The notes below the pieces were generated by a model. The model was not told the DNA's origin, ran no database searches, and saw only the letters and a list, made by a program, of their open reading frames with translations. Below are positions 1 to 64,000 of a stretch of DNA of 64,000 nt, in pieces. Positions within the stretch are counted from its first letter, which is position 1. Each line of letters begins with the position of its first letter. Origin of the DNA: Naasia aerilata (lineage in GTDB: Bacteria > Actinomycetota > Actinomycetes > Actinomycetales > Microbacteriaceae); assembly GCF_030296595.1 (NCBI RefSeq), contig NZ_AP027731.1, positions 1,302,001 to 1,366,000 of the forward strand, read 5' to 3'. A program made the translations under genes and the position numbers.

Positions 1-719
1 CGGGTCTGGATGAGCCCGCCGAGCGCCTTGATCGCGCAGGCGGTGGCAACGCCCTCGGGGCTTCCGCCGGTGCCCACGCACATGTCGATGCGGGTCTCGT
101 AGCGTGCTGCGTTGATGCCGCCCGCGACGTCGCCGTCGAGCAGGAGCCGCGTCCCGGCGCCCGCTGCCCGGATGTCGTCGATGAGCTGCGCGTGCCGCGG
201 GCGGTCGAGGACCGCGATCTGCATCTGCTCGACCGGCTTGCCCTTCGCCTTGGCGAGGGCTCGGATGTTCTCCCCGATCGGCTTCCGGATGTCCACGACG
301 CCGATGCCCTCCGGCCCGGTGACGATCTTGTCCATGTAGAACACGCTCGAGGCGTCCAGCATGGACCCGCGGTCGGCGACGGCGATCATCGACAGGGCGT
401 TCTGCCGACCGGCCGCGGTCAGCGACGTGCCGTCGATCGGGTCCACCGCGATGTCGCAGGCCGGGCCGTTGCCGGTGCCGACGTGCTCGCCGTTGAAGAG
501 CATGGGCGCCTGGTCCTTCTCGCCCTCACCGATCACGACGACGCCGTCGAAGTCCACGGTGCCGAGGAACTTGCGCATTGCATCGACGGCCGCCTTGTCC
601 GCGGCGTTCTTGTCGCCGCGGCCGATGAACGGGACCGCGCGGATCGCGGCCGCCTCGGTCGCCCGCACCAGCTCCATGGCCAGGTTGCGGTCGGGGCTCT
701 CGTACACGCTCTGCTGCAT
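1..719 (-). CDS. glpX: Fructose-1,6-bisphosphatase class II, GlpX (partial, C-terminus outside window)
   Basis: The reverse strand encodes an N-terminus [20 protein letters not shown], followed by the class II FBPase features [19 protein letters not shown] and [10 protein letters not shown]. The last is the end of the visible part, about 239 codons of a protein usually near 330 residues. The enzyme hydrolyses fructose-1,6-bisphosphate to fructose-6-phosphate in gluconeogenesis, in the cytosol, with a divalent metal. The start ATG (719..717) lies 2 nt after the rhaB stop, and its ribosome site GAGGTGAG is inside the rhaB end. This makes it look like the last gene of the rhamnose operon. The frame is intact within the window. 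Confidence 0.93.
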
Positions 720-721
720 GC

Positions 722-2154
722 TCACCTCGTCGTGCGGCCGGCCGCCCGCGCCGGATAGGCGCGCGGCGGGAAGGAGTAGGCGACGATGGAGCGTAGCGCG
801 TCGAGGTCGCCGTCGACGAGACCGTGCGTCCGCGCCTGCACGAGCAGGTTGCCGATCGCCGTCGCCTCGACGGGCCCCGCGATCACCGGAACCCCGATGG
901 CGTCGGCGGTCAGCTGGCAGAGGAGCGCGTTCTGAGCGCCGCCGCCGACGACGTGCACGGTGCGGACCGGCCGCCCGGTGAGACGCTCGATGTCGCGGAT
1001 CGCTCCGGCGTAGGCGTTCGCGAGGCTCTGCAGGATGCTGCGCACGAACTCGCCCCGGGTCGCGGGAACCGGTCGCCCGGCCTCCGCCAGCAGCGCGGCG
1101 ATGCGCGCCGGCATGTCGCCCGGGGGCAGGAGCCGGGGATCGGCCGCGTCGAAGGTGGGCACGTCGGACGGGGCATCGCCCGCGAGCTGCAGGAGGTGCT
1201 CCAGATCCTCACGATCACCCGCCCTCTCCCACGTCCGCACCGACTCGCTGAGGAGCCACAGCCCCATGACGTTCTTGAGGAACCGGGTGCGGCCGTCGAC
1301 GCCACCCTCGTTCGTGAAGCCCGCCTGTCGAGCCTCGTCCGTGGCGAGGGGGCGGACAGCTCCGTGCCGACGAGCGACCACGTCCCCGAGGAGATGTAGG
1401 CGGAGTCGTCGCCCACCGAGGGCACGCCCACGACGGCGGAGGCCGTGTCGTGCGACCCGACGGTGCTGAACCGGACGGCGGACGCGATGCCGAACTCGCT
1501 GCGCACCGCTTCCGACACGGGCCCGAGGTCGGTACCCGGGGGCACGATCTCGGGCAGGAGCGCCGGGGGCAGGGCGAGGCGAGCGAGGAGCTCGCGGTCC
1601 CAGTCGGTGCTGCCGACAGGAACGAGTCCCGTCGTCGACGCGTTCGTGAGCTCGGCCACGGCGTGCCCGGTCGCCCAGTAGGCGAGAAGGTCGGGGATGA
1701 GGAGCATTCGGTCGGCGAGCTCAAGCGTCCCCACGGCCGCGTCGGCGGCCAGCTGGAAGACGGTGTTGAAGGGCAGGTGCTGCAGCCCGTTGCGCGAGAA
1801 GAGCTCGGCGGCGGGCACGCGCGTGTGCACCGCGGCGACGCCCTCCGCCGTGCGCTCGTCCCGGTAGTGATACGGGTTGCCGAGCATGCGGCCGTTGCGC
1901 AGCAGCGCGTAGTCGACCGCCCAGGAGTCCACGGCGGCGCCGAGCAGCTCGGGCTCCTCGCGGGAGGCGGCCCCGAGCCCGTTCATCGCCGCCGAGTAGA
2001 GCGACAGCACGTCCCAGTGCAGCCCGTCCGACGTCCGTACGGGAGTGTTCGGGAACCGCGCGACGTGCCGCAGGTGCAGCTGACGGTGGCCCACCGTTCC
2101 GACGAGAACCCGGCCGCTGGTCGCGCCCAGGTCGATCGCCGCGACCGCCTTCAT
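722..2154 (-). CDS. rhaB: Rhamnulokinase (FGGY family), frameshifted in this sequence
   Basis: The enzyme phosphorylates L-rhamnulose to L-rhamnulose-1-phosphate with ATP. The N-terminal frame starts [19 protein letters not shown], the FGGY phosphate-1 motif, and runs to the second motif [15 protein letters not shown]. The rest ([19 protein letters not shown], then [15 protein letters not shown], the adenosine motif) lies in another frame. Adding one base to the C5 run at 1348-1352 (G on the plus strand) joins them as [19 protein letters not shown]. Total length is then about 478 residues, normal for RhaB. It sits 7 nt after rhaDE in the same orientation. The break is most likely a sequencing deletion. 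Confidence 0.92.
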
Positions 2155-2161
2155 CTGCCGG

Positions 2162-4197
2162 TCACCGGAGGAACGCGGCGGCGACGCCGGCGTCGACGGG
2201 GATGTGCAGTCCTGTGGTGTGGCTGAGGTCGGGACCGGTGAGGACGGCGACCGCGTTGGCCACGTTCTCGGGCAGCACCTCGCGCTTGAGGATGGTGCGC
2301 TGCGCGTAGAACTTGCCGAGGTCCTCCTCGGGGATGCCGTAGGTCTTCGCCCGGTTCGCGCCCCAGCCGGCGGCGAAGATCCCGGAGCCGCGCACGACGC
2401 CGTCCGGGTTGATGCCGTTGACCTTAACGCCGTGCTCGCCCAGCTCGACCGCGAGGAGGCGCACCTGGTGGGCCTGGTCCGCCTTCGCGGCGGAGTAGGC
2501 GATGTTGTTGGGCCCGGCGAACACCGAGTTCTTGGACGAGATGTAGATGACGTCGCCGCCGAGCTGCTGATCGATCAGCACCCGCGCCGCCGCCTTGGAG
2601 ACGAGGAACGAGCCCTTCGCCATGACGTCGTGCTGCAGGTCCCAGTCGGCCTCGGTGGTCTCCAGCAGGGGCTTCGACAGGGACAGGCCCGCGTTGTTGA
2701 CGACCAGGTCGAGCCCGCCGAATGCGAGCACGGCGGCATCCACGGCGGCCTGCACCTGGAGGGGGTCGGTGACATTCGCCTGCACCCCGATCGCCACGTC
2801 GGCGCTGCCGAGCTCGGCGGCGGCCGCCTCCGCCTTCTCGAGGTCGAGGTCGGCGATGACGACGCAGGCGCCCTCCGCCGCGAGCCGGGTGGCGATGGCC
2901 TTGCCGATGCCGGACGCCGCTCCGGTAACCAGGGCGATGCGGGTGGCGTGCGACTTGGGCTTCGGCATCCGCTGGAGCTTGGCCTCCTCGAGGGCCCAAT
3001 ACTCGATGCGGAACTTCTCCTCGTCGGAGATCGGTGCGTAGGTCGAGAGCGACTCCGCCCCGCGCATCACGTTGATGGCGTTGATGTAGAACTCGCTCGC
3101 GACCCGAGCGGTCTGCTTGTTCGCCCCATAGCTGAACAGCCCGACGCCGGGCACGAGAACGATCAGGGGGTCGGCCCCGCGCATGGCGGGGGAGTCCGCC
3201 GAGGCGTGTGCCTCGTAGTACGCCCGGTAGTCGGCCCGGTAGGCCTCGTGCAGCTCCTTCAGCCGCGCGACGGAGTCCTCCACCGAAGCGGTGGCGGGCA
3301 GGTCGAGCAGCATGGGCTTGACCTTGGTGCGCAGGAAGTGGTCGGGGCAGCTGGTGCCGAGGGCGGCGAGCCGGGGTGCTCGGCGCGGGCGAGGAAGTCG
3401 AGGACCTCGCCGGCGTCGGTGAAGTGGCCGACCATCGGCCGGTCGGTGGAGGCGAGCCCGCGGATGGCCGGGGCGAGGGCGGCCGCCTTGGCGCGGCGCA
3501 CGTCCTCGGGAAGCGGCTCGAAGCCCGGCAGGATGCCACCGAAGGGGTCGGTGCGGCCATGCTTGGCGATGTACTGCTCCGCGGTGGCGATGATCCACAG
3601 GGAGTTGGCCTCCGCCTCCTCGCTCGTCTCGCCCCAGGCCGTGATGCCGTGACCGCCGAGGATCGTGCCGATCGCCTCGGGGTTCTGCTCCTTGATTTCG
3701 GCGATGTCGAGGCCCAGCTGGAAGCCGGGACGTCGCCACGGCACCCAGACCACCCTGCCGCCGAAGATCTCCTTCGTCAGCGCCTCGCCGTCGGCGGCCG
3801 TCGCGATCGCGATGCCCGAGTCGGGGTGCAGGTGGTCGACGTGCGCCGCGTCGACGAGGCCGTGCATGGCCGTGTCGATCGAAGGGGCTGCACCGCCCTT
3901 GCCGTGCAGCGTGTAGTCGAACGCGGCGACCATCTCGTCCTCGCGCTCGACCCCCGGGTAGACGCCCTTCAGCGCGCGCAGCCGGTCGAGCCGCAGCACC
4001 GCGAGGCCTGACTCCTTCAGTGTTCCGAGGTCGCCGCCGGAGCCCTTGACCCACATGAGCTCGACCTGCTCGCCCGTGACCGGGTCGGTCTCGATGCCCT
4101 TGGCCGACGTGTTGCCGCCCGCGTAGTTCGTGTTCTTCGGGTCGGCGCCGAGCCGGTTGGATCGGGCGAGCAGCGCCTCGACGGTGGGGTTGGTCAC
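2162..4197 (-). CDS. Bifunctional rhamnulose-1-phosphate aldolase / short-chain (lactaldehyde) dehydrogenase, frameshifted
   Basis: This is a fusion of an N-terminal class II aldolase/adducin domain (NTNYAGGNTSAKG; metal histidines in HVDHLHPDSG; LGGHGITAWGE) and a C-terminal SDR domain with the Rossmann motif TGAASGIGKA, NNAG, and catalytic YSAAK. The family cleaves L-rhamnulose-1-phosphate to DHAP and L-lactaldehyde and oxidises the latter to lactate with NAD. The GTG start overlaps the upstream esterase stop (GTGA). The two halves are in different frames; one extra base in the run at 3373-3376 restores AEHPRLAALGTSCPDHF. The corrected length is about 678 residues, as expected. Often called RhaD/RhaE or RhaEW; the symbol varies between species. 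Confidence 0.9.
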
Positions 4198-5102
4198 GGG
4201 TGCGCGTCTCCAGAGGTTTCGTGGGCGGTGCCCACGAGGTCGGTCGTGGTCAGCCAGGCGACGATGCGCCGTACGCTGCGATGGGCGCCCGGGTTGTCGG
4301 GCTCGTTGAGGTGGCCGTGGCGGGTGCCGTCCTCGCGGACCAGCAGGGTGTCGACGCCCGCGGCCGCCAGCTCGGCGGCGAACAGCTCGCCCGTCGAGCG
4401 GAGGCTGTCGGCGTCCGAGTTGAGGACGAACGTCGGGGGAAGGCCGTGCAGGTCGGCGCCGCCCGCGAACGCGTAGGGGTCGGCCAGTGCGGCCGCGCTG
4501 CCGGCGTAGTTGAGGTTGATCGCGGCGACAGACGCCGGCTCGAAGCGCGCCTCCGCGGGGAGGGCCGCGACCTTCGCCGCGAGCTCGGGCCGGTGCTCGG
4601 GCAGCTCAGCGTGGAGGAGAGGGTAGGCCAGCACGAGGGAGCGGGGAAGCACCGGTCCCTCATCCCGCAGCCGGAGCGTTGCACCGGCGACCAGGTTGCC
4701 GCCTGCGCTCGCGCCGCCGAGGGACCAGCTGCCGGCGGGCACGCCGAACTCGGTGGTGCTCGTGGCCCACACGAACGCGGCGGAGACCTCCTCGGAGGCG
4801 ACCGGGAAGAGCGCGCCGTCGCGGCGCTCGTCGCGGAAGTCCTCGGGGAAGCCCCGCGTTCCCGAGAGCTGGTAGTCGACGGAGATCACCGGGATGCCGG
4901 CGGCGGCGATCCTGCGGGAGACCCAGTCGGCCTCCGGCATGTCGAGCTCGCCGAAGGCGAAGGCGCCGCCGTGCACCCAGACGAAGCCGGCGCTCGGGGT
5001 CGCGGAGCCGGCCGGCTCGTAGGTGCGGACGCGGAGAGGGCCGTGGGGGCCGTCGAGGGTGCGGTCGGCGACGGTCACGCCCGCCGTGTCAATGAACGTC
5101 AT
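4194..5102 (-). CDS. Alpha/beta hydrolase (hormone-sensitive-lipase type esterase) within the rhamnose operon
   Basis: The 302-residue protein has the HSL-family oxyanion motif HGGAFAFGE, the nucleophile elbow GGASAGGN (Ser of G-A-S-A-G), an Asp in NSDADSL and a His in TRHGHLNE, a full catalytic triad. No signal peptide is visible, so it should act in the cytosol on a small acyl ester. I chose ATG at 5102 (MTFIDTAGV) because AGAAGGA sits about 7 nt upstream; the frame continues further 5' without support. It lies between rhaI and rhaDE and its stop overlaps the rhaDE start. I infer deacylation of acylated rhamnose or another imported rhamnoside; this is not shown by sequence. Confidence 0.85.
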   Translation of the reverse strand: MTFIDTAGVTVADRTLDGPHGPLRVRTYEPAGSATPSAGFVWVHGGAFAFGELDMPEADWVSRRIAAAGIPVISVDYQLSGTRGFPEDFRDERRDGALFPVASEEVSAAFVWATSTTEFGVPAGSWSLGGASAGGNLVAGATLRLRDEGPVLPRSLVLAYPLLHAELPEHRPELAAKVAALPAEARFEPASVAAINLNYAGSAAALADPYAFAGGADLHGLPPTFVLNSDADSLRSTGELFAAELAAAGVDTLLVREDGTRHGHLNEPDNPGAHRSVRRIVAWLTTTDLVGTAHETSGDAHP

Positions 5103-5165
5103 CGTCGTCCTTCTTGGTCTGGCGCGCATACTGCGCGCGCTCGCTCCGTTGCACTGCGCTCGACA

Positions 5166-5210
5166 GAGCTTGGGTGAAGGAGGTCCACCGGACCTCATTC
5201 ACTCAAGCTC
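5166..5210. repeat. Long imperfect hairpin between rhaI and the esterase gene
   Basis: Arms 5166-5186 and 5190-5210 are complementary at 19 of 21 positions with a 3-nt loop. The right arm contains the rhaI stop codon. No T-tract follows on either strand, so a simple intrinsic terminator is unlikely. It may stabilise the rhaI message, attenuate the downstream genes, or be a dispersed palindromic element. Confidence 0.6.
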
Positions 5211-6369
5211 CCCACCCCGCCTGGTCGCCGCCGACGCGCTCGGCCTCGATCTTCGCCTGGTAGCCGCTCTCGGCGTAGGCCCTCATCGGGTTCGCGGGGA
5301 GGCCGCGGGACTCGCGCCACTCCGCGAGTGCCGGACGGACGTCGGTGTAGAAGGCGTCCATGAGGACGTCGTTGGCGCCCAGCACGTCGCCCGCCTGCTG
5401 CGCGGCGCCGAGGGCGTCGCGGTCGATCAGCAGAGCCCGCGCCGTCATCTCCTGCACGTTGAGCACGCTGCGGATCTGCCCCGGGATCTTCTTCTCGATG
5501 TTGTGGCACTGGTCGAGCATGAACGCGACTCCGCTGTCCTTGCCGTAGCCGCCGCCTCGGACGACCTCGACGAGGATGCGGAACAGCTGGAACGGGTCGG
5601 CGGCACCCACGATCAGATCGTCGTCGGCGTAGAACCGTGAGTTGAAGTCGAAGGAGCCGAGCTTCCCGAGGCGCAGCAGTTGCATCACGATGAACTCGAT
5701 GTTGGTGCCCGGCGCGTGGTGGCCCGTGTCGAGGCAGACGAACGCCTTCTCGCCGAGGGCGGCCACCTGTGCGTAGGACGTGCCCCAGTCGGGAACATCG
5801 GTGTGGTAGAACGCCGGTTCGAAGAACTTGTACTCGAGGACCAGGCGCTGGCTGTCGCCGATGCGGGCGTAGATCTGGCCGAGCGAGTCGGCGAGGCGGT
5901 CCTGGCGGGCGCGCATGTCGTCCTGCCCGGGATAGTTGGTGCCGTCGGCGAGCCAGATCTTGAGGTCCGAGGATCCCGTCCGGTTCATGATGTCGATGCA
6001 CTCGAAGTGGTGGTCGATCGCCTGCCTGCGGACCGCCGCGTCCGAGGAGGCCAGGCTGCCGAGCTTGTAAGCCTGGTCCTGGAAGGTGTTCGAGTTGATG
6101 GTGCCGAGGCCGACGCCGAGGCCCTCGGCGTGCTCGCGGAGCTTCCCGTAGTCGTCGACCTTGTCCCACGGGATGTGCAGCGCCACCGTCGGGGCCAGCC
6201 CCGTGAGCTCGTTGACCTTCGCCGCATCCGTGATCTTCTCGAAGGGGTCTCGGGGAACGCCGGCCTGCGGGAACACCCGGAACCGGGTGCCGGAGTTGCC
6301 GAACGCCCAGGACGGCAGCTCGATGGCCTGCTCTGCGAGGAGGCCGGTGATGGAGGAGAAGTCGGTCAT
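5203..6369 (-). CDS. rhaI: L-rhamnose isomerase (RhaI type)
   Basis: This 388-residue enzyme converts L-rhamnose to L-rhamnulose, the first step of the operon. It contains WLADGTNYPGQDD, LEYKFFEPAFYHTDVPDWG, CLDTGHHAPGTNIEF and DFNSRFYADDDL, typical of the xylose-isomerase-fold rhamnose isomerases (Pseudomonas stutzeri type), including metal-binding Glu, Asp and His residues. Start ATG 6369 is preceded by AGGACGG. The frame extends 13 codons further upstream, but that extension would run through the operator. It is the promoter-proximal gene of the leftward operon, and no frameshift is seen. Confidence 0.93.
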   Translation of the reverse strand: MTDFSSITGLLAEQAIELPSWAFGNSGTRFRVFPQAGVPRDPFEKITDAAKVNELTGLAPTVALHIPWDKVDDYGKLREHAEGLGVGLGTINSNTFQDQAYKLGSLASSDAAVRRQAIDHHFECIDIMNRTGSSDLKIWLADGTNYPGQDDMRARQDRLADSLGQIYARIGDSQRLVLEYKFFEPAFYHTDVPDWGTSYAQVAALGEKAFVCLDTGHHAPGTNIEFIVMQLLRLGKLGSFDFNSRFYADDDLIVGAADPFQLFRILVEVVRGGGYGKDSGVAFMLDQCHNIEKKIPGQIRSVLNVQEMTARALLIDRDALGAAQQAGDVLGANDVLMDAFYTDVRPALAEWRESRGLPANPMRAYAESGYQAKIEAERVGGDQAGWGA

Positions 6370-6393
6370 GGCCGTCCTAGAGCGTCGCTGCCG

Positions 6394-6436
6394 AATGAAT
6401 CGATTCATTGTGCGGGAGCGCGTCGGGTGCTGTCAA
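6394..6436 (-). promoter_or_regulatory. Rhamnose operon promoter with LacI-type operator
   Basis: On the reverse strand there is TTGACA (6436..6431), an 18-nt spacer and CACAAT (6412..6407). A perfect 16-bp palindrome, AATGAATCGATTCATT (6394-6409), overlaps the -10 box and the expected transcript start. Its core TGAATCGATTCA has the central CG typical of LacI-family operators. It lies between rhaI and the LacI gene, so the regulator should repress rhaI-to-glpX until a rhamnose-derived inducer appears. Confidence 0.82.
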
Positions 6437-6495
6437 ACCTTCCGCGGGTTATCCCGCCCCTCCGCGGTTGTGCTTCCTCCCGCGGACGGGTGGTA

Positions 6496-7505
6496 TCACC
6501 CGCGGCCGGCGGAGGAGGCGCGCTGCACCAGCTCGGGCTGGAAGACCACGTCCTGCGGCTCCCGGTCCGGATCCTCGGCCTCCTCGAGCAGGATGCGCAC
6601 CGCGGTCTCGCCGATGAGTCTGCTGGGCTGGCGGATCGACGACAGCGGGACGACGGCCGTGCTCGCGAAGTCGATGTCGTCGTAGCCGATGAGCGCGATG
6701 TCCTTCGGGACCCGCAGCGATCGATTCATGACGAGCGCCTGGAGGAGGCCCACGGCGACGAGGTCGTTCGCCGCGAAGATGGCGTCGGGACGCTCGGCGG
6801 CGGGCCGGGAGGCGAGCAGCTCCCCGGCTCGCCGGCCCTCCAGGACGGTGAGGGACGACGTCTCGACGAGCTCCAGCGCAGCGCCGCTCTTCTCCGCGGC
6901 CTGGCGTGCGCCGCGCAGACGGTCGGCCACCTGGCGGACCGCGGTCGGCCCGCCGACGAAGGCGATGTGGCGACGGCCCGACGCCAGCAGGTGCTCGACG
7001 GCCAGCCGGCCGCCTGCAACGTCGTCCACCGCGACCGAGCTCACCGAGCGGTCGTCGCTGCGGCGGTCCACGAGGACCGCCGGGATGCCGCGGGTCCGCA
7101 GGCGGCGCAGGCGCTCGTCGACGTCGCCGGTGGGGAGAGAAGGATGCCGTGCACGCGCTGCTTCTCGAACAGGTCGAGGAACGCGCTCTCCTGCTCGTCG
7201 TCCTCGTCGCTGTTGCCGAGCACGACCGTGAAGTCGGCGGAGCGGGCCTCGTCCTGGGCGCCGCGCGCCACGTCGGCGAAGAACGGGTTGCTGACGTCGA
7301 GCACGACCAGCCCGATGGTGCTGCTGCGGCCCGCGCGCAGCTGGCGGGCGGCGTCGTTGCGGATGTAGCCGAGCTCGTCGATCGCGCGGTGGACGCGTTC
7401 GACGGCCTCAGGAGACACGCGGTGCGGCCGGTTGAGGACGTTGGACACGGTCCCCACCGAGACGCCGGCGAGCACGGCGACGTCGCGCACACTGGCGGCA
7501 GGCAT
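6496..7505 (-). CDS. LacI family transcriptional regulator (probable rhamnose operon repressor), frameshifted
   Basis: The N-terminus has the LacI helix-turn-helix and hinge (RDVAVLAGVSVGTVSNVLNR, then RNDAARQLR). It is followed by a periplasmic-binding-protein-like sensor domain (LVVLDVSNPFFADVARGAQ; later IFAANDLVAVGLLQAL and IALIGYDDIDFAS). The C-terminal half is in a different frame; one base added to the run at 7132-7135 restores LLSPTGDVDERLRRL. Corrected length is about 336 residues, normal. Start ATG 7505 has AGGAGGGG upstream. It is transcribed in the same direction as the rha operon, immediately upstream of the operator at 6394-6409, which makes it the obvious local regulator. Confidence 0.9.
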
Positions 7506-7559
7506 GCCCCTCCTCTGCTCGGACGCTCATGATGGCACGCTGCGAGGCAGGATGGACCC

Positions 7560-8579
7560 GTGGACCCCGTCGCCGCCCTGCATGAGATCGCCTTCTGGCT
7601 CGAGCGCGAGCAGGCCCCCGGATTCAAGGTTCAGGCCTTCCGCCGCGCCGGCACGGCGATCGCCGCGCTGCCGCCCGCCGACGTCGCCGCGCGTGCCCGG
7701 GATGGCCGCCTCAAGAGCGTCAAGGGCATCGGGGGACGCAGCTTCGAGGTGGTCCGTCAGGCGGTGGACGGCGAGGTCCCCGAGTACCTGGCAGCCCTCC
7801 GCGAGCGGGGTGCCGAGCCGCTGACCGAGGGCGGCCGGGAGCTGCGCGCCCGGCTGCGCGGCGACCTCCACGCGCACAGCGAGTGGTCGGACGGCACGAC
7901 CCCGATCGAGCTCATGGTGGATGCTGCGCGCGTGCTCGGCCGGGAGTACCAGGCGCTGACCGACCACTCGCCGAACCTGACGATCGCGAACGGGCTCACG
8001 AGCGAGCGACTGGACCAGGAACTCGAGGTCGTCGCCGGGATCAACGCCCGGCTCGACGGGTTCCGGCTCCTCAGCGGCATCGAGGTCGACATCCTGGAGG
8101 ACGGCACGCTCGACCAGACACCGGACATGCTCGCGAAGCTCGACGTGGTCGTCGCCAGTGTGCACTCGAAGCTCCGCTCGCCGAAGGACGTGATGACGGA
8201 GCGCATGCTCGGTGGGATCCGGGATCCGCACACCAACGTCCTCGGCCACTGCACGGGGCGGCTCGTGCAGGGCGGCCGGGGGACGCGTCCCCAGTCCGAG
8301 TTCGACGCCGAGGCGGTGTTCGGCGCCTGCGTCGAGCACGACGTGGCGGTGGAGATCAACTCGCGGCCCGAGCGGCAGGATCCGCCGGACGACCTGCTCC
8401 AGCTCGCGGTCTCCATGGGCTGCCTGTTCAGCATCGACACGGACGCCCACGCGCCCGGCCAGCTCGCCTTCCTGGACTACGGCGCGGAGCGCGCCGCCGC
8501 GAACGGGGTGCCGGCGGATCGGATCATCACGACCTGGCCGCTCGACCGCCTCCTGGAGTGGACCTCCGCCAAGCGCTGA
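7560..8579 (+). CDS. PHP-domain phosphoesterase with N-terminal helix-hairpin-helix (PolX-like, no polymerase core)
   Basis: About 339 residues. Residues 1-90 resemble the helix-hairpin-helix region of family X polymerases (FKVQAFRRAGTAIAALP, SVKGIGGRSFEVV). From about residue 100 a PHP metal site follows: GDLHAHSEWSDG (HxH), LTDHSPN, SGIEVDI, VASVHSK, and the terminal DTDAHAPGQL. The nucleotidyltransferase core of PolX is absent. PHP domains hydrolyse phosphoesters with a trinuclear metal centre, so a nuclease or histidinol-phosphatase-like role in the cytosol is possible. The start is GTG; CAGGAT lies 6 nt upstream. It is divergent from the LacI gene. Confidence 0.85.
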   Translation: MDPVAALHEIAFWLEREQAPGFKVQAFRRAGTAIAALPPADVAARARDGRLKSVKGIGGRSFEVVRQAVDGEVPEYLAALRERGAEPLTEGGRELRARLRGDLHAHSEWSDGTTPIELMVDAARVLGREYQALTDHSPNLTIANGLTSERLDQELEVVAGINARLDGFRLLSGIEVDILEDGTLDQTPDMLAKLDVVVASVHSKLRSPKDVMTERMLGGIRDPHTNVLGHCTGRLVQGGRGTRPQSEFDAEAVFGACVEHDVAVEINSRPERQDPPDDLLQLAVSMGCLFSIDTDAHAPGQLAFLDYGAERAAANGVPADRIITTWPLDRLLEWTSAKR

Positions 8580-8687
8580 GCTGCCGGCTGGTCCGTGTCT
8601 TCGCCGGCCGGGCAGGACGCAGACCGAGGAGTCCGCCGCGCCGTCCAGCCCCTGCTCCGTCGGCGACCTGCACGGCAGGGTGGAGGA

Positions 8688-9287
8688 ATGCAGCTCTACT
8701 CCGCGTCTCCCCTCGTGCGCAGTCGCCAGGTCCTCTCGGACGTGGCCGCGATCGCCGCCATCGTTCTGTCGATCGTGCTCGGAGCTGCCGTCGGTGCGGC
8801 GGTCGGTGCGCTGGCAGCGCTGGGACGCGGGGTCGAGGAGGCGGGGGAGCGGCTTCAAGGATCCATGACCGACGCCGCGAAGGCGCTCGGGGGCCTTCCC
8901 CTGGTCGGCGATGCGGCCTCGGCGCCGTTCCGAGACGCGAGCAAGGTGGGCGCGTCGCTGATCGCCTCCGGTCAGGATCAGCAGCGGCTGTTCGAGACGC
9001 TCGGCGTGGTGATCGGGCTGCTCGTGGCCCTGACCCCCATCGCGGTCGTGCTGACGGTGTGGCTGCGGCGGCGCCTCGCCTTCGTGCGGCAGGCCCGAGC
9101 GGCCGCCGCGCTCGCCTCCACCTCGGAGGGGCGCGGGCTGCTCGCGCTGCGCGCCCTCATGACCGCCCCGCCGGCCCGTCTCCTCGCCCTCGTGCCGGAT
9201 CCTGCGGGCGGCTGGCGGGCGGGCGACCCGGCCGTGGTAAGTGTGCTCACCGATCTGGAGCTCCGCCGCACCGGCGTGCTCCGGTGA
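8688..9287 (+). CDS. Hypothetical membrane protein, two predicted TM segments
   Basis: I do not recognise a family. I chose ATG 8688 because GGAGG ends 2 nt upstream; the frame is open further 5'. The 199-residue product has a hydrophobic stretch around residues 13-40 (AAIAAIVLSIVLGAAVGAAV) and another around 103-125 (GVVIGLLVALTPIAVVLTVW). An Ala/Gly-rich loop of about 60 residues, probably external, lies between them, and a basic region follows (WLRRRLAFVRQAR). The cytosolic tail ends in VVSVLTDLELRRTG. It stands alone between the PHP gene and the dehydrogenase, and high third-position GC supports coding. Confidence 0.7.
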   Translation: MQLYSASPLVRSRQVLSDVAAIAAIVLSIVLGAAVGAAVGALAALGRGVEEAGERLQGSMTDAAKALGGLPLVGDAASAPFRDASKVGASLIASGQDQQRLFETLGVVIGLLVALTPIAVVLTVWLRRRLAFVRQARAAAALASTSEGRGLLALRALMTAPPARLLALVPDPAGGWRAGDPAVVSVLTDLELRRTGVLR

Positions 9288-9426
9288 CCGGCGCCCCCGC
9301 CGCGCATCCCGAGGGAGATGGAGAGGGCGAGGGAGGGGGTGACGCCTTGCGCGTGGGGCCGCAACCCCTTGAGGGGGCGAGACCGCGGTGACAGCGTGAA
9401 GGAACCACACCCCTCTGGAGGCGCGT

Positions 9427-10578
9427 ATGCGTGCGATGGTCTACCGCGGTCCCTACCGTGTCCGTGTCGAAGAGAAGGACATGCCGAAGATTGAGCATCC
9501 GAACGATGCGATCGTCCGGGTGACCCGGGCGGCGATCTGCGGGTCGGACCTGCACCTCTACCACGGGATCATGACCGACCTCCGGGTCGGGCACACCTTC
9601 GGCCACGAGTTCATCGGCATCGTCGAGCAGGTCGGCTCGAGCGTGCAGAACCTCAAGCGCGGCGACAAGGTGATGGTGCCGTTCAACATCTACTGCGGCT
9701 CCTGCTTCTTCTGCGCGCGGGGTCTGTGGTCCAACTGCAGCAACGTCAACCCGAATGCGACCGCGGTCGGGGCCATCTACGGCTACTCCCACACGACCGG
9801 CGGGTACGACGGCGGGCAGGCCGAGTACGTGCGGGTCCCGTTCGCGGACGTCGGACCGATGATCATCCCGGACGACATCGAGGATGAGGACGCGCTCATG
9901 CTCACCGACGCGTGCTCGACCGGGTACTTCGGCGCGCAGCTGGCCGACATCGAGCAGGGCGACACCGTGGTGGTGTTCGGCGCGGGCCCGGTCGGGCTCT
10001 TCGCCGCCCAGTCCTCGTGGCTCATGGGCGCGGGCCGGGTGATCGTGGTCGACCACATCGACTACCGGCTCGACAAGGCGCGCACCTTCGCGCACGCCGA
10101 GACCTACAACTTCGTCGAGTACGACGACATCGTCGTGGAGATGAAGAAGACGACCGACAACGTCGGCGCCGACCGGGTGATCGATGCCGTGGGGGCGGAG
10201 GCGGACGGAAGCCTGCTCCAGCACGCCACCGGCGCGAAGCTCAAGCTCCAGGGAGGATCCCCCATCGCCCTGAACTGGGCGATCGACTCCGCTCGCAAGG
10301 GCGGGACCGTCTCGGTGATGGGCGTCTACGGGCCGGTCCCGAGTGCGATCAAGTTCGGCGACGCCGTCAACAAGGGACTCACGCTCCGGATGAATCAGGC
10401 GCCGGTGAAGCGCCAGTGGCCGCGACTCTTCGAGCACATCCGCAACGGCTACCTCAAGCCGAGCGACATCATCACCCACCGCATCCCCCTCGACGAGATC
10501 GCGGAGGGGTACCACATGTTCTCCTCGAAGCTCGACAACTGCATCAAGACCGTCGTGATCCCGCCGAGCGCGGCGTAG
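9427..10578 (+). CDS. Zinc-dependent alcohol dehydrogenase (MDR superfamily, formaldehyde/threonine dehydrogenase-like)
   Basis: The 383-residue protein has the MDR catalytic zinc site (AAICGSDLHLYHG, then GHEFIGIVEQVG), a structural-zinc cysteine cluster (CGSCFFCARGLWSNC) and the NAD-binding motif VVFGAGPVGLFAAQ. The architecture and the conserved DACSTGYFGAQLA segment are those of the glutathione-independent formaldehyde dehydrogenase-like group. The substrate cannot be told from sequence. The start is supported by GGAGG 7 nt upstream. The next gene follows after 13 nt and is likely co-transcribed. Confidence 0.9.
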   Translation: MRAMVYRGPYRVRVEEKDMPKIEHPNDAIVRVTRAAICGSDLHLYHGIMTDLRVGHTFGHEFIGIVEQVGSSVQNLKRGDKVMVPFNIYCGSCFFCARGLWSNCSNVNPNATAVGAIYGYSHTTGGYDGGQAEYVRVPFADVGPMIIPDDIEDEDALMLTDACSTGYFGAQLADIEQGDTVVVFGAGPVGLFAAQSSWLMGAGRVIVVDHIDYRLDKARTFAHAETYNFVEYDDIVVEMKKTTDNVGADRVIDAVGAEADGSLLQHATGAKLKLQGGSPIALNWAIDSARKGGTVSVMGVYGPVPSAIKFGDAVNKGLTLRMNQAPVKRQWPRLFEHIRNGYLKPSDIITHRIPLDEIAEGYHMFSSKLDNCIKTVVIPPSAA

Positions 10579-10591
10579 GAAGGAGCGCACG

Positions 10592-11191
10592 ATGACGAAC
10601 GTCGACGATCGCCCGGGCGGACCGGGCCGCGGAGGCTACCCGGCGGAGAAGTCGGAGCCGCGCGAGACCATCGAGGAGCTCAAGGCGCGCATCCCGGGCT
10701 GGGGTGCGGACCTCGACCCCGCCGACCGGCCCGCCTTCCCCCGGGAGCAATCCCTGGAGAGCGGAGCGCACTGGGACATCCCGGACCTGCAGCCCGAGCT
10801 GGTGCCGCGGGAGCGGTCGATCGAGCACAAGTTCCTTCCGCCCGTCTTCGGAACCGCGCAGCCGCTCAAGGGCCTGTCCGGGATGATCCGCGCCTACGCC
10901 TACGACCGCTTCAGCGAGGGCCGCGTCGCCCACTGGATGCTGCTGGTGCTCGGCGACCGCGTCGACGTGGTCGAGAGCCGGTTCACCGCGCTCGCGCAGC
11001 TGAAGCCGGACAACATCATCACCGAGACCGGGATCCTCGCCGAATTCAAGCGAGACGGCATCGGCTCCCGGTTCGGGCGCAACCGGACCGACACGAAGCA
11101 CATGTGGCTCGATCCGGTGATCGTGGCCGGCCCGACCGTGCTCCTCGGCTGGGTCGCCTTCCGCGTGATCCGGCGGCTCGCAAAGGGCTGA
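10592..11191 (+). CDS. Conserved hypothetical protein with C-terminal membrane anchor, paired with the Zn-dehydrogenase
   Basis: No named family is recognised. The 199-residue product is soluble and acidic/basic mixed for about 170 residues (ETIEELKARIPGWGADLDPA, RSIEHKFLPPVFGTAQPLKG, FSEGRVAHWMLLVLGDRVDV). It ends with one hydrophobic segment and a basic tail (VIVAGPTVLLGWVAFRVIRR), suggesting a tail-anchored inner-membrane protein. It lies 13 nt after the dehydrogenase with AAGGAGCG before its ATG. The tight pairing suggests a joint function, for example tethering or electron hand-over, which is inference. Confidence 0.75.
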   Translation: MTNVDDRPGGPGRGGYPAEKSEPRETIEELKARIPGWGADLDPADRPAFPREQSLESGAHWDIPDLQPELVPRERSIEHKFLPPVFGTAQPLKGLSGMIRAYAYDRFSEGRVAHWMLLVLGDRVDVVESRFTALAQLKPDNIITETGILAEFKRDGIGSRFGRNRTDTKHMWLDPVIVAGPTVLLGWVAFRVIRRLAKG

Positions 11192-11206
11192 CCGCCTCAC
11201 CTACGG

Positions 11207-11230
11207 CCCGGACGTCACCAGGCGTCCGGG
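11207..11230. terminator. Possible bidirectional terminator between convergent genes
   Basis: CCCGGACG (11207-11214) and CGTCCGGG (11223-11230) are perfect 8-bp inverted repeats with an 8-nt loop. They lie just after the membrane-anchored protein gene and overlap the ABC-F stop codon. There is no clear T-tract, so this call is tentative. Confidence 0.35.
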
Positions 11231-12818
11231 TCGTACGTGCGCAGATCGCCGTCCTCGAGCTCCACCCAGGTCGTGATGCCGAGCCGGCGGAGGAACGCCT
11301 CATCGTGGCTCACGACGAGGAGCGCGCCCCGGTAGCCGGAGAGCGCATCGACGAGCTGTTCGAGGCTCGGCAGGTCCAGGTTGTTCGTCGGCTCGTCGAG
11401 CACGAGCAGCTCAGGCGGAGGATCCGCGAGCAGCAGCCGCGCCAGCAGCACCCGGAAGCGCTCGCCGCCGGAGAGGGTCCCGACCGGCCGATCCACCGTG
11501 TCCCCCGGATGAGGAAGCGCGCCAGTCGGTTGCGCACGTCCCCCGGTGGAACGGACGGCGCGGTCGACCGCACGTTCTCGATCGCACTCGCCGCATCGTC
11601 GAGTCCATCCAGGCGCTGGGTCAGGTAGCCGATGCGGGCGGTGTGGGCGACCGCGGTGAGCGCCCCGTTCCCGGCCGCCGCGCCGGAGACGAGCGCGGCG
11701 AGCAGGGTCGTCTTGCCCGCGCCGTTGCGGCCGGTGAGGGCGATCCGCTCGGGGCCCTGCACGATCACCGACCGCGTCCGCCCGGCGAGCTCCGCGAGGC
11801 GCCGACCGGCCGGCACGCGCGGATCGGGCAGGTCGATGAGGATGCGGTCGTCGGCGCGGACTCGGCTGCCCGCCACCTCGAGCCGATCCCTGGCCGATCG
11901 GACCCGGTCGTCGAGAGTGCCGCGCAGCTTCCCCGAGGACACCTCCGCCGAGTTCTTGTACGCGTTCGCGAGGATCTTCGGCATGCTCTCGGCCGCCTTC
12001 CGCCCCGCGCGATTCCGCTGGGCGATCTTCGCCTCGGCCTCCCGCCGCTGGCGCTTCTCCTGGACGAGCGCCTGCTTGGCCGTGCGCTCCGCCTGCTCGG
12101 CGGCGCTCTGCTCGAGGTCGACGCGCTCTCGGTAGGCCGAGTAGGGGCCGCCGAACAGGGTGAGCGACCCCGCCCGCAGCTCGGCAGTCTCGTCCAGCTC
12201 GTCGAGGAGACGCACATCGTGGCTGACGACCACGAGCGTGCCTCGCCACGTGGCGACCATCGCCGACAGGCGGGCCCGGGCCTCCCGATCAAGGTTGTTC
12301 GTCGGCTCGTCGAGGAGGGCGATCGGGGCGCCGCGCAGCCGGATGCCCGCGATGGCGGTCAGCACGGCCTCGCCGCCCGAGAGGGTCCCGACCGGCCGGT
12401 CGAGGTCGCCCTCGTCCAGCCCGGCCTCACGCACGGCGGCGGTCGCCCGCGTCTCGACCTCCCAGTCGTCGCCGAGGGTCTCGAAGTTCGCCGGGGAGGC
12501 CTCGCCGGCGAGGATCGCGCGGTAGGCGTCGAGCTGCTCCCGCACGCCGAGGAGGTCCGCGACGGTGGCCGAGGTGCGGAGCGTCAGGGTCTGCGGCAGC
12601 ACGTCGACCTCGCCCTCGGCCGTGATGGTGCCGCTGGTGGGGGTGAGCTCCCCGGAGAGCAGGCGCAGCAGGGTCGACTTGCCGGCGCCGTTCGCGCCGA
12701 CAAGGCCGGTACGGCCGCGACCGAACGCGGCGGTCAGGCCCTGCAGCGCGATGGTGCCGTCGGGCCAGGTGTAGCCGACGTCGGTCAGGACGAGGGAAGG
12801 GGTGCGGATCGCAGACAT
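11215..12818 (-). CDS. ABC-F family ATP-binding protein (two ABC domains), frameshifted
   Basis: Two ABC ATPase domains are fused without membrane segments. Domain 1 has GANGAGKSTLL, LSGGEAVLTAIA and LLDEPTNNLD; domain 2 has TGRNGAGKTTLL, LSGGERFRVLLA and LVLDEPTNNLDLP. They are joined by a charged linker of the ABC-F type (KQALVQEKRQRREAEAKIAQ). ABC-F proteins act on the ribosome in translation control or antibiotic protection. Domain 2 changes frame; one base added to the run at 11502-11506 gives FLIRGDTVDRPVGTLSGGE. Corrected length is about 534 residues. The subfamily, and so resistance versus housekeeping, cannot be settled here. Confidence 0.9.
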
Positions 12819-12832
12819 GCGGCTCCCGAGGT

Positions 12833-12850
12833 GTCAGTGGATGCACTGAC
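12833..12850 (-). promoter_or_regulatory. Perfect hairpin in the ABC-F leader
   Basis: GTCAGTG (12833-12839) and CACTGAC (12844-12850) pair perfectly around a 4-nt loop, 15 nt upstream of the ABC-F start. ABC-F resistance genes are often controlled by leader attenuation, so this could be a translation-regulating stem. That link is inference. Confidence 0.35.
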
Positions 12851-13054
12851 GCGGAGCCGGTACGGCAGAGTCGACGTCAGCGCGCGGACGAGGGCGCGGA
12901 ACCGTCGACGATCTTCACCGGGGGTGCCTTCCGTAGGGAACGGGAACCGAGTGTGCCAGTCGGGGAGCGGATCTGCAAGAGGCGGAGCGAGGCCGCGAGC
13001 GGGCGACGATGCCGAGCGCCGCGGCGCTGTCCCCTACCCCGCGATACTGGGGTC

Positions 13055-13993
13055 ATGACGGTGCCCCGACCCTCCCGGCTCGCGCTCGCCCTCGACCTCG
13101 GGGGCACCAAGGTGGAGGCGGCTCTGGTCGATCCGGAGGGCGTGGTCGTCCCGGCGAGTCGCTTCCGGGCGGCGACGGGACCGGATTGCACGCCGGAGCG
13201 CCTCCGGGCGGCGCTGCAGGAGGTGGTCGGGAGGGCGCTCGCCGAACGGGGCGACGCCCAGCTGGTGGGCGCGGGGGTCGGCTCTGCCGGACCGATCGAC
13301 CTGCGCGCCGGTACGACGGAGCCCGTCAACATGCCGGGTGTCAGGGGCTTCCCGCTCGTGGCCGCCGTCCGCGCCCTCCTGCCGGAGGTGCCCGTCGCCT
13401 TCCGCCTCGACGGCACGTGCATCGCGCTCGCCGAGCACTGGGTCGGTGCCACTCGCGGCATCGCGAACTCGCTCGCCCTCGTCGTCTCGACCGGGGTGGG
13501 CGGGGGGATCATCGTCGAGGGGCGTCTACTGGGGGGTTCGGGTGGCAACGCCGGCCACCTGGGGCAGATGCGGATCCGGGGCCGGGCGGAGGAGCCGGGT
13601 CCGGTCACCGTCGAGGAGCTCGCGAGCGGCCCTCGCACCGTGGCGTGGGCGCGGGAACAGGGCTGGTCGGGCGAAGACGGACGGGACCTGTCGAGGTCGG
13701 CCCGGGAAGGCGACCGCATCGCCCGCGCCGGCATCGAGCGCTCCGCGGCGGCGCTGGGCGAGGGGATCGCCAACGCGGCGACCCTGCTCGACCTCGAGAT
13801 CGTCGCGATCGGCGGCGGCTTCGTCGACGTCGCCGATGACTACATCGCCCTCGTCCAGCGCGCGGCAGAGGATGCGGCGCTCTTCGACTACGCCCGCCGG
13901 GTGCGCGTGGTCCGCTCGGGACTCGGCGTGGACGGCCCGCTCATCGGGGCGGCGGCGCTGATCCATAGGGCCGAGCTGCTGCCCTCCGCCTGA
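13055..13993 (+). CDS. ROK family sugar kinase / regulator-like protein without the usual zinc motif
   Basis: The 312-residue protein opens with LALALDLGGTKVEAALVDPE, the ASKHA phosphate-1 motif, and has GSAGPIDLRAGT, STGVGGGIIVEGRL and VAIGGGFV. The best fit is a sugar kinase (glucokinase or N-acetylmannosamine kinase-like) using ATP in the cytosol. ROK kinases normally carry a Cys-rich zinc motif (CxCGxxGCxE) after the GHxxv segment. Here the region reads GHLGQMRIRGRAEEPGPVTV with no cysteine, so substrate or regulation may differ. GATACT lies 6 nt before the ATG, suggesting a leaderless message. Confidence 0.85.
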   Translation: MTVPRPSRLALALDLGGTKVEAALVDPEGVVVPASRFRAATGPDCTPERLRAALQEVVGRALAERGDAQLVGAGVGSAGPIDLRAGTTEPVNMPGVRGFPLVAAVRALLPEVPVAFRLDGTCIALAEHWVGATRGIANSLALVVSTGVGGGIIVEGRLLGGSGGNAGHLGQMRIRGRAEEPGPVTVEELASGPRTVAWAREQGWSGEDGRDLSRSAREGDRIARAGIERSAAALGEGIANAATLLDLEIVAIGGGFVDVADDYIALVQRAAEDAALFDYARRVRVVRSGLGVDGPLIGAAALIHRAELLPSA

Positions 13994-14099
13994 CCCGATG
14001 CCCCCTCGCCGCCACGTCGGGCGGCACTTCGTCGGCGAGTGGCCGGAACTGCACGGGAAGCGCGCGTGCTGGGAGCAGAAGCGCGTGCAGAATCGACCG

Positions 14100-15373
14100 G
14101 TGACCGTGAAAGCACCCGCCCGCCGCCGGCTGCACCCCGCCTGGATCGTCGCCGGGGTCGCGTTCCTCGCCCTCGTCGGCGCTGCCGGATTCCGGAGCGC
14201 GCCGAGCGCCCTCCTCGTTCCGCTGGAGGACGAGTTCGGCTGGTCGCGCAGCGAGCTGTCGGTGCCCGTCGGGATCAACATCCTGCTGTTCGGGCTGACC
14301 GCGCCGTTTGCCGCGGCCCTCATGGAGCGGTTCGGTCTGCGGAGGGTGACGAGCACCGCGCTGGTGCTCATCGCGGCCGGCGCAGCTCTCAGCATCTTCG
14401 TCACCCAGGCGTGGATGCTCAACCTGACCTGGGGCCTCCTGATCGGGCTGGGCACCGGGTCGATGGCCCTCGTCTTCGCGGCGATGGTGGCGGACCGCTG
14501 GTTCCTGCGGCGGAAGGGGCTCGTCACCGGCGTGCTCACGGCGGGCAGCGCGACCGGCCAGCTGATCTTCCTGCCGATCGTGGCGTCGCTCGCGGAGAAC
14601 CAGAGCTGGCGCTACGCGTCGCTGCTCATCGCGGGCATCGCGCTCGCCGTGGTCCCGCTCGTGGCCACGCTCCTTCGCGACTCGCCCGCCGACCTCGGCG
14701 TCACGCCGTTCGGCTCGCCGGATGACGCCGTCGTCGCTCCCCCGCCCCGCAGCCCCGGCAATCCCGCGAAGCGCGCCCTCGACGTGCTGCGCCGTGCCGC
14801 GAAGGTGCGCACGTTCTGGGCGCTCGTCGTCGGCTTCGGGATCTGCGGCGCGACGACGAACGGTCTCATCGGCACGCACTTCATTCCGAGCCTGCACGAC
14901 CATGGCGTCCCGGAGACCACCGCAGCGGGGCTGCTCGCCGTGGTCGGCATCTTCGACGTCGTGGGCACCATCGCCTCCGGGTGGCTGACGGACCGGGTGA
15001 ACCCCGGATCCTGCTCGCCGTCTACTACACGGGACGTGGCCTTTCGCTGCTGCTCCTCCCCGTGCTCCTCGGTTCGACGGTCCAGCCGCCGATCGTGATC
15101 TTCGTCGTGATCTACGGGCTCGACTGGGTGGCCACGGTGCCGCCCACTGCGGCTCTGTGCCGGGAGGTCTTCGGCAGTGAGGGGTCCGTGGTCTACGGGT
15201 GGGTCTTCGCCTCCCACCAGGTCGGTGCGTCGCTCGCCGCGATCGGCGCGGGCCTCCTGCGCGACAGCTTCGGCGACTACGGCATCGCCTGGCTCGCCGC
15301 CGCGGCCCTCTGCGCGGTCGCGGCGGTCGTCAGCGTGGGCATCGCCCGCGGTCGCCGCCCGCTTCCCGCGTGA
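14100..15373 (+). CDS. MFS transporter (OFA/monocarboxylate-like), frameshifted
   Basis: About 425 residues after correction, with roughly 12 hydrophobic segments. Features include FGWSRSELSVPVGINILLFG near TM2, MERFGLRRV, a central loop rich in Pro/Ala, and a second half TFWALVVGFGICGATTNGLI. This arrangement is like oxalate/formate-type MFS carriers; the substrate is unknown. The last third is in another frame: one extra C in the run 15003-15006 gives SGWLTDRVNPRILLAVYYTG. I chose GTG 14100 because CAGAAT lies 6 nt upstream and upstream codons add no family-like sequence. It is convergent with manA. Confidence 0.85.
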
Positions 15374-15383
15374 CCGCCGCGGC

Positions 15384-16389
15384 TCAGGGCGCCGGTGGGC
15401 GGCAGCGCACGGCGGTCAGCTTGCCGTCGAGCGCGACGGGCCCCGCGCCGTGCGGCACGAGGAGGGTGTGTCCGCGCGAGACGGCGAGCTCCCCTCCGCC
15501 CAGGACAGCGTCCCTGCGCCGTCCAGGATGACCAGGATCGAGAAGCCCGCGGCGAGCTCCACCGGCCCGCTGAGCCGCTCGGCTCGGAAGAAGCCATCGG
15601 CCTCTGCGGGGAAGAGCGGAGTGCTCCCCCTTCCGTTCTGCGGCTCGACAAGAGCTCGGCGATGCGCTCCGGCGTCACCGCACGCCGGTCCAGGGCGCCG
15701 AGCGCGACGGACCGCTCGAGCCCGAGGAATGCGTCCGCGGGCCCGAGGCCGCGGTAGCCGGCGTACTCGAGCAGGATCGACAGGTCGCTGGGCTCCTGGA
15801 GCTCGACCAGCGTGACGCCCGCGCCGATCGCGTGGGGCATCCCGGCGGGCACGAGGAGCGTGGTCCCCGCTTCGAGGGGGACGCGGTGCATCGCGCCGAG
15901 CATCCCGGCGGAATCCTGGCCGTCGACCCACGCCTCGACCTCCTCGGCGGTCACGTCGCGCGTGAACCCCAGGTGCGCCGAGGTATCGGCATCGGCGACC
16001 GCGGTCACGATCCATGCCTCGGTCTTGCCGTGCGGCAGGGCGAGGTGCTCGGCCGCGAACGGGCCGTCGGGGTGGAGGTGGACGAAGAGGCGCTCGCCGG
16101 TGTCGAGCAGCTTCACGAGCAGCTCGGTCGAGGGGCCGAACCGGCCGACGTGCTGGGCGCCGAGGTAGCCCACGGGATCCGCCGCCACCGCGTCGCGCAG
16201 GAGCTCGCCCGACGGCAGAGTGCTCAGCCCGACGCCTCCACCCGCGAAGATCTCGGTGGTCGAGCCCACGAAGTCCTCGGGAGAGAACGGGCTCGGCTGC
16301 GGGACGCGACGGAATGGGGCGATGCCGGCGCCACCGCGGTAGGGGCGATCCGGCTGGTTGGGGCCGAGGGCGACGGGCGCGAGGCTCAT
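15384..16389 (-). CDS. manA: Mannose-6-phosphate isomerase, class I, two frameshifts
   Basis: The enzyme interconverts mannose-6-P and fructose-6-P using a zinc ion, feeding GDP-mannose and glycan synthesis. The N-terminal part shows the cupin zinc motif LFVHLHPDGPFA, then HGKTEAWIV and VPAGMPHAIGAGVTLVELQE. Two breaks follow: the run at 15626-15630 (restores RTEGGSTPLFPAEADGFF) and the run at 15491-15494 (restores SWAEGELAVSRGHTLLVP, ending RCRPPAP at the stop 15384-15386). Both need one added base. Corrected length is about 335 residues, somewhat short but within the type I range for actinobacteria. Confidence 0.88.
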
Positions 16390-16437
16390 GCTGCCTCCTG
16401 GAGAGGTGCGGGTACCGGCATGCGAGAGGATAGCGCC

Positions 16438-17369
16438 GTGGCGGACCTGCGGCAGATCGCGGATGAGCTGTACGGCCTCGTGCCCGGCTCGTTCACCGCC
16501 GAGCGCAACGCGCGGGCCAAGGAGATCCGCACCGAGGGCGACCGGGACCTCGCCGCCGCGGTCGCGAGGCTTCCCCGGCCCTCGGTCGCCGCCTGGGCGG
16601 CCAACCTGCTCGTCCGCGAGCGGGCCGACCAGGTGGACCAGGTGGTCTCCTCGGGGCGCTGCTCCGCGAGGCGCAGGAGGACCTGGATCCGGCCGCCCTC
16701 AAGACCCTCGGCGCCCAGCGCCGGCAGGTGGTGGCAGCGCTCGGCAAGGAGGCGGCTCGGCTGGCCGCCACGCACGGACAGTCCCTCAGCGGCGCAGCGG
16801 TCGAGGAGCTGGAGCACACGCTGCAGGCGGCGATGACGGACGAGTCCGCGGCGGAGGCCCTGCGCACGGGCCGGCTCGTGCGCTCGCTGGCCGCCGAAGG
16901 ACTCGACGTCGACCTCACGGACGCGGTCGCCGTGGAGGGAGGTGCGGCATCGCCCGCGCCGTCCGCGCCGAAGCCGCGGGCGCGGGGAGCGGCGCGCGTG
17001 GACGAGCTCGACCAGAAGCGCCGGGAGGTCGCAGAGCGCGAGCTGGCCGCGGCCCGGGAGGAGGCGGCTGCGGCGGAGGCGGCCTCCTCCGAGGCCGAGC
17101 GAGCGCGGGACGACGTCGAACGCCGCCGGGATGAGGCCCGGGCACGCCGGGACCGGCTGCGGGACGAGCGGCGGAGGCTCAGCGCCGAGCTAGCCGAGCT
17201 GCAGGACCGGCTCGCGTCGGTGCAGGAGAAGGTCAGCGGGGTCGAGGACGAGCTGGAGACGCTCGACGAGGAGCGGGACGCCGCGCTCACCGCGGTCGAC
17301 CGGGCGAAGCGCGACAGCGAGCGCGCGCGGGAGTCGGTCCGCGACGCCGAGGAGCGCGTGCGCGGCTAG
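16438..17369 (+). CDS. Coiled-coil protein of unknown function, frameshifted
   Basis: No family is recognised. The N-terminal 70 residues (LRQIADELYGLVPGSFTAER, LPRPSVAAWAANLLVRERAD) look globular. From about residue 170 to the end it is almost pure charged heptad sequence (RREVAERELAAAREEAAAAE, RRRDEARARRDRLRDERRRL), a long coiled coil with no signal or membrane segment. One base added to the run at 16653-16656 restores VVSSGALLREAQEDLDPAAL and makes about 310 residues. I chose GTG 16438 for its GAGAGGA site; ATG 16420 in the same frame is possible. Its stop overlaps that of the convergent secreted protein. Confidence 0.7.
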
Positions 17370-18190
17370 AAGCAGGACACGTTGTAGTCGAGGTTCTTCG
17401 CGATGTACTGCACGACGGCGACCGTTCCGCCCGGGGTGAGCGGCGTCCCGGAGAGGCAGCGGGAGCGGGCGTCCTTCTCGGAGGAGGCGCCCGCCAGCCA
17501 GCTCGGCAGGCCGTTGAGGTTGCTCGTGGCCGAGACGGGACCCACGATGACGCTCCACTGGAAGTTGGTCGAGTAGAGGCCGACCCGGGCGCCGATCCCC
17601 TCCAGGTAGGCGGTCATCCCCTCGAGGGCGGCCGCGTTGGCGGCCAGATCAGTCGGCGACCACGTGTTCTCGGTCTCCACGTCGAGCCACCAGAGGTAGC
17701 TGGAGGGGGTCACCACACCACGCAGGGTGGCGTCGTCCTGGGCCATGGCGTAGCCGTAGACGTAGGCACAGGCCTCGTCGTCGCCGTGGGTGCATGTGCC
17801 GTACGGATTCGCGACCGGGCTGCCCTGCCTCGTGGTGTTGGCGGACGGCCACCATTCGGCGAGGACCCCGGGATTGGCGGTGTTGATGTAGAGCGCGGTC
17901 CTCGGCTGGCCCGTCGCGCCCGACGAGCCCTGCGCCCAGCTCAGCTGCGCGCCGAAGCACGGGTTGGAGTCGTTCGCCAGTCCACCGGTGACTCCCACGA
18001 TCCCGAACGCCTGACCCGACGGGAGGGCCTTGCCGCACTGCGGCCAGGAGATGTCGTTGCCCAGAGTCGAGCTCACGACGGGCTTGGGCTCCGGTCCCGG
18101 CGGCTTCGCGAACGCCGCCGTCGGCGCGACGACCGCCATCGCCACAGCGGTGACGACGGTGGCGACGGCCTTGAGGAGCGGCTTCCGCAT
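17366..18190 (-). CDS. Secreted protein, glycoside-hydrolase-like (GH25/DUF1906-type TIM barrel suspected)
   Basis: The 274-residue product begins with a Sec signal peptide: basic MRKPLLK, hydrophobic AVATVVTAVAMAVVAPTAA, and AFA before the likely cleavage site. The mature part has NDISWPQCGKALP, FGIVGVTGGL, LYINTANPG, WWLDVETENTW and GLYSTNFQW. This order resembles lysozyme-like TIM barrels that begin with a D-x-S strand and carry a D-x-E motif (here DVE). Three or more cysteines could form disulfides outside the cell. I infer cell-wall or glycan hydrolysis, but substrate and activity are unproven. CATACT lies 6 nt before the start. Confidence 0.75.
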   Translation of the reverse strand: MRKPLLKAVATVVTAVAMAVVAPTAAFAKPPGPEPKPVVSSTLGNDISWPQCGKALPSGQAFGIVGVTGGLANDSNPCFGAQLSWAQGSSGATGQPRTALYINTANPGVLAEWWPSANTTRQGSPVANPYGTCTHGDDEACAYVYGYAMAQDDATLRGVVTPSSYLWWLDVETENTWSPTDLAANAAALEGMTAYLEGIGARVGLYSTNFQWSVIVGPVSATSNLNGLPSWLAGASSEKDARSRCLSGTPLTPGGTVAVVQYIAKNLDYNVSCF

Positions 18191-18294
18191 CGGGCAAGTA
18201 TGCGGGACCCGGACAGGGGCGGCAACGGTTTCGCACCTCGCCTTCCCCGCTACTGGGGGTGCAGAATGACCCGGATGCCCGAGGACGCGACGTC

Positions 18295-19182
18295 ATGAGA
18301 TTCGGCTTGGTCGGCACCGGATACTGGGCGCGCACCTGCCATGCGCGCGCCCTCGCGGCGGCTCCCAACGTCGAGTTCGCCGGTGTCTGGGGGAGGAGTC
18401 CCGGCCCCACGCGCGCGCTCGCCGAGGAGTTCGGGGTGCGCGCGTTCGACTCCGTCGACGACCTTCTCGCGAGCGTGGATGCCGTCTCGTTCGCGGTGCC
18501 GCCCGACGTGCAAGGGCCCCTTGCCGCTCGGGCCGGTGCCGCCGGGAAGCATCTCCTGCTCGACAAGCCGGCGGCCGATCGCCTCGACGTCGCCGACCGG
18601 GTGGCGTCGGCCGTCGCGGAGAGCGGGGCCGCCGCCCTCGTCTTCCATACGAGCCTGTTCCAGCCGGAGGTGGCCGCCTGGGTCGACGAGGCGGAGGGGC
18701 AGGGGTGGGAGGGCGCGACGGCGGAGTGGATCTGCTCGCCCCTCGCCGACGGCGGCAGTCCCTACCTGCGGTCCGGCTGGCGCTGGTCGCGGGGTGCGAC
18801 CTGGGACGTCGGTCCGCACGCCCTTTCGCTCGTCCTGCCGCTCCTCGGACCGGTGGTGCGGGTGCAGGCGGCGGGCGGACGCGGGGACCTCGTCGCCGCG
18901 GTCATGGAGCATGAATCGGGCGCGCTGACCAGTCTGTCTTGGACCCTGCGGGCTCCGCAGGGCGCCGACAGGACGAACCTCGAGCTGTGGGGAGCCGCGG
19001 GGCGCATCCGCAAGCCCGATGCTCGCACCGGGGCGGTGGACGCCATGACGGGTGCGCTCACCACCCTGGTCGCCATCGCGGAGGGGCGCGTCGCCGGTCA
19101 CCGCAGCGACCTCCGCTTCGGGCGCGAGGTGGTCCGCATCCTCAGCGAGATCGACGAACGGGTCGGGATGAACCGGGGCTGA
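18295..19182 (+). CDS. Gfo/Idh/MocA family oxidoreductase
   Basis: The 295-residue protein starts MRFGLVGTGYWARTCHARAL, a dinucleotide-binding GxGxxA/G motif, followed by the family segment LLLDKPAADRLDVADRV (the EKP motif appears as DKP) and the C-terminal domain motif WDVGPHALSLVLPLLG. These enzymes oxidise or reduce sugars, inositols or related compounds with NAD(P). The substrate is not predictable. Start ATG 18295 has GAGGACG upstream; an in-frame GTG/ATG slightly upstream is less likely. Confidence 0.85.
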   Translation: MRFGLVGTGYWARTCHARALAAAPNVEFAGVWGRSPGPTRALAEEFGVRAFDSVDDLLASVDAVSFAVPPDVQGPLAARAGAAGKHLLLDKPAADRLDVADRVASAVAESGAAALVFHTSLFQPEVAAWVDEAEGQGWEGATAEWICSPLADGGSPYLRSGWRWSRGATWDVGPHALSLVLPLLGPVVRVQAAGGRGDLVAAVMEHESGALTSLSWTLRAPQGADRTNLELWGAAGRIRKPDARTGAVDAMTGALTTLVAIAEGRVAGHRSDLRFGREVVRILSEIDERVGMNRG

Positions 19183-19570
19183 CCGCCGGGCGAGGGGACA
19201 GCCACGTCCCCCATGCCCTGTACCCCGGAGCGTCCGCCGCGACGAATGGTGGGGGACATTTCACCCGATTCGGGCAGTAGGCCGGGGGACATTCTTCCGC
19301 GAGGGACGACCGCCGGGTCTAGTTTCTGACCCAGAGGTCCGGAGCGTGGTGCAAAGGCCTCACACAGCCGGCCCGGAAGCTACCCGATGCTTCCCCTCGC
19401 GGGGAGCAGGCAGTCGAGCCGACCTCGTGGCAGCAACGCCGTCGCCGATCCACCCAATCGGCGCTCCGACCGACCTCGGCGGAGGGAATGCTGACTGAAT
19501 GCCGGTGGCGGAGCCCTCCGCCACCGGCAGAGTCGGCACCCGCTCCACCGGCGGAGTTCGAGCGGCGGCG
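19183..19570. other. Intergenic region with repeated GGGGGACATT and a strong hairpin
   Basis: No convincing gene is seen in 388 nt. It holds two direct copies of GGGGGACATT (19251-19260 and 19284-19293), short inverted repeats around 19376-19395, and a 13-bp perfect hairpin with arms 19501-19513 and 19516-19528. The hairpin lies just after the MarR stop on the reverse strand and may end its transcript. The GGGGGACATT pair resembles the ends of some IS elements, but no transposase is present. Confidence 0.5.
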
Positions 19571-20019
19571 CTAGTCCTGCTGCTCGACGCCGGTCTCGCC
19601 CACGGCGGCGCGCAGCGCGTCGGTGAGCCGGCGCAGCTCGTCGAGATCCGCGTCCGGCAGCGCCGTGCCGAGCGTCCGCTCGATCGACCGCCGGTGTTCG
19701 CCGGCGACCTCGAGGAACGCGCGGTAGCCGGCATCTGTGAGGTGCACGACCGTCCCTCGGCGATCGGAGGCGTCCGGCAGCCGCTCCAGGAGGCCACGCG
19801 CGACCATCCGGTCGACGAGGCGGCTGATGCTCGGCTGACTCAGCAGCACGACGCCGTTCAGGTCCCGCATCCGCGCGCTGCGCTCAGGGAGCCGGCTCAG
19901 GTTGAAGAGGACGTCGTACTCGTTGAACGAGAGCGACCGGGGAACTCGGCGACGAGGCGGCGCATCACGGCCACCTGGGCCCGGAACAGCGACTCCCAAA
20001 CCTCGACTGCGCTCGCCAT
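19571..20019 (-). CDS. MarR family transcriptional regulator, frameshifted
   Basis: About 149 residues after correction. The start MASAVEVWESLFRAQVAVMR leads into RSLSFNEYDVLFNLSRLPER, RDLNGVVLLSQPSISRLVDR (recognition helix), the wing RGLLERLPDASDRRGTVVHL, and a dimerisation helix. It is the standard winged-helix MarR layout, a dimeric DNA-binding repressor often released by small phenolics. One base added to the run at 19939-19942 restores VAEFPRSLSFNEY. TAGGCT lies 8 nt upstream of the start. Its target is unknown; the hairpin-rich intergenic region upstream is the first place to look. Confidence 0.87.
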
Positions 20020-20038
20020 GATCGCTCAGCCTAGGTGG

Positions 20039-20101
20039 CTGTCCGGCGCCTGGCGCCGGACAGAATTGAGGGCCGGTCGCAGAGGCTAGCGACCGGCCCT
20101 C
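20039..20101. repeat. Two adjacent perfect palindromes upstream of the MarR gene
   Basis: CTGTCCGGCGCC (20039-20050) and GGCGCCGGACAG (20052-20063) form a perfect 12-bp palindrome around one base. GAGGGCCGGTCGC (20068-20080) and GCGACCGGCCCTC (20089-20101) form a perfect 13-bp stem with an 8-nt loop. From 20102 to 20271 no gene is seen; it includes an AT-rich island (about 20160-20225) with AACGG repeated around TTAGGT. The stems could terminate a small transcript or bind a regulator. Confidence 0.55.
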
Positions 20102-20271
20102 TCCCTTGCACCAAGAGTGTCCTGCAATCACATTCCGCGGTAGCTGCCACAGCAAACAACTAACGCTCTTGAAATATATAACGGTTAGGTAACGGCCGCC
20201 AGACCCCCGCAACTGTTATTTTCTGAGAGTTCGCCCAGGGCGCGTCGCGCGGGTGGCAGAGGGGGAGAGCG

Positions 20272-20562
20272 ATGTCGTTCCAGGCCTACCTCGACAACAT
20301 CGAGGAGAAGACAGGGCTCACTCCCCGGCAGTTCGTGGAGCTGGCCGCGGAGCGCGGATTCGGCGGAGGCTCCAAGGCGACGCCGATCGTCGAGTGGCTG
20401 AAGGAGGACTACGGCCTCGGCCGCGGTCACGCCATGGCGCTCGTCCACGTCATCACGAAGGGCGACCGGATCGACGCCACGCACGTCGGCTCGGCAGGGC
20501 CGCATCGCGACGATTCCGACCGGCTGTGGCTCGACGGGAAGGCCACCCGGCCGCAGCCCTAG
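20272..20562 (+). CDS. DUF4287 domain protein
   Basis: The 96-residue protein reads MSFQAYLDNIEEKTGLTPRQ, then FVELAAERGF, IVEWLKEDYGLGRGHAMAL, the signature of DUF4287, a small all-helical domain common in actinobacteria and proteobacteria. No enzymatic function is established. GAGGGGGAGAG precedes the ATG. It is a single gene convergent with the winged-helix regulator, 25 nt away. Confidence 0.85.
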   Translation: MSFQAYLDNIEEKTGLTPRQFVELAAERGFGGGSKATPIVEWLKEDYGLGRGHAMALVHVITKGDRIDATHVGSAGPHRDDSDRLWLDGKATRPQP

Positions 20563-20587
20563 TCCCGGCTCTCGCTCGGACGCCGGC

Positions 20588-21283
20588 TCACAGGTCGGGG
20601 CTCGGACCGCGCAGGTCGTGACGCACGACCACGTCGGCGTGCCGGTCGAACCGGTACCCGGTGCCGCGCACGGTTCGCACGATGTCCTGGTACGCGCCCA
20701 GCTTCGAGCGCAGTCGCCGGACGTGGACGTCGATGGTCCGCTCGTTGGGAGCGTCCGCGTCCGGAGCCGGCCAGAGCGCGGAGATGATCTCGGCGCGGGC
20801 GACGGTGCGTCCCTCGCGGAGAACCAGGTACTGCAGGAGCTCGAACTCCTTGTACGTGAGCGGAGCGGTCTCCTCGCCGAGGACGACCCGCTTGCGCGAG
20901 AGGTCGATCGTCACGCCCTCCACGGTGTCCTGCGACGGCTCGTCCACGGTGCGGTGACGGGCCAGGGCCGACGGGTCCTGGAGGGCGAGGCGCACGACGT
21001 CGATGTCCCGCCCGCCCGCTCCGCGGGGGCGAGGGCGACCGCCGCGTGGGTCTGCGCTCCGGGCACGAGATCGACGGTCAGGCGGCGCAGCGCCTCGACA
21101 AGGGTGCTCAGGTCGGTGCCGGCGTCGAGGGCCTTCGCCTCGTCGACGCCCACGTAGAGGACGAAGCCGCGGGCCTCGGTCCCTTCGGGCAAGGGCCGCA
21201 GGCGAGGGGCGGGCGCGGCGGGGGCAGGCCGCGCTGCGGACGGGGGTGTTGGAGACGGTGGAGTCGAGGGTTGCGAGAGACAT
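20588..21283 (-). CDS. Winged-helix (OmpR/PhoB-type) DNA-binding protein without receiver domain, frameshifted
   Basis: The C-terminal 100 residues are a clear trans_reg_C domain: IDLSRKRVVLGEETAPLTYK, EFELLQYLVLREGRTVARAE, RTIDVHVRRLRSKLG, VRGTGYRFD. The N-terminal part (ARGFVLYVGVDEAKALDAGT, LVEALRRLTVDLVPGAQTHA) is not a phosphoreceiver; it lacks the Asp/Lys pattern. Reading MSLATLDSTVSNTP through to the end needs two shifts: near the run at 21242-21246 (one base too many, or two missing) and one added base at 21025-21029 (giving APRGAGGRDIDVVRL). Corrected length is about 231 residues. A Cys-rich small ORF lies 135 nt upstream. Confidence 0.82.
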   Translation of the reverse strand: MSLATLDSTVSNTPVRSAACPRRARPSPAALARRDRGPRLRPLRGRRRGEGPRRRHRPEHPCRGAAPPDRRSRARSADPRGGRPRPRGAGGRDIDVVRLALQDPSALARHRTVDEPSQDTVEGVTIDLSRKRVVLGEETAPLTYKEFELLQYLVLREGRTVARAEIISALWPAPDADAPNERTIDVHVRRLRSKLGAYQDIVRTVRGTGYRFDRHADVVVRHDLRGPSPDL

Positions 21284-21418
21284 CGGAAGCCTTTGATGGT
21301 GTGCGGCTCGAGAGCCGGAAAGGGTGCTGCGGTCGGCGACCGGAACGGCGCCGGGGGATCGCCGGGACTCCGCCTCAGAGAGGCAGGCGGCGTGCGAACG
21401 GGCTGAGCAGAGAGGGAG

Positions 21419-21517
21419 TCAGCGGCACATTCGACAGCACATCGCGCGGCCGGCAACCATCATGCCGGCGTTCCCCAGAGCCTCGAAGGAGGTCGGGATG
21501 CGCGAGGGAGAAGACAT
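21419..21517 (-). CDS. Small Cys/Met-rich ORF, possible leader peptide
   Basis: The reverse strand encodes a 32-residue peptide starting MSSPSRIPTSFEALGNAG and ending MMVAGRAMCCRMCR. Three cysteines fall in its last six residues. It has its own promoter-like sequence: TTGACA (21554..21549), 18-nt spacer, CAAGAT (21530..21525), then 7 nt to the ATG, so it would be leaderless. It precedes the winged-helix gene by 135 nt, and that gap contains short stems (CCGCCT/AGGCGG and CGGCTC/GAGCCG). Cys-rich leader peptides that sense cysteine supply by ribosome stalling are known in actinobacteria. I infer this by analogy only. Confidence 0.4.
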   Translation of the reverse strand: MSSPSRIPTSFEALGNAGMMVAGRAMCCRMCR

Positions 21518-21524
21518 GGGGTCG

Positions 21525-21554
21525 ATCTTGGGCCAGGGCGCGGCCGGGTGTCAA
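21525..21554 (-). promoter_or_regulatory. Promoter for the Cys-rich small ORF and downstream winged-helix gene
   Basis: TTGACA at 21554..21549 and CAAGAT at 21530..21525 on the reverse strand are separated by 18 nt. The ATG of the small ORF begins 7 nt after the -10 box. Confidence 0.5.
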
Positions 21555-21568
21555 GTCCGGCGCGGGGT

Positions 21569-22204
21569 TCAGCCGACGGTGCCGTAGAGGCGGTCGCCGG
21601 CGTCGCCGAGGCCGGGGACGATGTAGCCCACTTCATTGAGCTTCTCGTCGAGGGCGCCGAGCACGACCGTGAGATTGCGGCCCTGGGTCGCCTCCTCGAC
21701 GGCCTTCAGGCCTTCGGGCGCCGCGATGAGGCAGACGGCCGTGACGTCGACGGCGCCGCGGTCGAAGAGGTACTCGATGGCGGCGAGCAGGGACCCGCCC
21801 GTCGCGAGCATGGGGTCGAGGATGAAGCACTGCCGGTTCGACAGGTCCTCGGGCAGGCGCTCGGCGTAGATGGCGGGCTGCAGGGTCTCCTCGTTGCGGA
21901 CCATGCCGAGAAAGCCCACCTCGGCGTTCGGCATGAGCTTGACCATGCCCTCGAGCATCCCGAGCCCGGCGCGGAGGATGGGGACGACGAGCGGCTTCGG
22001 GTCGCTGATCGCGAGCCCGGTCGCCTGGGCGACCGGGGTCTCGACCTCGATCGGCTCCACCCGGACACTGCGGGTCGCCTCGTACGCGAGGAGGGTGACG
22101 AGCTCCTCGGCCAGCGCGCGGAACGTCGGCGACGGGGTCCGCTTGTCGCGGAGCACCGTCAGCTTGTGCGTGACGAGAGGATGGTCGGCAACATGCACTC
22201 GCAT
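21569..22204 (-). CDS. upp: Uracil phosphoribosyltransferase
   Basis: The 211-residue cytosolic enzyme makes UMP from uracil and PRPP in pyrimidine salvage. It shows the full UPRTase pattern: [35 protein letters not shown], the PRPP loop [17 protein letters not shown], and the uracil-binding end [16 protein letters not shown]. Length matches the family. TAGATT (22216..22211) lies 6 nt before the ATG, so the message is probably leaderless. It is divergent from tadA with 47 nt between starts. Confidence 0.95.
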
Positions 22205-22210
22205 AGGGTC

Positions 22211-22216
22211 AATCTA
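22211..22216 (-). promoter_or_regulatory. -10 box of the upp leaderless promoter
   Basis: TAGATT on the reverse strand, 6 nt before the upp ATG. It is one of the clearest examples of the recurrent TAnnnT-to-start pattern in this window. Confidence 0.55.
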
Positions 22217-22251
22217 GCCGGGGAGAGCCGGCGACGGCGAGGAGGGCCGCG

Positions 22252-22707
22252 GTGGAGGATCTCGCGGCCTGGATGGGCCTCGCGCTCGACGAGGCGCATG
22301 CCGCCCTCGCGACGGGGGATGTGCCGGTCGGCTCCGTCGTGCTCGACTCGACCGGGACGGTGCTCGGCCGGGGCCGCAACCGACGCGAGGCGGACGGCGA
22401 TCCGCTCGCGCACGCCGAGGTGCTCGCGCTCCGGGAGGCGGCCGCGACCCGTGGGCACTGGAACCTGGAGGACGCCACGCTCGTCGTGACGCTCGAGCCG
22501 TGCGTCATGTGTGCCGGCGCGATCCTCGCCGCGCGGGTCGGGCGAGTGGTCTACGGCGCCTGGGACGAGAAGGCGGGCGCTGTGGGGTCCGTCTACGACG
22601 TCATCCGGGACCGTCGGCTTCCGCAGCGGGCGGCCGTGGTCGCCGGGCTCCGCGCGGACGAGTGCGCGCGGCTGCTCAGCGACTTCTTCGCCCCGCGGCG
22701 CGGCTGA
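22252..22707 (+). CDS. tadA: tRNA-specific adenosine deaminase
   Basis: The 151-residue zinc enzyme converts A34 to inosine in tRNA-Arg(ACG). The cytidine/deoxycytidylate deaminase fold motifs are complete: HAEVLALREAA (zinc His and catalytic Glu) and LEPCVMCAGAIL (two zinc cysteines). DVPVGSVVLDSTG matches the family start region. GTG 22252 is preceded by GGAGGGC. It faces upp across a short divergent promoter region. Confidence 0.93.
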   Translation: MEDLAAWMGLALDEAHAALATGDVPVGSVVLDSTGTVLGRGRNRREADGDPLAHAEVLALREAAATRGHWNLEDATLVVTLEPCVMCAGAILAARVGRVVYGAWDEKAGAVGSVYDVIRDRRLPQRAAVVAGLRADECARLLSDFFAPRRG

Positions 22708-22730
22708 CCCGCCCCGGGGCGCCCCCGGCA

Positions 22731-23027
22731 TCAGTCGAGGGCGCGGATGACGATCGTCTCGGTCGGCGTCGCGGAGTCGGCCGCGATGTCCGGCTCCACG
22801 AAGACAGCCCGCACTCGCGAGTCGGTTCGCTTCACCCGGTGCTCGACCTCGGCGATGGCGAGAACCACCTCGGAGAGCCGCAGGGAGGGGGACAGGCCCA
22901 CGCGCGTGACGACCACGAGCCCGTCGCCACCGCGGTCGAGGGCGTGCAGGGCGGAGACCCCGCGCACGGCGGGGACGTCGAGGATGGCCTCCTCGAGCTC
23001 CGACAGCTCACCGAATGCGCCTGGCAT
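22731..23027 (-). CDS. Small protein resembling the stand-alone dimerisation domain of cation diffusion facilitators
   Basis: The 98-residue product has no membrane segment. Its central part (LEEAILDVPAVRGVSALHAL, then GLSPSLRLSEVVLAIAEVEH, VRAVFVEPDI) follows the beta-alpha-beta pattern of the cytosolic ZT_dimer domain that normally follows the six TM helices of CDF zinc transporters. Here the transporter part is missing. GGGAGGAAC before ATG 23027 supports expression. The domain match is by eye, so a different ferredoxin-like fold protein is possible. Confidence 0.6.
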   Translation of the reverse strand: MPGAFGELSELEEAILDVPAVRGVSALHALDRGGDGLVVVTRVGLSPSLRLSEVVLAIAEVEHRVKRTDSRVRAVFVEPDIAADSATPTETIVIRALD

Positions 23028-23074
23028 GAGTTCCTCCCGCCGTCCCGGATGAAGGCAATCCTAGGATGGGCCCC

Positions 23075-23913
23075 GTGACGGACGCCCAGGGAATCCAACT
23101 GCCGAGCATCGCGATTCTGGGAGCGGGTTCGATGGGCGGCGCGATCCTCCAGGGGCTGCTGCAGCCGGGCGTCACGGTGACGGGTGGCATCCGCATCACC
23201 AACCGGCGTCCGGGTCGCGGGCCGGAGGGCGTCACGGCCTACGCGCTCGAGGAGGACCCCGAGGCGAACCGGCGGGCCGTGGAGGGAGCCGGGATCGTCC
23301 TCGTCGGCGTGAAGCCCGCGGGAGTCGGGGACCTGCTCGACGAGATCGCCGGCGCGCTCGAGCCCGGCACGCTTGTGATCAGCGTGGCGGCGGGCGTCCC
23401 GCTCAGCGCCATCGAGCGCCGGCTTCCTCCGTCGGTGGCGGCCGTGCGGGCGATGCCGAACACCCCCGCGACGGTCGGCCTGGCGGTCACGGGAATCAGC
23501 CCGGGCTCTCGCGCGACCGCGGAACAGACGGCGCTGGCCCGTACCCTCTTCGCCACGGTCGGCGAGGTGCTGGAGGTGACGGAGGACCGCATCGACGCCC
23601 TGAGCACCATCTCCGGCTCGGGCCCCGCCTACGTCTTCTACCTGGTGGAGCAGCTCCAGGAGGCGGCACGGCAGAGAGGCTTCGACGCCGAGGAGTCAGC
23701 CCTCCTCGTCCAGGGCACGTTCCGCGGCGCGCTGGAACTCCTCCGCACCTCGGGCCTGCCCCCGCGGAGCTCCGCCGCCGCGTCACGAGCCCGAACGGCA
23801 CCACCGAGCGCGCGATCGCGGTCCTGGAGCAAGCCGACCTGGCCGCCACCTTCGACCACGCGACAGCCGCCGCGCTGACCCGCGCACAGGAGCTGGCCCG
23901 CGCCTACGCCTGA
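23075..23913 (+). CDS. proC: Pyrroline-5-carboxylate reductase, frameshifted near the C-terminus
   Basis: The enzyme makes proline from pyrroline-5-carboxylate with NAD(P)H. It shows the Rossmann motif IAILGAGSMGGAILQGL, RAMPNTPATVGLAVTG and the signature SGSGPAYVFYLVEQLQEAAR. One added C in the run at 23759-23763 restores SGLPPAELRRRVTSPNGTTE, the conserved C-terminal helix bundle, ending ELARAYA at 23911-23913 (about 279 residues). I prefer GTG 23075 over ATG 23066 because TAGGAT (23062-23067) lies 7 nt upstream of it and overlaps the ATG. Confidence 0.93.
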
Positions 23914-23935
23914 TAGGGCCCCACCCTCAGCAGGG

Positions 23936-23963
23936 CCCTGATTTCGAGACCTCTCGATCAGGG
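23936..23963 (+). terminator. Hairpin after proC
   Basis: CCCTGA TT TCGAGA cc TCTCGA TCAGGG: two nested arms with only a TT bulge. It lies 23 nt after the proC stop and is built from the left end of the dispersed TTTCGAGAC repeat. There is no T-tract. It could end proC transcription or stabilise its 3' end. Confidence 0.5.
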
Positions 23964-23966
23964 GCC

Positions 23967-24005
23967 TGATTTCGAGACGCCCCTGCGGCGCTTCTCAATC
24001 ATCGG
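23967..24005 (+). repeat. Dispersed TTTCGAGACGC / TTCTCAATCA repeat, copy 1
   Basis: TGATTTCGAGACGC followed by a GC-rich centre and GCTTCTCAATCATCGG. It matches 24036-24077 and, in inverted pairs, 45675-45783. The ends are conserved while the centre varies, as in REP-like or MITE-like intergenic elements. Confidence 0.7.
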
Positions 24006-24035
24006 GTGGAGGCGGAACTGTCAGGGGAAGGGGCC

Positions 24036-24077
24036 CGATTTCGAGACGCTCGCCGCCGCGCGCTCCTCAATCATCGG
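24036..24077 (+). repeat. Dispersed TTTCGAGACGC / TCCTCAATCA repeat, copy 2
   Basis: CGATTTCGAGACGC, a variable GC-rich centre, and CGCTCCTCAATCATCGG. Same orientation as copy 1, 30 nt away. Confidence 0.7.
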
Positions 24078-24177
24078 TTGACTGGCGATTCCCGACCTTC
24101 GGACGGGGGCGACAGCATCCCCGCATCGGTTGGGCCGCATCCCTCCCCCCACTCGGCAGCGCAGCGTCCCGAGCGGT

Positions 24178-24258
24178 GGGGTGGGGGCATCGCCGAGGCG
24201 AGTTCTGCGCGCCATGCTTGGCGCGCAGCTGTCTGAGAAGCGGTGATGCCCCCACCCC
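24178..24258. repeat. 81-nt nested inverted repeat downstream of trkA
   Basis: The outer arms 24178-24194 and 24242-24258 pair at 17 positions with one G-T wobble. A perfect inner stem CTGCGCGCC/GGCGCGCAG (24205-24213, 24220-24228) is nested inside. The outer left arm can alternatively pair with a C-rich tract at about 24145-24156. It sits between proC and the trkA stop; no ORF in 24078-24288 looks real. Confidence 0.65.
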
Positions 24259-24288
24259 GCCGCGGCCGTAACCAATCCAGAGCTACAA

Positions 24289-24957
24289 CTAGACCAACCC
24301 AGCGAACCGCTCGATATCAGCAGTAGTCCCCGACACGATGACCAGGTCATGAGTCGACACCACGGTCTCCGCCGTCGCATACGTGAACGGCTTCCCCGGC
24401 GACTTGACGCCGACAACCGTGACGTGGTGCTTCTTGCGGAGCTGCGACTGCCCGAGCGGGAGGTCGCGGATGGGCTTGGGCGGATGCATCTTGACGATCG
24501 CGAAGTCGTCGTCGAACTGGATGTAGTCGAGCATGCGCCCGGAGACGAGGTGGGCGGTGCGCTCGCCGGCTTCCGCCTCGGGGTAGATCACGTGGTTCGC
24601 GCCGATGCGCTCGAGGATGGTGCCGTGCGAGCGGCTGATGGCCTTCGCCCAGATCTGCTGGATGCCGAGGTCGACGAGGTTGGCCGTGATGAGCACGCTG
24701 GCCTCGATGGAGGAGCCGACGGCGACGACGGCGACGGAGAAGTCGCGGGCGCCGAGCTGGCGGAGGGCGTCGATGCTGCGCGCGTCGGCCTGCACGGCGT
24801 GGGTGACGCGCTCCGACCACTTCTGGACGAGCACGGCGTCGGCGTCGACGGCCAGCACCTCGCGGTCGAGGCGGTCGAGCTGCCCTGCGGTGGCCGCGCC
24901 GAACCGGCCGAGGCCGATGACGAGGACGGGGGCGTTGTGGGGGATGCGGTCAACCAA
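24289..24957 (-). CDS. Trk/Ktr potassium uptake regulatory subunit (RCK domain protein)
   Basis: The 222-residue cytosolic protein has an RCK_N Rossmann domain (VLVIGLGRFGAATAGQLDRL, VDADAVLVQKWSE, HAVQADARSIDALRQLGARD, SHGTILERIGANHVIYPE) and a C-terminal RCK_C domain (GQSQLRKKHHVTVVGVKSPG). It forms the nucleotide-gated ring on the TrkH/KtrB pore. It starts with TTG and overlaps the trkH stop by 8 nt, a translational coupling that fits the subunit pair. Confidence 0.93.
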   Translation of the reverse strand: MVDRIPHNAPVLVIGLGRFGAATAGQLDRLDREVLAVDADAVLVQKWSERVTHAVQADARSIDALRQLGARDFSVAVVAVGSSIEASVLITANLVDLGIQQIWAKAISRSHGTILERIGANHVIYPEAEAGERTAHLVSGRMLDYIQFDDDFAIVKMHPPKPIRDLPLGQSQLRKKHHVTVVGVKSPGKPFTYATAETVVSTHDLVIVSGTTADIERFAGLV

Positions 24958-26370
24958 CGATCGGCCTCTCCTCGGCTCGGGTGAACAGCTGGCGGCGCTG
25001 GCTGGACGCCAGGGCGGCGGCGAGGGTCACCGTGCCGATCCGGCCCATGAACATGGTCGCACTCATCACGTACTTCCCGGGATCGTCGAGGGTGGCGGTG
25101 AAGCCGGAGCTGAGCCCGCTGGTGCCGAATGCGGAGATGACGTCGAAGAGGACGTGGTCGAGCCCGCCCTCGGTCATCTGCAGCAGCACGATGGTGGACA
25201 GGGCGACCGTGGTGGCTCCCCAAAGGACGACGCTGACCGCGAGGCGCAGCACGTCGCCCGGCACCTTGCGCTCGAACACGTTCATGGACGGGTTGCCGCG
25301 CGCTTCCGCGAACGCGGCGAGGAACAGCACCGCGAGGGTGGTGACCTTGATGCCGCCGGCCGTGGACGCGGACCCGCCCCCGATGAACATGAGCATGTCG
25401 GTCACGAGGAGGCTGGACTCGCGCAGGTTGCCCAGGTCGATCGTCGAGAACCCGCCGGAGCGGGTCATGATCGACAGGAACAGGGACTGGAAGGCGAGCG
25501 GTCCGACTCCTCCCCGCCGAACGACTTCCCGTTGTTGAACTCGAGGATCATGTAGGCGAGCATCCCGCCGACGACGAGCACGGCGGAGCTGACGAGCGTC
25601 AGCTTGACGTGCACCGACCAGCGGCGCGGCCGGCGCAGGTTGCGGCTGAGGGCGTAGATGACCGGGAACCCGATGGCGCCGAGCGTGACGCCGATCATCA
25701 GCAGTGTCAGGAAGTAGTAGTCGTTCTGGTAGGGCTCGAACCCCGTGTCGGCGAGCACGAAGCCGGTGTTGGTGAACGACATCGCGGAGAAGGCGATCGA
25801 ATCGCCCGCGGCGGTGAGGGGGTCCACTCCGTTGAGGAGCACCCGGGGGTACAGCAGGATCGCGATGGCCCCCTCGATGACGAGCGTGCTGACCGCGACC
25901 GTCAGGAGGAGGCCGCCGATCTCGCTGAGGCTCGAGCTGCCTCCGGTGTCGCTGGAGCCTTTGCGCATGGCCATGGGGTTCACGTCGCCGGCGACCAGCA
26001 GCCGCTGGCGGAGCCCGAGCCGCCGCGACACGACGAGCCCCATGAGTGAGGCGAGCGTGAGCACGCCGAGGGCGCCGAGCTGCGTGCCGACGACGATCAC
26101 GACCTGGCCGAGCGGCGACCAGTGGGTCGCCATGTCGACGGTGGCGAGGCCGGTCACGCAGATCGCCGAGGTCGCCGTGAAGAGGGCGTCGGCGAGGTCG
26201 GTCGGCCGCCCGTCGGCCGCCATCACCGGCTGCGCGAGCAGGAACGTGAACAGCGCGATGAGCGCGAGGAAGACCACGATCGCGAAGCGGGCGGGCGTCC
26301 CGGAGACGAAGTAGGAGAGCGCGTCGGTGATCCGCTCGCCGAGCGGAGCGACTGCCCGTCGCCGTGCCAT
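24950..26370 (-). CDS. Trk/Ktr potassium transporter membrane subunit, frameshifted
   Basis: About 474 residues with the four-fold M1-P-M2 repeat of the SKT superfamily. Selectivity-filter-like motifs are TSAICVTGLATVD, SFTNTGFVL, RSGGFSTIDLG and AFGTSGLSSGF. It transports K+ across the inner membrane, gated by the downstream RCK subunit. One base added to the run at 25512-25515 restores FGGGGVGPLAFQSLF. ATG 26370 (MARRRAVAPLGERITDAL) has AGGAGA upstream; earlier in-frame starts add non-family sequence. Divergent from the ArsR gene. Confidence 0.92.
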
Positions 26371-26446
26371 GCCGTCTCCTGTGCCGGTTCGGTCTTCTCC
26401 CCAAGGGCCCTGGGGCTTTCTCCTGCCGACCCCTACCCTTGCAGGC

Positions 26447-26902
26447 ATGGCGGACATCTTCGACGTGGTTGCGGATCCGACGCGGCGCGATCTGCTGCAG
26501 ATCCTGCTCCAGCGCTACGCCGAGGGGGCCGCCGGACCGCACGGCGGCGAGTCGAGCGTGGGTGAGCTGGTGCAGCGCCTCGGCCTGAGCCAGCCGACCG
26601 TCTCCAAGCACCTGAAGGTGCTCCGCGACGCCTCGCTGGTGACGGTCCGCGATCAGGGCCAGCACCGCTTCTACAAGCTCGACCTCGCTCCGCTCCGGAC
26701 GCTCGAGGACTGGCTCGTCCCCTTCCTGACCGCGGATCTGCCCGCCGACGACGTGGCGCTGCTCGAGCCGACCCCGGTGCTCGTCCTCTCCGAGCCCCTC
26801 CGTCGGGCGGCCGCCCGCCTCGGCGCTGCAGGGGCCGGCGCCCTGCACCGCGGCCGGCGCCTGGCGGCGCCGATCGAGAAGCTGGTCGCGTTCCGCCGCT
26901 GA
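26447..26902 (+). CDS. ArsR family winged-helix regulator
   Basis: 151 residues. MADIFDVVADPTRRDLLQIL and LVQRLGLSQPTVSKHLKVLR followed by ASLVTVRDQGQHRFYKLDL are the ArsR/SmtB-type helix-turn-helix and wing. No Cys-rich metal site is visible, so it is probably not a metal sensor. The C-terminal 60 residues (LEDWLVPFLTADLPADDVAL) are unusual in length. TACCCT (26434-26439) lies 7 nt before the ATG, so it is likely leaderless. It shares a 76-nt divergent region with trkH that includes a CCCC-AAGGGCCCT-GGGG palindrome. Confidence 0.85.
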   Translation: MADIFDVVADPTRRDLLQILLQRYAEGAAGPHGGESSVGELVQRLGLSQPTVSKHLKVLRDASLVTVRDQGQHRFYKLDLAPLRTLEDWLVPFLTADLPADDVALLEPTPVLVLSEPLRRAAARLGAAGAGALHRGRRLAAPIEKLVAFRR

Positions 26903-27022
26903 CCGGCTCTTACCTCGTCCGGCCGTTCCGCGAAACCGCTTTACACACTTTCGACGGGAACTTTACTGTTGACCTCGCTCGCGACCGCACCCCGAGGTCG
27001 CTCCCGAACCCCAGGAGGGCCC

Positions 27023-27211
27023 TTGTCGCTCCCCGATCCCCGCTTCCTCACCGTCGCCGAGGCCGCCGATGCGATGGGCGTCTCCCGCATGACGGTCTAC
27101 CGCCTGGTCCACTCCGGCGATCTCCCGGCCATCCGGTTCGGCACGTCCTTCCGCGTCCCGGAGTCCGCCATCGAGGATGCGCGCGAGAACCTGGTGTCCC
27201 GCGCGTCGTGA
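27023..27211 (+). CDS. Excisionase-type helix-turn-helix protein
   Basis: About 62 residues. RFLTVAEAADAMGVSRMTVY, then RLVHSGDLPAIRFGTSFRVP is the HTH_17/excisionase (MerR-like) fold that binds DNA with one helix and a wing. I chose TTG 27023 because GGAGG lies 5 nt upstream; TTG 26969 in frame is an alternative. TTTACA (26940-26945) and TTTACT (26962-26967) form a possible promoter. No integrase is nearby. Its neighbour is a ribosomal-protein gene, so a chromosomal regulator is likelier than a phage function. Confidence 0.8.
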   Translation: MSLPDPRFLTVAEAADAMGVSRMTVYRLVHSGDLPAIRFGTSFRVPESAIEDARENLVSRAS

Positions 27212-27299
27212 CGCCCTCTGGCCGGCCGGAACGGTAGGACGACTCGCGGGGCCGGCACCGGCGTCCGGTACACTGGACCGTCAGGTTTTCCCCGGTTCT

Positions 27300-27321
27300 G
27301 TACGGAACCCGGGTTCCGTAC
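27300..27321. promoter_or_regulatory. 22-bp perfect palindrome in the leader of the bS22-like gene
   Basis: GTACGGAACCC and its exact complement GGGTTCCGTAC adjoin with no spacer, ending 19 nt before the start ATG. A -10-like TACACT lies at 27269-27274, so the palindrome would be in the 5' untranslated RNA. It may be a protein site or a translational control stem. Confidence 0.6.
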
Positions 27322-27340
27322 GCTCCAGTGAGGTGAATAC

Positions 27341-27439
27341 ATGGGCTCAGTCATCAAGAAGCGCCGCAAGCGGATGGCGAAGAAGAAGCACCGCAAGCTG
27401 CTTCGCAAGACGCGTCACCAGCGTCGCAACAAGAAGTAG
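27341..27439 (+). CDS. AURKAIP1/COX24-type small ribosomal protein (bS22-like)
   Basis: A 32-residue, extremely basic protein: MGSVIKKRRKRMAKKKHRKL followed by LRKTRHQRRNKK. It matches the AURKAIP1/COX24 family found as an extra small-subunit ribosomal protein in actinobacteria. GAGGTG precedes the ATG. It is followed by a strong terminator. It is easily missed because of its length. Confidence 0.92.
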   Translation: MGSVIKKRRKRMAKKKHRKLLRKTRHQRRNKK

Positions 27440-27456
27440 GCGCACAGTCTCAGCAG

Positions 27457-27480
27457 ACGCCGGTCCTTCGGGGCCGGCGT
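27457..27480 (+). terminator. Intrinsic terminator of the bS22-like gene
   Basis: ACGCCGGTCC and GGGCCGGCGT form a 10-bp stem (one T-G wobble) closed by a TTCG tetraloop, followed by TCTGCGTTT. It lies 17 nt after the stop. Confidence 0.75.
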
Positions 27481-27500
27481 TCTGCGTTTAAGCTGACCCC

Positions 27501-27755
27501 GTGGTTCCCGTGACGCTGCTCGGCAAGCCCGGCTGCCACCTCTGCGACGACGCCCGCGCGGTCGTCCAGCGGGTGCTGGCGGAGCTTCCCGCCGGCACGG
27601 CGGAGCTCGACGAGCGGAACATCCTCGAGGATGAAGCGCTTGCGGAGCGGTACGCCGAGGACATCCCGGTCGTCCTCATCGAGGATCGCGTGCACGTCTT
27701 CTGGCGCGTGGACGCGGACCGCTTCCGCGCCGCCGTGCTCGCCGCCGCCCGCTGA
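27501..27755 (+). CDS. Glutaredoxin-like protein
   Basis: 84 residues, single thioredoxin-fold domain. VTLLGKPGCHLCDDARAVVQ carries the C-x-x-C redox pair; later DIPVVLIEDR supplies the cis-proline (IPV) and VHVFWRVDADRF the end strand. Likely a small cytosolic thiol oxidoreductase (glutaredoxin family DUF836 type). TAAGCT (27489-27494) lies exactly 6 nt before GTG 27501, which fixes the start and suggests a leaderless message. Confidence 0.88.
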   Translation: MVPVTLLGKPGCHLCDDARAVVQRVLAELPAGTAELDERNILEDEALAERYAEDIPVVLIEDRVHVFWRVDADRFRAAVLAAAR

Positions 27756-27829
27756 CGCGCGGGAGAAGCCGCCATCGCGCGGGTGCAACGACACCCGCGG
27801 CAGAGCGGGAACACCCGCGGAACCGGAGC

Positions 27830-29140
27830 CTACGGGCGGAGGCGGTTGGGTCCGCGGAACAGGTAGGTGACCTCGCGGATGCTCGGCAGTCCGAGCAGCA
27901 GCATGATCACGCGGCTGAGGCCCATGCCGAACCCGCCGTGCGAGGGCACTCCGTAGCGGAAGAACTCGAGGTAGGTCTCCAGCTCGGCGACGTCGAGGCC
28001 CTTCTCGCGGGCCTGCTGCTCGAGGACCTCGACACGGTGCTCGCGCTGGGCGCCCGTCGAGATCTCGACGCCGTTGAAGACGAGGTCGTAGCTGTTCGTG
28101 AGCGCCCCGTCGTCCGCGTGGCGCATGTGGTAGAACGGCCGGATGTTCGAGGCGTAGTCCGTGAGGAACACGAACTCGTGGCCGTACTTCTCCTTGACGT
28201 ATGCGGAGATGCGGCGCTCGCCCTCGGGGTCGAGGTCCTCGTCCGCGCGGGGGACGACGTACCCGTTCTCGGCGACGATCTGCTTCGCCTCGGCCAGCGG
28301 GATGCGGGGGAACGGGGTCTCCGGAACGGTGACCTGCACGCCGAACGCGGCCTCGATCTCGTCGCCGTGCCGTTCGCGGACGGCGGTCAGGCCGGCGACG
28401 AGGAGCTCCTCGTGCATCCGCATGACGTCCTCGTGGCTGTCGATCCAGCTGATCTCGGCGTCGACGCTCACGAACTCGGTCGCGTGCCGGGAGGTGAAGG
28501 ACGGGTCGGCGCGGAAGGCGGGGCCGATCTCGAAGATCTTGCCGAAGCCGGCCGACTGGGCCATCTGCTTGAAGTGCTGCGGGCTCTGGGCCAGGTACGC
28601 GACCGTCTCGAAGTAGGGCACCTGGAACAGCTCGGCGCGCGACTCCGACGGGGAGTACATGAGCTTGGGCGAGTGGATCTCGATGTAGTCGTGCTCGATC
28701 CACCAGGTGCGGAGCGCGTGCTCGAAGGTGGTCTGCACGCGGAAGATGAGGTTGTGCTCCGGCCGCCGCAGGTCGAGGAAGCGCCAGTCGAGGCGCTTGT
28801 CGATGCTGGTGTCCTCGGCGATGGGGCTCTCCGGCAGCGAGCGGCCGACGACCTCGAGGGTGTCGATCTTGACCTCGATGCCGCCGAGCTTGACGCGCTC
28901 GTCGTGCTTCAGCTGACCGTCGACCTGCACGAAGCTGCCGAGGGAGAGGCCCGAGATGGCGCGGGAGATGTCGTCGTCGCCCTCGGGACGGGGGCGGACG
29001 AGCTGGACGGCGCCGGACTCGTCGCGCAGGACCAGGAACTGCACCTTCTTCTGGTCGCGGATCGTCTCGACCCATCCGGCGACCCGGACGGGGCCGTCCT
29101 CGAGAGGGGCGAGGTGCTTGATCGGGGTGCGCGGGCTCAC
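27830..29140 (-). CDS. aspS: Aspartyl-tRNA synthetase, short archaeal-type (probably non-discriminating, Asp/Asn)
   Basis: 436 residues. It has an OB-fold anticodon domain (VRVAGWVETIRDQKKVQFLV) and a class II catalytic core: motif 2 FEIGPAFRADPSF and motif 3 GGFGMGLSRVIMLLLGL. The GAD insertion of the about 590-residue bacterial AspRS is missing, so this is the archaeal/eukaryal-type enzyme. That type often charges both tRNA-Asp and tRNA-Asn and needs GatCAB, which is an inference here. The GTG start at 29140 lies 8 nt after TAGGCT (29154..29149). Confidence 0.92.
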   Translation of the reverse strand: MSPRTPIKHLAPLEDGPVRVAGWVETIRDQKKVQFLVLRDESGAVQLVRPRPEGDDDISRAISGLSLGSFVQVDGQLKHDERVKLGGIEVKIDTLEVVGRSLPESPIAEDTSIDKRLDWRFLDLRRPEHNLIFRVQTTFEHALRTWWIEHDYIEIHSPKLMYSPSESRAELFQVPYFETVAYLAQSPQHFKQMAQSAGFGKIFEIGPAFRADPSFTSRHATEFVSVDAEISWIDSHEDVMRMHEELLVAGLTAVRERHGDEIEAAFGVQVTVPETPFPRIPLAEAKQIVAENGYVVPRADEDLDPEGERRISAYVKEKYGHEFVFLTDYASNIRPFYHMRHADDGALTNSYDLVFNGVEISTGAQREHRVEVLEQQAREKGLDVAELETYLEFFRYGVPSHGGFGMGLSRVIMLLLGLPSIREVTYLFRGPNRLRP

Positions 29141-29233
29141 GGCGCTCAAGCCTAGGCGCTCGGGCCTGCCGGGCCGACCGCTCGTGCGCCGACTCAGGGA
29201 TGGCTCAGCGGTGCCATCCGTACACTGGTGCGC

Positions 29234-29872
29234 GTGGTCGCCAGCGCTGTGCACCTCGTGCGGCATGGCGAGGTCGAGAATCCCGGACGTGTCCTCTACG
29301 GCCGCCTCCCGGGCTTCGGGCTCTCCGTCCTCGGCACCCGCATGGCCGAGGCGGCGGCCGGGGCTCTTGCCGGCGCGCCGGTCCGCCGGGTGATCGCCTC
29401 CCCTCTGCAGCGGACGCAGGAGTCCGCCGCCCCGATCGCCGCCGCGTTCGGCCTGCCGATCGAGACGGACGAGCGCATCATCGAGCCGTTCAACCGCTTC
29501 GAGGGGAAGCGCTTCGACTTCGGGCCGAGCCTTCTGACCAACCCGGAGGCATGGCCATGGGTGAGCAACCCGTTCCGGCCCAGCTGGGGTGAGGCGTACC
29601 TCAGCATCGCGGCGCGGATGATCGCCGCGGTCGCCGATGCCTACGCGTCGGTCGAGGACGGCGACGTCGTGCTCGTGTCCCACCAGCTGCCGATCTGGAT
29701 GGTGCACCGCAGCCTTGCCGGCGAGCGGCTGTACCACGACCCCCGGCGGCGGCGCTGCGACCTGTCGAGCATCACGACCGTCGGCAAGAAGGGGAACCGC
29801 TTCGTCGAGACGGACTACCGCAACCCGGCGGGAGCGCTCGGCCGTGCTGCCGTCGACGAGGGGGCCGTGTGA
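29234..29872 (+). CDS. Histidine phosphatase family protein
   Basis: About 212 residues. VHLVRHGEVENPGRVLYGRL holds the catalytic RHG; RRVIASPLQRTQESA and the second catalytic His in VLVSHQLPIWMVHRS complete the phosphoglycerate-mutase-like active site. The substrate is unknown. GTG 29234 lies 7 nt after TACACT (29221-29226), better than GTG 29228. It begins a run of cytochrome c maturation genes and overlaps the next gene by GTGA. Confidence 0.88.
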   Translation: MVASAVHLVRHGEVENPGRVLYGRLPGFGLSVLGTRMAEAAAGALAGAPVRRVIASPLQRTQESAAPIAAAFGLPIETDERIIEPFNRFEGKRFDFGPSLLTNPEAWPWVSNPFRPSWGEAYLSIAARMIAAVADAYASVEDGDVVLVSHQLPIWMVHRSLAGERLYHDPRRRRCDLSSITTVGKKGNRFVETDYRNPAGALGRAAVDEGAV

Positions 29873-30461
29873 GACGCGCGCTCTCGGTGCTCGCGGCGGT
29901 CCTCGTGGCCGGGGCGGCGCTCGCCGGCTGCAGCGCGGATCCGCTGGCCGACCAGTACCGGGCTGGCAGCAACAAGGACTACATCGCGGGCGACGGGACG
30001 GTCGAGACCTACGCCGCCGATCACCGCGAGTCGCCGCAGGAGTTCACCGGGACGACCGATGGGGGCGACCCGATCGACTCCGCCGACCTCGCGGGGAACG
30101 TGACGGTCCTCAACTTCTGGTACGCCTCGTGTCCCCCTGCCGGGCGGAGGCGCCGGACCTGGAGAGGCTCAACCAGGAGTTCGCGGCGGACGGCGTCCAG
30201 TTCCTCGGGGTGAACACCCGCGACGAGGCGGGCACGGCGGCGTCCTTCGCGACCACGTTCGGTCTCACCTACCCGTCGGTGATCGACTACCAGGACGCCG
30301 CGGTCCAGCTCGCCTTCAGCAGCTCGATTCCGCCGAACGCCGTCCCGACCACGCTCGTGCTCGACCGGAAGGGCCGGATCGCGGCCCGCATCCTGGGCCA
30401 GGTCACCGAGCCCTCGACGCTCGAGACGATCATCCGCGACACCGTCGCCGAGACGGACTGA
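29869..30461 (+). CDS. TlpA/ResA-like thiol-disulfide oxidoreductase lipoprotein, frameshifted
   Basis: The N-terminus is a lipoprotein signal, RRALSVLAAVLVAGAALAGC, with Cys 20 as lipid anchor. A thioredoxin domain follows: VTVLNFWYASCPPC holds the C-P-P-C motif, then FLGVNTRDEAGTAA and IPPNAVPTTLVLDRKGRI with the cis-Pro. It should keep apocytochrome c cysteines reduced outside the membrane, receiving electrons from CcdA encoded next. One C added to the run at 30133-30137, inside the codons of the active site, restores CPPCRAEAPDLERLN. Corrected length is 197 residues. Confidence 0.9.
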
Positions 30462-30463
30462 GC

Positions 30464-31213
30464 GTGGGATCCCTCGGGGACGCCGTCACCGGTCCCCTCG
30501 CGCTCGCCCTGCCGGTCGCCCTGCTCGCGGGGCTCGTCTCCTTCGCGTCTCCCTGTGTGCTGCCGCTCGTGCCCGGCTACCTCGCCTACATCGGCGGCTT
30601 CGCCGACGGCCGGTCGAGCGCCGCCGACCGCCGCGGCCGCCTGCGGCTGGCCGGGGGCGTCGGCCTGTTCGTGCTGGGCTTCGCGGTGGTGTTCGTCGGC
30701 TTCGGCATCGCGTTCGGGGCCGCCGGCTTCTGGCTGATCCAGTGGCGCGACCTCCTCACCCGGCTCGCGGGCGTGGTCGTCATCGTCCTCGGGCTCGTCT
30801 TCGTCGGCCGGTTCGGCGTCTTCCAGCGCACGGTCAGGACCCGCTGGCAGCCCGTGGCAGGGCTGGCCGGAGCACCCCTTCTCGGGGCGGTCTTCGCGCT
30901 GGGGTGGACCCCCTGCATCGGGCCCACCCTCGCCGCGATCCTCGGCATCAGCCTGGACGGCGGCTCGCCCTGGCACGGAGCCGCACTGGGCCTCGCCTAC
31001 GCGCTCGGCCTCGGCATCCCCTTCGTCCTGGTCGCACTCGGCTTCGGCTGGGCGACCGCCTCGATCGCATTCCTGCGGCGGCATATCCGCGCCATCAATC
31101 TCACGGGCGGCGTGCTGCTCGTGGCCATCGGCGTCCTCATGGTGACGGGCGTCTGGAACGCCTGGATGCTCCAGCTCGGGTCGGTGATCGGCGGCTATGT
31201 CACGGTCATCTGA
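30464..31213 (+). CDS. ccdA: Cytochrome c biogenesis protein CcdA (DsbD-like)
   Basis: 249 residues, six hydrophobic segments. The two conserved redox Cys lie in TM1 (GLVSFASPCVLPLVPGYLAY) and TM4 (FALGWTPCIGPTLAAILG). It passes electrons from cytosolic thioredoxin to the TlpA-like lipoprotein. The GTG start is 2 nt after the tlpA stop, and the 3' end overlaps resB by 17 nt, a tight operon. Confidence 0.94.
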   Translation: MGSLGDAVTGPLALALPVALLAGLVSFASPCVLPLVPGYLAYIGGFADGRSSAADRRGRLRLAGGVGLFVLGFAVVFVGFGIAFGAAGFWLIQWRDLLTRLAGVVVIVLGLVFVGRFGVFQRTVRTRWQPVAGLAGAPLLGAVFALGWTPCIGPTLAAILGISLDGGSPWHGAALGLAYALGLGIPFVLVALGFGWATASIAFLRRHIRAINLTGGVLLVAIGVLMVTGVWNAWMLQLGSVIGGYVTVI

Positions 31214-32825
31214 GGTCGCCCGCCCGAGCGACCACATCGAGTCCGACTCGATCGATGCCGCGGATCCGGTCGGCCCCCGGCTCGGCCCGATCGGCTGGCT
31301 GCGCTTCGCCTGGCGTCAGCTCACGAACATGCGCACCGCGCTGTTCCTGCTCCTCCTGCTCGCCATCGCGGCCGTGCCCGGCTCGCTGGTGCCGCAGCGC
31401 AGCTCGGACCCGAACGGCGTCGCGCAGTACCGGATCGACCATCCCGACCTGTACCCGATCGTCGACAAGCTGCAGGGCTTCGACGTCTACACGTCGATCT
31501 GGTTCTCGGCGATCTACCTGCTCCTCTTCCTCTCCCTCATCGGCTGCGTGCTGCCCCGCACGCTGCACCACTGGCGCGCGCTGCGGGCCCGGCCGCCGCG
31601 GACACCCGCGCGGCTGACCCGCCTCGACGCGGTCGAGACGCGGATGGTGGACGGATCGGCCGAGGATGCTCTGCTCCGTGCGGAGGCCCTCCTCCGTCGC
31701 GGGCGCTACCGGCTCGAGCGGTACGGGCCGTCGATCTCTGCGGAGCGCGGCTACCTGCGGGAGACCGGCAACCTCGTCTTCCACGCCTCCCTCGTCGGCA
31801 TCCTCATCGCCGTGGCCCTCGGCGGCAGCTTCGGCTACAGCGGGCAGAAGATCGTCGTGGAGGGCGAGCCGTTCGTGAACTACGTCGCCGGCTACGACTC
31901 CTTCACCCGAGGCCGGCTCGTCGCGGACACCTCGCTCGACCCGTACCGGATCTCGCTCGACAAGCTCGACGTCGTCTACGAGGAGGAGAACGCCAACGCG
32001 GTCGGCCAGGCGATCGACTACACGGCGTCGGTGACCGTCCAGCAGCCGGGCGGCGGCCCGAGCACCCCGGCGACCATCAAGGTCAACTCGCCGCTCGACG
32101 TCGACGGCACGAACGTCTACCTCCTCGGCAACGGCTATGCGCCCCGGATCACGGTTCGGAACGCGGATGGCGCTGTGGCCTTCGCGGGCGCGGTGCCGTT
32201 CCTCCCCCAGGACCAGAACCTCACCTCCGTCGGCGTGGTCAAGGTGCCGGACGGCCTGGCCAGCCAGGTGGGACTCATCGGGTTCCTCTATCCGACGCCC
32301 GCCAAGCTCTCGACGGGCGCGCTCACCTCCGCCTTCCCGGGGCTCCAGGATCCGGTGCTCGCGCTCAACGTCTTCACAGGCGACCTGGGACTCGACAAGG
32401 GCGTACCGGTGTCCGTCTACACGCTCGACACGGCGTCGCTCACCCAGCTGGCCGGCCGTCCCACCGACGTCCCCGCCGTTCAGGTGGCCGTGGGGCAGAC
32501 GGTCGAGCTGCCGAACGGACTCGGCACCATCACGCTCGACGGCGTGAGCCGGTACGCGTCGCTCGAGATCCACCACGACCCGACCCAGGGCTGGGTGCTC
32601 GCCTTCGCCATCCTCGTGCTGGCCGGGCTGCTCACCTCGCTCTTCGTGCCGCGCCGGCGGATGTGGGTGAAGGTGCACGAGGACGGGGACGGCCGCCTGC
32701 GCGTCGAGTACGCCGGCCTCGCGCGAGGCGACGATCCCGGGCTCGCAGTTGCCGTGCGGGAGCTCGCGGACGAGCACAGCGGCGGTGCGGCTTCCGCACA
32801 GATCCGCGCCTCACGGACGACGTAG
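31197..32825 (+). CDS. resB: Cytochrome c biogenesis protein ResB
   Basis: 542 residues, intact. GWLRFAWRQLTNMRTALFLL, LLAIAAVPGSLVPQR and later GNLVFHASLVGILIAVALGG are typical ResB membrane segments. A large external domain (about residues 220-460) follows, and a last TM is at WVLAFAILVLAGLLTSLFVP. With CcsB it forms the system II haem-attachment complex. Starts inside the ccdA end. Confidence 0.94.
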   Translation: MSRSSEVARPSDHIESDSIDAADPVGPRLGPIGWLRFAWRQLTNMRTALFLLLLLAIAAVPGSLVPQRSSDPNGVAQYRIDHPDLYPIVDKLQGFDVYTSIWFSAIYLLLFLSLIGCVLPRTLHHWRALRARPPRTPARLTRLDAVETRMVDGSAEDALLRAEALLRRGRYRLERYGPSISAERGYLRETGNLVFHASLVGILIAVALGGSFGYSGQKIVVEGEPFVNYVAGYDSFTRGRLVADTSLDPYRISLDKLDVVYEEENANAVGQAIDYTASVTVQQPGGGPSTPATIKVNSPLDVDGTNVYLLGNGYAPRITVRNADGAVAFAGAVPFLPQDQNLTSVGVVKVPDGLASQVGLIGFLYPTPAKLSTGALTSAFPGLQDPVLALNVFTGDLGLDKGVPVSVYTLDTASLTQLAGRPTDVPAVQVAVGQTVELPNGLGTITLDGVSRYASLEIHHDPTQGWVLAFAILVLAGLLTSLFVPRRRMWVKVHEDGDGRLRVEYAGLARGDDPGLAVAVRELADEHSGGAASAQIRASRTT

Positions 32826-32834
32826 GCTGTCGCC

Positions 32835-33824
32835 GTGACTTCGACCCTGGACGGGTTCTCCGCGCTCCTCCTCTACTCCGCCATGGGCGTCTACGCGATC
32901 GCGTTCATCGCGTTCACGCTCGACCTCGCCCGGCGATCCGCCGCCGTGACGGCCGTCGCCGAGAGCGGCGCCGAGCGCATCGCCCGAGCCCGCGCCACCG
33001 GCGGATACGCCGGCTCGGCGAGAGGCTCGACCGCCGTCCTCGACCAGGCGCCGGCCGTGACGGCGCCCCGGCCCCGCGAGTCGGTCAGCCTGCGGGTCGG
33101 CGTCACGCTCGCGATCCTCGGCTGGGCGCTGCACCTCGGGGCGACCGTGCTCCGCGGCATCGCCGCGGGCCGCGTGCCGTGGGCCAACATGTACGAGTTC
33201 TGCATGACGGGGACCCTGCTCATCATGGGCGTCTTCCTGCTGCTGCTGACCCGCCGCGACCTCCGCTTCCTCGGCGCGATCATCACCGGCCTCGTCGTGC
33301 TCATGCTCGGTGTCGCCACCCTCGGCTTCCGCGTGAGCGTCGTGCCGCTGCCACCGGCGCTCCAGTCCTACTGGCTCGTCATCCACGTCCTCGTCGCGAT
33401 CCTCGGGACCTCGTTCTTCACCGTCGGGTTCGCGCTGTCGGTCGTTCAGCTCGTCCAGGCCCGGCGCGAGAACGGGGCGACCGGCGGCCTCCGGCTGCCC
33501 GCGTCCGTGCCCGGCTCGGTCGCGCTCGAGAACTCGGCGTACCGCGTCATCATCGTCGGCTTCATCTTCTGGACCTTCACCCTCATCGCCGGTGCGATCT
33601 GGGCGGAGCACGCGTGGGGCCGCTACTGGGGCTGGGACACGAAGGAGGTCTGGACGTTCATCATCTGGACCATCTACGCCGGCTACATCCACGCCCGCGC
33701 GACGCGCGGCTGGCGCGGGTCGCGGTCCGCGTGGCTCGCGATCGTCGGCTATTCGGCGGTGCTCTTCAACTTCGGCATCGTCAACGTCTTCTTCAAGGGC
33801 CTGCACGCGTACTCCGGCCTCTGA
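32835..33824 (+). CDS. ccsB: Cytochrome c biogenesis protein CcsB/CcsA (ResC)
   Basis: 329 residues with about 8 membrane segments. The haem-handling motif WGRYWGWDTKEVWTF (WWD-type) lies between external histidines (VIHVLVAILG, GYIHARATRG). It carries haem out and couples it to apocytochromes with ResB. Although it ends the operon, TAGGCT (32823-32828) stands exactly 6 nt before the GTG, so an internal leaderless promoter is likely as well. Confidence 0.94.
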   Translation: MTSTLDGFSALLLYSAMGVYAIAFIAFTLDLARRSAAVTAVAESGAERIARARATGGYAGSARGSTAVLDQAPAVTAPRPRESVSLRVGVTLAILGWALHLGATVLRGIAAGRVPWANMYEFCMTGTLLIMGVFLLLLTRRDLRFLGAIITGLVVLMLGVATLGFRVSVVPLPPALQSYWLVIHVLVAILGTSFFTVGFALSVVQLVQARRENGATGGLRLPASVPGSVALENSAYRVIIVGFIFWTFTLIAGAIWAEHAWGRYWGWDTKEVWTFIIWTIYAGYIHARATRGWRGSRSAWLAIVGYSAVLFNFGIVNVFFKGLHAYSGL

Positions 33825-33901
33825 TCGGCGCGCGGGTCGTGCGGACATCCGCGCCCCGCACATGGGCGTGAACTGTCCGCAGCGCCCACGCCGGCGCTTC
33901 C

Positions 33902-34871
33902 TTAGAGGAGCGCGGCGCAGCGCGTGATGCGGTCCCGCCACCAGCGGGTGCGCTCGGGGAAGCCGCCCAGCGGGCGAGCAGCTCCGCGTCCGGCTCGACC
34001 CGGCGCACGGGGATGCGCCCGTCGACGGGGAGAAGCGGATCCGCCGTGACATCCGCGGCCAGCAGAGAGCCGGTGCCGAGCCCGCAGTCGTAGGCGAGCT
34101 CGGGCAGCGCAGCCGCCAGCGCGGCGCCCATGGAGAGGCCCACCGAGGTCTCCAGCGCGCTCGACACCACGGCGGGCAGGGCGATCTGATCGGCCAGCGC
34201 GAGCGCCGCGCGGATGCCGCCCAGGGGCGCGGCCTTCAGGATGACTACGCCGCCGGCGCCGGCCCGCACCGCCTCGAGCGGGTCGCCCGCCTTGCGCACC
34301 GCCTCGTCGAGGGCGACCGGGACGTCGAGGTACCTGATGCGGCGGCTCAGCTCGACCAGCTCGTCGACGCTCGCGCACGGCTGCTCGAGGTATTCCAGGT
34401 CGAACCGCTCGAGCCGGTGCACCGCCCGCTCGGCCTCGTCCACGCTCCAGCGCCCGTTCGCGTCGAGCCGGATGCGGCCCTCGGGTCCGAGGGCGGCGCG
34501 GACCGCGGCCACCCGGGCCACGTCGTCCTCCGCGGTCTGGCCCGCCTCCGCCACCTTCACCTTCGCGGTGCGGCAGCCGGGGTAGAGCGCGAGGACGGCG
34601 GGGACGTCGGCGGCCGGCACCGCGGGGACGGTCGCGTTGACGGGGATCGCGTCGCGGAGCACGGCGGGAGACTCCTGCCAGCCGAACTCCACCGCGGCGG
34701 CGAGCCAGCGGGACGACTCGGCGTCGTCGTACTCGACGAAGGGGAGAACTCCGCCCAGCCCGCCGGCCCTCGGAACAGCGCGGCCTCGCGGCGTTCGAGC
34801 CCGCGGAAGCGGCGCCGCAGGGGCAGGTCGACGACGTGCAGGGTCGCGAGGAGTTCGCCGGCGGAGACCAC
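33902..34871 (-). CDS. menC: o-Succinylbenzoate synthase, two frameshifts
   Basis: Enolase-superfamily enzyme that dehydrates SHCHC to o-succinylbenzoate in menaquinone synthesis. Catalytic and metal residues appear in order: TAKVKVAE (KxK), LDANGRW, EYLEQPC, VALDEAV and GVVILKAAP. Breaks: the run at 34741-34744 (restores AEFSPFVEYDDAESS) and a second near 33963-33968 (restores RTRWWRDRITRCAALL and the TAA stop). Both need one base. Corrected length is about 323 residues. The start is GTG; GAGAAT lies 6 nt upstream. Confidence 0.9.
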
Positions 34872-34938
34872 GGGGCCATTCTCCCGGTCCGGGCCGCCGG
34901 CCGGTGCCCGGGGCGGCCGGATTCGGGGAACGACCGGA

Positions 34939-35259
34939 CTAGAGCGGCAGGAGCGAGAGCAGACCGAAGGCCATGAGGACCGAGCTGCCGGCGGCGCCGA
35001 TGGCGGTGGCCGCGGCGATGACGCGCTCGCGGTGCTCGCGGCGGTTCCAGGCGGCGGTCAGGGCGGCCGGCTCGAAGGCGGCGCGGGCGTCCTGCTCGGC
35101 GGCGAAGCGGCCGACGAGCGCGCCGAAGGCGTCCCGCGCGACCCAGCGGGTCCCGCTGCGCTCGATCATGCCGGCGTAGTTGCCGTCGGTCTCGCCACTG
35201 ATCAGGTCATCGCTGACCTTCGTCCACGTGGGGGTCCGAGAGCCGAGAGTGAGTGTCAT
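34939..35259 (-). CDS. Small hypothetical protein with C-terminal TM segment
   Basis: 106 residues, family not recognised. It starts MTLTLGSRTPTWTKVSDDLI, has a compact domain (GNYAGMIERSGTRWVARDAF, FAAEQDARAAF), and ends in a hydrophobic helix (VIAAATAIGAAGSSVLMAFG). ATG 35259 has GGAAGAC upstream; the frame continues upstream but without a site. It lies between menC and menB, both close, and faces away from menB. Confidence 0.65.
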   Translation of the reverse strand: MTLTLGSRTPTWTKVSDDLISGETDGNYAGMIERSGTRWVARDAFGALVGRFAAEQDARAAFEPAALTAAWNRREHRERVIAAATAIGAAGSSVLMAFGLLSLLPL

Positions 35260-35390
35260 GGTCTTCCCTTCCGCCGCGGAGTCGATCCTGACAAGGTCAA
35301 CGGTACCCAGCACATTCGAAGCGAGTTACGGGCTGGCGTTCGGCGTGGACCTGGTGTATTGGGCGCCGCCCACGCGCTTAGAGTGAGGGC

Positions 35391-36293
35391 ATGCCCGTGT
35401 CCGAGCTCTTCGACGAGCGGGAGTGGACCCCCGGTCCGGGCTCCGCCGACTTCACCGACATCACCTACCACCTCGACACCTCGGGGCGCGTCGCGCGCGT
35501 CGCGTTCGACCGGCCAGAGGTGCGCAACGCGTTCCGTCCGCGCACCGTCGACGAGCTCTATCGGGCGCTCGACGACGCCCGGCAGAACCCGCGGGTCGGC
35601 GTCGTCCTGCTGACCGGCAACGGCCCCAGCCCGAAGGACGGAGGCTGGGCCTTCTCGAGCGGCGGCGACCAGCGCATCCGCGGACGCGACGGCTACCAGT
35701 ACGAGGAGGCCGGGGGCGACGCGGTGCAGGCGGCCCGCACGGGCCGGCTGCACATTCTCGAGGTCCAGCGCCTCATCCGCTTCATGCCCAAGGTCGTGAT
35801 CGCCGTCGTCCCCGGCTGGGCGGCGGGCGGGGGCCATTCGCTCCATGTCGTGTGCGATCTGACGATCGCGAGCGCCGAGCACGCGCGGTTCAAGCAGACC
35901 GACGCGGACGTCGGCTCCTTCGACGCGGGCTACGGGAGCGCCTACTTCGCCCGGCAGGTCGGCCAGAAGTTCGCGCGGGAGGTGTTCTTCCTCGCCCGGG
36001 AGTACGACGCTCGGCGCGCGCTCGAGACCGGGGCGATCAACGCAGCGGTCCCCCACGCCGAGCTGGAGGCCACGGCGCTCGAGTGGGCGCGCGAGATCCT
36101 CGGCAAGTCCCCGACCGCGATCCGCATGCTCAAGTTCGCGTTCAACGCCGTCGACGACGGCCTGGTGGGGCAGCAGGTGTTCGCCGGGGAAGCCACCCGT
36201 CTCGCCTACGGGACCGACGAGGCGGTCGAGGGCCGCGACGCGTTCCTGGAGAAGCGCGCGCCCGACTGGTCGTCCTTCCCCTGGCACTACTGA
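35391..36293 (+). CDS. menB: 1,4-Dihydroxy-2-naphthoyl-CoA synthase
   Basis: 300-residue crotonase-fold enzyme that cyclises o-succinylbenzoyl-CoA. It shows RVAFDRPEVRNAFRPRTVDE, SSGGDQRIRGRDGYQY, the oxyanion loop PGWAAGGGHSLHVVCDLTIA, and DVGSFDAGYGSAYFARQVGQ, all MenB hallmarks, and ends in the conserved RAPDWSSFPWHY. TAGAGT (35379-35384) lies 6 nt before the ATG, so it is likely leaderless. First gene of the rightward menBEA group. Confidence 0.95.
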   Translation: MPVSELFDEREWTPGPGSADFTDITYHLDTSGRVARVAFDRPEVRNAFRPRTVDELYRALDDARQNPRVGVVLLTGNGPSPKDGGWAFSSGGDQRIRGRDGYQYEEAGGDAVQAARTGRLHILEVQRLIRFMPKVVIAVVPGWAAGGGHSLHVVCDLTIASAEHARFKQTDADVGSFDAGYGSAYFARQVGQKFAREVFFLAREYDARRALETGAINAAVPHAELEATALEWAREILGKSPTAIRMLKFAFNAVDDGLVGQQVFAGEATRLAYGTDEAVEGRDAFLEKRAPDWSSFPWHY

Positions 36294-36339
36294 GCCGGAC
36301 GCTGCTGAGCCGGATGCTGCGGATCGGAACGAGCACGCG

Positions 36340-37509
36340 ATGAGGGATCTGGCGGTTCTTCCTCCCGAGCCCCCTCTGATCCTCGAGGCTCTCCGCGCCG
36401 CCCTGTCCGGCAGCGGGCCCGCCGTGCTTCCCCTCGCCCCGGGTGCGTCGGCGGAGGGCATCCCGCCGCGGGTGCTGCAGCCGGTCGCCGCTGTGGTGCA
36501 GACCTCGGGCAGCGCCGGGACGCCGAAGCGCGTCGCGCTGTCCGCCAACGCGCTGCTCGCCTCCGCGGCAGCGACACAGTCGGCGCTCGGCGGTCCCGGC
36601 CGCTGGATCCTCGCCCTCCCGGTCCACTACATCGCGGGGCTCCAGGTGCTGGTCCGGGCCATCTCCTCCGGAGGAGAGCCGGTCCTCCTCGGGCCCGGGT
36701 CGTTCGACCCGTCCGGCTTCGCCGCGGCCGTCCTGAATCAGCCGCAGCACGACCGCATCCACACGGCCCTCGTGCCGGCGCAGGTGTCGGCACTGCTCGA
36801 GGCCGCAGAGAGGGACCCGGCGATCCGCCGTGCGCTCTCCCGGGTCGATGCGGCGCTGGTCGGCGGGCAGCGCCTGCCGGAGCAGCTGCGACTGCGCGCG
36901 CTCGACGCGGGTTTCCCCGTGATCCGGACCTACGGCGCCTCGGAGACCAGCGGCGGGTGCGTGTACGACGGGGTGCCTCTGGCAGGGGTCTCGGTGCGGA
37001 TCGTCGAGGGCGAGGTGCAGCTCGCCGGGCCCATGCTCGCGGAGGAATATCTCGGCGACCCTGCCCGAACCGAGGCGGCATTCGTGCACGCGGACGGCCT
37101 GCGCTGGTACCGCACCGGGGATGCCGGCACCTTCGAGGAGGGACGGCTGCGGGTGAGCGGCCGGCGCGACGACGTGCTCGTGTCCGGAGGCGAGAAGGTG
37201 TCGGTCGGTCTGGTCGAGGCCGCGGTGCGGGAGCTGCCGGGGCTCGAGGACGCCGTCGTGGTCGCGGCACCTTCCGACCGGTGGGGCGAGGTCCCCGTGG
37301 TCGTGCTCGGCCGTCCCGTGGACACAGGCCTGCTCGACCGGGTGCGCGCGGCGGTGGGGGAGCGGCTCGGCGCGGCGGCACGGCCGGACCGGATCGAGAC
37401 GGTCGCGCCGCTGCCGACCCTGCCGAGCGGCAAGCCCGACCGCGTGGCCCTCGTCGCGCGCCTCGCCGCCAGCGCGCCTCCCGCCGCCGCCGGGAGCGGC
37501 GCGCCCTAG
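36340..37509 (+). CDS. menE: o-Succinylbenzoate-CoA ligase
   Basis: 389-residue adenylate-forming enzyme. It has the P-loop-like VVQTSGSAGTPKRVALSANA, RTYGASETSGGCVYDG, WYRTGDAGTFEEGRLRVSGR and a catalytic Lys in PTLPSGKPDRVAL. It activates OSB with ATP and CoA for MenB. It is shorter than many AMP ligases, as usual for actinobacterial MenE. The menB-menE gap (46 nt) contains two tandem CTGAGCCGGAYGCTG copies. Confidence 0.92.
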   Translation: MRDLAVLPPEPPLILEALRAALSGSGPAVLPLAPGASAEGIPPRVLQPVAAVVQTSGSAGTPKRVALSANALLASAAATQSALGGPGRWILALPVHYIAGLQVLVRAISSGGEPVLLGPGSFDPSGFAAAVLNQPQHDRIHTALVPAQVSALLEAAERDPAIRRALSRVDAALVGGQRLPEQLRLRALDAGFPVIRTYGASETSGGCVYDGVPLAGVSVRIVEGEVQLAGPMLAEEYLGDPARTEAAFVHADGLRWYRTGDAGTFEEGRLRVSGRRDDVLVSGGEKVSVGLVEAAVRELPGLEDAVVVAAPSDRWGEVPVVVLGRPVDTGLLDRVRAAVGERLGAAARPDRIETVAPLPTLPSGKPDRVALVARLAASAPPAAAGSGAP

Positions 37510-37518
37510 GATTTGCCG

Positions 37519-38520
37519 GTGGCTCAGAGCAGAAAGCGTCCCCCGTCGCGCGGCGCGCGCCCCGCGGGCAAGCCCTCCGTCTCGAAGGGGCCGGCCAACC
37601 GCGGACGTCCCGGCCGCCCCGCCGCGCGCGTCGCCCCGCCGCGCAAGGCCACGGTCGCGGACTGGGTCGCCGCCTCGCGGTGGCGCACCCTCCCGCTGTC
37701 CATCGCGCCCGTCGCAGCCGGCACCGGTGCCGCGGTCGTCGCCGACGGCGGCGTCTTCCACGAGTACCGCATTCCGCTCTGTCTCGCCGTCGCCCTCTTC
37801 CTCCAGCTCGGCGTCAACTACGCGAACGACTACTCGGATGGCATCCGCGGCACCGACGACTACCGCGTCGGCCCGGCCAGGCTCACGGCGTCGGGAGCCG
37901 CCAAGCCGCGCACCGTCCTCACGGTCGCCCTCGCGTTCCTCGCGCTCGCCGCGGTCGCCGGCCTCGCCCTCGTCGTGCTGTCGCAGCAGTGGTGGCTGCT
38001 CGCGGTGGGTGCCGCCGCCATCGCGGCCGCCTGGTTCTACACGGGCGGGAAGCGGCCGTACGGCTACGCGGCGCTCGGGGAGGTGGGCGTCTTCGTCTTC
38101 TTCGGCCTCGTCGCCACCTGCGGAACGACCTTCGTCCAGGCAGGCGAGATCAACACGGAGTCCTGGCTGTCCGGGGTCGGCATCGGCTTCCTCGCCTGCG
38201 CCGCCCTCATCGCCAACAACATTCGCGACATCGAGCAGGACCGCCGGGCCGGCAAGCGGACGCTCAGCGTCCTGATCGGACCCGTCGCGTCCCGCGTGCT
38301 CTACTGCGTGCTGCTGCTTCTCGCGTTCGCGATCGTGGGCTTCTTCGCGATCTTCTACCCGTTCTCGTACCTGGTGTTCTTCGCGCTCCTGATCGCGATC
38401 CCGGCAGGGCTCATCGTGGCCACCGGCCGGACGGCGCGGGAGTTCGTGCTGGCACTCGCTCTGACGAGCGCGCTGACCCTGGTCTACGGCGTGGGACTCG
38501 CGGCGGCGTTCATCCTCTGA
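37519..38520 (+). CDS. menA: 1,4-Dihydroxy-2-naphthoate polyprenyltransferase
   Basis: 333 residues. It has an Arg/Lys/Pro-rich cytosolic N-terminus of about 45 residues, then UbiA-type membrane helices. Prenyl-diphosphate binding motifs are NYANDYSDGIRGTDD and NNIRDIEQDRRAGKRT. It attaches the isoprenoid tail to DHNA. TAGGAT begins at the menE stop codon (37507-37512) and lies 6 nt before GTG 37519, so this start is preferred over the TTG at 37513. Confidence 0.94.
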   Translation: MAQSRKRPPSRGARPAGKPSVSKGPANRGRPGRPAARVAPPRKATVADWVAASRWRTLPLSIAPVAAGTGAAVVADGGVFHEYRIPLCLAVALFLQLGVNYANDYSDGIRGTDDYRVGPARLTASGAAKPRTVLTVALAFLALAAVAGLALVVLSQQWWLLAVGAAAIAAAWFYTGGKRPYGYAALGEVGVFVFFGLVATCGTTFVQAGEINTESWLSGVGIGFLACAALIANNIRDIEQDRRAGKRTLSVLIGPVASRVLYCVLLLLAFAIVGFFAIFYPFSYLVFFALLIAIPAGLIVATGRTAREFVLALALTSALTLVYGVGLAAAFIL

Positions 38521-38845
38521 CGTCGGAGGCGCCCGGGCGCCCCGCGGATGTCCCGTCGGCCGGAGCTCGCTCGACGGCCGCGTCCTCGACGTCGTCATCG
38601 CGAGGCTCCACGACCGGCGCGCGCTCACCCCGCCGCATGCGGTCGAGATCCTGCGCGAGCTCGGCGCGCGGGCGGCCGAGGAAGATGAAGGAGAGGCAGA
38701 ACGCGATGACCGCGGCGATCAGCGTGGAGATCCACGGCGCGACGGGCAGGACGAGCAGGAGCACCGCCAGGACCACGGCGAAGATGCCGATCCGCACCAC
38801 GCTGTACCAGACCCAGGTGCGGGTCCGCGGGCGCTCGACAGTCAC
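38510..38845 (-). CDS. DUF4229 membrane protein
   Basis: 111 residues. WVWYSVVRIGIFAVVLAVLL and PWISTLIAAVIAFCLSFIFL are two TM segments. FLGRPRAELAQDLDRMRRGE is the basic post-TM stretch typical of DUF4229, common in actinobacteria and of unknown function. The tail is acidic. TACACT (38857..38852) lies 6 nt before GTG 38845. Its 3' end overlaps menA by 11 nt in convergent orientation. Confidence 0.85.
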   Translation of the reverse strand: MTVERPRTRTWVWYSVVRIGIFAVVLAVLLLVLPVAPWISTLIAAVIAFCLSFIFLGRPRAELAQDLDRMRRGERAPVVEPRDDDVEDAAVERAPADGTSAGRPGASDVRG

Positions 38846-38897
38846 GCGAACAGTGTAGGCACGGTCGGCGCACAGCCCTCTCGTCTATCGTGTGTGC
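38846..38897. promoter_or_regulatory. Divergent leaderless promoter pair
   Basis: Only 52 nt separate two start codons. TACACT (38857..38852, reverse) serves the DUF4229 gene and TATCGT (38886-38891, forward) the PLDc_N gene, each 6 nt from its start. There is no room for untranslated leaders. Confidence 0.55.
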
Positions 38898-39293
38898 ATG
38901 GCCCGCTTCTGGCTGATCGCATCGGTGATTGCCGTCGCGTTCCTGGTCTACTCGCTGGTGGACTGCGCGATGACCGATCGCGCGCGCATCCGGGGCCCGC
39001 GCAAGGGGCTGTGGCTCCTGATCATCCTGGTCCCGGTCATCGGCGGGCTCCTCTGGTTCCTCGTCGGCCGAGGGCGTGCCTCCGCTCCCGCGGCCCGCTC
39101 GGTCGCCCCTGACGACGATCCGGCGTTCCTCCGTCAGCTGGCGCACGACGCCGACCAGGAGGAGAGGATCCGGCGTCTCGAGCAGCAGCTCGCCGACCTG
39201 GACTCGGACGTCCCGCCGCCTCCTCGCGACCGGCTCCCCAAGCGCGACACCGACAGCGACGGCGGCGATCAGCCCGACCGGCGCGATGCCTGA
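38898..39293 (+). CDS. PLDc_N-type membrane protein
   Basis: 131 residues. [20 protein letters not shown] and [20 protein letters not shown] are two TM helices around RIRGPRKG, the phospholipase D N-terminal (PLDc_N) domain, here without any HKD catalytic domain. The cytosolic tail is charged with a short coiled coil ([18 protein letters not shown]). It overlaps the menD start by 8 nt, so the two are probably translationally coupled. Confidence 0.85.
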
Positions 39294-40932
39294 GGCCGCC
39301 AACCGCGGGAGCAGCTTCGCCTACGCGTTCCTCGCGCGCCTCGCCGAGCGCGGCGTCCGGCACGCCGTGGTGGCTCCCGGCTCCCGCTCTCAGGCTCTCG
39401 CGCTCGCTGCCGCCGAGCTCGAGCAGGAGGAGGCTGCGCCTGCACGTGCGCATCGACGAGCGGGACGCGGGCTTCCTCGCTCTCGGCATCGCGGCGGAGA
39501 CGGGCACCCTCGTCCCCGTGATCGTGACCTCGGGGACGGCGGTCGCGAACCTGCATCCCGCGATGCTCGAGGCCTGGCATTCCGGAGTGCCGATCGCCGC
39601 GCTCACGGCGGACCGGCCGCCCGAGCTGCGCGGGGTCGGCGCCAACCAGGCGACTCGGCAGCCGGGCATCTTCGGGCCCGCCGCCGTGTGGTCGACGGAC
39701 GAGCCGGCTCCGTCGGCCGAGGACGGCCCGGGCCGGGCGGCGGCACTCGCGGACGAGGTCCTCCACCACGCGCACGGGGGCCCGTCCACCTCAACCTGGC
39801 CTTCCGCGACCCGCTCTCCGGAACGCGTGAGGCGCCCCCGACCGTTGCGGCGACCCCGCCGCCCGCTCGCGAGAAAACGCTCGAGGCGGTCGAACTCACG
39901 GGGCGCGCCGTGGTGATCGCGGGGGCCGGCGCCGGTCCGGACGCCGAGGCCTTCGCCCGGGCGGCCGGGCTGCCCCTCGTCGCGGAGGTGGCGAGCGGAG
40001 CCCGGTTCGGCCCCAACCTCGTTCCGGCCTACCGCAGCGTGCTCGGCATGCCGGAGCTCGGGGGAGCGGTCGAGCAGGCGATCGTCTTCGGCCGTCCCAC
40101 GCTGAGCAGGGAGGTCCCCGCGCTCGTGGGCCGGGTTCCCTATGTCGTGGTCCGCACGCCGGGTGCCGAGCAGTTCGACCCCGCTCGCCGAGGACGCCTG
40201 GTCGAGGGCCTGCTGACGCCTGCCGAGCCCGCCGACCCGAGCTGGCTCCGCTCGTGGGTCGTGGCGGGGCGGCACGCACTGGCCCCGGCGGACGACGCGC
40301 CCTACGTCGGCGACCCCTCCAACGCCTCCCCGACCGCCGCCGGCCGGGTCGCCCGGTCCGAGATGGCGGCGCTCCGTGCCCCGATCACGCGAGAGGCACT
40401 GGCCGAGGCGGTGTGGCGGGCGACGTGGCCCCACGACCGGCTCGTCCTCGGCGCCTCCCGACTCATCCGTGACGCCGATCGCCGGGTCGGCGGGAAGCGC
40501 ATCCGGGTGCATGCCAATCGGGGCCTCTCCGGCATCGACGGCACCATCGCGACGACCCTGGGAATCGCGGCGGGCGCCGCCGACGACCCTCGCGGTGCGG
40601 CCGGCACGACGCGCGCCCTCCTCGGCGATCTCACCCTGCTGCACGACGCCGGGGGCTTGCTCCTCCCGGCCGGGGAGCGCCGCCCGCGGGTGCAACTCGT
40701 CGTGGGCAACGACGGCGGCGGCACCATCTTCGACGGCCTCGAGGTTGCCGCGAACGCGGACGCGCGGCTCTTCGACCGCGTGCTCTACACCCCGCAGGCG
40801 GTCGATCTGGCCGCGCTCGCGGCCGCCTACGGCTGGGAGCACTCCCGGGTCACGACCCGCGGCGACCTGGACAAGGCCCTCACTGCGCCGCCTCCCGGCC
40901 CGAGCATCCTCGAGGTGCCGCTGCCCCGCTGA
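39286..40932 (+). CDS. menD: SEPHCHC synthase (MenD), two frameshifts
   Basis: ThDP-dependent enzyme joining isochorismate and 2-oxoglutarate. N-terminal [40 protein letters not shown]; middle frame [35 protein letters not shown]; last frame [45 protein letters not shown] (ThDP site). The first break, near 39424-39433, implies one base too many. The second, in the run at 39776-39780, needs one more G (restores [15 protein letters not shown]). Corrected length is about 549 residues, normal. Confidence 0.9.
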
Positions 40933-41026
40933 GGGATTCCGGCCGCCCCGATCGGGCCGACGCGCGGCGTGTCTGCGGAATCGCAGGAAAGTCGCGACGT
41001 ACGTTCATCGAGCTAAGGGGGCACAC

Positions 41027-41137
41027 ATGGCTACGGACGACGTTCTCGGCTTCACGATCCTGCTCGTGTCGGGCAGTGCGATGGTGATCGGCCTCATCCG
41101 CCAGTTCGCGCCCACCCTGCGCCGCCGGCGCGACTGA
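41027..41137 (+). CDS. 36-residue single-TM peptide
   Basis: It reads MATDDVLGFTILLVSGSAMV and IGLIRQFAPTLRRRRD: one hydrophobic helix followed by an Arg-rich C-terminus, N-out/C-in. AAGGGGG lies 6 nt before the ATG. No family recognised. It sits alone between menD and menF. Confidence 0.55.
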   Translation: MATDDVLGFTILLVSGSAMVIGLIRQFAPTLRRRRD

Positions 41138-41176
41138 GCGCACCCGCTCCAAACAGCAGCGCCGCCCAGCTGAGCG

Positions 41177-42411
41177 TCAGCGGAAGGCGTCGGTGATCGG
41201 GCGCAGCTTGAGGGACGTCTCGGCGAGCTCGCGGTCCGGATCGGAGCCGGCGACGATGCCGGCCCCCGCGTATGCCGTGACCCGGCCGTCCGCCTCCACC
41301 TGGGCGCTGCGCAGCGCGACCGCCCACTCGCCGTCCCCGGCCGCGTCGACCCAGCCCACCGGCCCCGCGTACCGCCCGCGATCGAAGGGCTCGAGCTCGC
41401 GGATGAGGTCGAGGGCCTCGTCCGTCGGCGACCCCGCGACGGCGGCCGTCGGGTGGAGGGCTTCGAGGAGCCGCAGCACGCTCGTCCCTCCGGCGAGCTG
41501 CCCTTCGACGTCGCTCGCCAGATGCCAGACGTTCGGCAGGCGCAGCGGGAACGGGGCGGGGCTCGCCCACACGTCATGGACGAAGGGGGCGAGGGCGGAG
41601 AGCACGCTCACGACCGCGTACTCGTGCTCGTCGAGGTCCTTGGCCGACACCAGGAGTGCGTTGACCTGCGCGGCGTCGGCGGCATCGTCGGAGCCGCGGG
41701 CGGTGCTCCCGGCGAGGACCCGCGCCCCGACCCGTCCCCCTCCGAGGTCACGAGGGTCTCGGGGCTGGCGCCGATGAGCCCGTCGACGGCGAACGTCCAG
41801 CAGTCCGGATAGCCGGTCGCGAGACGCTCGAGCGCGGTGCGCAGATCGGCGCCCGCGGGAAGCGAGGCCACCAGCTCTCGGGAGAGCACGACCTTGCCGA
41901 GACCGTCCCCCTCGATGCTCGCCAGGGCGGACCGGACCGCGGAGCGGTAGCCGTCCTCCGACATGAGTCCCTCGGCGAAGGCGAGGCCGTACCCGTCGGC
42001 CGGAACGGGCTCGGAAGCGGGCGCCTCGCCGGGGGCGCCGTCCACGGCGATCCGCGTCACCCAGGAGGCGTCTCCGCGGCGGCCCACGATCATGCGGGGC
42101 ACGATCAGGGTGCTCGTGCGGCTGGAGTCCTCCGCGAAGGCGAACGTGCCGAAGGCGACGAGTCCCGTGCCCGGGACCCCGACCGCGTCCTCGACCCGGG
42201 CCCGACCGGCGAGCTCGCTCCAGGCCCGGTCGGCGTCCGCCATGCGGGTCGGACCGCCGAACTCGAGGCGAACCGCCTCACCGATGCCGATCAGGCCGGC
42301 GTCCCGGCGCAGCCAGACGAGGGGACGGACCGGGTCGGCGAGCGGAAGCAGGGCCCCCGGAGGAAGCGACTCGGTCGTCACCGACAGGGAGGTCGTCGGC
42401 GCGGGCAGCAC
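41177..42411 (-). CDS. menF: Isochorismate synthase, frameshifted
   Basis: Chorismate-binding enzyme at the entry to menaquinone synthesis. KVVLSRELVASLPAGADL, CWTFAVDGLIGASPETLV, LLRLLEALHPTAAVAGSPTD, and FDRGRYAGPVGWVDAAGDGE are the expected blocks with the catalytic Lys/Glu regions. One base added to the run at 41736-41740 restores SEGGRVGARVLAGSTARG. Corrected length is about 411 residues. TAGGCT (42423..42418) lies 6 nt before the GTG start. Divergent from menG. Confidence 0.92.
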
Positions 42412-42487
42412 CGGATCAGCCTACGCCGGGCCTGCTGAGCGCTTGACCGCCGGGGGCCGCACAGCCGCCTCACCCTAGAATCGACCC

Positions 42488-43206
42488 GTGAATCAGGCCG
42501 ACCTCAGCAAGAGGGGCGCGGACGTCGCCGCGATGTTCGACCAGGTGTCGGCGCGGTACGACCGCACGAACACCGTCCTCTCGGTCGGCAACGACAAGAT
42601 CTGGCGCGCGGCGACCACGCGTGCTGTCGCGCCGAAGGCGGGGAGCGCATCCTCGACCTCGCCGCGGGGACCGGCACCTCGAGCGCTGCACTCGCCCGCT
42701 CGGGCGCGAGCGTCGTGGCCGCCGACTTCTCGGAGGGCATGCTCGAGGTGGGGCGCCGCCGGAACGCGGGCAACCCGCGCATCGAGTTCGTGCACGCGGA
42801 TGCCCAGGACCTGCCGTTCGCCGACGAGGAGTTCGACGCCGTCACCATGTCCTTCGGGCTGCGGAACGTGCACGACCCGAAGCTGGCCCTGGCGGAGCTC
42901 TTCCGGGTCACGAAGCCGGGCGGCCGCATCGTCATCTGCGAGTTCTCCCGACCGCCGCTCGGCCTCATCCGGCTCGGCTACTCGCTCTACCTCCGTTGGG
43001 TGCTGCCGATCGTCTCTCGCGTGACGAGCTCCAACGCTCCGGCGTACAACTACCTCGGCGACTCGATCCTCGACTGGCCGGACCAGAAGACGCTGAGCTC
43101 GTGGCTGCGGGACGCCGGATTCGAGGGCGTCGGCTACCGCAACCTCACCGCGGGTGTGGTGGCACTGCACCGCGGCCGCCGGCCGGGCGGGCGGGCGGGC
43201 CGATGA
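42488..43206 (+). CDS. ubiE: Demethylmenaquinone methyltransferase, frameshifted
   Basis: SAM-dependent last step of menaquinone synthesis (also called menG). MFDQVSARYDRTNTVLSVGN is the UbiE signature; ILDLAAGTGTSSAALARSGA is motif I; SFGLRNVHDPKLALAELFRV follows. One G added to the run at 42640-42643 restores APKAGERILDLAAGTG. Corrected length is about 239 residues. TAGAAT (42476-42481) lies 6 nt before GTG 42488. The stop overlaps the next gene (ATGA). Confidence 0.94.
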
Positions 43207-44261
43207 CTCCGGCGGTGCCGGTCGCGCGGCGGAGCAAGTCGCTGTCCTCGCAGATCGGCCTGACCGAGCGGATCTTCTCGAGCGCCGAGGACCGGGCGAC
43301 GGCCGCGGACATCGAGAAGGGGCTCGCACTCGTCGAGGAGGGGCTGCTGCGCGAGGTCGCGTTCGCCGACGGGATCGCCGACGTGACCAGCCGGTACCTC
43401 CTCTCCGCGGGAGGGAAGCGCGTGCGCCCCCTCCTGACCCTGCTCACCGCCCAGCTGGGCGATGGCACCACCGCCGAGGTGCTCACCGCGGCCGAGGCGG
43501 TCGAGATCACCCACCTCGCCTCGCTCTACCACGACGACGTCATGGACGAGGCCGAGCAGCGGCGCGGGGTGCCCACCGCCCAGTCGGTGTGGGGCAACTC
43601 GGTCGCCATCCTGACCGGCGACCTCCTGTTCGGCCGAGCCAGCAAGCTGGTGGCTTCGCTCGGTGCGCGGGCGATCGAGCTCCAGGCCGACACCTTCGAG
43701 CGGCTGGTGCTCGGCCAGCTGCACGAGACGGTGGGTCCCCAGCCCGACGAGGACCCGGTCGACCACTACCTGGGGGTCCTCGCCGACAAGACGGGATCGT
43801 TGCTCGGAGCGGCCGCCCAGCTCGGCGTCCACTTCTCCGGCGCTGCGCGCGAATACGAGGAGCCGGTGCTCCTCTTCGGCGAGCGGATCGGCGTCGCCTT
43901 CCAGCTCGTCGACGACGTGCTCGACCTCTCGCCGAAGGTCGAGGAGACCGGCAAGGTCGCCGGAACCGACCTTCGGGCCGGGGTGCCCACGCTGCCGCTG
44001 CTGTACCTGCGCCGGCGCGCGGGAGAGGATCCTGCCGCCGCGTCGCTGCTGGAGCGGCTGGACACGGCGATCGCCGACGATTCGCCGGCGCTGCCGGACG
44101 CCATCGCGGAGCTCCGCGACCACGAGGTGACGGCCGTCACGCTCGCGGAGTCGCGACGCTGGGCCGGCGAGGCGGTCGACGCGCTCGCCCCGCTTCCCGA
44201 GGGCACCGTCAAGAAGGCCCTGACCCGCTTCGCGGAGGCGATGGTCGAGCGGTCGAGCTAG
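43203..44261 (+). CDS. Long-chain polyprenyl diphosphate synthase
   Basis: 352 residues. First and second Asp-rich motifs are LYHDDVMDEAEQRRG and FQLVDDVLDLS, with AGGKRVRPLLTLLTAQ and GDLLFGRA. It elongates FPP with IPP to the menaquinone tail (octa- or nonaprenyl probably; chain length cannot be read safely). It overlaps ubiE by 4 nt. Confidence 0.92.
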   Translation: MTPAVPVARRSKSLSSQIGLTERIFSSAEDRATAADIEKGLALVEEGLLREVAFADGIADVTSRYLLSAGGKRVRPLLTLLTAQLGDGTTAEVLTAAEAVEITHLASLYHDDVMDEAEQRRGVPTAQSVWGNSVAILTGDLLFGRASKLVASLGARAIELQADTFERLVLGQLHETVGPQPDEDPVDHYLGVLADKTGSLLGAAAQLGVHFSGAAREYEEPVLLFGERIGVAFQLVDDVLDLSPKVEETGKVAGTDLRAGVPTLPLLYLRRRAGEDPAAASLLERLDTAIADDSPALPDAIAELRDHEVTAVTLAESRRWAGEAVDALAPLPEGTVKKALTRFAEAMVERSS

Positions 44262-44315
44262 ATCGCGTCAGCACTCCCGGCCGGACGGCCGACGTACACA
44301 AGTGAGGAACCTTTC

Positions 44316-45677
44316 ATGACCAAGCTTCGGCTGGCCATCGTCGGCGCGGGCCCCGCAGGCATCTACGCCGCCGATCTCATCCGGAAGGCCGAGCGCGCCT
44401 TCGACGTGTCGATCGACCTGTTCGAGCGCCTTCCCGCCCCCTACGGCCTGGTCCGCTACGGCGTCGCGCCGGACCACCCGCGCATCAAGGGCATCATCTC
44501 GGCGCTCCGCGAGGTGCTCGACGGCGGCGGCGTCCGCTTCTTCGGCAACGTCGAGTACGGCACCGACATCTCGCTCGAAGACCTGAAGCGCCACTACAAC
44601 GCCGTCATCTTCGCGACCGGTTCCATGCGCGACGCCCATCTCGACATCCCGGGCATCGACCTCCCCGGCTCCTATGGGGCCGCGGGATTCGTGAGCTGGT
44701 ACGACGGCCACCCCGACGTCCCGCGCGAGTGGCCGCTCGAGGCGCGCGAGGTGGCCGTCATCGGCAACGGCAACGTCGCCCTCGACGTCGCGCGGATCCT
44801 GGCGAAGCACGCCGACGACCTTCTGCCGACCGAGATCCCGCACAACGTCTACGACGGGCTCAAGGCGTCGCCGGTCACGGACGTGCACGTGTTCGGGCGG
44901 CGCGGTCCGGCTCAGGTGAGGTTCACGCCGCTCGAGCTCCGCGAGCTGGGCGAGATCCGGGACGTCGACATGATCGTCCACGACGAGGACTTCGACTACG
45001 ACGAGGCCTCGAAGACGGCGATCGCGACCAACAAGCAGGTGCTCGTCATCGACCGGGTCCTCCAGCAGTGGCGCAAGCGCCCGGTCGGCCAGGCGAGCCG
45101 GCGACTGCACTTCCACTGGTTCGCGAACCCGGTCGAGATCGTCGGAGACGGCCGAGTGGAGGCGTTCCGCTGGGAGCGCACCGAGCCCGACGGCGAGGGC
45201 GGCGTCCGCGGGACGGGCGAGTTCCGCGAGGTGCCCGTGCAGGCCGTGTACCGCGCCGTCGGCTACTTCGGCTCGCCGCTGCCCGAGGTCCCCTTCGACT
45301 CCCGCCGGGGCGTCATCCCGAACCGCGAGGGCCAGGTGCTCGACGACGACGACCAGCCGGTCCACGGCGTCTACGCCACCGGCTGGATCAAGCGCGGGCC
45401 CGTCGGTCTCATCGGCCACACCAAGAGCGACGCGATGGAGACCCTCGCGCACGTCCTGTCGGACCAGGCGAACTGGTGGACGCCGGAGGATCCGAGCGAG
45501 AAATCCGTGCCGGCGCTGCTCGAGGAGCGGGGCGTGCCCTACACGACGATCGACGGCTGGCACCGGCTGGATGCGCACGAGCTCGCCCTGGGCGAGGCGG
45601 TCGGCCGCACCCGGATCAAGGTCGTCCCCCGCGAGGACATGACGAAGGTCTCCCGGGCCGCGTCCGCCCACCGCTGA
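44316..45677 (+). CDS. Ferredoxin/adrenodoxin-NADP+ reductase (FprA-like)
   Basis: 453 residues. It has the FAD motif LAIVGAGPAGIYAADLIRKA, the NADP motif VAVIGNGNVALDVARILA, and the family blocks PYGLVRYGVAPDHPRIKGI, GRRGPAQVRFTPLELREL and YATGWIKRGPVGLIGHTKSD. It moves electrons between NADPH and ferredoxin. The stop codon is the first base triplet of a dispersed repeat (45675 onward). Confidence 0.93.
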   Translation: MTKLRLAIVGAGPAGIYAADLIRKAERAFDVSIDLFERLPAPYGLVRYGVAPDHPRIKGIISALREVLDGGGVRFFGNVEYGTDISLEDLKRHYNAVIFATGSMRDAHLDIPGIDLPGSYGAAGFVSWYDGHPDVPREWPLEAREVAVIGNGNVALDVARILAKHADDLLPTEIPHNVYDGLKASPVTDVHVFGRRGPAQVRFTPLELRELGEIRDVDMIVHDEDFDYDEASKTAIATNKQVLVIDRVLQQWRKRPVGQASRRLHFHWFANPVEIVGDGRVEAFRWERTEPDGEGGVRGTGEFREVPVQAVYRAVGYFGSPLPEVPFDSRRGVIPNREGQVLDDDDQPVHGVYATGWIKRGPVGLIGHTKSDAMETLAHVLSDQANWWTPEDPSEKSVPALLEERGVPYTTIDGWHRLDAHELALGEAVGRTRIKVVPREDMTKVSRAASAHR

Positions 45678-45783
45678 TTGAGGAGCCCGCGAAGGGGGCG
45701 TCTCGAGAGCATGCCGCTCCACGGGTTGGCGCGCGCGTATGAGCGGATTTCGAGACGCGCCTGCAACGCTTCTCATTCAGTGG
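45675..45783. repeat. Inverted pair of the dispersed TTTCGAGACGC repeat
   Basis: The left copy 45675-45708 (TGATTGAGGAGC ... GCGTCTCGAGA) and right copy 45746-45783 (GATTTCGAGACGC ... GCTTCTCATTCAGTGG) face each other with 37 nt between. Ends match the copies at 23967-24005 and 24036-24077. The left copy supplies the reductase stop codon. Confidence 0.7.
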
Positions 45784-45814
45784 AAGAGGGGCGAACCCTG
45801 AATCGGTGTTTAGC

Positions 45815-47260
45815 TCAGAACGGCGCGATATCGCTTTCCGCCGGTGCCCACTCGGTCTGCGCAACCGCTCTGCCGAGCGGCCTGCCGGGTGGGCCGGCGG
45901 TGACTTTGTTGGCGGGTTCGGTGCGGTAGATCTTTCCGGCTGGTGAGATGCAGATGAGCTCGCCGGACTCATTCGGGTCCTGCCGGATGGTCCAGTCGGT
46001 GCCGTGTTTGAGGCGGTGGTGGCCTTTGCAGAGACAGGCGAGGTTGCAGGCGTCGGTGCAGCCGCCTTCCTCCCATGGCTTCGTATGGTCGAGGTCGCAG
46101 CGTTCCGCGGGCCGGTTGCAGCCCACGAACCGGCAGGTCCCATCCCGTTGACGGAGATACCGAGCCAGCTCCTCCGGGATCCGGTACCGGGTGCGGCCGA
46201 ATTGGACGGTGACTCCAGTGTCGGGGTCGGTCAGGATCCGGTGCAGCCCTTTCGACTGCCCGACCAGCTGCGCGGCGGTCTCGGGGTCGATGGGCCCGTA
46301 ACCGGCGAGCATGGCCGGTTCCCCGTAGCGGCCGGCGAGCTTGAGAGCCGGGAGGGCGGCGAGCTGATCGGCCGCTGACTCGAAGTCGGGCTCCGCGGCT
46401 CCGCCGGCGGTGAACGGGACCAGGTTGAGAGCCGGAACGGTCACGTGCACCGTGGGCACGATGCCGCGGGGTCGGGCGTTCGGGATCCGGGCGTGGGTGT
46501 GGCCGTCCTCGGCGGGGAGGATGGCGCCGTCGTCGAGGAGGACGTCGCGGAAGACATCCGCGCGCAACTGGGCGTGAGTGCGGGTCTCGTCCTTCGTCTT
46601 GAGCGATCGGGCGGCCTTGTCGAGGAAGTCGTCGATCCCGGACGCGATCGGTGCCGCCAGGTAGGCGCCGATCCAGGCCATGCCGTCCCTGGCCGGTTCT
46701 CGGCGGACCTCGCGCTCGGCGTAGGCGTTCCGGTGCCGTTCGGTCAGCTCGTCCGGGTGGATGAGCTGCACCAGCACCTTCACCTTGCGATCGAACTTCG
46801 CCGCGGTCAGCGTCTCCGCGTACGGCAGCGCCCGTCGTTCCAACTCGGCAATCTCGGCCGGGCTGAGGCCGGCGGTGGCGTCGGCGAGGATCCGGGCGTG
46901 CCGCTCCCCGAACGCCCCGTCGCGAAACTTCTCCAGGGTCGTGGGCAGTTCGTGCACGAGGGTGCGGGCCCGCACCACCAGCGCCTCCGCGGTGACCTCC
47001 GGGATGCACAGCGCCCCGGCGACCTCCGCCCGCATCGCCCGGGCCTGCAGGCCCGCTGGGTCGGTGGTCAGGGAGGCGCCGTAGGCGTTCTCGAACGCCT
47101 GGCGTACCTCGTCCACGATCACGTAGCGCTGAGCGGTGAAGAAGTTCGCGTCCCGCTCGTTCAGCTGCAGATCATCCACCGCGTAGCGCAGCGCGGTCAG
47201 CCGCTCGGCGCCCTCGGACCCGCCGTCCGGGGCGCCGGTCGAAGGAGTCAACAGCGACAT
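45815..47260 (-). CDS. DUF222 / HNH endonuclease domain protein
   Basis: 481 residues. The N-terminal two thirds are a DUF222-type domain (ARTLVHELPTTLEKFRDGAF, GERHARILADATAGLSPAEI, KFDRKVKVLVQLIHPDELTE). The C-terminus is an HNH nuclease: CRFVGCNRPAERCDLDHTKP, then CNLACLCKGHHRLKHG, with zinc cysteines. This is a multi-copy actinobacterial family of unknown role, sometimes linked to mobile DNA. ATG 47260 is preferred (MSLLTPSTGAP); a further 15 codons upstream are open. Confidence 0.9.
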   Translation of the reverse strand: MSLLTPSTGAPDGGSEGAERLTALRYAVDDLQLNERDANFFTAQRYVIVDEVRQAFENAYGASLTTDPAGLQARAMRAEVAGALCIPEVTAEALVVRARTLVHELPTTLEKFRDGAFGERHARILADATAGLSPAEIAELERRALPYAETLTAAKFDRKVKVLVQLIHPDELTERHRNAYAEREVRREPARDGMAWIGAYLAAPIASGIDDFLDKAARSLKTKDETRTHAQLRADVFRDVLLDDGAILPAEDGHTHARIPNARPRGIVPTVHVTVPALNLVPFTAGGAAEPDFESAADQLAALPALKLAGRYGEPAMLAGYGPIDPETAAQLVGQSKGLHRILTDPDTGVTVQFGRTRYRIPEELARYLRQRDGTCRFVGCNRPAERCDLDHTKPWEEGGCTDACNLACLCKGHHRLKHGTDWTIRQDPNESGELICISPAGKIYRTEPANKVTAGPPGRPLGRAVAQTEWAPAESDIAPF

Positions 47261-47342
47261 GAGCAGGGACTCCTCTCCGATCCGATGCCCACAAGGTACG
47301 ACCACCCTCCGACATCGCCCCCTCGCTGCGTCGGCGTCCGGA

Positions 47343-47456
47343 TCAGCGTCGACGCATCTCCCGGACGAAGATCCAGATCAGCCAGAAGCCCGCCGTGAGC
47401 ACGCACATGATGACGTCGAAGAGGAAGTGGACGAGGCCGTATCGGCGACGAGACAT
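47343..47456 (-). CDS. 37-residue single-TM peptide
   Basis: It reads MSRRRYGLVHFLFDVIMCVL and TAGFWLIWIFVREMRRR: one hydrophobic helix between two Arg clusters. AGAAGGA lies upstream of ATG 47456. It is 37 nt downstream of the cardiolipin synthase stop, same strand, so probably co-transcribed with it. No family recognised. Confidence 0.6.
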   Translation of the reverse strand: MSRRRYGLVHFLFDVIMCVLTAGFWLIWIFVREMRRR

Positions 47457-47493
47457 GCAGATCCTTCTGACAGTGGTGAGTGGTGAGTGCGCC

Positions 47494-48957
47494 CTACTGC
47501 AGCGCCGAGGTGAGCCGTGCGAGGTTGTCGACGACCGAGCCCCAGAACGGCTGGTCGTCCCACTCCTCGAGCGTGAGCCGCCGGGAGCTGCGCCGGTAGT
47601 CGGCCTCGACATGGCGCAGCTGGCCCACGAAGTCGCGGCCGCGCACCATGAGCGACACCTCCATGTTGAGGCTGAACGACCGCATGTCCATGTTGCTCGA
47701 CCCGATGACGGCCACCTCGTCGTCGACCGTGAAGTGCTTCGCGTGCAGGACGACCGGGCGGTGGTAGAGCCAGATCACGACGCCCGCCTCGAGCAGCTCG
47801 CGGTAGTAGGACCGCTGGGCGCGGGACACCAGGAACTGGTCCCCGATCTCCGACACGAAGAGCTCGACGCGGATCCCGCGCTGCACCGCTGTCGTGATGG
47901 CGTAGAGCATCGACTCGTCCGGCACGAAGTACGGCGACGCGATAATCAGCTGCTCCTGTGCGTAGTAGAGCAGGGCGTTGAAGAGCCGCAGGTTGTTCTC
48001 GCCCTCGAAGCCCGGGCCGCTCGGGACCACCTGGCAGTCGAGCATGTGATCGGCCACCTGGTCCTCCATGGGCTCGACCTCGCTCGTCAGCAGCTCGCCG
48101 GTCTCGCCGTACCAGTCGGTGAGGAAGATCGCGTTGATGCCGGCCACGATGGGTCCGCGGAGGCGGGCCATCAGGTCCTTCCACTGCAGATGCCGCTTGC
48201 GGTTGATCCACCGGTTGTAGCTCCGGTCGATCATGTTCTGCGAGCCCATGTAGGCGACGGTGCCGTCGACCACGAGGAGCTTGCGGTGGTTGCGGAGATC
48301 CGGGCGCTGCCAGCGGCCCTTGAGCGGCTGGACGGGGAGCAGGAGCCGCCAGTCGATGCCGGCGCGCGTGAGGCGCTTGATGGTCTTCCGGTAGCCGGGG
48401 TACTGGAGCGACGCGACGTGGTCGAGCAGGACCCGGACGCTCACGCCTCGCTTGACGGCCGCCTCCAGTGCGGCGAAGAACGGCTCCGTCGCCGGGTCGG
48501 CGGAGAGGATGTAGAACTGCGCGTGCACGTAGCGCTGCGCGCGGTTCACCTCGTCGGCCATCGCGCGGATCGACTCGTCGTAGTTCGGCAGCAGCCGTGC
48601 GCTGTTGCCGCCGACGAGGGGCATGGAGCCGAGGGTCCGATTCAGCTCGACGACCGACTCCAGCCAGGTGGGCCAGCTGGCGGTGCGGTTGACCCGGTCC
48701 ATGCCCTCGGTGGTGTCCCGGATGATCTCGTCGATGTCCTTCTGACGCTCCCGCCGCCGCTTCGGGAGCCGAGGGCTGCCGATGAGCAGGTAGAGGAGCA
48801 GGCCGACGTAGGGCAGGAAGAGCACGAGCAGGAGCCAGGCGGTGGCCGAGGTCGGCTTCCGGTTGCGCGGGATGAGGATGACGGCGCCCACCCGGATCGA
48901 CAGATCGAGGATGATCAGCAGGATGGCAATCGCCAGCGTTGCACTGGCGACATCCAT
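47494..48957 (-). CDS. cls: Cardiolipin synthase (PLD family)
   Basis: 487 residues. Two N-terminal TM segments (ASATLAIAILLIILDLSIRV, AWLLLVLFLPYVGLLLYLLI) form the PLDc_N part. Two phosphatidyl-transfer HKD motifs follow: NHRKLLVVDGTVAYMGSQN and LHAKHFTVDDEVAVIGSSNM. It makes cardiolipin at the membrane. TAGACT (48970..48965) lies 7 nt before ATG 48957. Confidence 0.94.
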   Translation of the reverse strand: MDVASATLAIAILLIILDLSIRVGAVILIPRNRKPTSATAWLLLVLFLPYVGLLLYLLIGSPRLPKRRRERQKDIDEIIRDTTEGMDRVNRTASWPTWLESVVELNRTLGSMPLVGGNSARLLPNYDESIRAMADEVNRAQRYVHAQFYILSADPATEPFFAALEAAVKRGVSVRVLLDHVASLQYPGYRKTIKRLTRAGIDWRLLLPVQPLKGRWQRPDLRNHRKLLVVDGTVAYMGSQNMIDRSYNRWINRKRHLQWKDLMARLRGPIVAGINAIFLTDWYGETGELLTSEVEPMEDQVADHMLDCQVVPSGPGFEGENNLRLFNALLYYAQEQLIIASPYFVPDESMLYAITTAVQRGIRVELFVSEIGDQFLVSRAQRSYYRELLEAGVVIWLYHRPVVLHAKHFTVDDEVAVIGSSNMDMRSFSLNMEVSLMVRGRDFVGQLRHVEADYRRSSRRLTLEEWDDQPFWGSVVDNLARLTSALQ

Positions 48958-49097
48958 GCGCCGCAGTCTACTGAGGCGGTTTTCCGCCGTCTTCGCCGCA
49001 TTCGGGGGCGTCCGGGCGCCAATGACGGGCCTATTCGGGCAAAGCGGGCCGCCGCTTCGGCCCGGAAACGCCGATTCGGCCCGGCGAGCGCCCGCGG

Positions 49098-49586
49098 TCA
49101 GCGGAAGTTGACGAACTGAAGGTCCAGGTCGAGGTCCTGGCCCTTCAGCAGGGCGATGGTGGCCTGCAGGTCGTCGCGGCTCTTCGACGAGACGCGCAGC
49201 TCGTCGCCCGTGACCTGGCTCTTCACGCCCTTTGGGCCCTCGTCGCGGATGATCTTGCCGATCTTCTTCGCGTGCTCCTGGTCGATGCCCTCCTTGAGGG
49301 TCGACTCGATCCGGTACTCGCGTCCGCTCGCGTGCGGCTCACCGGATTCGAGGCTCTTCAGCGAGATGCCGCGCTTGATGAGCTTCGTCTGGAAGACGTC
49401 GAGCACGGCCTTGGCGCGATCCTCGCTGTTGGCCTTGATGAGGATGGTGTCCCCGCTCCAGGCGATCGAGGAGTCGGTGCCCTTGAAGTCGTAGCGCTGC
49501 TCGACCTCCTTGCGGGCCTGATTGAGCGCGTTGTCGGCCTCCTGCCGGTCGACCTTGCTGACCACGTCGAACGAGGAATCTGCCAT
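49098..49586 (-). CDS. YajQ family nucleotide-binding protein
   Basis: 162 residues with two YajQ half-domains: [40 protein letters not shown], and [40 protein letters not shown]. Relatives bind nucleotides and in some bacteria cyclic di-GMP. TACGAT (49598..49593) lies 6 nt before the ATG. 140 nt without a gene separate it from cls. Confidence 0.93.
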
Positions 49587-49695
49587 GCGGCAATCGTAAC
49601 GAGGGTCGGGCCCGCGGTCCCAGGCGGCCCTTGTGGGCGGCGGCGGCGGGGTGGACCATTGCCGCACCTCCAGGAGACCCGAGCGAAGGGGCCGG

Positions 49696-50375
49696 ATGCC
49701 CGACGACACCGATCCGCCTCCCGTGCGAGCGCAGCTGCTCGCCACCGAGCACTGGAGCCTCCTCGCCTCGCGAAGCACGACGCAGAGCGAGGTCCTGACG
49801 CGCATCAACATGTTCCTCACCCTCGTGTCCGCCGGGCTCGTGAGCCTGGCCCTGGTCGGACAGGCGACGCGGTTCAGCGAGATGTTCGGGCTCTTCTCGA
49901 TCGTGGTGCTGGCCTTCATCTGCCTGGTCGGCGTGCTCACCGAGATCCGCGTGCTCAACGTCGGCATGGAGGACCTGATGTACGTCCTCGCCATGAACCG
50001 GCTGCGCGCCGCATACGTGGCGCTCGACCCCGGCATCGAGCCGTACCTGCTCGCCTCGGCTCACGACGATCGGCGGGGAGCGAGCTCACCTACTACTTCC
50101 TCGGCCCTCGGAGCTCCTTCGGCCAGGTGGCCGGCAGCAGCATGGTCTTCATCATCGCGGTGAACACCGCGCTGGTCGGGCTCCTCGGCGCGGCCGTCAC
50201 CTCGTCGAGCGGGGGTGGCACGGTCCTCACCGTCGTGGTCGGCGCGGTGGTCGCCGTGATCTTCTTCGTCCTGTCGCTCTGGCTCGGCGGCAGGCGGTAC
50301 TTCCAGCTGTGGCCCACCTGGCGGGCCGTGAACCCCACAGGCCCGCAGCAGGAGGCGGCACCGAGGCCGGACTGA
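49696..50375 (+). CDS. Hypothetical membrane protein, frameshifted
   Basis: About 226 residues after adding one G to the run at 50075-50078 (restores [20 protein letters not shown]). Two pairs of hydrophobic segments are visible: [20 protein letters not shown] with [20 protein letters not shown], and [20 protein letters not shown] with [20 protein letters not shown]. No named family recognised. It is divergent from yajQ and lies just upstream of tRNA-Tyr. Confidence 0.75.
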
Positions 50376-50451
50376 TTTCGGAACGGTCCGGCGCGTCTGT
50401 ATCCTTGTCGAGCGCCTCCGACCAGGTCGAACGACCGGGTCGGAGCAGCCT

Positions 50452-50533
50452 GGCGAGTTACCCAAGCGGCCAAAGGGATCTGACTGTAAATCAGCCGGCG
50501 TAGCCTTCGGGGGTTCGAATCCCTCACTCGCCA
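50452..50533 (+). tRNA. tRNA-Tyr (GTA)
   Basis: The acceptor GGCGAGT pairs with ACTCGCC; there is a long type II variable arm (CCGGCGTAGCCTTCGG region) and T-arm GGGGG-TTCGAAT-CCCTC. The anticodon GTA is at 50486-50488 in loop CTGTAAA. The discriminator is A; CCA is not encoded. Confidence 0.95.
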
Positions 50534-50539
50534 CGAACA

Positions 50540-50568
50540 CGAAAAGGGCCGCACTGCGGCCCTTTTCG
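50540..50568 (+). terminator. Terminator of tRNA-Tyr
   Basis: CGAAAAGGGCCGC and GCGGCCCTTTTCG form a perfect 13-bp stem with a 3-nt loop. The T4 run is inside the 3' arm, 7 nt after the tRNA. Confidence 0.85.
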
Positions 50569-50664
50569 CGTTCGTGAGGAGAATCCCACTCTTCCTCTCC
50601 CGTCCCTCTGCCGGTAACCCGAAGCCCTCCCGCCGGTCACCCTCCTCGGTTCCACTGAGGGGAC

Positions 50665-51783
50665 ATGGACACCCTCACCTCCATCGCCCCGCCTTCACCC
50701 CTCCCCGCACCTCCCACCTCCTTCCCCCTCACGCTCAACGGCGGCTTCTGGCCCACGAGCCACGTTCAGGGCATCGCTGTCGACCGGTCGCGGGGTCACA
50801 TCTACTTCTCGTTCACGACGGTGCTGGTGAAGACGGACCTGGCCGGAAATCTCCTCGGCACCGTCTCGGGCTTCACGGGCCACCTGGGCGACATCGAGTT
50901 CTCGGAGCGCGACGGACGCGTGTACGGCTCGCTGGAGTACAAGGCGGCCGGGGCGTTCTACGTCGCGGTGTTCGACGCGGAGGCCGTCGACCGGACCGGG
51001 TTGGACGCTGCCGACGGATCGGTGGTCCGCACCGTCCACCTGGGAGAGGTGGCGGCCGACTACGGCTCGGGGCGCTTCGGCTGCAGCGGCATCGACGGCA
51101 TCGCCTTCGGCCCGCTCTTCGGCGAGACAGCGGGAGAGCCTCTGCTCACCGTCGCCTATGGCATCCACTCGGACGTCCACCGTCAGGACAACGACCACCA
51201 GATCCTCCTGCAGTACGACGTGGCGGACTGGGACCGGCTCGCGCGCCCGCTCGTGGAGGCGGCACCGCACCGCAGCGGCCCTCGGGAACCGGATGCGAAG
51301 GTGTTCCTCTACACGGGCAACACCACGTTCGGCGTGCAGAATCTGGACTTCGACACCTCCAGCGGGCTCTGGCGGCTCGGTGTCTATCCCGGCCGGAAGG
51401 ACCGGTTCCCCAACTTCACGCTCTTCGCAGTCGAGGCCCGAGCGAAGCCGCGGTATTCCCGGCTCGAGGGACTGACTGGGGTGCGGGGAGACCTGGTGGC
51501 GCTCGCGCCGCTCGGGCTGCGCGACTCGGAGACCGGGATCCGCGGCTGGTATCAGACCGCCGATGTCGGCATGGAGTCGCTGGGCGGCGGCCTCTTCTAC
51601 CTCTCCGCCGCGTCCGGGTCGGGCGGCTTCCAGACGAGCGACCTGACCCTCGTCCGCTGGACGGACGCCGCGGACATCCCCTTCGCCCCGGTGACGGAAG
51701 CGCCGCCCGCCGGCCGTCCTGCACTGTCCCTGCGGCGGCCCTCGTTCCGCTCCCTGGCGCGGGGCGGTTGGATGGGGGCATGA
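50665..51783 (+). CDS. Hypothetical beta-propeller-like protein
   Basis: 372 residues, no signal peptide and no named family. Repeated patterns of the type GIAVDRSRGHIYFSF, GDIEFSERDGRVYGSLEY, DGIAFGPLFG and GMESLGGGLFYLSAASG suggest a blade-like, propeller fold. The N-terminus is Pro-rich. The next gene, an inositol-monophosphatase homologue, overlaps its end by 4 nt (ATGA), so the two are co-translated and perhaps act together. Confidence 0.7.
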   Translation: MDTLTSIAPPSPLPAPPTSFPLTLNGGFWPTSHVQGIAVDRSRGHIYFSFTTVLVKTDLAGNLLGTVSGFTGHLGDIEFSERDGRVYGSLEYKAAGAFYVAVFDAEAVDRTGLDAADGSVVRTVHLGEVAADYGSGRFGCSGIDGIAFGPLFGETAGEPLLTVAYGIHSDVHRQDNDHQILLQYDVADWDRLARPLVEAAPHRSGPREPDAKVFLYTGNTTFGVQNLDFDTSSGLWRLGVYPGRKDRFPNFTLFAVEARAKPRYSRLEGLTGVRGDLVALAPLGLRDSETGIRGWYQTADVGMESLGGGLFYLSAASGSGGFQTSDLTLVRWTDAADIPFAPVTEAPPAGRPALSLRRPSFRSLARGGWMGA

Positions 51784-52601
51784 CCCTCGCACCGCACGGC
51801 CTGGACGAGCTGCTCCTCATCGCGCGGGACACCGCGCTCGCGGCCGGGGCCCTCGCCCTGCAGCGCAGGCGAGAGGGCGTCGAGGTCGCAGCCACGAAGA
51901 GCACGCCCATCGACATCGTGACCCAGGCGGACCGCGACGCGGAGCAGCTCATCCGATCCCTGCTCGCCGAGGCACGCCCGAACGACGGCTTCCTCGGCGA
52001 GGAGTCGGGCTCCGGCGGCGGGACGAGCGGCCTCACCTGGGTTGTGGACCCCATCGACGGCACCGTCAACTACCTGTACGGCCTGCCCGCCTGGTCGGTC
52101 AGCGTCGCCGTGGTCGAAGGCGACCCGGATCCGCTGACGTGGCGAGGACTCGCCGGATGTGTCGTGAACCCGTCCACGCAGGAGGTGTTCACCGCATCCG
52201 CAGGCGGCGGCGCGCGGCTCGGCGAGGACGAAATCCGGGTGAACCAGGGCGTCGCGCTCGACCGGGCGCTGATCGGAACCGGCTTCGCGTACAGGCTCCC
52301 GGACCGCGAGCCGCAGATCGCGGTGGCGTCCGAGGTGCTTCGGCGGTCACGTGACCTGCGGCGCATCGGCTCCGCGGCCCTCGACCTCTGCAACGTCGCG
52401 TGCGGACGGTACGACGCCTTCTACGAATGGGGACTCAACGCGTGGGACCACGCCGCGGGCGGCCTCATCGCCCGGGAGGCGGGGGCCGCGGTCGTCGGCC
52501 GCGACGGCGCTCCCGGTGGTCGTGAGCTGCTCATCGCGGCCGCCCCCGGACTGGCCGAGGAGCTCCTCCAGGTGGTCGTCGAGGCGCGCCCGCGATCCTG
52601 A
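51780..52601 (+). CDS. Inositol monophosphatase family protein
   Basis: 273 residues with the full Mg-dependent phosphatase pattern: GFLGEESGSGGG (metal Glu), WVVDPIDGTVNYLYGLP (DPxDGT), and late WDHAAGGLIAREAGA. Candidate substrates are inositol-1-P, histidinol-P or PAP; the sequence does not decide. Translationally coupled to the propeller protein. Confidence 0.9.
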   Translation: MTLAPHGLDELLLIARDTALAAGALALQRRREGVEVAATKSTPIDIVTQADRDAEQLIRSLLAEARPNDGFLGEESGSGGGTSGLTWVVDPIDGTVNYLYGLPAWSVSVAVVEGDPDPLTWRGLAGCVVNPSTQEVFTASAGGGARLGEDEIRVNQGVALDRALIGTGFAYRLPDREPQIAVASEVLRRSRDLRRIGSAALDLCNVACGRYDAFYEWGLNAWDHAAGGLIAREAGAAVVGRDGAPGGRELLIAAAPGLAEELLQVVVEARPRS

Positions 52602-52783
52602 GCGTCGACTCCAATTGCGGCCCAGCACTCGCTTTTCGGGCATTCGCCGCCTAGGTTGGTCCGCGGCCCTCCTCGAGAGGGCAGAGAATTTGCCCGCACC
52701 GGCGCCTCTGAGCCGGCCGACAGAGACTTGGCGACTTGCCCTCAGCTTTCCCCTCCGACGTCCGCGCCCCGGAAGCCGCTCCG

Positions 52784-53593
52784 GTGACCCGCAAGGAACT
52801 GCGCCGACAGGAGACTCTCGAACTCGCGCCCGCCCGCGGCCCCCGCCGCAGCCGACAGGGCGCCAGTGTCCGTCCCGAGCCCCGCCGCCGCTCGCTGCTG
52901 TCACGACTCGCCCGGCCGCTGTTCACGATGACGACCATGGCCGCCGTCGCCGGAATGGCGTTCGTCACCTCGGTGCCGGCCAACGCACTCCTCCGCGTCG
53001 ACGACGTGGCGGCGCTGCAGAGCCACTCGTCCAGCGACTCGGGTCAGGTACTCGCCATGTCGACCGCGGGCTCTGCGGACATCGTGCGGGACGGCTACGA
53101 CGTCCGCACTGCCGCCCAGAACGCCTTCGCTCCGGAGTTCAGCAAGGTCGAGAGCTTCGCGAACAACACCGAGACGGCCGTCCGCTGGCCCTTCGACGGC
53201 CCCGTCCGCGTCTCCGACGGATTCGGCCCGCGCGTCTCGCCGTGCTCCGGCTGCTCCTCGTTCCACCTGGGCACCGACTTCCTGCCCGGTTACGGCAATC
53301 CCGTGTACGCCATGGCCGACGGGGTCGTGACGAGCATCGGCACCGAGGGCGGCCTCGGCGTGCACGCCGTGATCGACCACCTCATCGACGGACAGCTGGT
53401 GACCACGACCTCCGCACACATGCAGAGCGGCTCCGTCCAGGTCTCCGTCGGCCAGGCGGTGCGCGCAGGGGATGTCATCGGGCTCGTTGGCAACACCGGG
53501 GACTCCACCGGGCCGCACCTGCACTTCGAGCTGCGGCTCGGCGGCGCGGAGCCGGTCGACCCGAACGCCTGGCTGCAGGCGCACGTCCGCTGA
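52784..53593 (+). CDS. M23 family metallopeptidase, paralogue 1
   Basis: About 269 residues from GTG 52784 (VTRKELRRQE; GGAAG upstream); an in-frame TTG at 52736 is possible. It has a basic N-terminus, one TM segment (FTMTTMAAVAGMAFVTSVPA), a linker, then a LytM/M23 domain: GFGPRVSPCSGCSSFHLGTD (zinc His and Asp) and STGPHLHFELRLGG (HxH). It should cut peptidoglycan cross-links outside the membrane. A C-x-x-C pair stands just before the first zinc His. Confidence 0.9.
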   Translation: MTRKELRRQETLELAPARGPRRSRQGASVRPEPRRRSLLSRLARPLFTMTTMAAVAGMAFVTSVPANALLRVDDVAALQSHSSSDSGQVLAMSTAGSADIVRDGYDVRTAAQNAFAPEFSKVESFANNTETAVRWPFDGPVRVSDGFGPRVSPCSGCSSFHLGTDFLPGYGNPVYAMADGVVTSIGTEGGLGVHAVIDHLIDGQLVTTTSAHMQSGSVQVSVGQAVRAGDVIGLVGNTGDSTGPHLHFELRLGGAEPVDPNAWLQAHVR

Positions 53594-53706
53594 TCCGCGG
53601 AACGCCTGGCTCACGGTCGCTTTCCGACTCGCCTGGCAGGCTGCTCGTCCCCCGAATGGGGCTCCCTTAGCCTGACGACGTCAGCGAACCGGGAGCGAGC
53701 AGCCGA

Positions 53707-54510
53707 ATGCAGTCCAGCCGACGGGCTCTTCTCCGCAGTGAGCGCTCGCTCGAGGCCGCCCTCTACCAGTCGCCCGCCCCGGGCACGGCGCCGCAGCAGA
53801 GCCGGCCCACCCGCCGCGCCCTGCGCAGCCTGTTCACGATGGTGTTCGTCGCCGCCGTCACGGTGGTGACGACGATCCCCATCAACTCCCTCCTGACGCC
53901 CGCCGACCTCGCCGAGGCGTACGCGCCCACGATCACGGTCGCCTCCGTGCAGCCGCAGCAGCTGAGCGCGATCAGCGGCGGCGCGGACGTGCCGATCAGC
54001 CGCGACCAGTACACGGTCACCTCGCTCCGCGCCAAGCTCGCGGTCGTCAGCGCGGGCCGAGCAGCGGCCTTCTACAACGACTCCTCCTGGACGGTGCAGT
54101 GGCCGTTCGCGTGGGGCGTGCCCATGTCGGACCAGTTCGGGCCGCGCGTGCTCTGCGACACGTGCGGCGTGACCATGCACCGTGGCGTCGACTTCCTTCC
54201 CGGCCGGGGTGCGCCGATCCAGTCGATCGCGGCGGGTGTGGTGCGCTACGTCGAGGAGTCCGACGACGGCCTGGGCGTGCACGTCATCGTCGACCACCGG
54301 ATCAACGGCGAGCTGGTCTCGTCCGTCTACTGCCACATGGAGCACGGCTCGGTGGCCGTCGCCGTCGGCCAGGAGGTCCGCACGGGTCAGCTGATCGGCA
54401 CAGTGGGCGACACCGGCTTCGCCTTCGGGCCGCACCTGCACTTCGAGATCCGGCTGAACGGCACCGAGAACGTGGATCCCGTGGCGTGGCTCACCGAGAA
54501 CGCGCACTGA
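53707..54510 (+). CDS. M23 family metallopeptidase, paralogue 2
   Basis: 267 residues, same layout as the preceding gene. It has a TM segment (LFTMVFVAAVTVVTTIPINS) and an M23 domain, QFGPRVLCDTCGVTMHRGVD and FAFGPHLHFEIRLNG, again with C-x-x-C before the zinc His. It is preceded by CGGGAGCG. Linkers differ strongly, so the duplication is not recent. Either may be a septal or envelope hydrolase. Confidence 0.9.
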   Translation: MQSSRRALLRSERSLEAALYQSPAPGTAPQQSRPTRRALRSLFTMVFVAAVTVVTTIPINSLLTPADLAEAYAPTITVASVQPQQLSAISGGADVPISRDQYTVTSLRAKLAVVSAGRAAAFYNDSSWTVQWPFAWGVPMSDQFGPRVLCDTCGVTMHRGVDFLPGRGAPIQSIAAGVVRYVEESDDGLGVHVIVDHRINGELVSSVYCHMEHGSVAVAVGQEVRTGQLIGTVGDTGFAFGPHLHFEIRLNGTENVDPVAWLTENAH

Positions 54511-54522
54511 CGGCGCACGAGA

Positions 54523-56291
54523 TCAGTCGGTCGTCAGCCAGACCGTCGTGTCGGTGGGCAGCGCCGCTTCGCTGAGGGCCTCGCTGGAGACGAGGACGCT
54601 GCCGACGGGCAGTTCGACGGGCGTCGTGCCGAGGTTCGCGATCACGGTCACGCCGCGGTTGCGGAAAGCCACGACGTCGTCGGCGTACCCGGGAAGCCAC
54701 TCGATGGCTCCGGTGCCGAGCGCCTGCTCGCGGCGCATGGCGAGGGCGAGGCGGTACAGCTCGAGCGTGGAGCCGGGCCGGCCCTGCTCGCTGTCGCGGG
54801 CGAACTCCGCCCAGTCCGAAGGCTGGGGCAGCCAGCTCTCGCCGGTCGTATTGAAGCCGTAGGCCGGTGCGGCCGCCTCCCAGGGGATGGGGACCCGGCA
54901 GCCGTCGCGGCCGTAGCGCTCTCCGCCGGTTCGCCGCCAGGTGGGGTCCTGCCGCGCCGAGTCCGGGAGATCGATCACCTCGGGCAGCCCCAGCTCCTCG
55001 CCCTGGTAGATGTAGGCGCTGCCCGGCAGCGCGAGCATGAGGGTCGTCGCCGCGCGGGCCCGGCGGAGTCCGAGCTCGGGGACCGGCTGCCCTTCGCTCT
55101 TCGGCCCGATGCCGGCGCCCTGAGGGTTCTCCGCGGTGAGGGCCAGCCGGCTGGCGTGCCGGACCACGTCGTGGTTCGAGAGCACCCAGGTGCTGGGGGC
55201 CCCGACCCGGCCGAACTCGGTGATCGACCCGTCGATCACGAGGCGCAGCGCGGCGGCCTGCCAGGGGCCTCGAGGTAGGTGAAGTTGAACGCCTGGTTCA
55301 TCTCGTCGGGACGGACCCACTCGGCGAGCTTCCGGAGCGGGTCGACCCACGCCTCGGCCACCAGGATGCGGTCGCCGCCGCTTCCCTCGGCCGAATACTC
55401 GTCCAGCAGCCGCCGCCATTCGCGGAAGATCTCGTGCACGCCCTCCTGGGCCCAGTAGGGCGGCCGGTCGACGTCGTCGTCCGCCACGGCCTCGATCTGG
55501 GGAGCGAGAGGGACGCCCGCGCCGCCCATCGAGCCGCCCGTGTTCTCCGAGCGGTCCCAGTCCGGCAGTCCCTCCGCCTTTACGAGCCCGTGCGCGACAT
55601 CGACGCGGAACCCGTCGACGCCGCGATCCAGCCAGAAGCGGAGGATGCCGAGGAACTGCTCGTGCACCCAGGGGTTGGTCCAGTCGAGGTCCGGCTGGCT
55701 CTGGTCGAACAGGTGCAGGTACCACTGGCCGGGCGTCCCGTCCGCGTTGGTCACGCGCGTCCAGGCGATCCCGCCGAAGACGGACTTCCAGTTGTTGGGC
55801 GGCAGGTCGCCGGTCGGGCCCTTGCCGTCGCGAAAGAGGTAGCGCGCCCGCTCGGGGCTGCCCTCGGGGGCGGCCAGCGCCTCCTGGAACCAGCGGTGGT
55901 CGCTCGAGGTGTGGTTCGGCACCAGGTCGACGAGAACCTTGAGGCCCCGGTCGTGGGCGGAGACGAGCAGGTGGTCGAAGTCGTCGAGGGTGCCGAACAG
56001 CGGATCGACGTCGCAGTAGTCGGCGACGTCGTAGCCCGCATCGTGCTGCGGCGAGCGGTAGAAGGGGGACAGCCAGACGGCGTCGATCCCCAGCTCGACG
56101 AGCGAGTCGAGATGGCTCGCGATCCCGGCCAGGTCACCGATGCCGTCTCCGCTGCTGTCGGCGAAGGAGCGCGGGTAGATCTGGTAGATGACGGCGGACC
56201 GCCACCACTCGTCGGCGTGACCGGTGGCGGTCGGAAGGACGTCCGGCTCGCTCTCGGGCGTCTCGGGATTGGGGGTCGCGGCGATCGTCAC
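54523..56291 (-). CDS. GH13 alpha-glucosidase / alpha-amylase family, frameshifted
   Basis: About 589 residues. (beta/alpha)8 signature regions: AVIYQIYPRSFADSSGDGIG, VDLVPNHTS (region I), GFRVDVAHGL (nucleophile Asp), ILVAEAWVDP (acid/base Glu) and VLSNHDVVRH (region IV). GDGIGDLAGI is typical of oligo-1,6- or alpha-glucosidases. One C added to the run at 55264-55267 restores TYLEAPWQAAALRLVIDGSI. No signal peptide, so cytosolic. The GTG start lies 6 nt after TAGGGT (56303..56298). Confidence 0.92.
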
Positions 56292-56395
56292 CCCAGCACC
56301 CTATGACGCCCCTGCTGGGGTCGCATTCGCTTGCGTGCGAGGTGCTAACCTCTTACGGTGCCTGAGGCGGGGGCGCGCAGTTTCCGCCTCGAAGC

Positions 56396-56467
56396 GCCCC
56401 GATAGCTCAGTGGTAGAGCATCTCCATGGTAAGGAGAAGGTCCTCAGTTCAATCCTGAGTCGGGGCT
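56396..56467 (+). tRNA. tRNA-Thr (GGT)
   Basis: Acceptor GCCCCGA/TCGGGGC; D-arm AGCTCAGTGGTAGAGC; anticodon stem TCTCC-ATGGTAA-GGAGA with anticodon GGT; T-arm CTCAG-TTCAATC-CTGAG. Discriminator T; no encoded CCA. Confidence 0.94.
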
Positions 56468-56511
56468 CGAACTCCACAGGCTCCGCTCCCGGGCGGACGA
56501 CGTGGAGCTGC

Positions 56512-56585
56512 GGCGGGGTAGCTCAGGTGGTTAGAGCACACGGCTCATAATCGTGGTGTCGCGGGTTCAAGTCCCGCCCCCGCTA
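56512..56585 (+). tRNA. tRNA-Met (CAT), elongator type
   Basis: Acceptor GGCGGGG/CCCCGCT with a G-T first pair; anticodon stem CACGG-CTCATAA-TCGTG with anticodon CAT; T-arm GCGGG-TTCAAGT-CCCGC. The paired first position indicates an elongator, not an initiator. An isoleucine tRNA with modified C34 cannot be fully excluded. The 17 nt 56567-56583 recur at 56687-56703. Confidence 0.92.
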
Positions 56586-56624
56586 CCCAACAAAAACGGC
56601 CCCTCTGGGGCCTTTTTTGTTGGG
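56586..56624 (+). terminator. Terminator of the tRNA-Thr/tRNA-Met unit
   Basis: CCCAACAAAAACGGCCCC and its near-perfect complement surround a TCT loop, with a run of T in the 3' arm. It begins immediately after the tRNA-Met discriminator. Confidence 0.88.
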
Positions 56625-56661
56625 CACCGGGGGCTGGGCGCGAAATATCGCCCCGGTGGGC

Positions 56662-56813
56662 CCCTGGCGCATGCTTGCGCCAGGGATCAAGTCCCGCCCC
56701 CGCGTCCCGCCCCGGCGTCCCGCCCCGGCGTCCACCTCGCTCAGCGCGTCCCGCCCCGGCGTCCCGCCCCGGCGTCCACCTCGCTCAGCGCGTCCCGCCC
56801 CGCCTCGCTCAGC
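56662..56813. repeat. Hairpin plus 44-bp tandem repeats ending in the XRE gene
   Basis: CCCTGGCGCA/TGCGCCAGGG (56662-56671, 56676-56685) is a perfect stem. It is followed by a second copy of the tRNA-Met 3' end (56687-56703). Then come two 42-bp units (56702-56743, 56746-56787) and a shortened third (56790-56813), each built on GCGTCCCGCCCCGG and ending CCTCGCTCA. On the reverse strand each unit reads TGAGCGAGG; the third provides the XRE stop codon. Confidence 0.75.
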
Positions 56814-57393
56814 GCGACCCGCTCCAGGCGGCCGGCACGATCACCCACAGCACTTCGCTGACCGCGGTGGTGGCGTTGACCCAGGTGTGCGGCTGCCGGC
56901 CGGCGAACGTCAGGGTGTCGCCCGCGGCCAGCTCGACGCTCCGCTCCGGGAAGCGCAGGGTCACGCCGCCACTGAGGACATGGAGCGCCTCCACCTCGCA
57001 GGCGATCGTGTAGAAGTCGTCACCGCCGGAGGATCCGGGTTCCAGCACGGATCGCAGGAGCTGCACACCCGCCTCGGACCGGGGCGTCAGCAGCCGCTCT
57101 TCCACCAACGAGCCGCCGAAGTTGATGAGCGGCGCCTCCGCCAGGTGCACGACCTGGCTGTCGGGCGGTTCGAAGAGCGACCCGATGGGCAGGGAGAGGA
57201 CCTGGCACACGGCCCGAAGGGTTGCGACGCTCGGCGACGTCTCGTCGCGCTCAAGGCGGCTGACGAAGCCCTTGCTCAGCCCGGTGGCCTCCGCCAGCTG
57301 AGCGATGGTGAGACCCTGCGCGATCCGGGTGGTCCGCAGCTTGGGGCCGATCGGGAAGGGGCCGGCCTCGGGCGCCGGATGCACTGTTCGCAT
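56809..57393 (-). CDS. XRE family regulator with cupin sensor domain
   Basis: 194 residues. N-terminal HTH_3: LRTTRIAQGLTIAQLAEATG, LSKGFVSRLERDETSPSVAT. C-terminal cupin: EVEALHVLSGGVTLRFPERS, LAAGDTLTFAGRQPHTWVNA. This is the common one-component regulator of small-molecule catabolism. TACACT (57406..57401) lies 7 nt before ATG 57393. It is divergent from the ureohydrolase operon, whose promoter has a GTTGTC-N5-GACAAC site likely bound by this protein. Confidence 0.9.
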   Translation of the reverse strand: MRTVHPAPEAGPFPIGPKLRTTRIAQGLTIAQLAEATGLSKGFVSRLERDETSPSVATLRAVCQVLSLPIGSLFEPPDSQVVHLAEAPLINFGGSLVEERLLTPRSEAGVQLLRSVLEPGSSGGDDFYTIACEVEALHVLSGGVTLRFPERSVELAAGDTLTFAGRQPHTWVNATTAVSEVLWVIVPAAWSGSR

Positions 57394-57449
57394 GGCCCCG
57401 AGTGTAGGTGGGCCGCGCGTGCGGGATTGTGCCCCAGTGGGCATCGAAC

Positions 57450-57479
57450 GTTGTCTCTTGGACAACTCGGGGGTAGTGT
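57450..57479 (+). promoter_or_regulatory. Promoter and operator of the ureohydrolase operon
   Basis: GTTGTC (57450-57455) and GACAAC (57461-57466) form an inverted repeat. TTGTCT (57451-57456) as -35 and TAGTGT (57474-57479) as -10 are 17 nt apart, so a protein on the repeat would cover the -35 box. Confidence 0.6.
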
Positions 57480-57513
57480 GCGTCGCGAATCGTTCCCCAC
57501 CTAGGAGGTCATC

Positions 57514-58449
57514 GTGCCGATCGGTCCTCGGGACTCGAGTCGCACCCCGCGCTATGCGGGGATCGCGACGTTCGCGCTTCTGCCGCGGCTGGAGGAGGTC
57601 GACCGGGCCGACATCGCGGTCGTCGGCGTCCCGTTCGACAGCGGCGTCAGCTATCGGCCGGGCGCGCGCTTCGGCCCGGCGCACGTCCGCGAGTCATCCC
57701 GCCTGCTGCGTCCCTACAACCATGTGCAGGACGTCTCCCCGTTCGCCGAGCTCCAGGTCGCGGATGCCGGCGACATCGCCGTGAACCCGTTCAGCATCGA
57801 GGACGCCGTCCGGGAGATCGAGGAGCGAGCGGACGCCCTCTCCGCGGGTGGCACGCGGCTGCTGACGATCGGCGGCGACCACACGATCGCCCTTCCGCTG
57901 CTGCGCAGCGTCGCGAAGAGGCACGGGCCGGTCGCGGTCGTGCACTTCGATGCGCACCTCGACACCTGGGACACCTACTTCGACGCCCCGGTCACCCACG
58001 GCACGCCCTTCCGCCGCGCGTCGGAGGAGGGGCTCATCGACCTGACCGCGAGCCTGCACGTCGGCATCCGCGGGCCGCTCTACGGCCGCGAGGACCTCGC
58101 CGACGACGCCCGGCTCGGGTTCGCGATCCTCGGCTCGCACGACGTCGAGCGGCACGGGATGGCCGCTGCGCTGGAGCGCATGCACGCCCGCCTCGGCGAT
58201 CGGCCGGTGTACGTATCCGTCGACATCGACGTGCTGGACCCGGCGCATGCGCCCGGCACGGGCACCCCTGAGGCCGGGGGCCTCACGAGCCGCGAGCTGC
58301 TGGAGTTCCTCCGCGGGCTCCGGGAGCACCGCATCGTCGGCGCGGACGTCGTGGAGGTCGCGCCCGCCTACGACCATGCGCAGCTGACCGGCATCGCCGC
58401 CTCGCACGTCGCCTACGAGCTGCTGACCTCCATGGTTCCGCGGTCCTGA
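57514..58449 (+). CDS. Ureohydrolase (agmatinase/guanidinobutyrase/arginase family)
   Basis: 311 residues. The binuclear Mn site is complete: [23 protein letters not shown], and [20 protein letters not shown]. It hydrolyses a guanidino compound to urea and an amine. The exact substrate cannot be read from these motifs; agmatine is the default name for the group. GTG 57514 has AGGAGG 7 nt upstream. First gene of a four-gene operon with amidase, NCS1 permease and nitrilase. Confidence 0.88.
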
Positions 58450-58462
58450 TCCGCGCCCCTCC

Positions 58463-59865
58463 ATGACGACGACGTCTCCCCTTCCTCCCCCGGCATGCTG
58501 CGCCGGCTCTCCGCCGACGTCCGGCACGGCCGCACGACGGCGCGCGAGCTGGTCGAGCGATCCCTTGAGCGGATCGAGGCGAACCGCGACCTGAACGCGG
58601 TGGTCGCCGAGCGCTCCGACGAGGCGCGCGCCGAGGCGGACGCGATCGACGCGGCGGTCGCCGGACGGGACGACCCCGGGCCGCTCGCGGGCCTGCCAGT
58701 GCTCGCGAAGGACAACGACGACGTCCGGGGAATGCGGACGACGCACGGGTCCCGCTGGTTCGCCGATGCGCCGGCGGCGTCCCGGGATGGCGTCTCGATC
58801 GAGCGGCTGCGCGCGGCCGGGGCGATCGTCGTCGGCAAGACCAATGTCCCCGAGTTCTGCATCGAGGGCTACACCGACAATCTCCTCTTCGGGGCCACGC
58901 GCAACCCATGGGACCTGGGGCGCTCGCCCGGAGGATCGAGCGGCGGCTCCGCCGCGGCCCTCGCGGCCGGGCTCTCGGCGATCGCGACGGGCACGGACGG
59001 CGGCGGATCCATCCGCATCCCGGCCGCCTTCTGCGGTCTGCTCGGCTACAAGCCCACCAACGGCGTGATCGGCCGACGCTCGGCGCCGGACTGGATCGAC
59101 TTCTCGACCGACGGGATCATGGCGACGAGCGCCGACGATGTGCGGCTGCTGCTCACCGTCCTCGCCGGGCCGGTCGACGGCGACCCGACCGCGCTGCCGA
59201 CCCCGCTTCCGCCATCCGCGCTGCCCACCCGGCTGATCGTCGCCGAGCGGACCGACGATCTCGGCCCCCTTCCCGCCGAGGTCGCCGACGCGTTCGCCGC
59301 GAGCGCGGCGCAGCTGGCAGAACTCCTCGGTGTGCCGGTCGAGCACCGCATCCCCGAGTCGTTCTTTCCCGACTGGAGTCCGGACGAGGACTGGTTCGTC
59401 CTCGCGACGGCCGAGCACGCCTCGGCGTTCGGCCGGGAGCGCATCGAGCGCGACGCCGAGCTGCTGCATCCGAGCGCGCGCGAGTTCCTGCTGGAGGGGC
59501 TCACCGTGTCGGCGGCGGACTACCTCGCGGCCCGCCGCCGCCGCTTCGACGCGATCGCCCGCCTCGACGAGCTCCTCGCGGGCGGCGCCGCGCTCGTGAC
59601 GCCCACGGTCGCCGAGCTCGGCTGGGCTCCGGACGGGGGACGAGCCGGGCTCATCGGCGCCGAGGCCTACTCGACAGCGATCCAGAACATGACCGGCCTC
59701 CCGGCGATCTCCCTGCCCGCCCCGCTCGGCCCGGACGGCATGCCGTTCGGCCTGCAGGTGACCATGCCGCGCTGGGCGGACCTCGGGCTGCTCGAGGTCG
59801 CCGCACGCTGGGAGGCCGCCTACCCCTGGCCCCGGACGGCGCCAGGGTATCCGGAGTTCGGATGA
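58463..59865 (+). CDS. Amidase (amidase signature family), possible N-terminal frameshift
   Basis: Ser-cisSer-Lys amidase of about 467 residues. [18 protein letters not shown] has the catalytic Lys; [16 protein letters not shown] the cis-Ser; [16 protein letters not shown] the nucleophile Ser. It hydrolyses an amide to acid and ammonia. An uninterrupted frame begins only at ATG 58495; this start lacks a ribosome site and the usual first residues. ATG 58463 joins if one C is added to the run at 58487-58491. Confidence 0.85.
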
Positions 59866-59931
59866 CGGCCTCCCACCAGGGGGCCGGCCCTGCCTCTTTC
59901 CCGAGTTCACGTCCACCACCCCGAGGAGCAC

Positions 59932-61376
59932 ATGATGTCCCACGCCCCCAGCCCGGCGCCGCCGCCGGACCGGTGATCGAGCGGCACTCGATCGACTACG
60001 TCCCCTGGTCGGAGCGCCGGGGCAAGCTGTGGCACCAGGCGCCGTTCTGGTTCACCGGCAACTTCGTCCTGCCGACGATGGTCATCGGGTTCCTCGGCCC
60101 CGAGCTGGGGCTCTCTGCAGGGTTCTCGTTCCTCGCCATCGTGCTGGGCGCCTGCTTCGGCACCTTCTTCATGGCGTTCCACGCGAACCAGGGTCCGCGC
60201 ATGGGTTTGCCGCAGATGATCCAGTCGCGGGCGCAGTTCGGCAGCCGCGGCGTGATCGTCCCCTTCATCGCGACGGTCTTCGTCTACATCGGGTTCATGG
60301 TGTTCGATGTGATCCTGGCCACCCAGGGACTCGGGCTCGTCCTCCCCGCCAACAAGTGGTTCTGGTACCCGGTCCTCACCGCCCTGTCGATCGTGATCGC
60401 CGTCGTCGGCCACGACCTCCTGCACTTCGTGCAGCGCTGGCTGACCTACCTCCTGATCCTCGCGTTCGCGATCACGACCGTCCTCGCGTTCACGACCCTG
60501 CCCGCTCCGGCCCCCGCGGACGCGGGCGGGTTCGACGGCACCGCGTTCCTCATCCAGTTCTCGCTCGCCGCGGGCTACAACATCAGCTACGCCGTCTACG
60601 TGTCCGACTACTCCCGCTACCTGCCCGCGAAGTCGTCCGCGCCGAAGCTCATCTTCTACACGTACCTGGGCGCGGCCGGGTCTGCGGTCTGGCTCATGGG
60701 CCTCGGCTCGCTGCTCGCCAGCCGGCTCCCGGAGGTCGACGCGATCGGCTCGATCAAGCAGGTGGGCGACAGCCTGTTCCCCGGCTTCGGGACCATCGTG
60801 GTGCTGATCTCGACGCTCGCCCTCATCTCGATCATGGGGGTCAACGCCTATGGCGCCATGCTGACGAGCGTCAGCGGCGTCGACGCGTTCAAGAAGGTCC
60901 GTGGCGGCGTGCGGACGCGCGTCATCGGCCTCGTCATCGTCGGGCTCATCACGGTGCTCGCCGCACTGCTCATTCCGGACGACTACCTCGGCAGCTTCAA
61001 CAACTTCGTCCTGCTGATGCTCTACTTCCTCGTCCCATGGACGGCCGTGAACCTCGTCGACTTCTACGCGGTCCGGCACGGCAAGTACGCGATCACGGAG
61101 ATCTTCAACCCGGACGGCATCTACAAGAAGTGGTCGTGGCGGGGCCTGGTGGCCTACAGCGTGGGCTTCCTCGTGATGATCCCCTTCTTCTCCCTTCCCG
61201 GCCTCTACACGGGCCCCATCGCGGAGGCCATCGGCGGCGCCGACATCTCGTTCGCCATCGGCCTCGTCGTCGCGGGCGGGCTGTACTGGATCTTCGCTCG
61301 AGGCCTCGACAGCAGGGCCGAGGAGGAGGCGCGCCGCCGCAGCCAGCGCGAGCTCGAGGGAGTCGACTTCGAGTGA
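59932..61376 (+). CDS. NCS1 family nucleobase/amide permease, frameshifted near start
   Basis: About 481 residues, 12 hydrophobic segments. WHQAPFWFTGNFVLPTMVIG, NQGPRMGLPQMIQSRAQFGS and NISYAVYVSDYSRYLPAKSS are the NCS1 (cytosine/purine/hydantoin permease) landmarks. It should import a nitrogen compound for this cluster. ATG 59932 has GAGGAGC directly upstream but is out of frame; one C added to the run at 59945-59949 joins it to QPGAAAGPVIERHSIDYVPW. GTG 59973 is the fallback start. Confidence 0.88.
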
Positions 61377-62346
61377 GCCGGATCCAGCGCGGCCGCCGCA
61401 CGGTCGCCATCGTCCAGCGTCCGCCCGTTCTGCTCGACCTTGCGGCGACGCTCGATCGCGCCGTCGAGGCCATCGAGGAAGCGGCCGACGCGGACCTCGT
61501 CGTGTTCCCTGAGACCTGGGTGACGGGCTACCCGGCGTGGGTGTTCGGCATGGCCGGATGGGGCGACCCGGAGGGCCGCCGCTGGTACGGACGCCTGCTC
61601 CGGGAGAGCCCTGTCGTCGGGGGCGCCGACGACAGTGACGACGACCTCGCCCCGGTGCGCGCCGCAGCCCGACGTGCGGGCACCACGGTCGTGCTCGGCA
61701 TCAACGAGCGGAGCGGGGGCACCCTCTACAACAGCCTCGCCACCGTGGGTCCGGACGGTCGGCTGCTGAACCTGCACCGCAAGCTCGTGCCGACCCACAC
61801 CGAGCGGATCGTCTGGGCGCAGGGCGACGGGGCGGGCCTGCGCGCGGTCGACACACCGGCGGGGAGGGTCGGCGGGCTCGTGTGCTGGGAGCACTGGATG
61901 CCCCTGGCGCGGCAGGCGCTGCACTCGGAGGGCGAGCAGATCCACGTCGCGGCGTGGCCGGACATGCCGGAGCTGCACGAGCTCGCCGCCCGCACCTACG
62001 CGCGCGAGGGGGCTGCTTCGTCGTCTCCGCCGCCGCCTTCGTCACGACGGATGACCTCCCGACCGAGCTGCGGGACGCCTACCGCGCGGGTGTCGGTCCG
62101 GAGGCGCCCACCGACGGGATCCTGTTCGACGGAGGCTCGTCGATCGCCGGCCCGGACGGCGGCTGGCTCGTCGAGCCGGTGCGCGGCGTGCCCCGGCTCA
62201 TCGTCGCGGAGCTGGATCTCGACGCGGCGGACGAGGCGCACGCCGAGCTGGATGTCGCCGGTCACTACAGCCGACCCGACGTGCTGACGCTGCGCATCGA
62301 CACCCGGCGTCGCACCGGCGTCGAGCGGGGCGTGGAGCTGCCCTGA
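61373..62346 (+). CDS. Nitrilase / carbon-nitrogen hydrolase, frameshifted
   Basis: About 324 residues. Catalytic triad: Glu in [12 protein letters not shown], Lys in [16 protein letters not shown], Cys in [17 protein letters not shown]. The CWEHW context is that of true nitrilases rather than amidases. It would convert a nitrile to acid and ammonia. One G added to the run at 62008-62012 restores [20 protein letters not shown]. The GTG start overlaps the permease stop by GTGA, so it is translationally coupled. Confidence 0.9.
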
Positions 62347-62432
62347 ACCGACAGCCCTGAGCGGCTTCTGCGAGCCCGCCGGCGTGCGTCGGCGGCGTGC
62401 GGCGGCAGGAGTAGCCTCAAGACGAGGGTCCG

Positions 62433-62540
62433 ATGGCACGGCCGGCAGGGCCTCCCTCCCGGCAAAAGGATCGCCCCGTGACGCCTTCTCGACACCTTCG
62501 GCCCTCGGGCTCCCGCTCCGGAACGCCGACCGGCCGATGA
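62433..62540 (+). CDS. Possible upstream ORF coupled to kup
   Basis: ATG 62433 opens 35 codons ([20 protein letters not shown], then [15 protein letters not shown]) whose TGA overlaps the kup ATG as ATGA. TAGCCT at 62412-62417 is a possible -10 box. The peptide has no family match and may be an accident of GC-rich sequence. The remaining leader (62347-62432) holds no gene. Confidence 0.25.
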
Positions 62541-64000
62541 GCCCACGTGCCGAGGATGGGGACGCCGCCGCGACCCACGTCGAGGAGTCCGCCGATCCCG
62601 AATCGCCCGATCCCGCTGCCGCGGAGCCGACCGGGAGTGCAGAGCCGGACGAGGCCGGGCACCCGGCTCCCCGGGCGCGGGGACTCGCGCGCGGTGTCGC
62701 AGGCGCCGGTCTCGCCGCCCTGGGCGTCGTGTTCGGCGACATCGGAACGAGCCCGCTGTACGCCCTGAAGACGGTGTTCACGATCGACGGCGGCATCGTG
62801 ACGCCGTCGGCGGCCGACGTCTACGGGGTCGTGTCGCTCATGTTCTGGAGCATCACGATCATCGTGTCGATCAAGTACGTCACCGTGCTCATGCGCGCCG
62901 ACAACGACGGCGAGGGGGCGTGATGGCGCTGGCCGCACTCGCGCAGCGCCTCTACAAGCACCGCGCCCGCCGCACGGGGTTCCTCCTCCTCATCGGCATC
63001 ATCGGGGTCGCGCTCTTCTACGGCGACTCCATCATCACGCCGGCGGTGAGCGTGCTCTCGGCGGTCGAGGGGCTGCAGGTCGCCGCTCCCGGAGTCGCCC
63101 ACCTCACGGTGCTGATCGCGGCCGTCATCCTCACGGCGCTCTTCGCCGTCCAGCGGTTCGGCACCGGGCCGGTCGGCAAGCTGTTCGGTCCCGTCATGCT
63201 GCTCTGGTTCGCGGTCCTCGCGCTCGCCGGGCTCGTCATGGTCGTGCAGCACCCGTCCGTGCTGCAGGGCCTGTCTCCGACTTGGGCGGTCGTCTTCGTC
63301 GTGGCGCATCCCGGGATCGCGTTCATCGCCATGGGCGCGGTGGTGCTCGTCATCACCGGCGCCGAGGCGCTGTACGCCGACATGGGGCACTTCGGCCGAT
63401 CGCCGATCCGCCGGGCCTGGTTCTTCGTGGTGTTCCCGGCCCTCACGCTCAACTACCTCGGCCAGGCCTCGCTCGTGCTGCACGACCCGAAGGCCAGGAG
63501 CGACCCGTTCCTCCTGCTCTTCCCGGATTTCCTGAGGCTGCCTGTCGTGATCCTGGCGACGGTCGCCACGATCATCGCCAGCCAGGCCGTCATCACGGGG
63601 GCCTTCTCCCTGTCTCGCCAGGCGGTGCAGCTGGGGCTGCTGCCGCCCTCACGGTGCGCCAGACGTCGAAGCACGAGAGCGGCCAGATCTACCTTCCGGT
63701 GGTGAACACGCTGCTGTTCCTCGGCGTCCTCGCGGTCATGCTGACCTTCGGGTCCTCCGCGGCACTCGCGACGGCCTACGGCGTGTCCGTGACCGGCGCG
63801 CTCGTGGTCGACACCGTGCTCCTGCTGGTGGTCGCTCCGGTGCTCTGGGGGTCGCGGCCCTGGCAGGAGGTGCTCGCGGCCATCGCCTTCGGGGGCTCGA
63901 GCTCACCTTCCTGTCGGGCAACCTCTCCAAGGTCCTGCACGGGGGCTGGGTCCCCCTCCTTCTCGCGGCAGTCATCATCCTCGTCATGGCGACGTGGCGT
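62537..64000 (+). CDS. kup: Kup/KUP potassium uptake protein (partial, three frameshifts)
   Basis: Inner-membrane K+/H+ symporter. A long Ala/Glu/Pro-rich N-terminus leads into [20 protein letters not shown], the Kup hallmark. Then come [73 protein letters not shown]. Breaks occur in the runs at 62914-62918 (restores [13 protein letters not shown]), 63646-63648 (restores [15 protein letters not shown]) and 63891-63895 (restores [20 protein letters not shown]); each needs one base. The C-terminus lies beyond the window. It is a second K+ system besides Trk at 24-26 kb. Confidence 0.92.

Follow-up and report, generated by a model that had tools for sequence, protein, structure and literature searches.

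A candidate guanidino-compound scavenging operon on inserted DNA behind a tRNA-Met gene in Naasia aerilata

An operon probably devoted to guanidino compounds

The window analysed here, a stretch of 64,000 nucleotides from Naasia aerilata, contains a four-gene operon that probably imports guanidino compounds arising from arginine breakdown and degrades them to ammonia, urea and one simple amino acid. We put the chances at about even that, more exactly, the operon is induced by its substrate and scavenges omega-guanidino compounds, in the main 4-guanidinobutyrate together with the amide and perhaps the nitrile of that acid. An earlier note on this DNA had named a ureohydrolase, an amidase, an NCS1 permease and a nitrilase facing a divergent XRE-cupin regulator. 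All of these proved real by profile matches to Pfam families, although the nitrilase is broken between two frames here and is not one ORF, and an operon-like set that includes the permease is supported. Co-conservation and operator tests show that the gene set is more than chance. Each part is of a familiar type and the combination is rare; as the note had supposed, no described pathway with exactly these four genes was found by full-text literature search.

The operon lies on inserted DNA

The genes stand beside tRNA-Thr (56396-56468), tRNA-Met (56512-56587) and a 44-bp tandem repeat (56701-56802), so that the location given in the earlier note is right in each element, and its suggestion of acquisition was borne out by the tRNA-Met site, which is without the insert in all eight congeners (8/8). 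Operon and kup form one insert of about 8.2-8.4 kb behind tRNA-Met, with a left edge between 56621 and 56703. Its right edge falls past the window, at 64870-65147 if the numbering is continued, so that the window contains the part from 56703 to 64000. The pieces of the kup-type K+ transporter (62537-63702, forward strand), which occupy two frames within the insert, are probably no part of the pathway. A 17-mer from the tRNA-Met 3' end at 56567 has a second copy at 56687, and integration through this repeat was rejected because a comparable duplicate is present in L114, a congener that lacks the operon, so the duplication seems older than the insert. No integrase was noticed among the insert ORFs, part of which were profile-scanned, and GC content is no marker of the insert (71.5% over 56704-64000 and 71.6% to the left of 56390).

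Co-conservation of the gene set in relatives

A search of other genomes showed that the four-gene neighbourhood recurs, as the earlier note had proposed to look for, although the exact set was found in only one other genome. This is the congener G273, which has an identical gene order and identities of 92% for the ureohydrolase, 87% for the permease, 80% for the regulator, 75% for the amidase and 84% for the N-terminal part of the nitrilase. G145 and the MAG contig L003 also have the regulator, ureohydrolase, permease and nitrilase, both without this amidase. Permease homologues found in genome searches (18 loci) are adjoined by a ureohydrolase in 5, an amidase-signature (AS) amidase in 4 and a carbon-nitrogen (CN) hydrolase in 4, the amide hydrolase of this count being either an AS enzyme or the unrelated CN hydrolase; at least one of the three stands beside the permease in 9/18 loci and none in the other 9/18. 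The association of permease, ureohydrolase and amide hydrolase thus recurs, and permease-partner associations appear also in L016 and in the Embleya replicon L159. Eight plasmid permease loci were fetched from 376 records with a match; two have a ureohydrolase, L159 together with a CN hydrolase and L164 with one only 37% like that of this operon, and the other six have none of the partners.

The modules are also found apart. L141 and L153 have permease and CN hydrolase without a ureohydrolase, the ureohydrolase lacks this permease in most of 80 loci, G301 has an orphan amidase, and the nitrilase clade is rare and includes a locus, G009, without the other operon genes. Such separation would suit a loose nitrogen-scavenging cassette that handles separate compounds (a guanidino acid, a short amide, a nitrile) and shares only a regulator and a nitrogen purpose rather than a linear pathway. 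A possible analogy is Mycobacterium smegmatis, where according to the available part of PMC4617892 cytosine/purine-type permeases, agmatinase, formamidases and nitrilase rise under nitrogen limitation from mostly scattered loci, but the same source gives a permease and a formamidase consecutive locus numbers (3402, 3403). We consider a loose cassette somewhat unlikely, given that the three functions meet repeatedly, in differing orders and with differing regulators, that two unrelated amide hydrolases occupy one slot, and that the overlap of permease and nitrilase is seen again in L003 and L090.

Regulator and putative operator

The regulator (56809-57393 from its ATG, reverse strand) is a protein of 194 aa with XRE (HTH_3) and Cupin_2 domains, transcribed divergently from the operon. 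It is PuuR-like yet scores 60.6 bits against the PuuR model, far below the cut-off of 211; in relatives, genes for its homologues are likewise transcribed divergently, facing either the ureohydrolase gene or that of the permease. The GTTGTC-N5-GACAAC site that had been placed over the -35 is present as the inverted repeat GTTGTCTCTTGGACAAC at 57450-57466, and by eye a hexamer pair TTGTCT/TAGTGT, 17 bp apart, is readable across it. The exact hexamer palindrome was rejected as the conserved motif, as the relatives tested do not preserve it. What is conserved is the looser pattern GTTK-N9-MAAC, which occurs in 12 of 16 intergenic regions, the window included, against a shuffle mean of 0.117, for a pattern that was picked after looking at these same sequences. 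We therefore regard the repeat as a conserved, predicted operator. A scan of 55000-64000 for a guanidine riboswitch or other structured RNA gave only the two tRNAs above gathering score; a single further match, below threshold, was to a family other than the guanidine riboswitch.

The ureohydrolase is likeliest a 4-guanidinobutyrase

The first gene (57514-58449, forward strand; GTG start with AGGAGG upstream) encodes a ureohydrolase of 311 aa (PF00491, 320.6 bits). Residues H123, D146, H148, D150, D237 and D239 are invariant in 10/10 aligned clade relatives, the window included, and its GGDH, DAHxD and DxD motifs are presumably the two-metal ligands. Among solved enzymes it is closest to guanidinobutyrase (3nio, 269 bits), guanidinopropionase (3nip, 262 bits) and proclavaminate amidinohydrolase (1gq6, 240 bits), all of which outscore the highest-ranking entry with agmatinase in its name (4dz4, 229 bits) and 7lol/7lba (about 201 bits); 'probable agmatinase 2' (7esr/7oi1), which we take to be guanidine hydrolase, reaches 173 bits and the subunits of metformin hydrolase reach 78 and 67 bits.

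These scores bear on whether the operon could degrade metformin, guanylurea or free guanidine. The metformin cluster metTR1ABCaCb likewise appears to combine an NCS1 permease (MetT), a ureohydrolase and a regulator for a guanidino-type compound, but in the available text of PMC13390362 it has two ureohydrolase subunits and nickel genes where the present operon has amidase and nitrilase. With a single ureohydrolase rather than a pair, no protein for nickel insertion encoded in the operon, no guanidine riboswitch in 55000-64000 and a match to GbuA so far above those to guanidine and metformin hydrolases, this substrate range is extremely improbable.

The Pseudomonas aeruginosa enzymes GbuA (3nio) and GpuA (3nip) belong to the same ureohydrolase subfamily and match over nearly full length, whereas the neighbours and regulator of the operon differ from theirs. 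In the arginine transaminase route the 2-ketoarginine decarboxylase AruI is followed by guanidinobutyrase, and this route shares the ureohydrolase clade, which is widespread in actinobacteria. A TPP enzyme lies within 1.5 kb in 38 of 88 loci with this ureohydrolase, and the model for 5-guanidino-2-oxopentanoate decarboxylase recognises 37/38 of these enzymes at E<=1e-60, the same number also matching a general acetolactate synthase model; of seven scored singly, two exceed the decarboxylase cut-off, two fall within 22 bits of it and three far below. Because its relatives so often adjoin 2-ketoarginine decarboxylase-like genes, 4-guanidinobutyrase is the likeliest predicted function. The same neighbours tell against the earlier view of the whole set as unfamiliar biochemistry, as they point to known arginine/4-guanidinobutyrate catabolism. 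The present genome differs from that route in having no AruI over the cut-off (best 295.3 bits against 500; 0/4 genomes over it) and in the operon's permease and amide and nitrile hydrolases.

Chain length is less clear from the active site. Trp152 replaces an Asn found in both GbuA and GpuA, and Tyr155 aligns with Met161 of GbuA and with the specificity residue Tyr157 of guanidinopropionase. This Tyr, together with the beta-ureidopropionases to which the CN hydrolase is related by solved structures, would fit a C3 scheme in which 3-guanidinopropionate and precursors of beta-alanine (ureidopropionate, aminopropionitrile) all yield beta-alanine. However, the Aspergillus niger guanidinobutyrase, as far as its description was available, has a Tyr at the same position, so the residue does not fix chain length, and the AruI-like neighbours suggest a C4 acid; we think the C3 scheme improbable.

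Amidase, permease and nitrilase

The amidase (456 aa, 58495-59865, forward strand) is of the amidase-signature family (PF01425, 285.7 bits). In relatives its slot is empty or holds a CN hydrolase instead, so it is an exchangeable part of the set. Its solved relatives include 6te4, the structure of Tse8. According to the available part of PMC12283126, Tse8 derives from AguY, which like the non-homologous, nitrilase-like AguB hydrolyses N-carbamoylputrescine. The ureohydrolase passes the agmatinase models TIGR01230 (238.9 bits, cut-off 174.3) and NF002564, and might on these grounds be an agmatinase, with N-carbamoylputrescine or N-acyl-agmatines as the substrates of its companion amide hydrolases. 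TIGR01230 reaches wider ureohydrolases, however, guanidino-acid hydrolases outscore every entry named agmatinase, and no agmatine deiminase or decarboxylase is found among the operon proteins, which makes agmatine use very improbable.

The NCS1-type permease (59862-61376, forward strand; PF02133, 181.8 bits) has an uncertain start, either the in-frame ATG at 59862 or an out-of-frame ATG at 59932 with a better ribosome site. It fails the TIGR00800 ncs1 subfamily model (121.1 bits, cut-off 353.1), and a PDB sequence search at 1e-3 gave no match. Its coupling to the nitrilase by GTGA was confirmed as an overlap at 61373-61376.

The N-terminal two thirds of the nitrilase (61373-62010, forward strand; PF00795, 119.4 bits) contains what we take to be the expected Glu, Lys and Cys of nitrilases, and a C-terminal piece of about 110 residues follows in another frame (62005-62346, forward strand) without a Pfam match. 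Since neighbouring genes are split too, with frame breaks in kup and in a GH13 gene, and the homologues in L003 and L092 are whole, the break near 62,010 in this assembly is likely an indel error; split genes were counted for 29 of 46 queries, a figure that includes paralogue matches and read-through ORFs and is no rate. The whole L003 homologue scores 175 and 168 bits to the true nitrilases NitA 6zby and 3wuy and falls below the cut-off of the Nit6803 model TIGR04048 (208.2 against 502.6). Among nitrilase relatives on plasmids (up to 51% identity) three neighbourhoods were fetched, and the two annotated ones have neither ureohydrolase nor NCS1 permease.

A proposed route for guanidino compounds

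We infer repression, the substrate, the order of steps and the placing of nitrile and amide in one compound series. The XRE-cupin protein would bind the inverted repeat of 17 bp that covers the -35 and repress the operon until the compound is present, whereupon the NCS1-type permease would import it. The amidase, or the CN hydrolase in relatives, would convert the amide or nitrile end to a carboxylate with free ammonia, together with the nitrilase in the four loci known to have it, and the ureohydrolase would hydrolyse the resulting guanidino acid to urea and GABA. It is possible, as earlier imagined, that a single compound is taken apart step by step at its guanidino, nitrile and amide bonds.

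Import by an NCS1 protein whose gene adjoins a ureohydrolase gene has a precedent for metformin in the available part of PMC13390362. For the amide, the accessible text of PMC5082578 describes an arginine monooxygenase forming 4-guanidinobutyramide, an azalomycin precursor in Streptomyces, and a hydrolase converting it to 4-guanidinobutyrate, a step feasible for the operon's amidase; Streptomyces lividans with the azalomycin cluster used 4-guanidinobutyramide added to the medium. There the acid goes on to a CoA compound, while here a ureohydrolase and a permease are present. A literature search found no paper on guanidinobutyronitrile. Weighing against the guanidinobutyrate reading are the 9/18 permease loci and six plasmid loci with none of the partners, the rarity of the nitrilase clade, the lone locus G009, the broken frame and the matching agmatinase models.

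Urease was rejected as the next step (0/4 genomes over the cut-off), and because this genome has no urease-alpha match and no urea carboxylase over the cut-off, use of urea as a nitrogen source here is doubtful; G273 does have a urea carboxylase match over it.

A fuller version, which we think unlikely, would make the permease clade a dedicated importer for omega-guanidino acids and their amides and nitriles, and the operon a full linear route from guanidino-nitrile or amide through the guanidino acid to urea and GABA. Two or three unrelated families (AS amidase, CN hydrolase and possibly a PF04199 cyclase) would then have been recruited independently to the amide step, all controlled through a single conserved operator of the XRE-cupin type.

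The guanidinobutyrate reading assigns a concrete, testable candidate substrate to a clade of uncharacterised NCS1 permeases and to the products of many actinobacterial genes modelled as agmatinase, and the repeat offers a defined putative operator for their regulator. If it is true, some Actinobacteria would recover products of arginine breakdown from their environment, with non-homologous amide hydrolases replacing one another within a single type of operon.

Gene content and reading frames

Open reading frames and Pfam matches show the operon (56809-62346) to consist of four plus-strand genes, for a ureohydrolase, an amidase-signature amidase, an NCS1-type permease and a nitrilase, with a gene for an XRE-cupin regulator on the opposite, minus strand. 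An in-frame permease ATG at 59862 is overlapped by the amidase stop, and the permease-nitrilase junction is a GTGA overlap. Judged by its solved relatives the last enzyme is predicted to be a true nitrilase. Its frame is broken at 62010, with the homologue on the MAG contig L003 aligning to 61382-62011 in one frame and to 62008-62310 in another. The GH13 gene upstream of the operon is likewise frame-split at ~55,265 here and intact in all seven congeners examined, two genes beyond the window near 65,840 and 72,140 are split in the same way (six congeners compared for each), and the K+ transporter gene kup is spread over two frames with a break at ~62920. As these genes are broken similarly, we infer that the nitrilase break reflects an assembly indel rather than decay. 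With an estimated completeness of 90.6% for a genome in a single contig of 3.39 Mb, these splits mark an indel-rich assembly. Two adjacent M23 peptidase genes at 52736-54507 have homologues in the corresponding position in congeners.

Insertion behind tRNA-Met

In each of the eight congeners the GH13 gene stands upstream of the paired tRNA-Thr and tRNA-Met genes, and neither kup (62537-63702) nor any of the five operon proteins was found at this site in the 13 kb fetched from each; kup has no match anywhere in the eight other genomes of the genus. Alignment to the congener site L116 ends at 56621 and restarts 100 bp on at 64870, and that to L114 ends at 56703 and restarts 151 bp on at 65147. 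Other DNA lies between the flanks in L115, L117, L118 and L121, L119 is rearranged and the right flank is unmatched in L120. Since the flank matches stop and resume around these genes, operon and kup lie in an insert of ~8.2-8.4 kb at a variable site, missing there in 8/8 congeners, which supports the proposal of the earlier note that the operon was acquired. At 56687-56822 the tRNA-Met 3' 17-mer recurs, with a GC-rich 44-bp tandem repeat behind it; a similar second copy is also present in L114, which lacks the operon.

Conservation of the gene set

A search for the same four-gene neighbourhood, one of the checks put forward in the earlier note, recovered it in the congener G273 in identical order (regulator, ureohydrolase, amidase, permease, nitrilase) at 75-92% identity, the C-terminal piece of the nitrilase being 77% identical. 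G273 is alone among the eight other genus genomes in having the amidase (75-76%) together with the rest of the set, and its operon occupies another site, away from the tRNA-Thr/Met pair. A large serine recombinase gene (Resolvase and Recombinase domains; L090, 15267-16727) lies ~3.2 kb from the G273 operon and is a possible vehicle. The congener G301 has an amidase 59-60% identical with the other operon genes absent nearby; this orphan (L091, 7664-9040) sits beside tRNA-Ile/Ala genes.

The nitrilase was found at E<=1e-50 in four of 299 family genomes, namely the window's own, G273, G145, where it is inside the cluster, and G009, where it is alone. At E<=1e-70 the whole nitrilase was found only in the window's genome among the 394 class genomes drawn, G273 and G145 being missing from the results of that draw and presumably not sampled. 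The 8.4-kb contig L003 has four of the five genes (regulator, ureohydrolase, permease, nitrilase) and no amidase, and the cluster in G145 likewise lacks an amidase-signature one. The exact set is thus rare, seen in two genomes, with two more without this amidase, and its modules are found separately in many genomes, which is a point against one fixed pathway.

Permease neighbourhoods

In two overlapping draws, of 394 and 396 genomes, 18 permease loci other than that of the window were found at E<=1e-120. A ureohydrolase was present within 4 kb of this gene in 5/18, an amidase-signature amidase in 4/18 and a CN hydrolase in 4/18; nine loci had at least one partner and nine had none. By our own rough estimate, with one ureohydrolase gene per genome, chance would give well under one ureohydrolase neighbour per 18 loci. 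Outside the draw, all three of permease, ureohydrolase and CN hydrolase are found at L016 (Streptomyces), L092 (G145) and L159 (an Embleya replicon), the permease is on its own at L160, none of the partner genes was found at L161, L162, L163, L165 or L166, and L164 has a distant ureohydrolase near the permease. With its permease homologue (42%), an aldehyde dehydrogenase, a choline-dehydrogenase-like enzyme, a porin and an agmatinase (37%), the L164 locus (Azoarcus pAZKH) resembles a further cluster for guanidino compounds. At L155 (607-1299) a Peptidase_C26 gene, gamma-glutamyl-GABA hydrolase-like at 76.7 of 266 bits, immediately follows the permease homologue, hinting at a GABA-type substrate.

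Because either an amidase-signature amidase or a CN hydrolase adjoins the permease, the amide-hydrolase slot is occupied by at least two unrelated families. There is precedent for such a swap in the accessible text of PMC12283126, where the nitrilase-like AguB and the unrelated AguY perform one and the same hydrolysis. A second arrangement, sometimes incomplete, occurs in Agromyces, Cryobacterium and others and consists of regulator, ureohydrolase, a SnoaL-like protein, a different NCS1 permease and a PF04199 cyclase; at L007 and L009, for example, regulator and ureohydrolase are of the same types and the permease is distant.

The promoter repeat

The inverted repeat GTTGTC-N5-GACAAC (57450-57466) was compared across 22 divergent regulator pairs, which after removal of six repeats of a locus left 16 intergenic regions including that of the window. 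The pattern GTTK-N9-MAAC occurs in 12/16; over 1000 dinucleotide shuffles the mean count was 0.117 and the highest 2. This comparison is optimistic as the pattern was selected after inspecting the sequences. Of the regions without it (L016, L141, L092 and L156), L016 and L092 hold near copies by eye. The repeat is followed by TAGTGT at 7 bp in the window, TAGCGT at 7 bp in L090 and TAGGGT at 8 bp in L003, which would fit a candidate -10 box, the operator then covering the -35; the other nine repeat-bearing regions lack this feature. GTTGNC-N5-GNCAAC occurs three times in the window's genome, once at the operon promoter.

Predicted substrate

The top matches of the ureohydrolase are guanidinobutyrase and guanidinopropionase, and its nearest relatives among the matches listed are from a MAG (82%), from Homoserinimonas and Cryobacterium (both 77%) and from Agromyces (75-76%), which would fit a host of Microbacteriaceae type among the actinobacteria. 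Behind the DxHxD ligands, 84 of 91 clade members have the motif TWDTYF and one has TWQTYF, the search pattern being unmatched in six. Its Tyr aligns with GbuA Met161 and GpuA Tyr157, substrate-recognition residues according to the portion of PMC10833137 available; it does not fix chain length, since the A. niger guanidinobutyrase described there also has a Tyr (Tyr218). A TPP enzyme lies within 1.5 kb of the ureohydrolase in 38 of 88 loci, taken mostly from the best 80 of 586 matches. At E<=1e-60 the model NF005712 (5-guanidino-2-oxopentanoate decarboxylase) hits 37 of these neighbours, though an acetolactate synthase model hits equally many. Against a cut-off of 500 bits, seven individual scores range from above (L063, 505.7; L004, 517.7) and just below (L039, 498.6; L024, 478.1) to well short (L043, 358.7; L056, 317.8; L031, no match at E 1e-90). 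On this context the clade most likely yields GABA and urea from 4-guanidinobutyrate; that database models name the ureohydrolase agmatinase is a point against.

The neighbouring amide hydrolase points to 4-guanidinobutyramide, which arginine monooxygenase forms according to the accessible part of PMC5082578, as a putative substrate. No AruI was found above cut-off in any of the four genomes searched, so an internal arginine route is unsupported and import is favoured. Use of the urea as nitrogen is doubtful in the window's genome, which has no urease match and no urea carboxylase above cut-off, though the indel-rich assembly may hide genes; G273 has a full urea carboxylase.

The nearest described system is the metformin cluster, pairing the NCS1 permease MetT with a ureohydrolase pair (PMC13390362, as far as its accessible text goes), and the available parts of PMC4737276, PMC12186494 and PMC9397018 held nothing decisive on the operon. 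The view that no described pathway has exactly this gene set stands, as a full-text literature search, largely outside subscription journals, gave no account of the operon. The operon is real and acquired, its promoter repeat is conserved, and it represents a rare elaboration, for a putative substrate, of a widespread 4-guanidinobutyrase-type locus.
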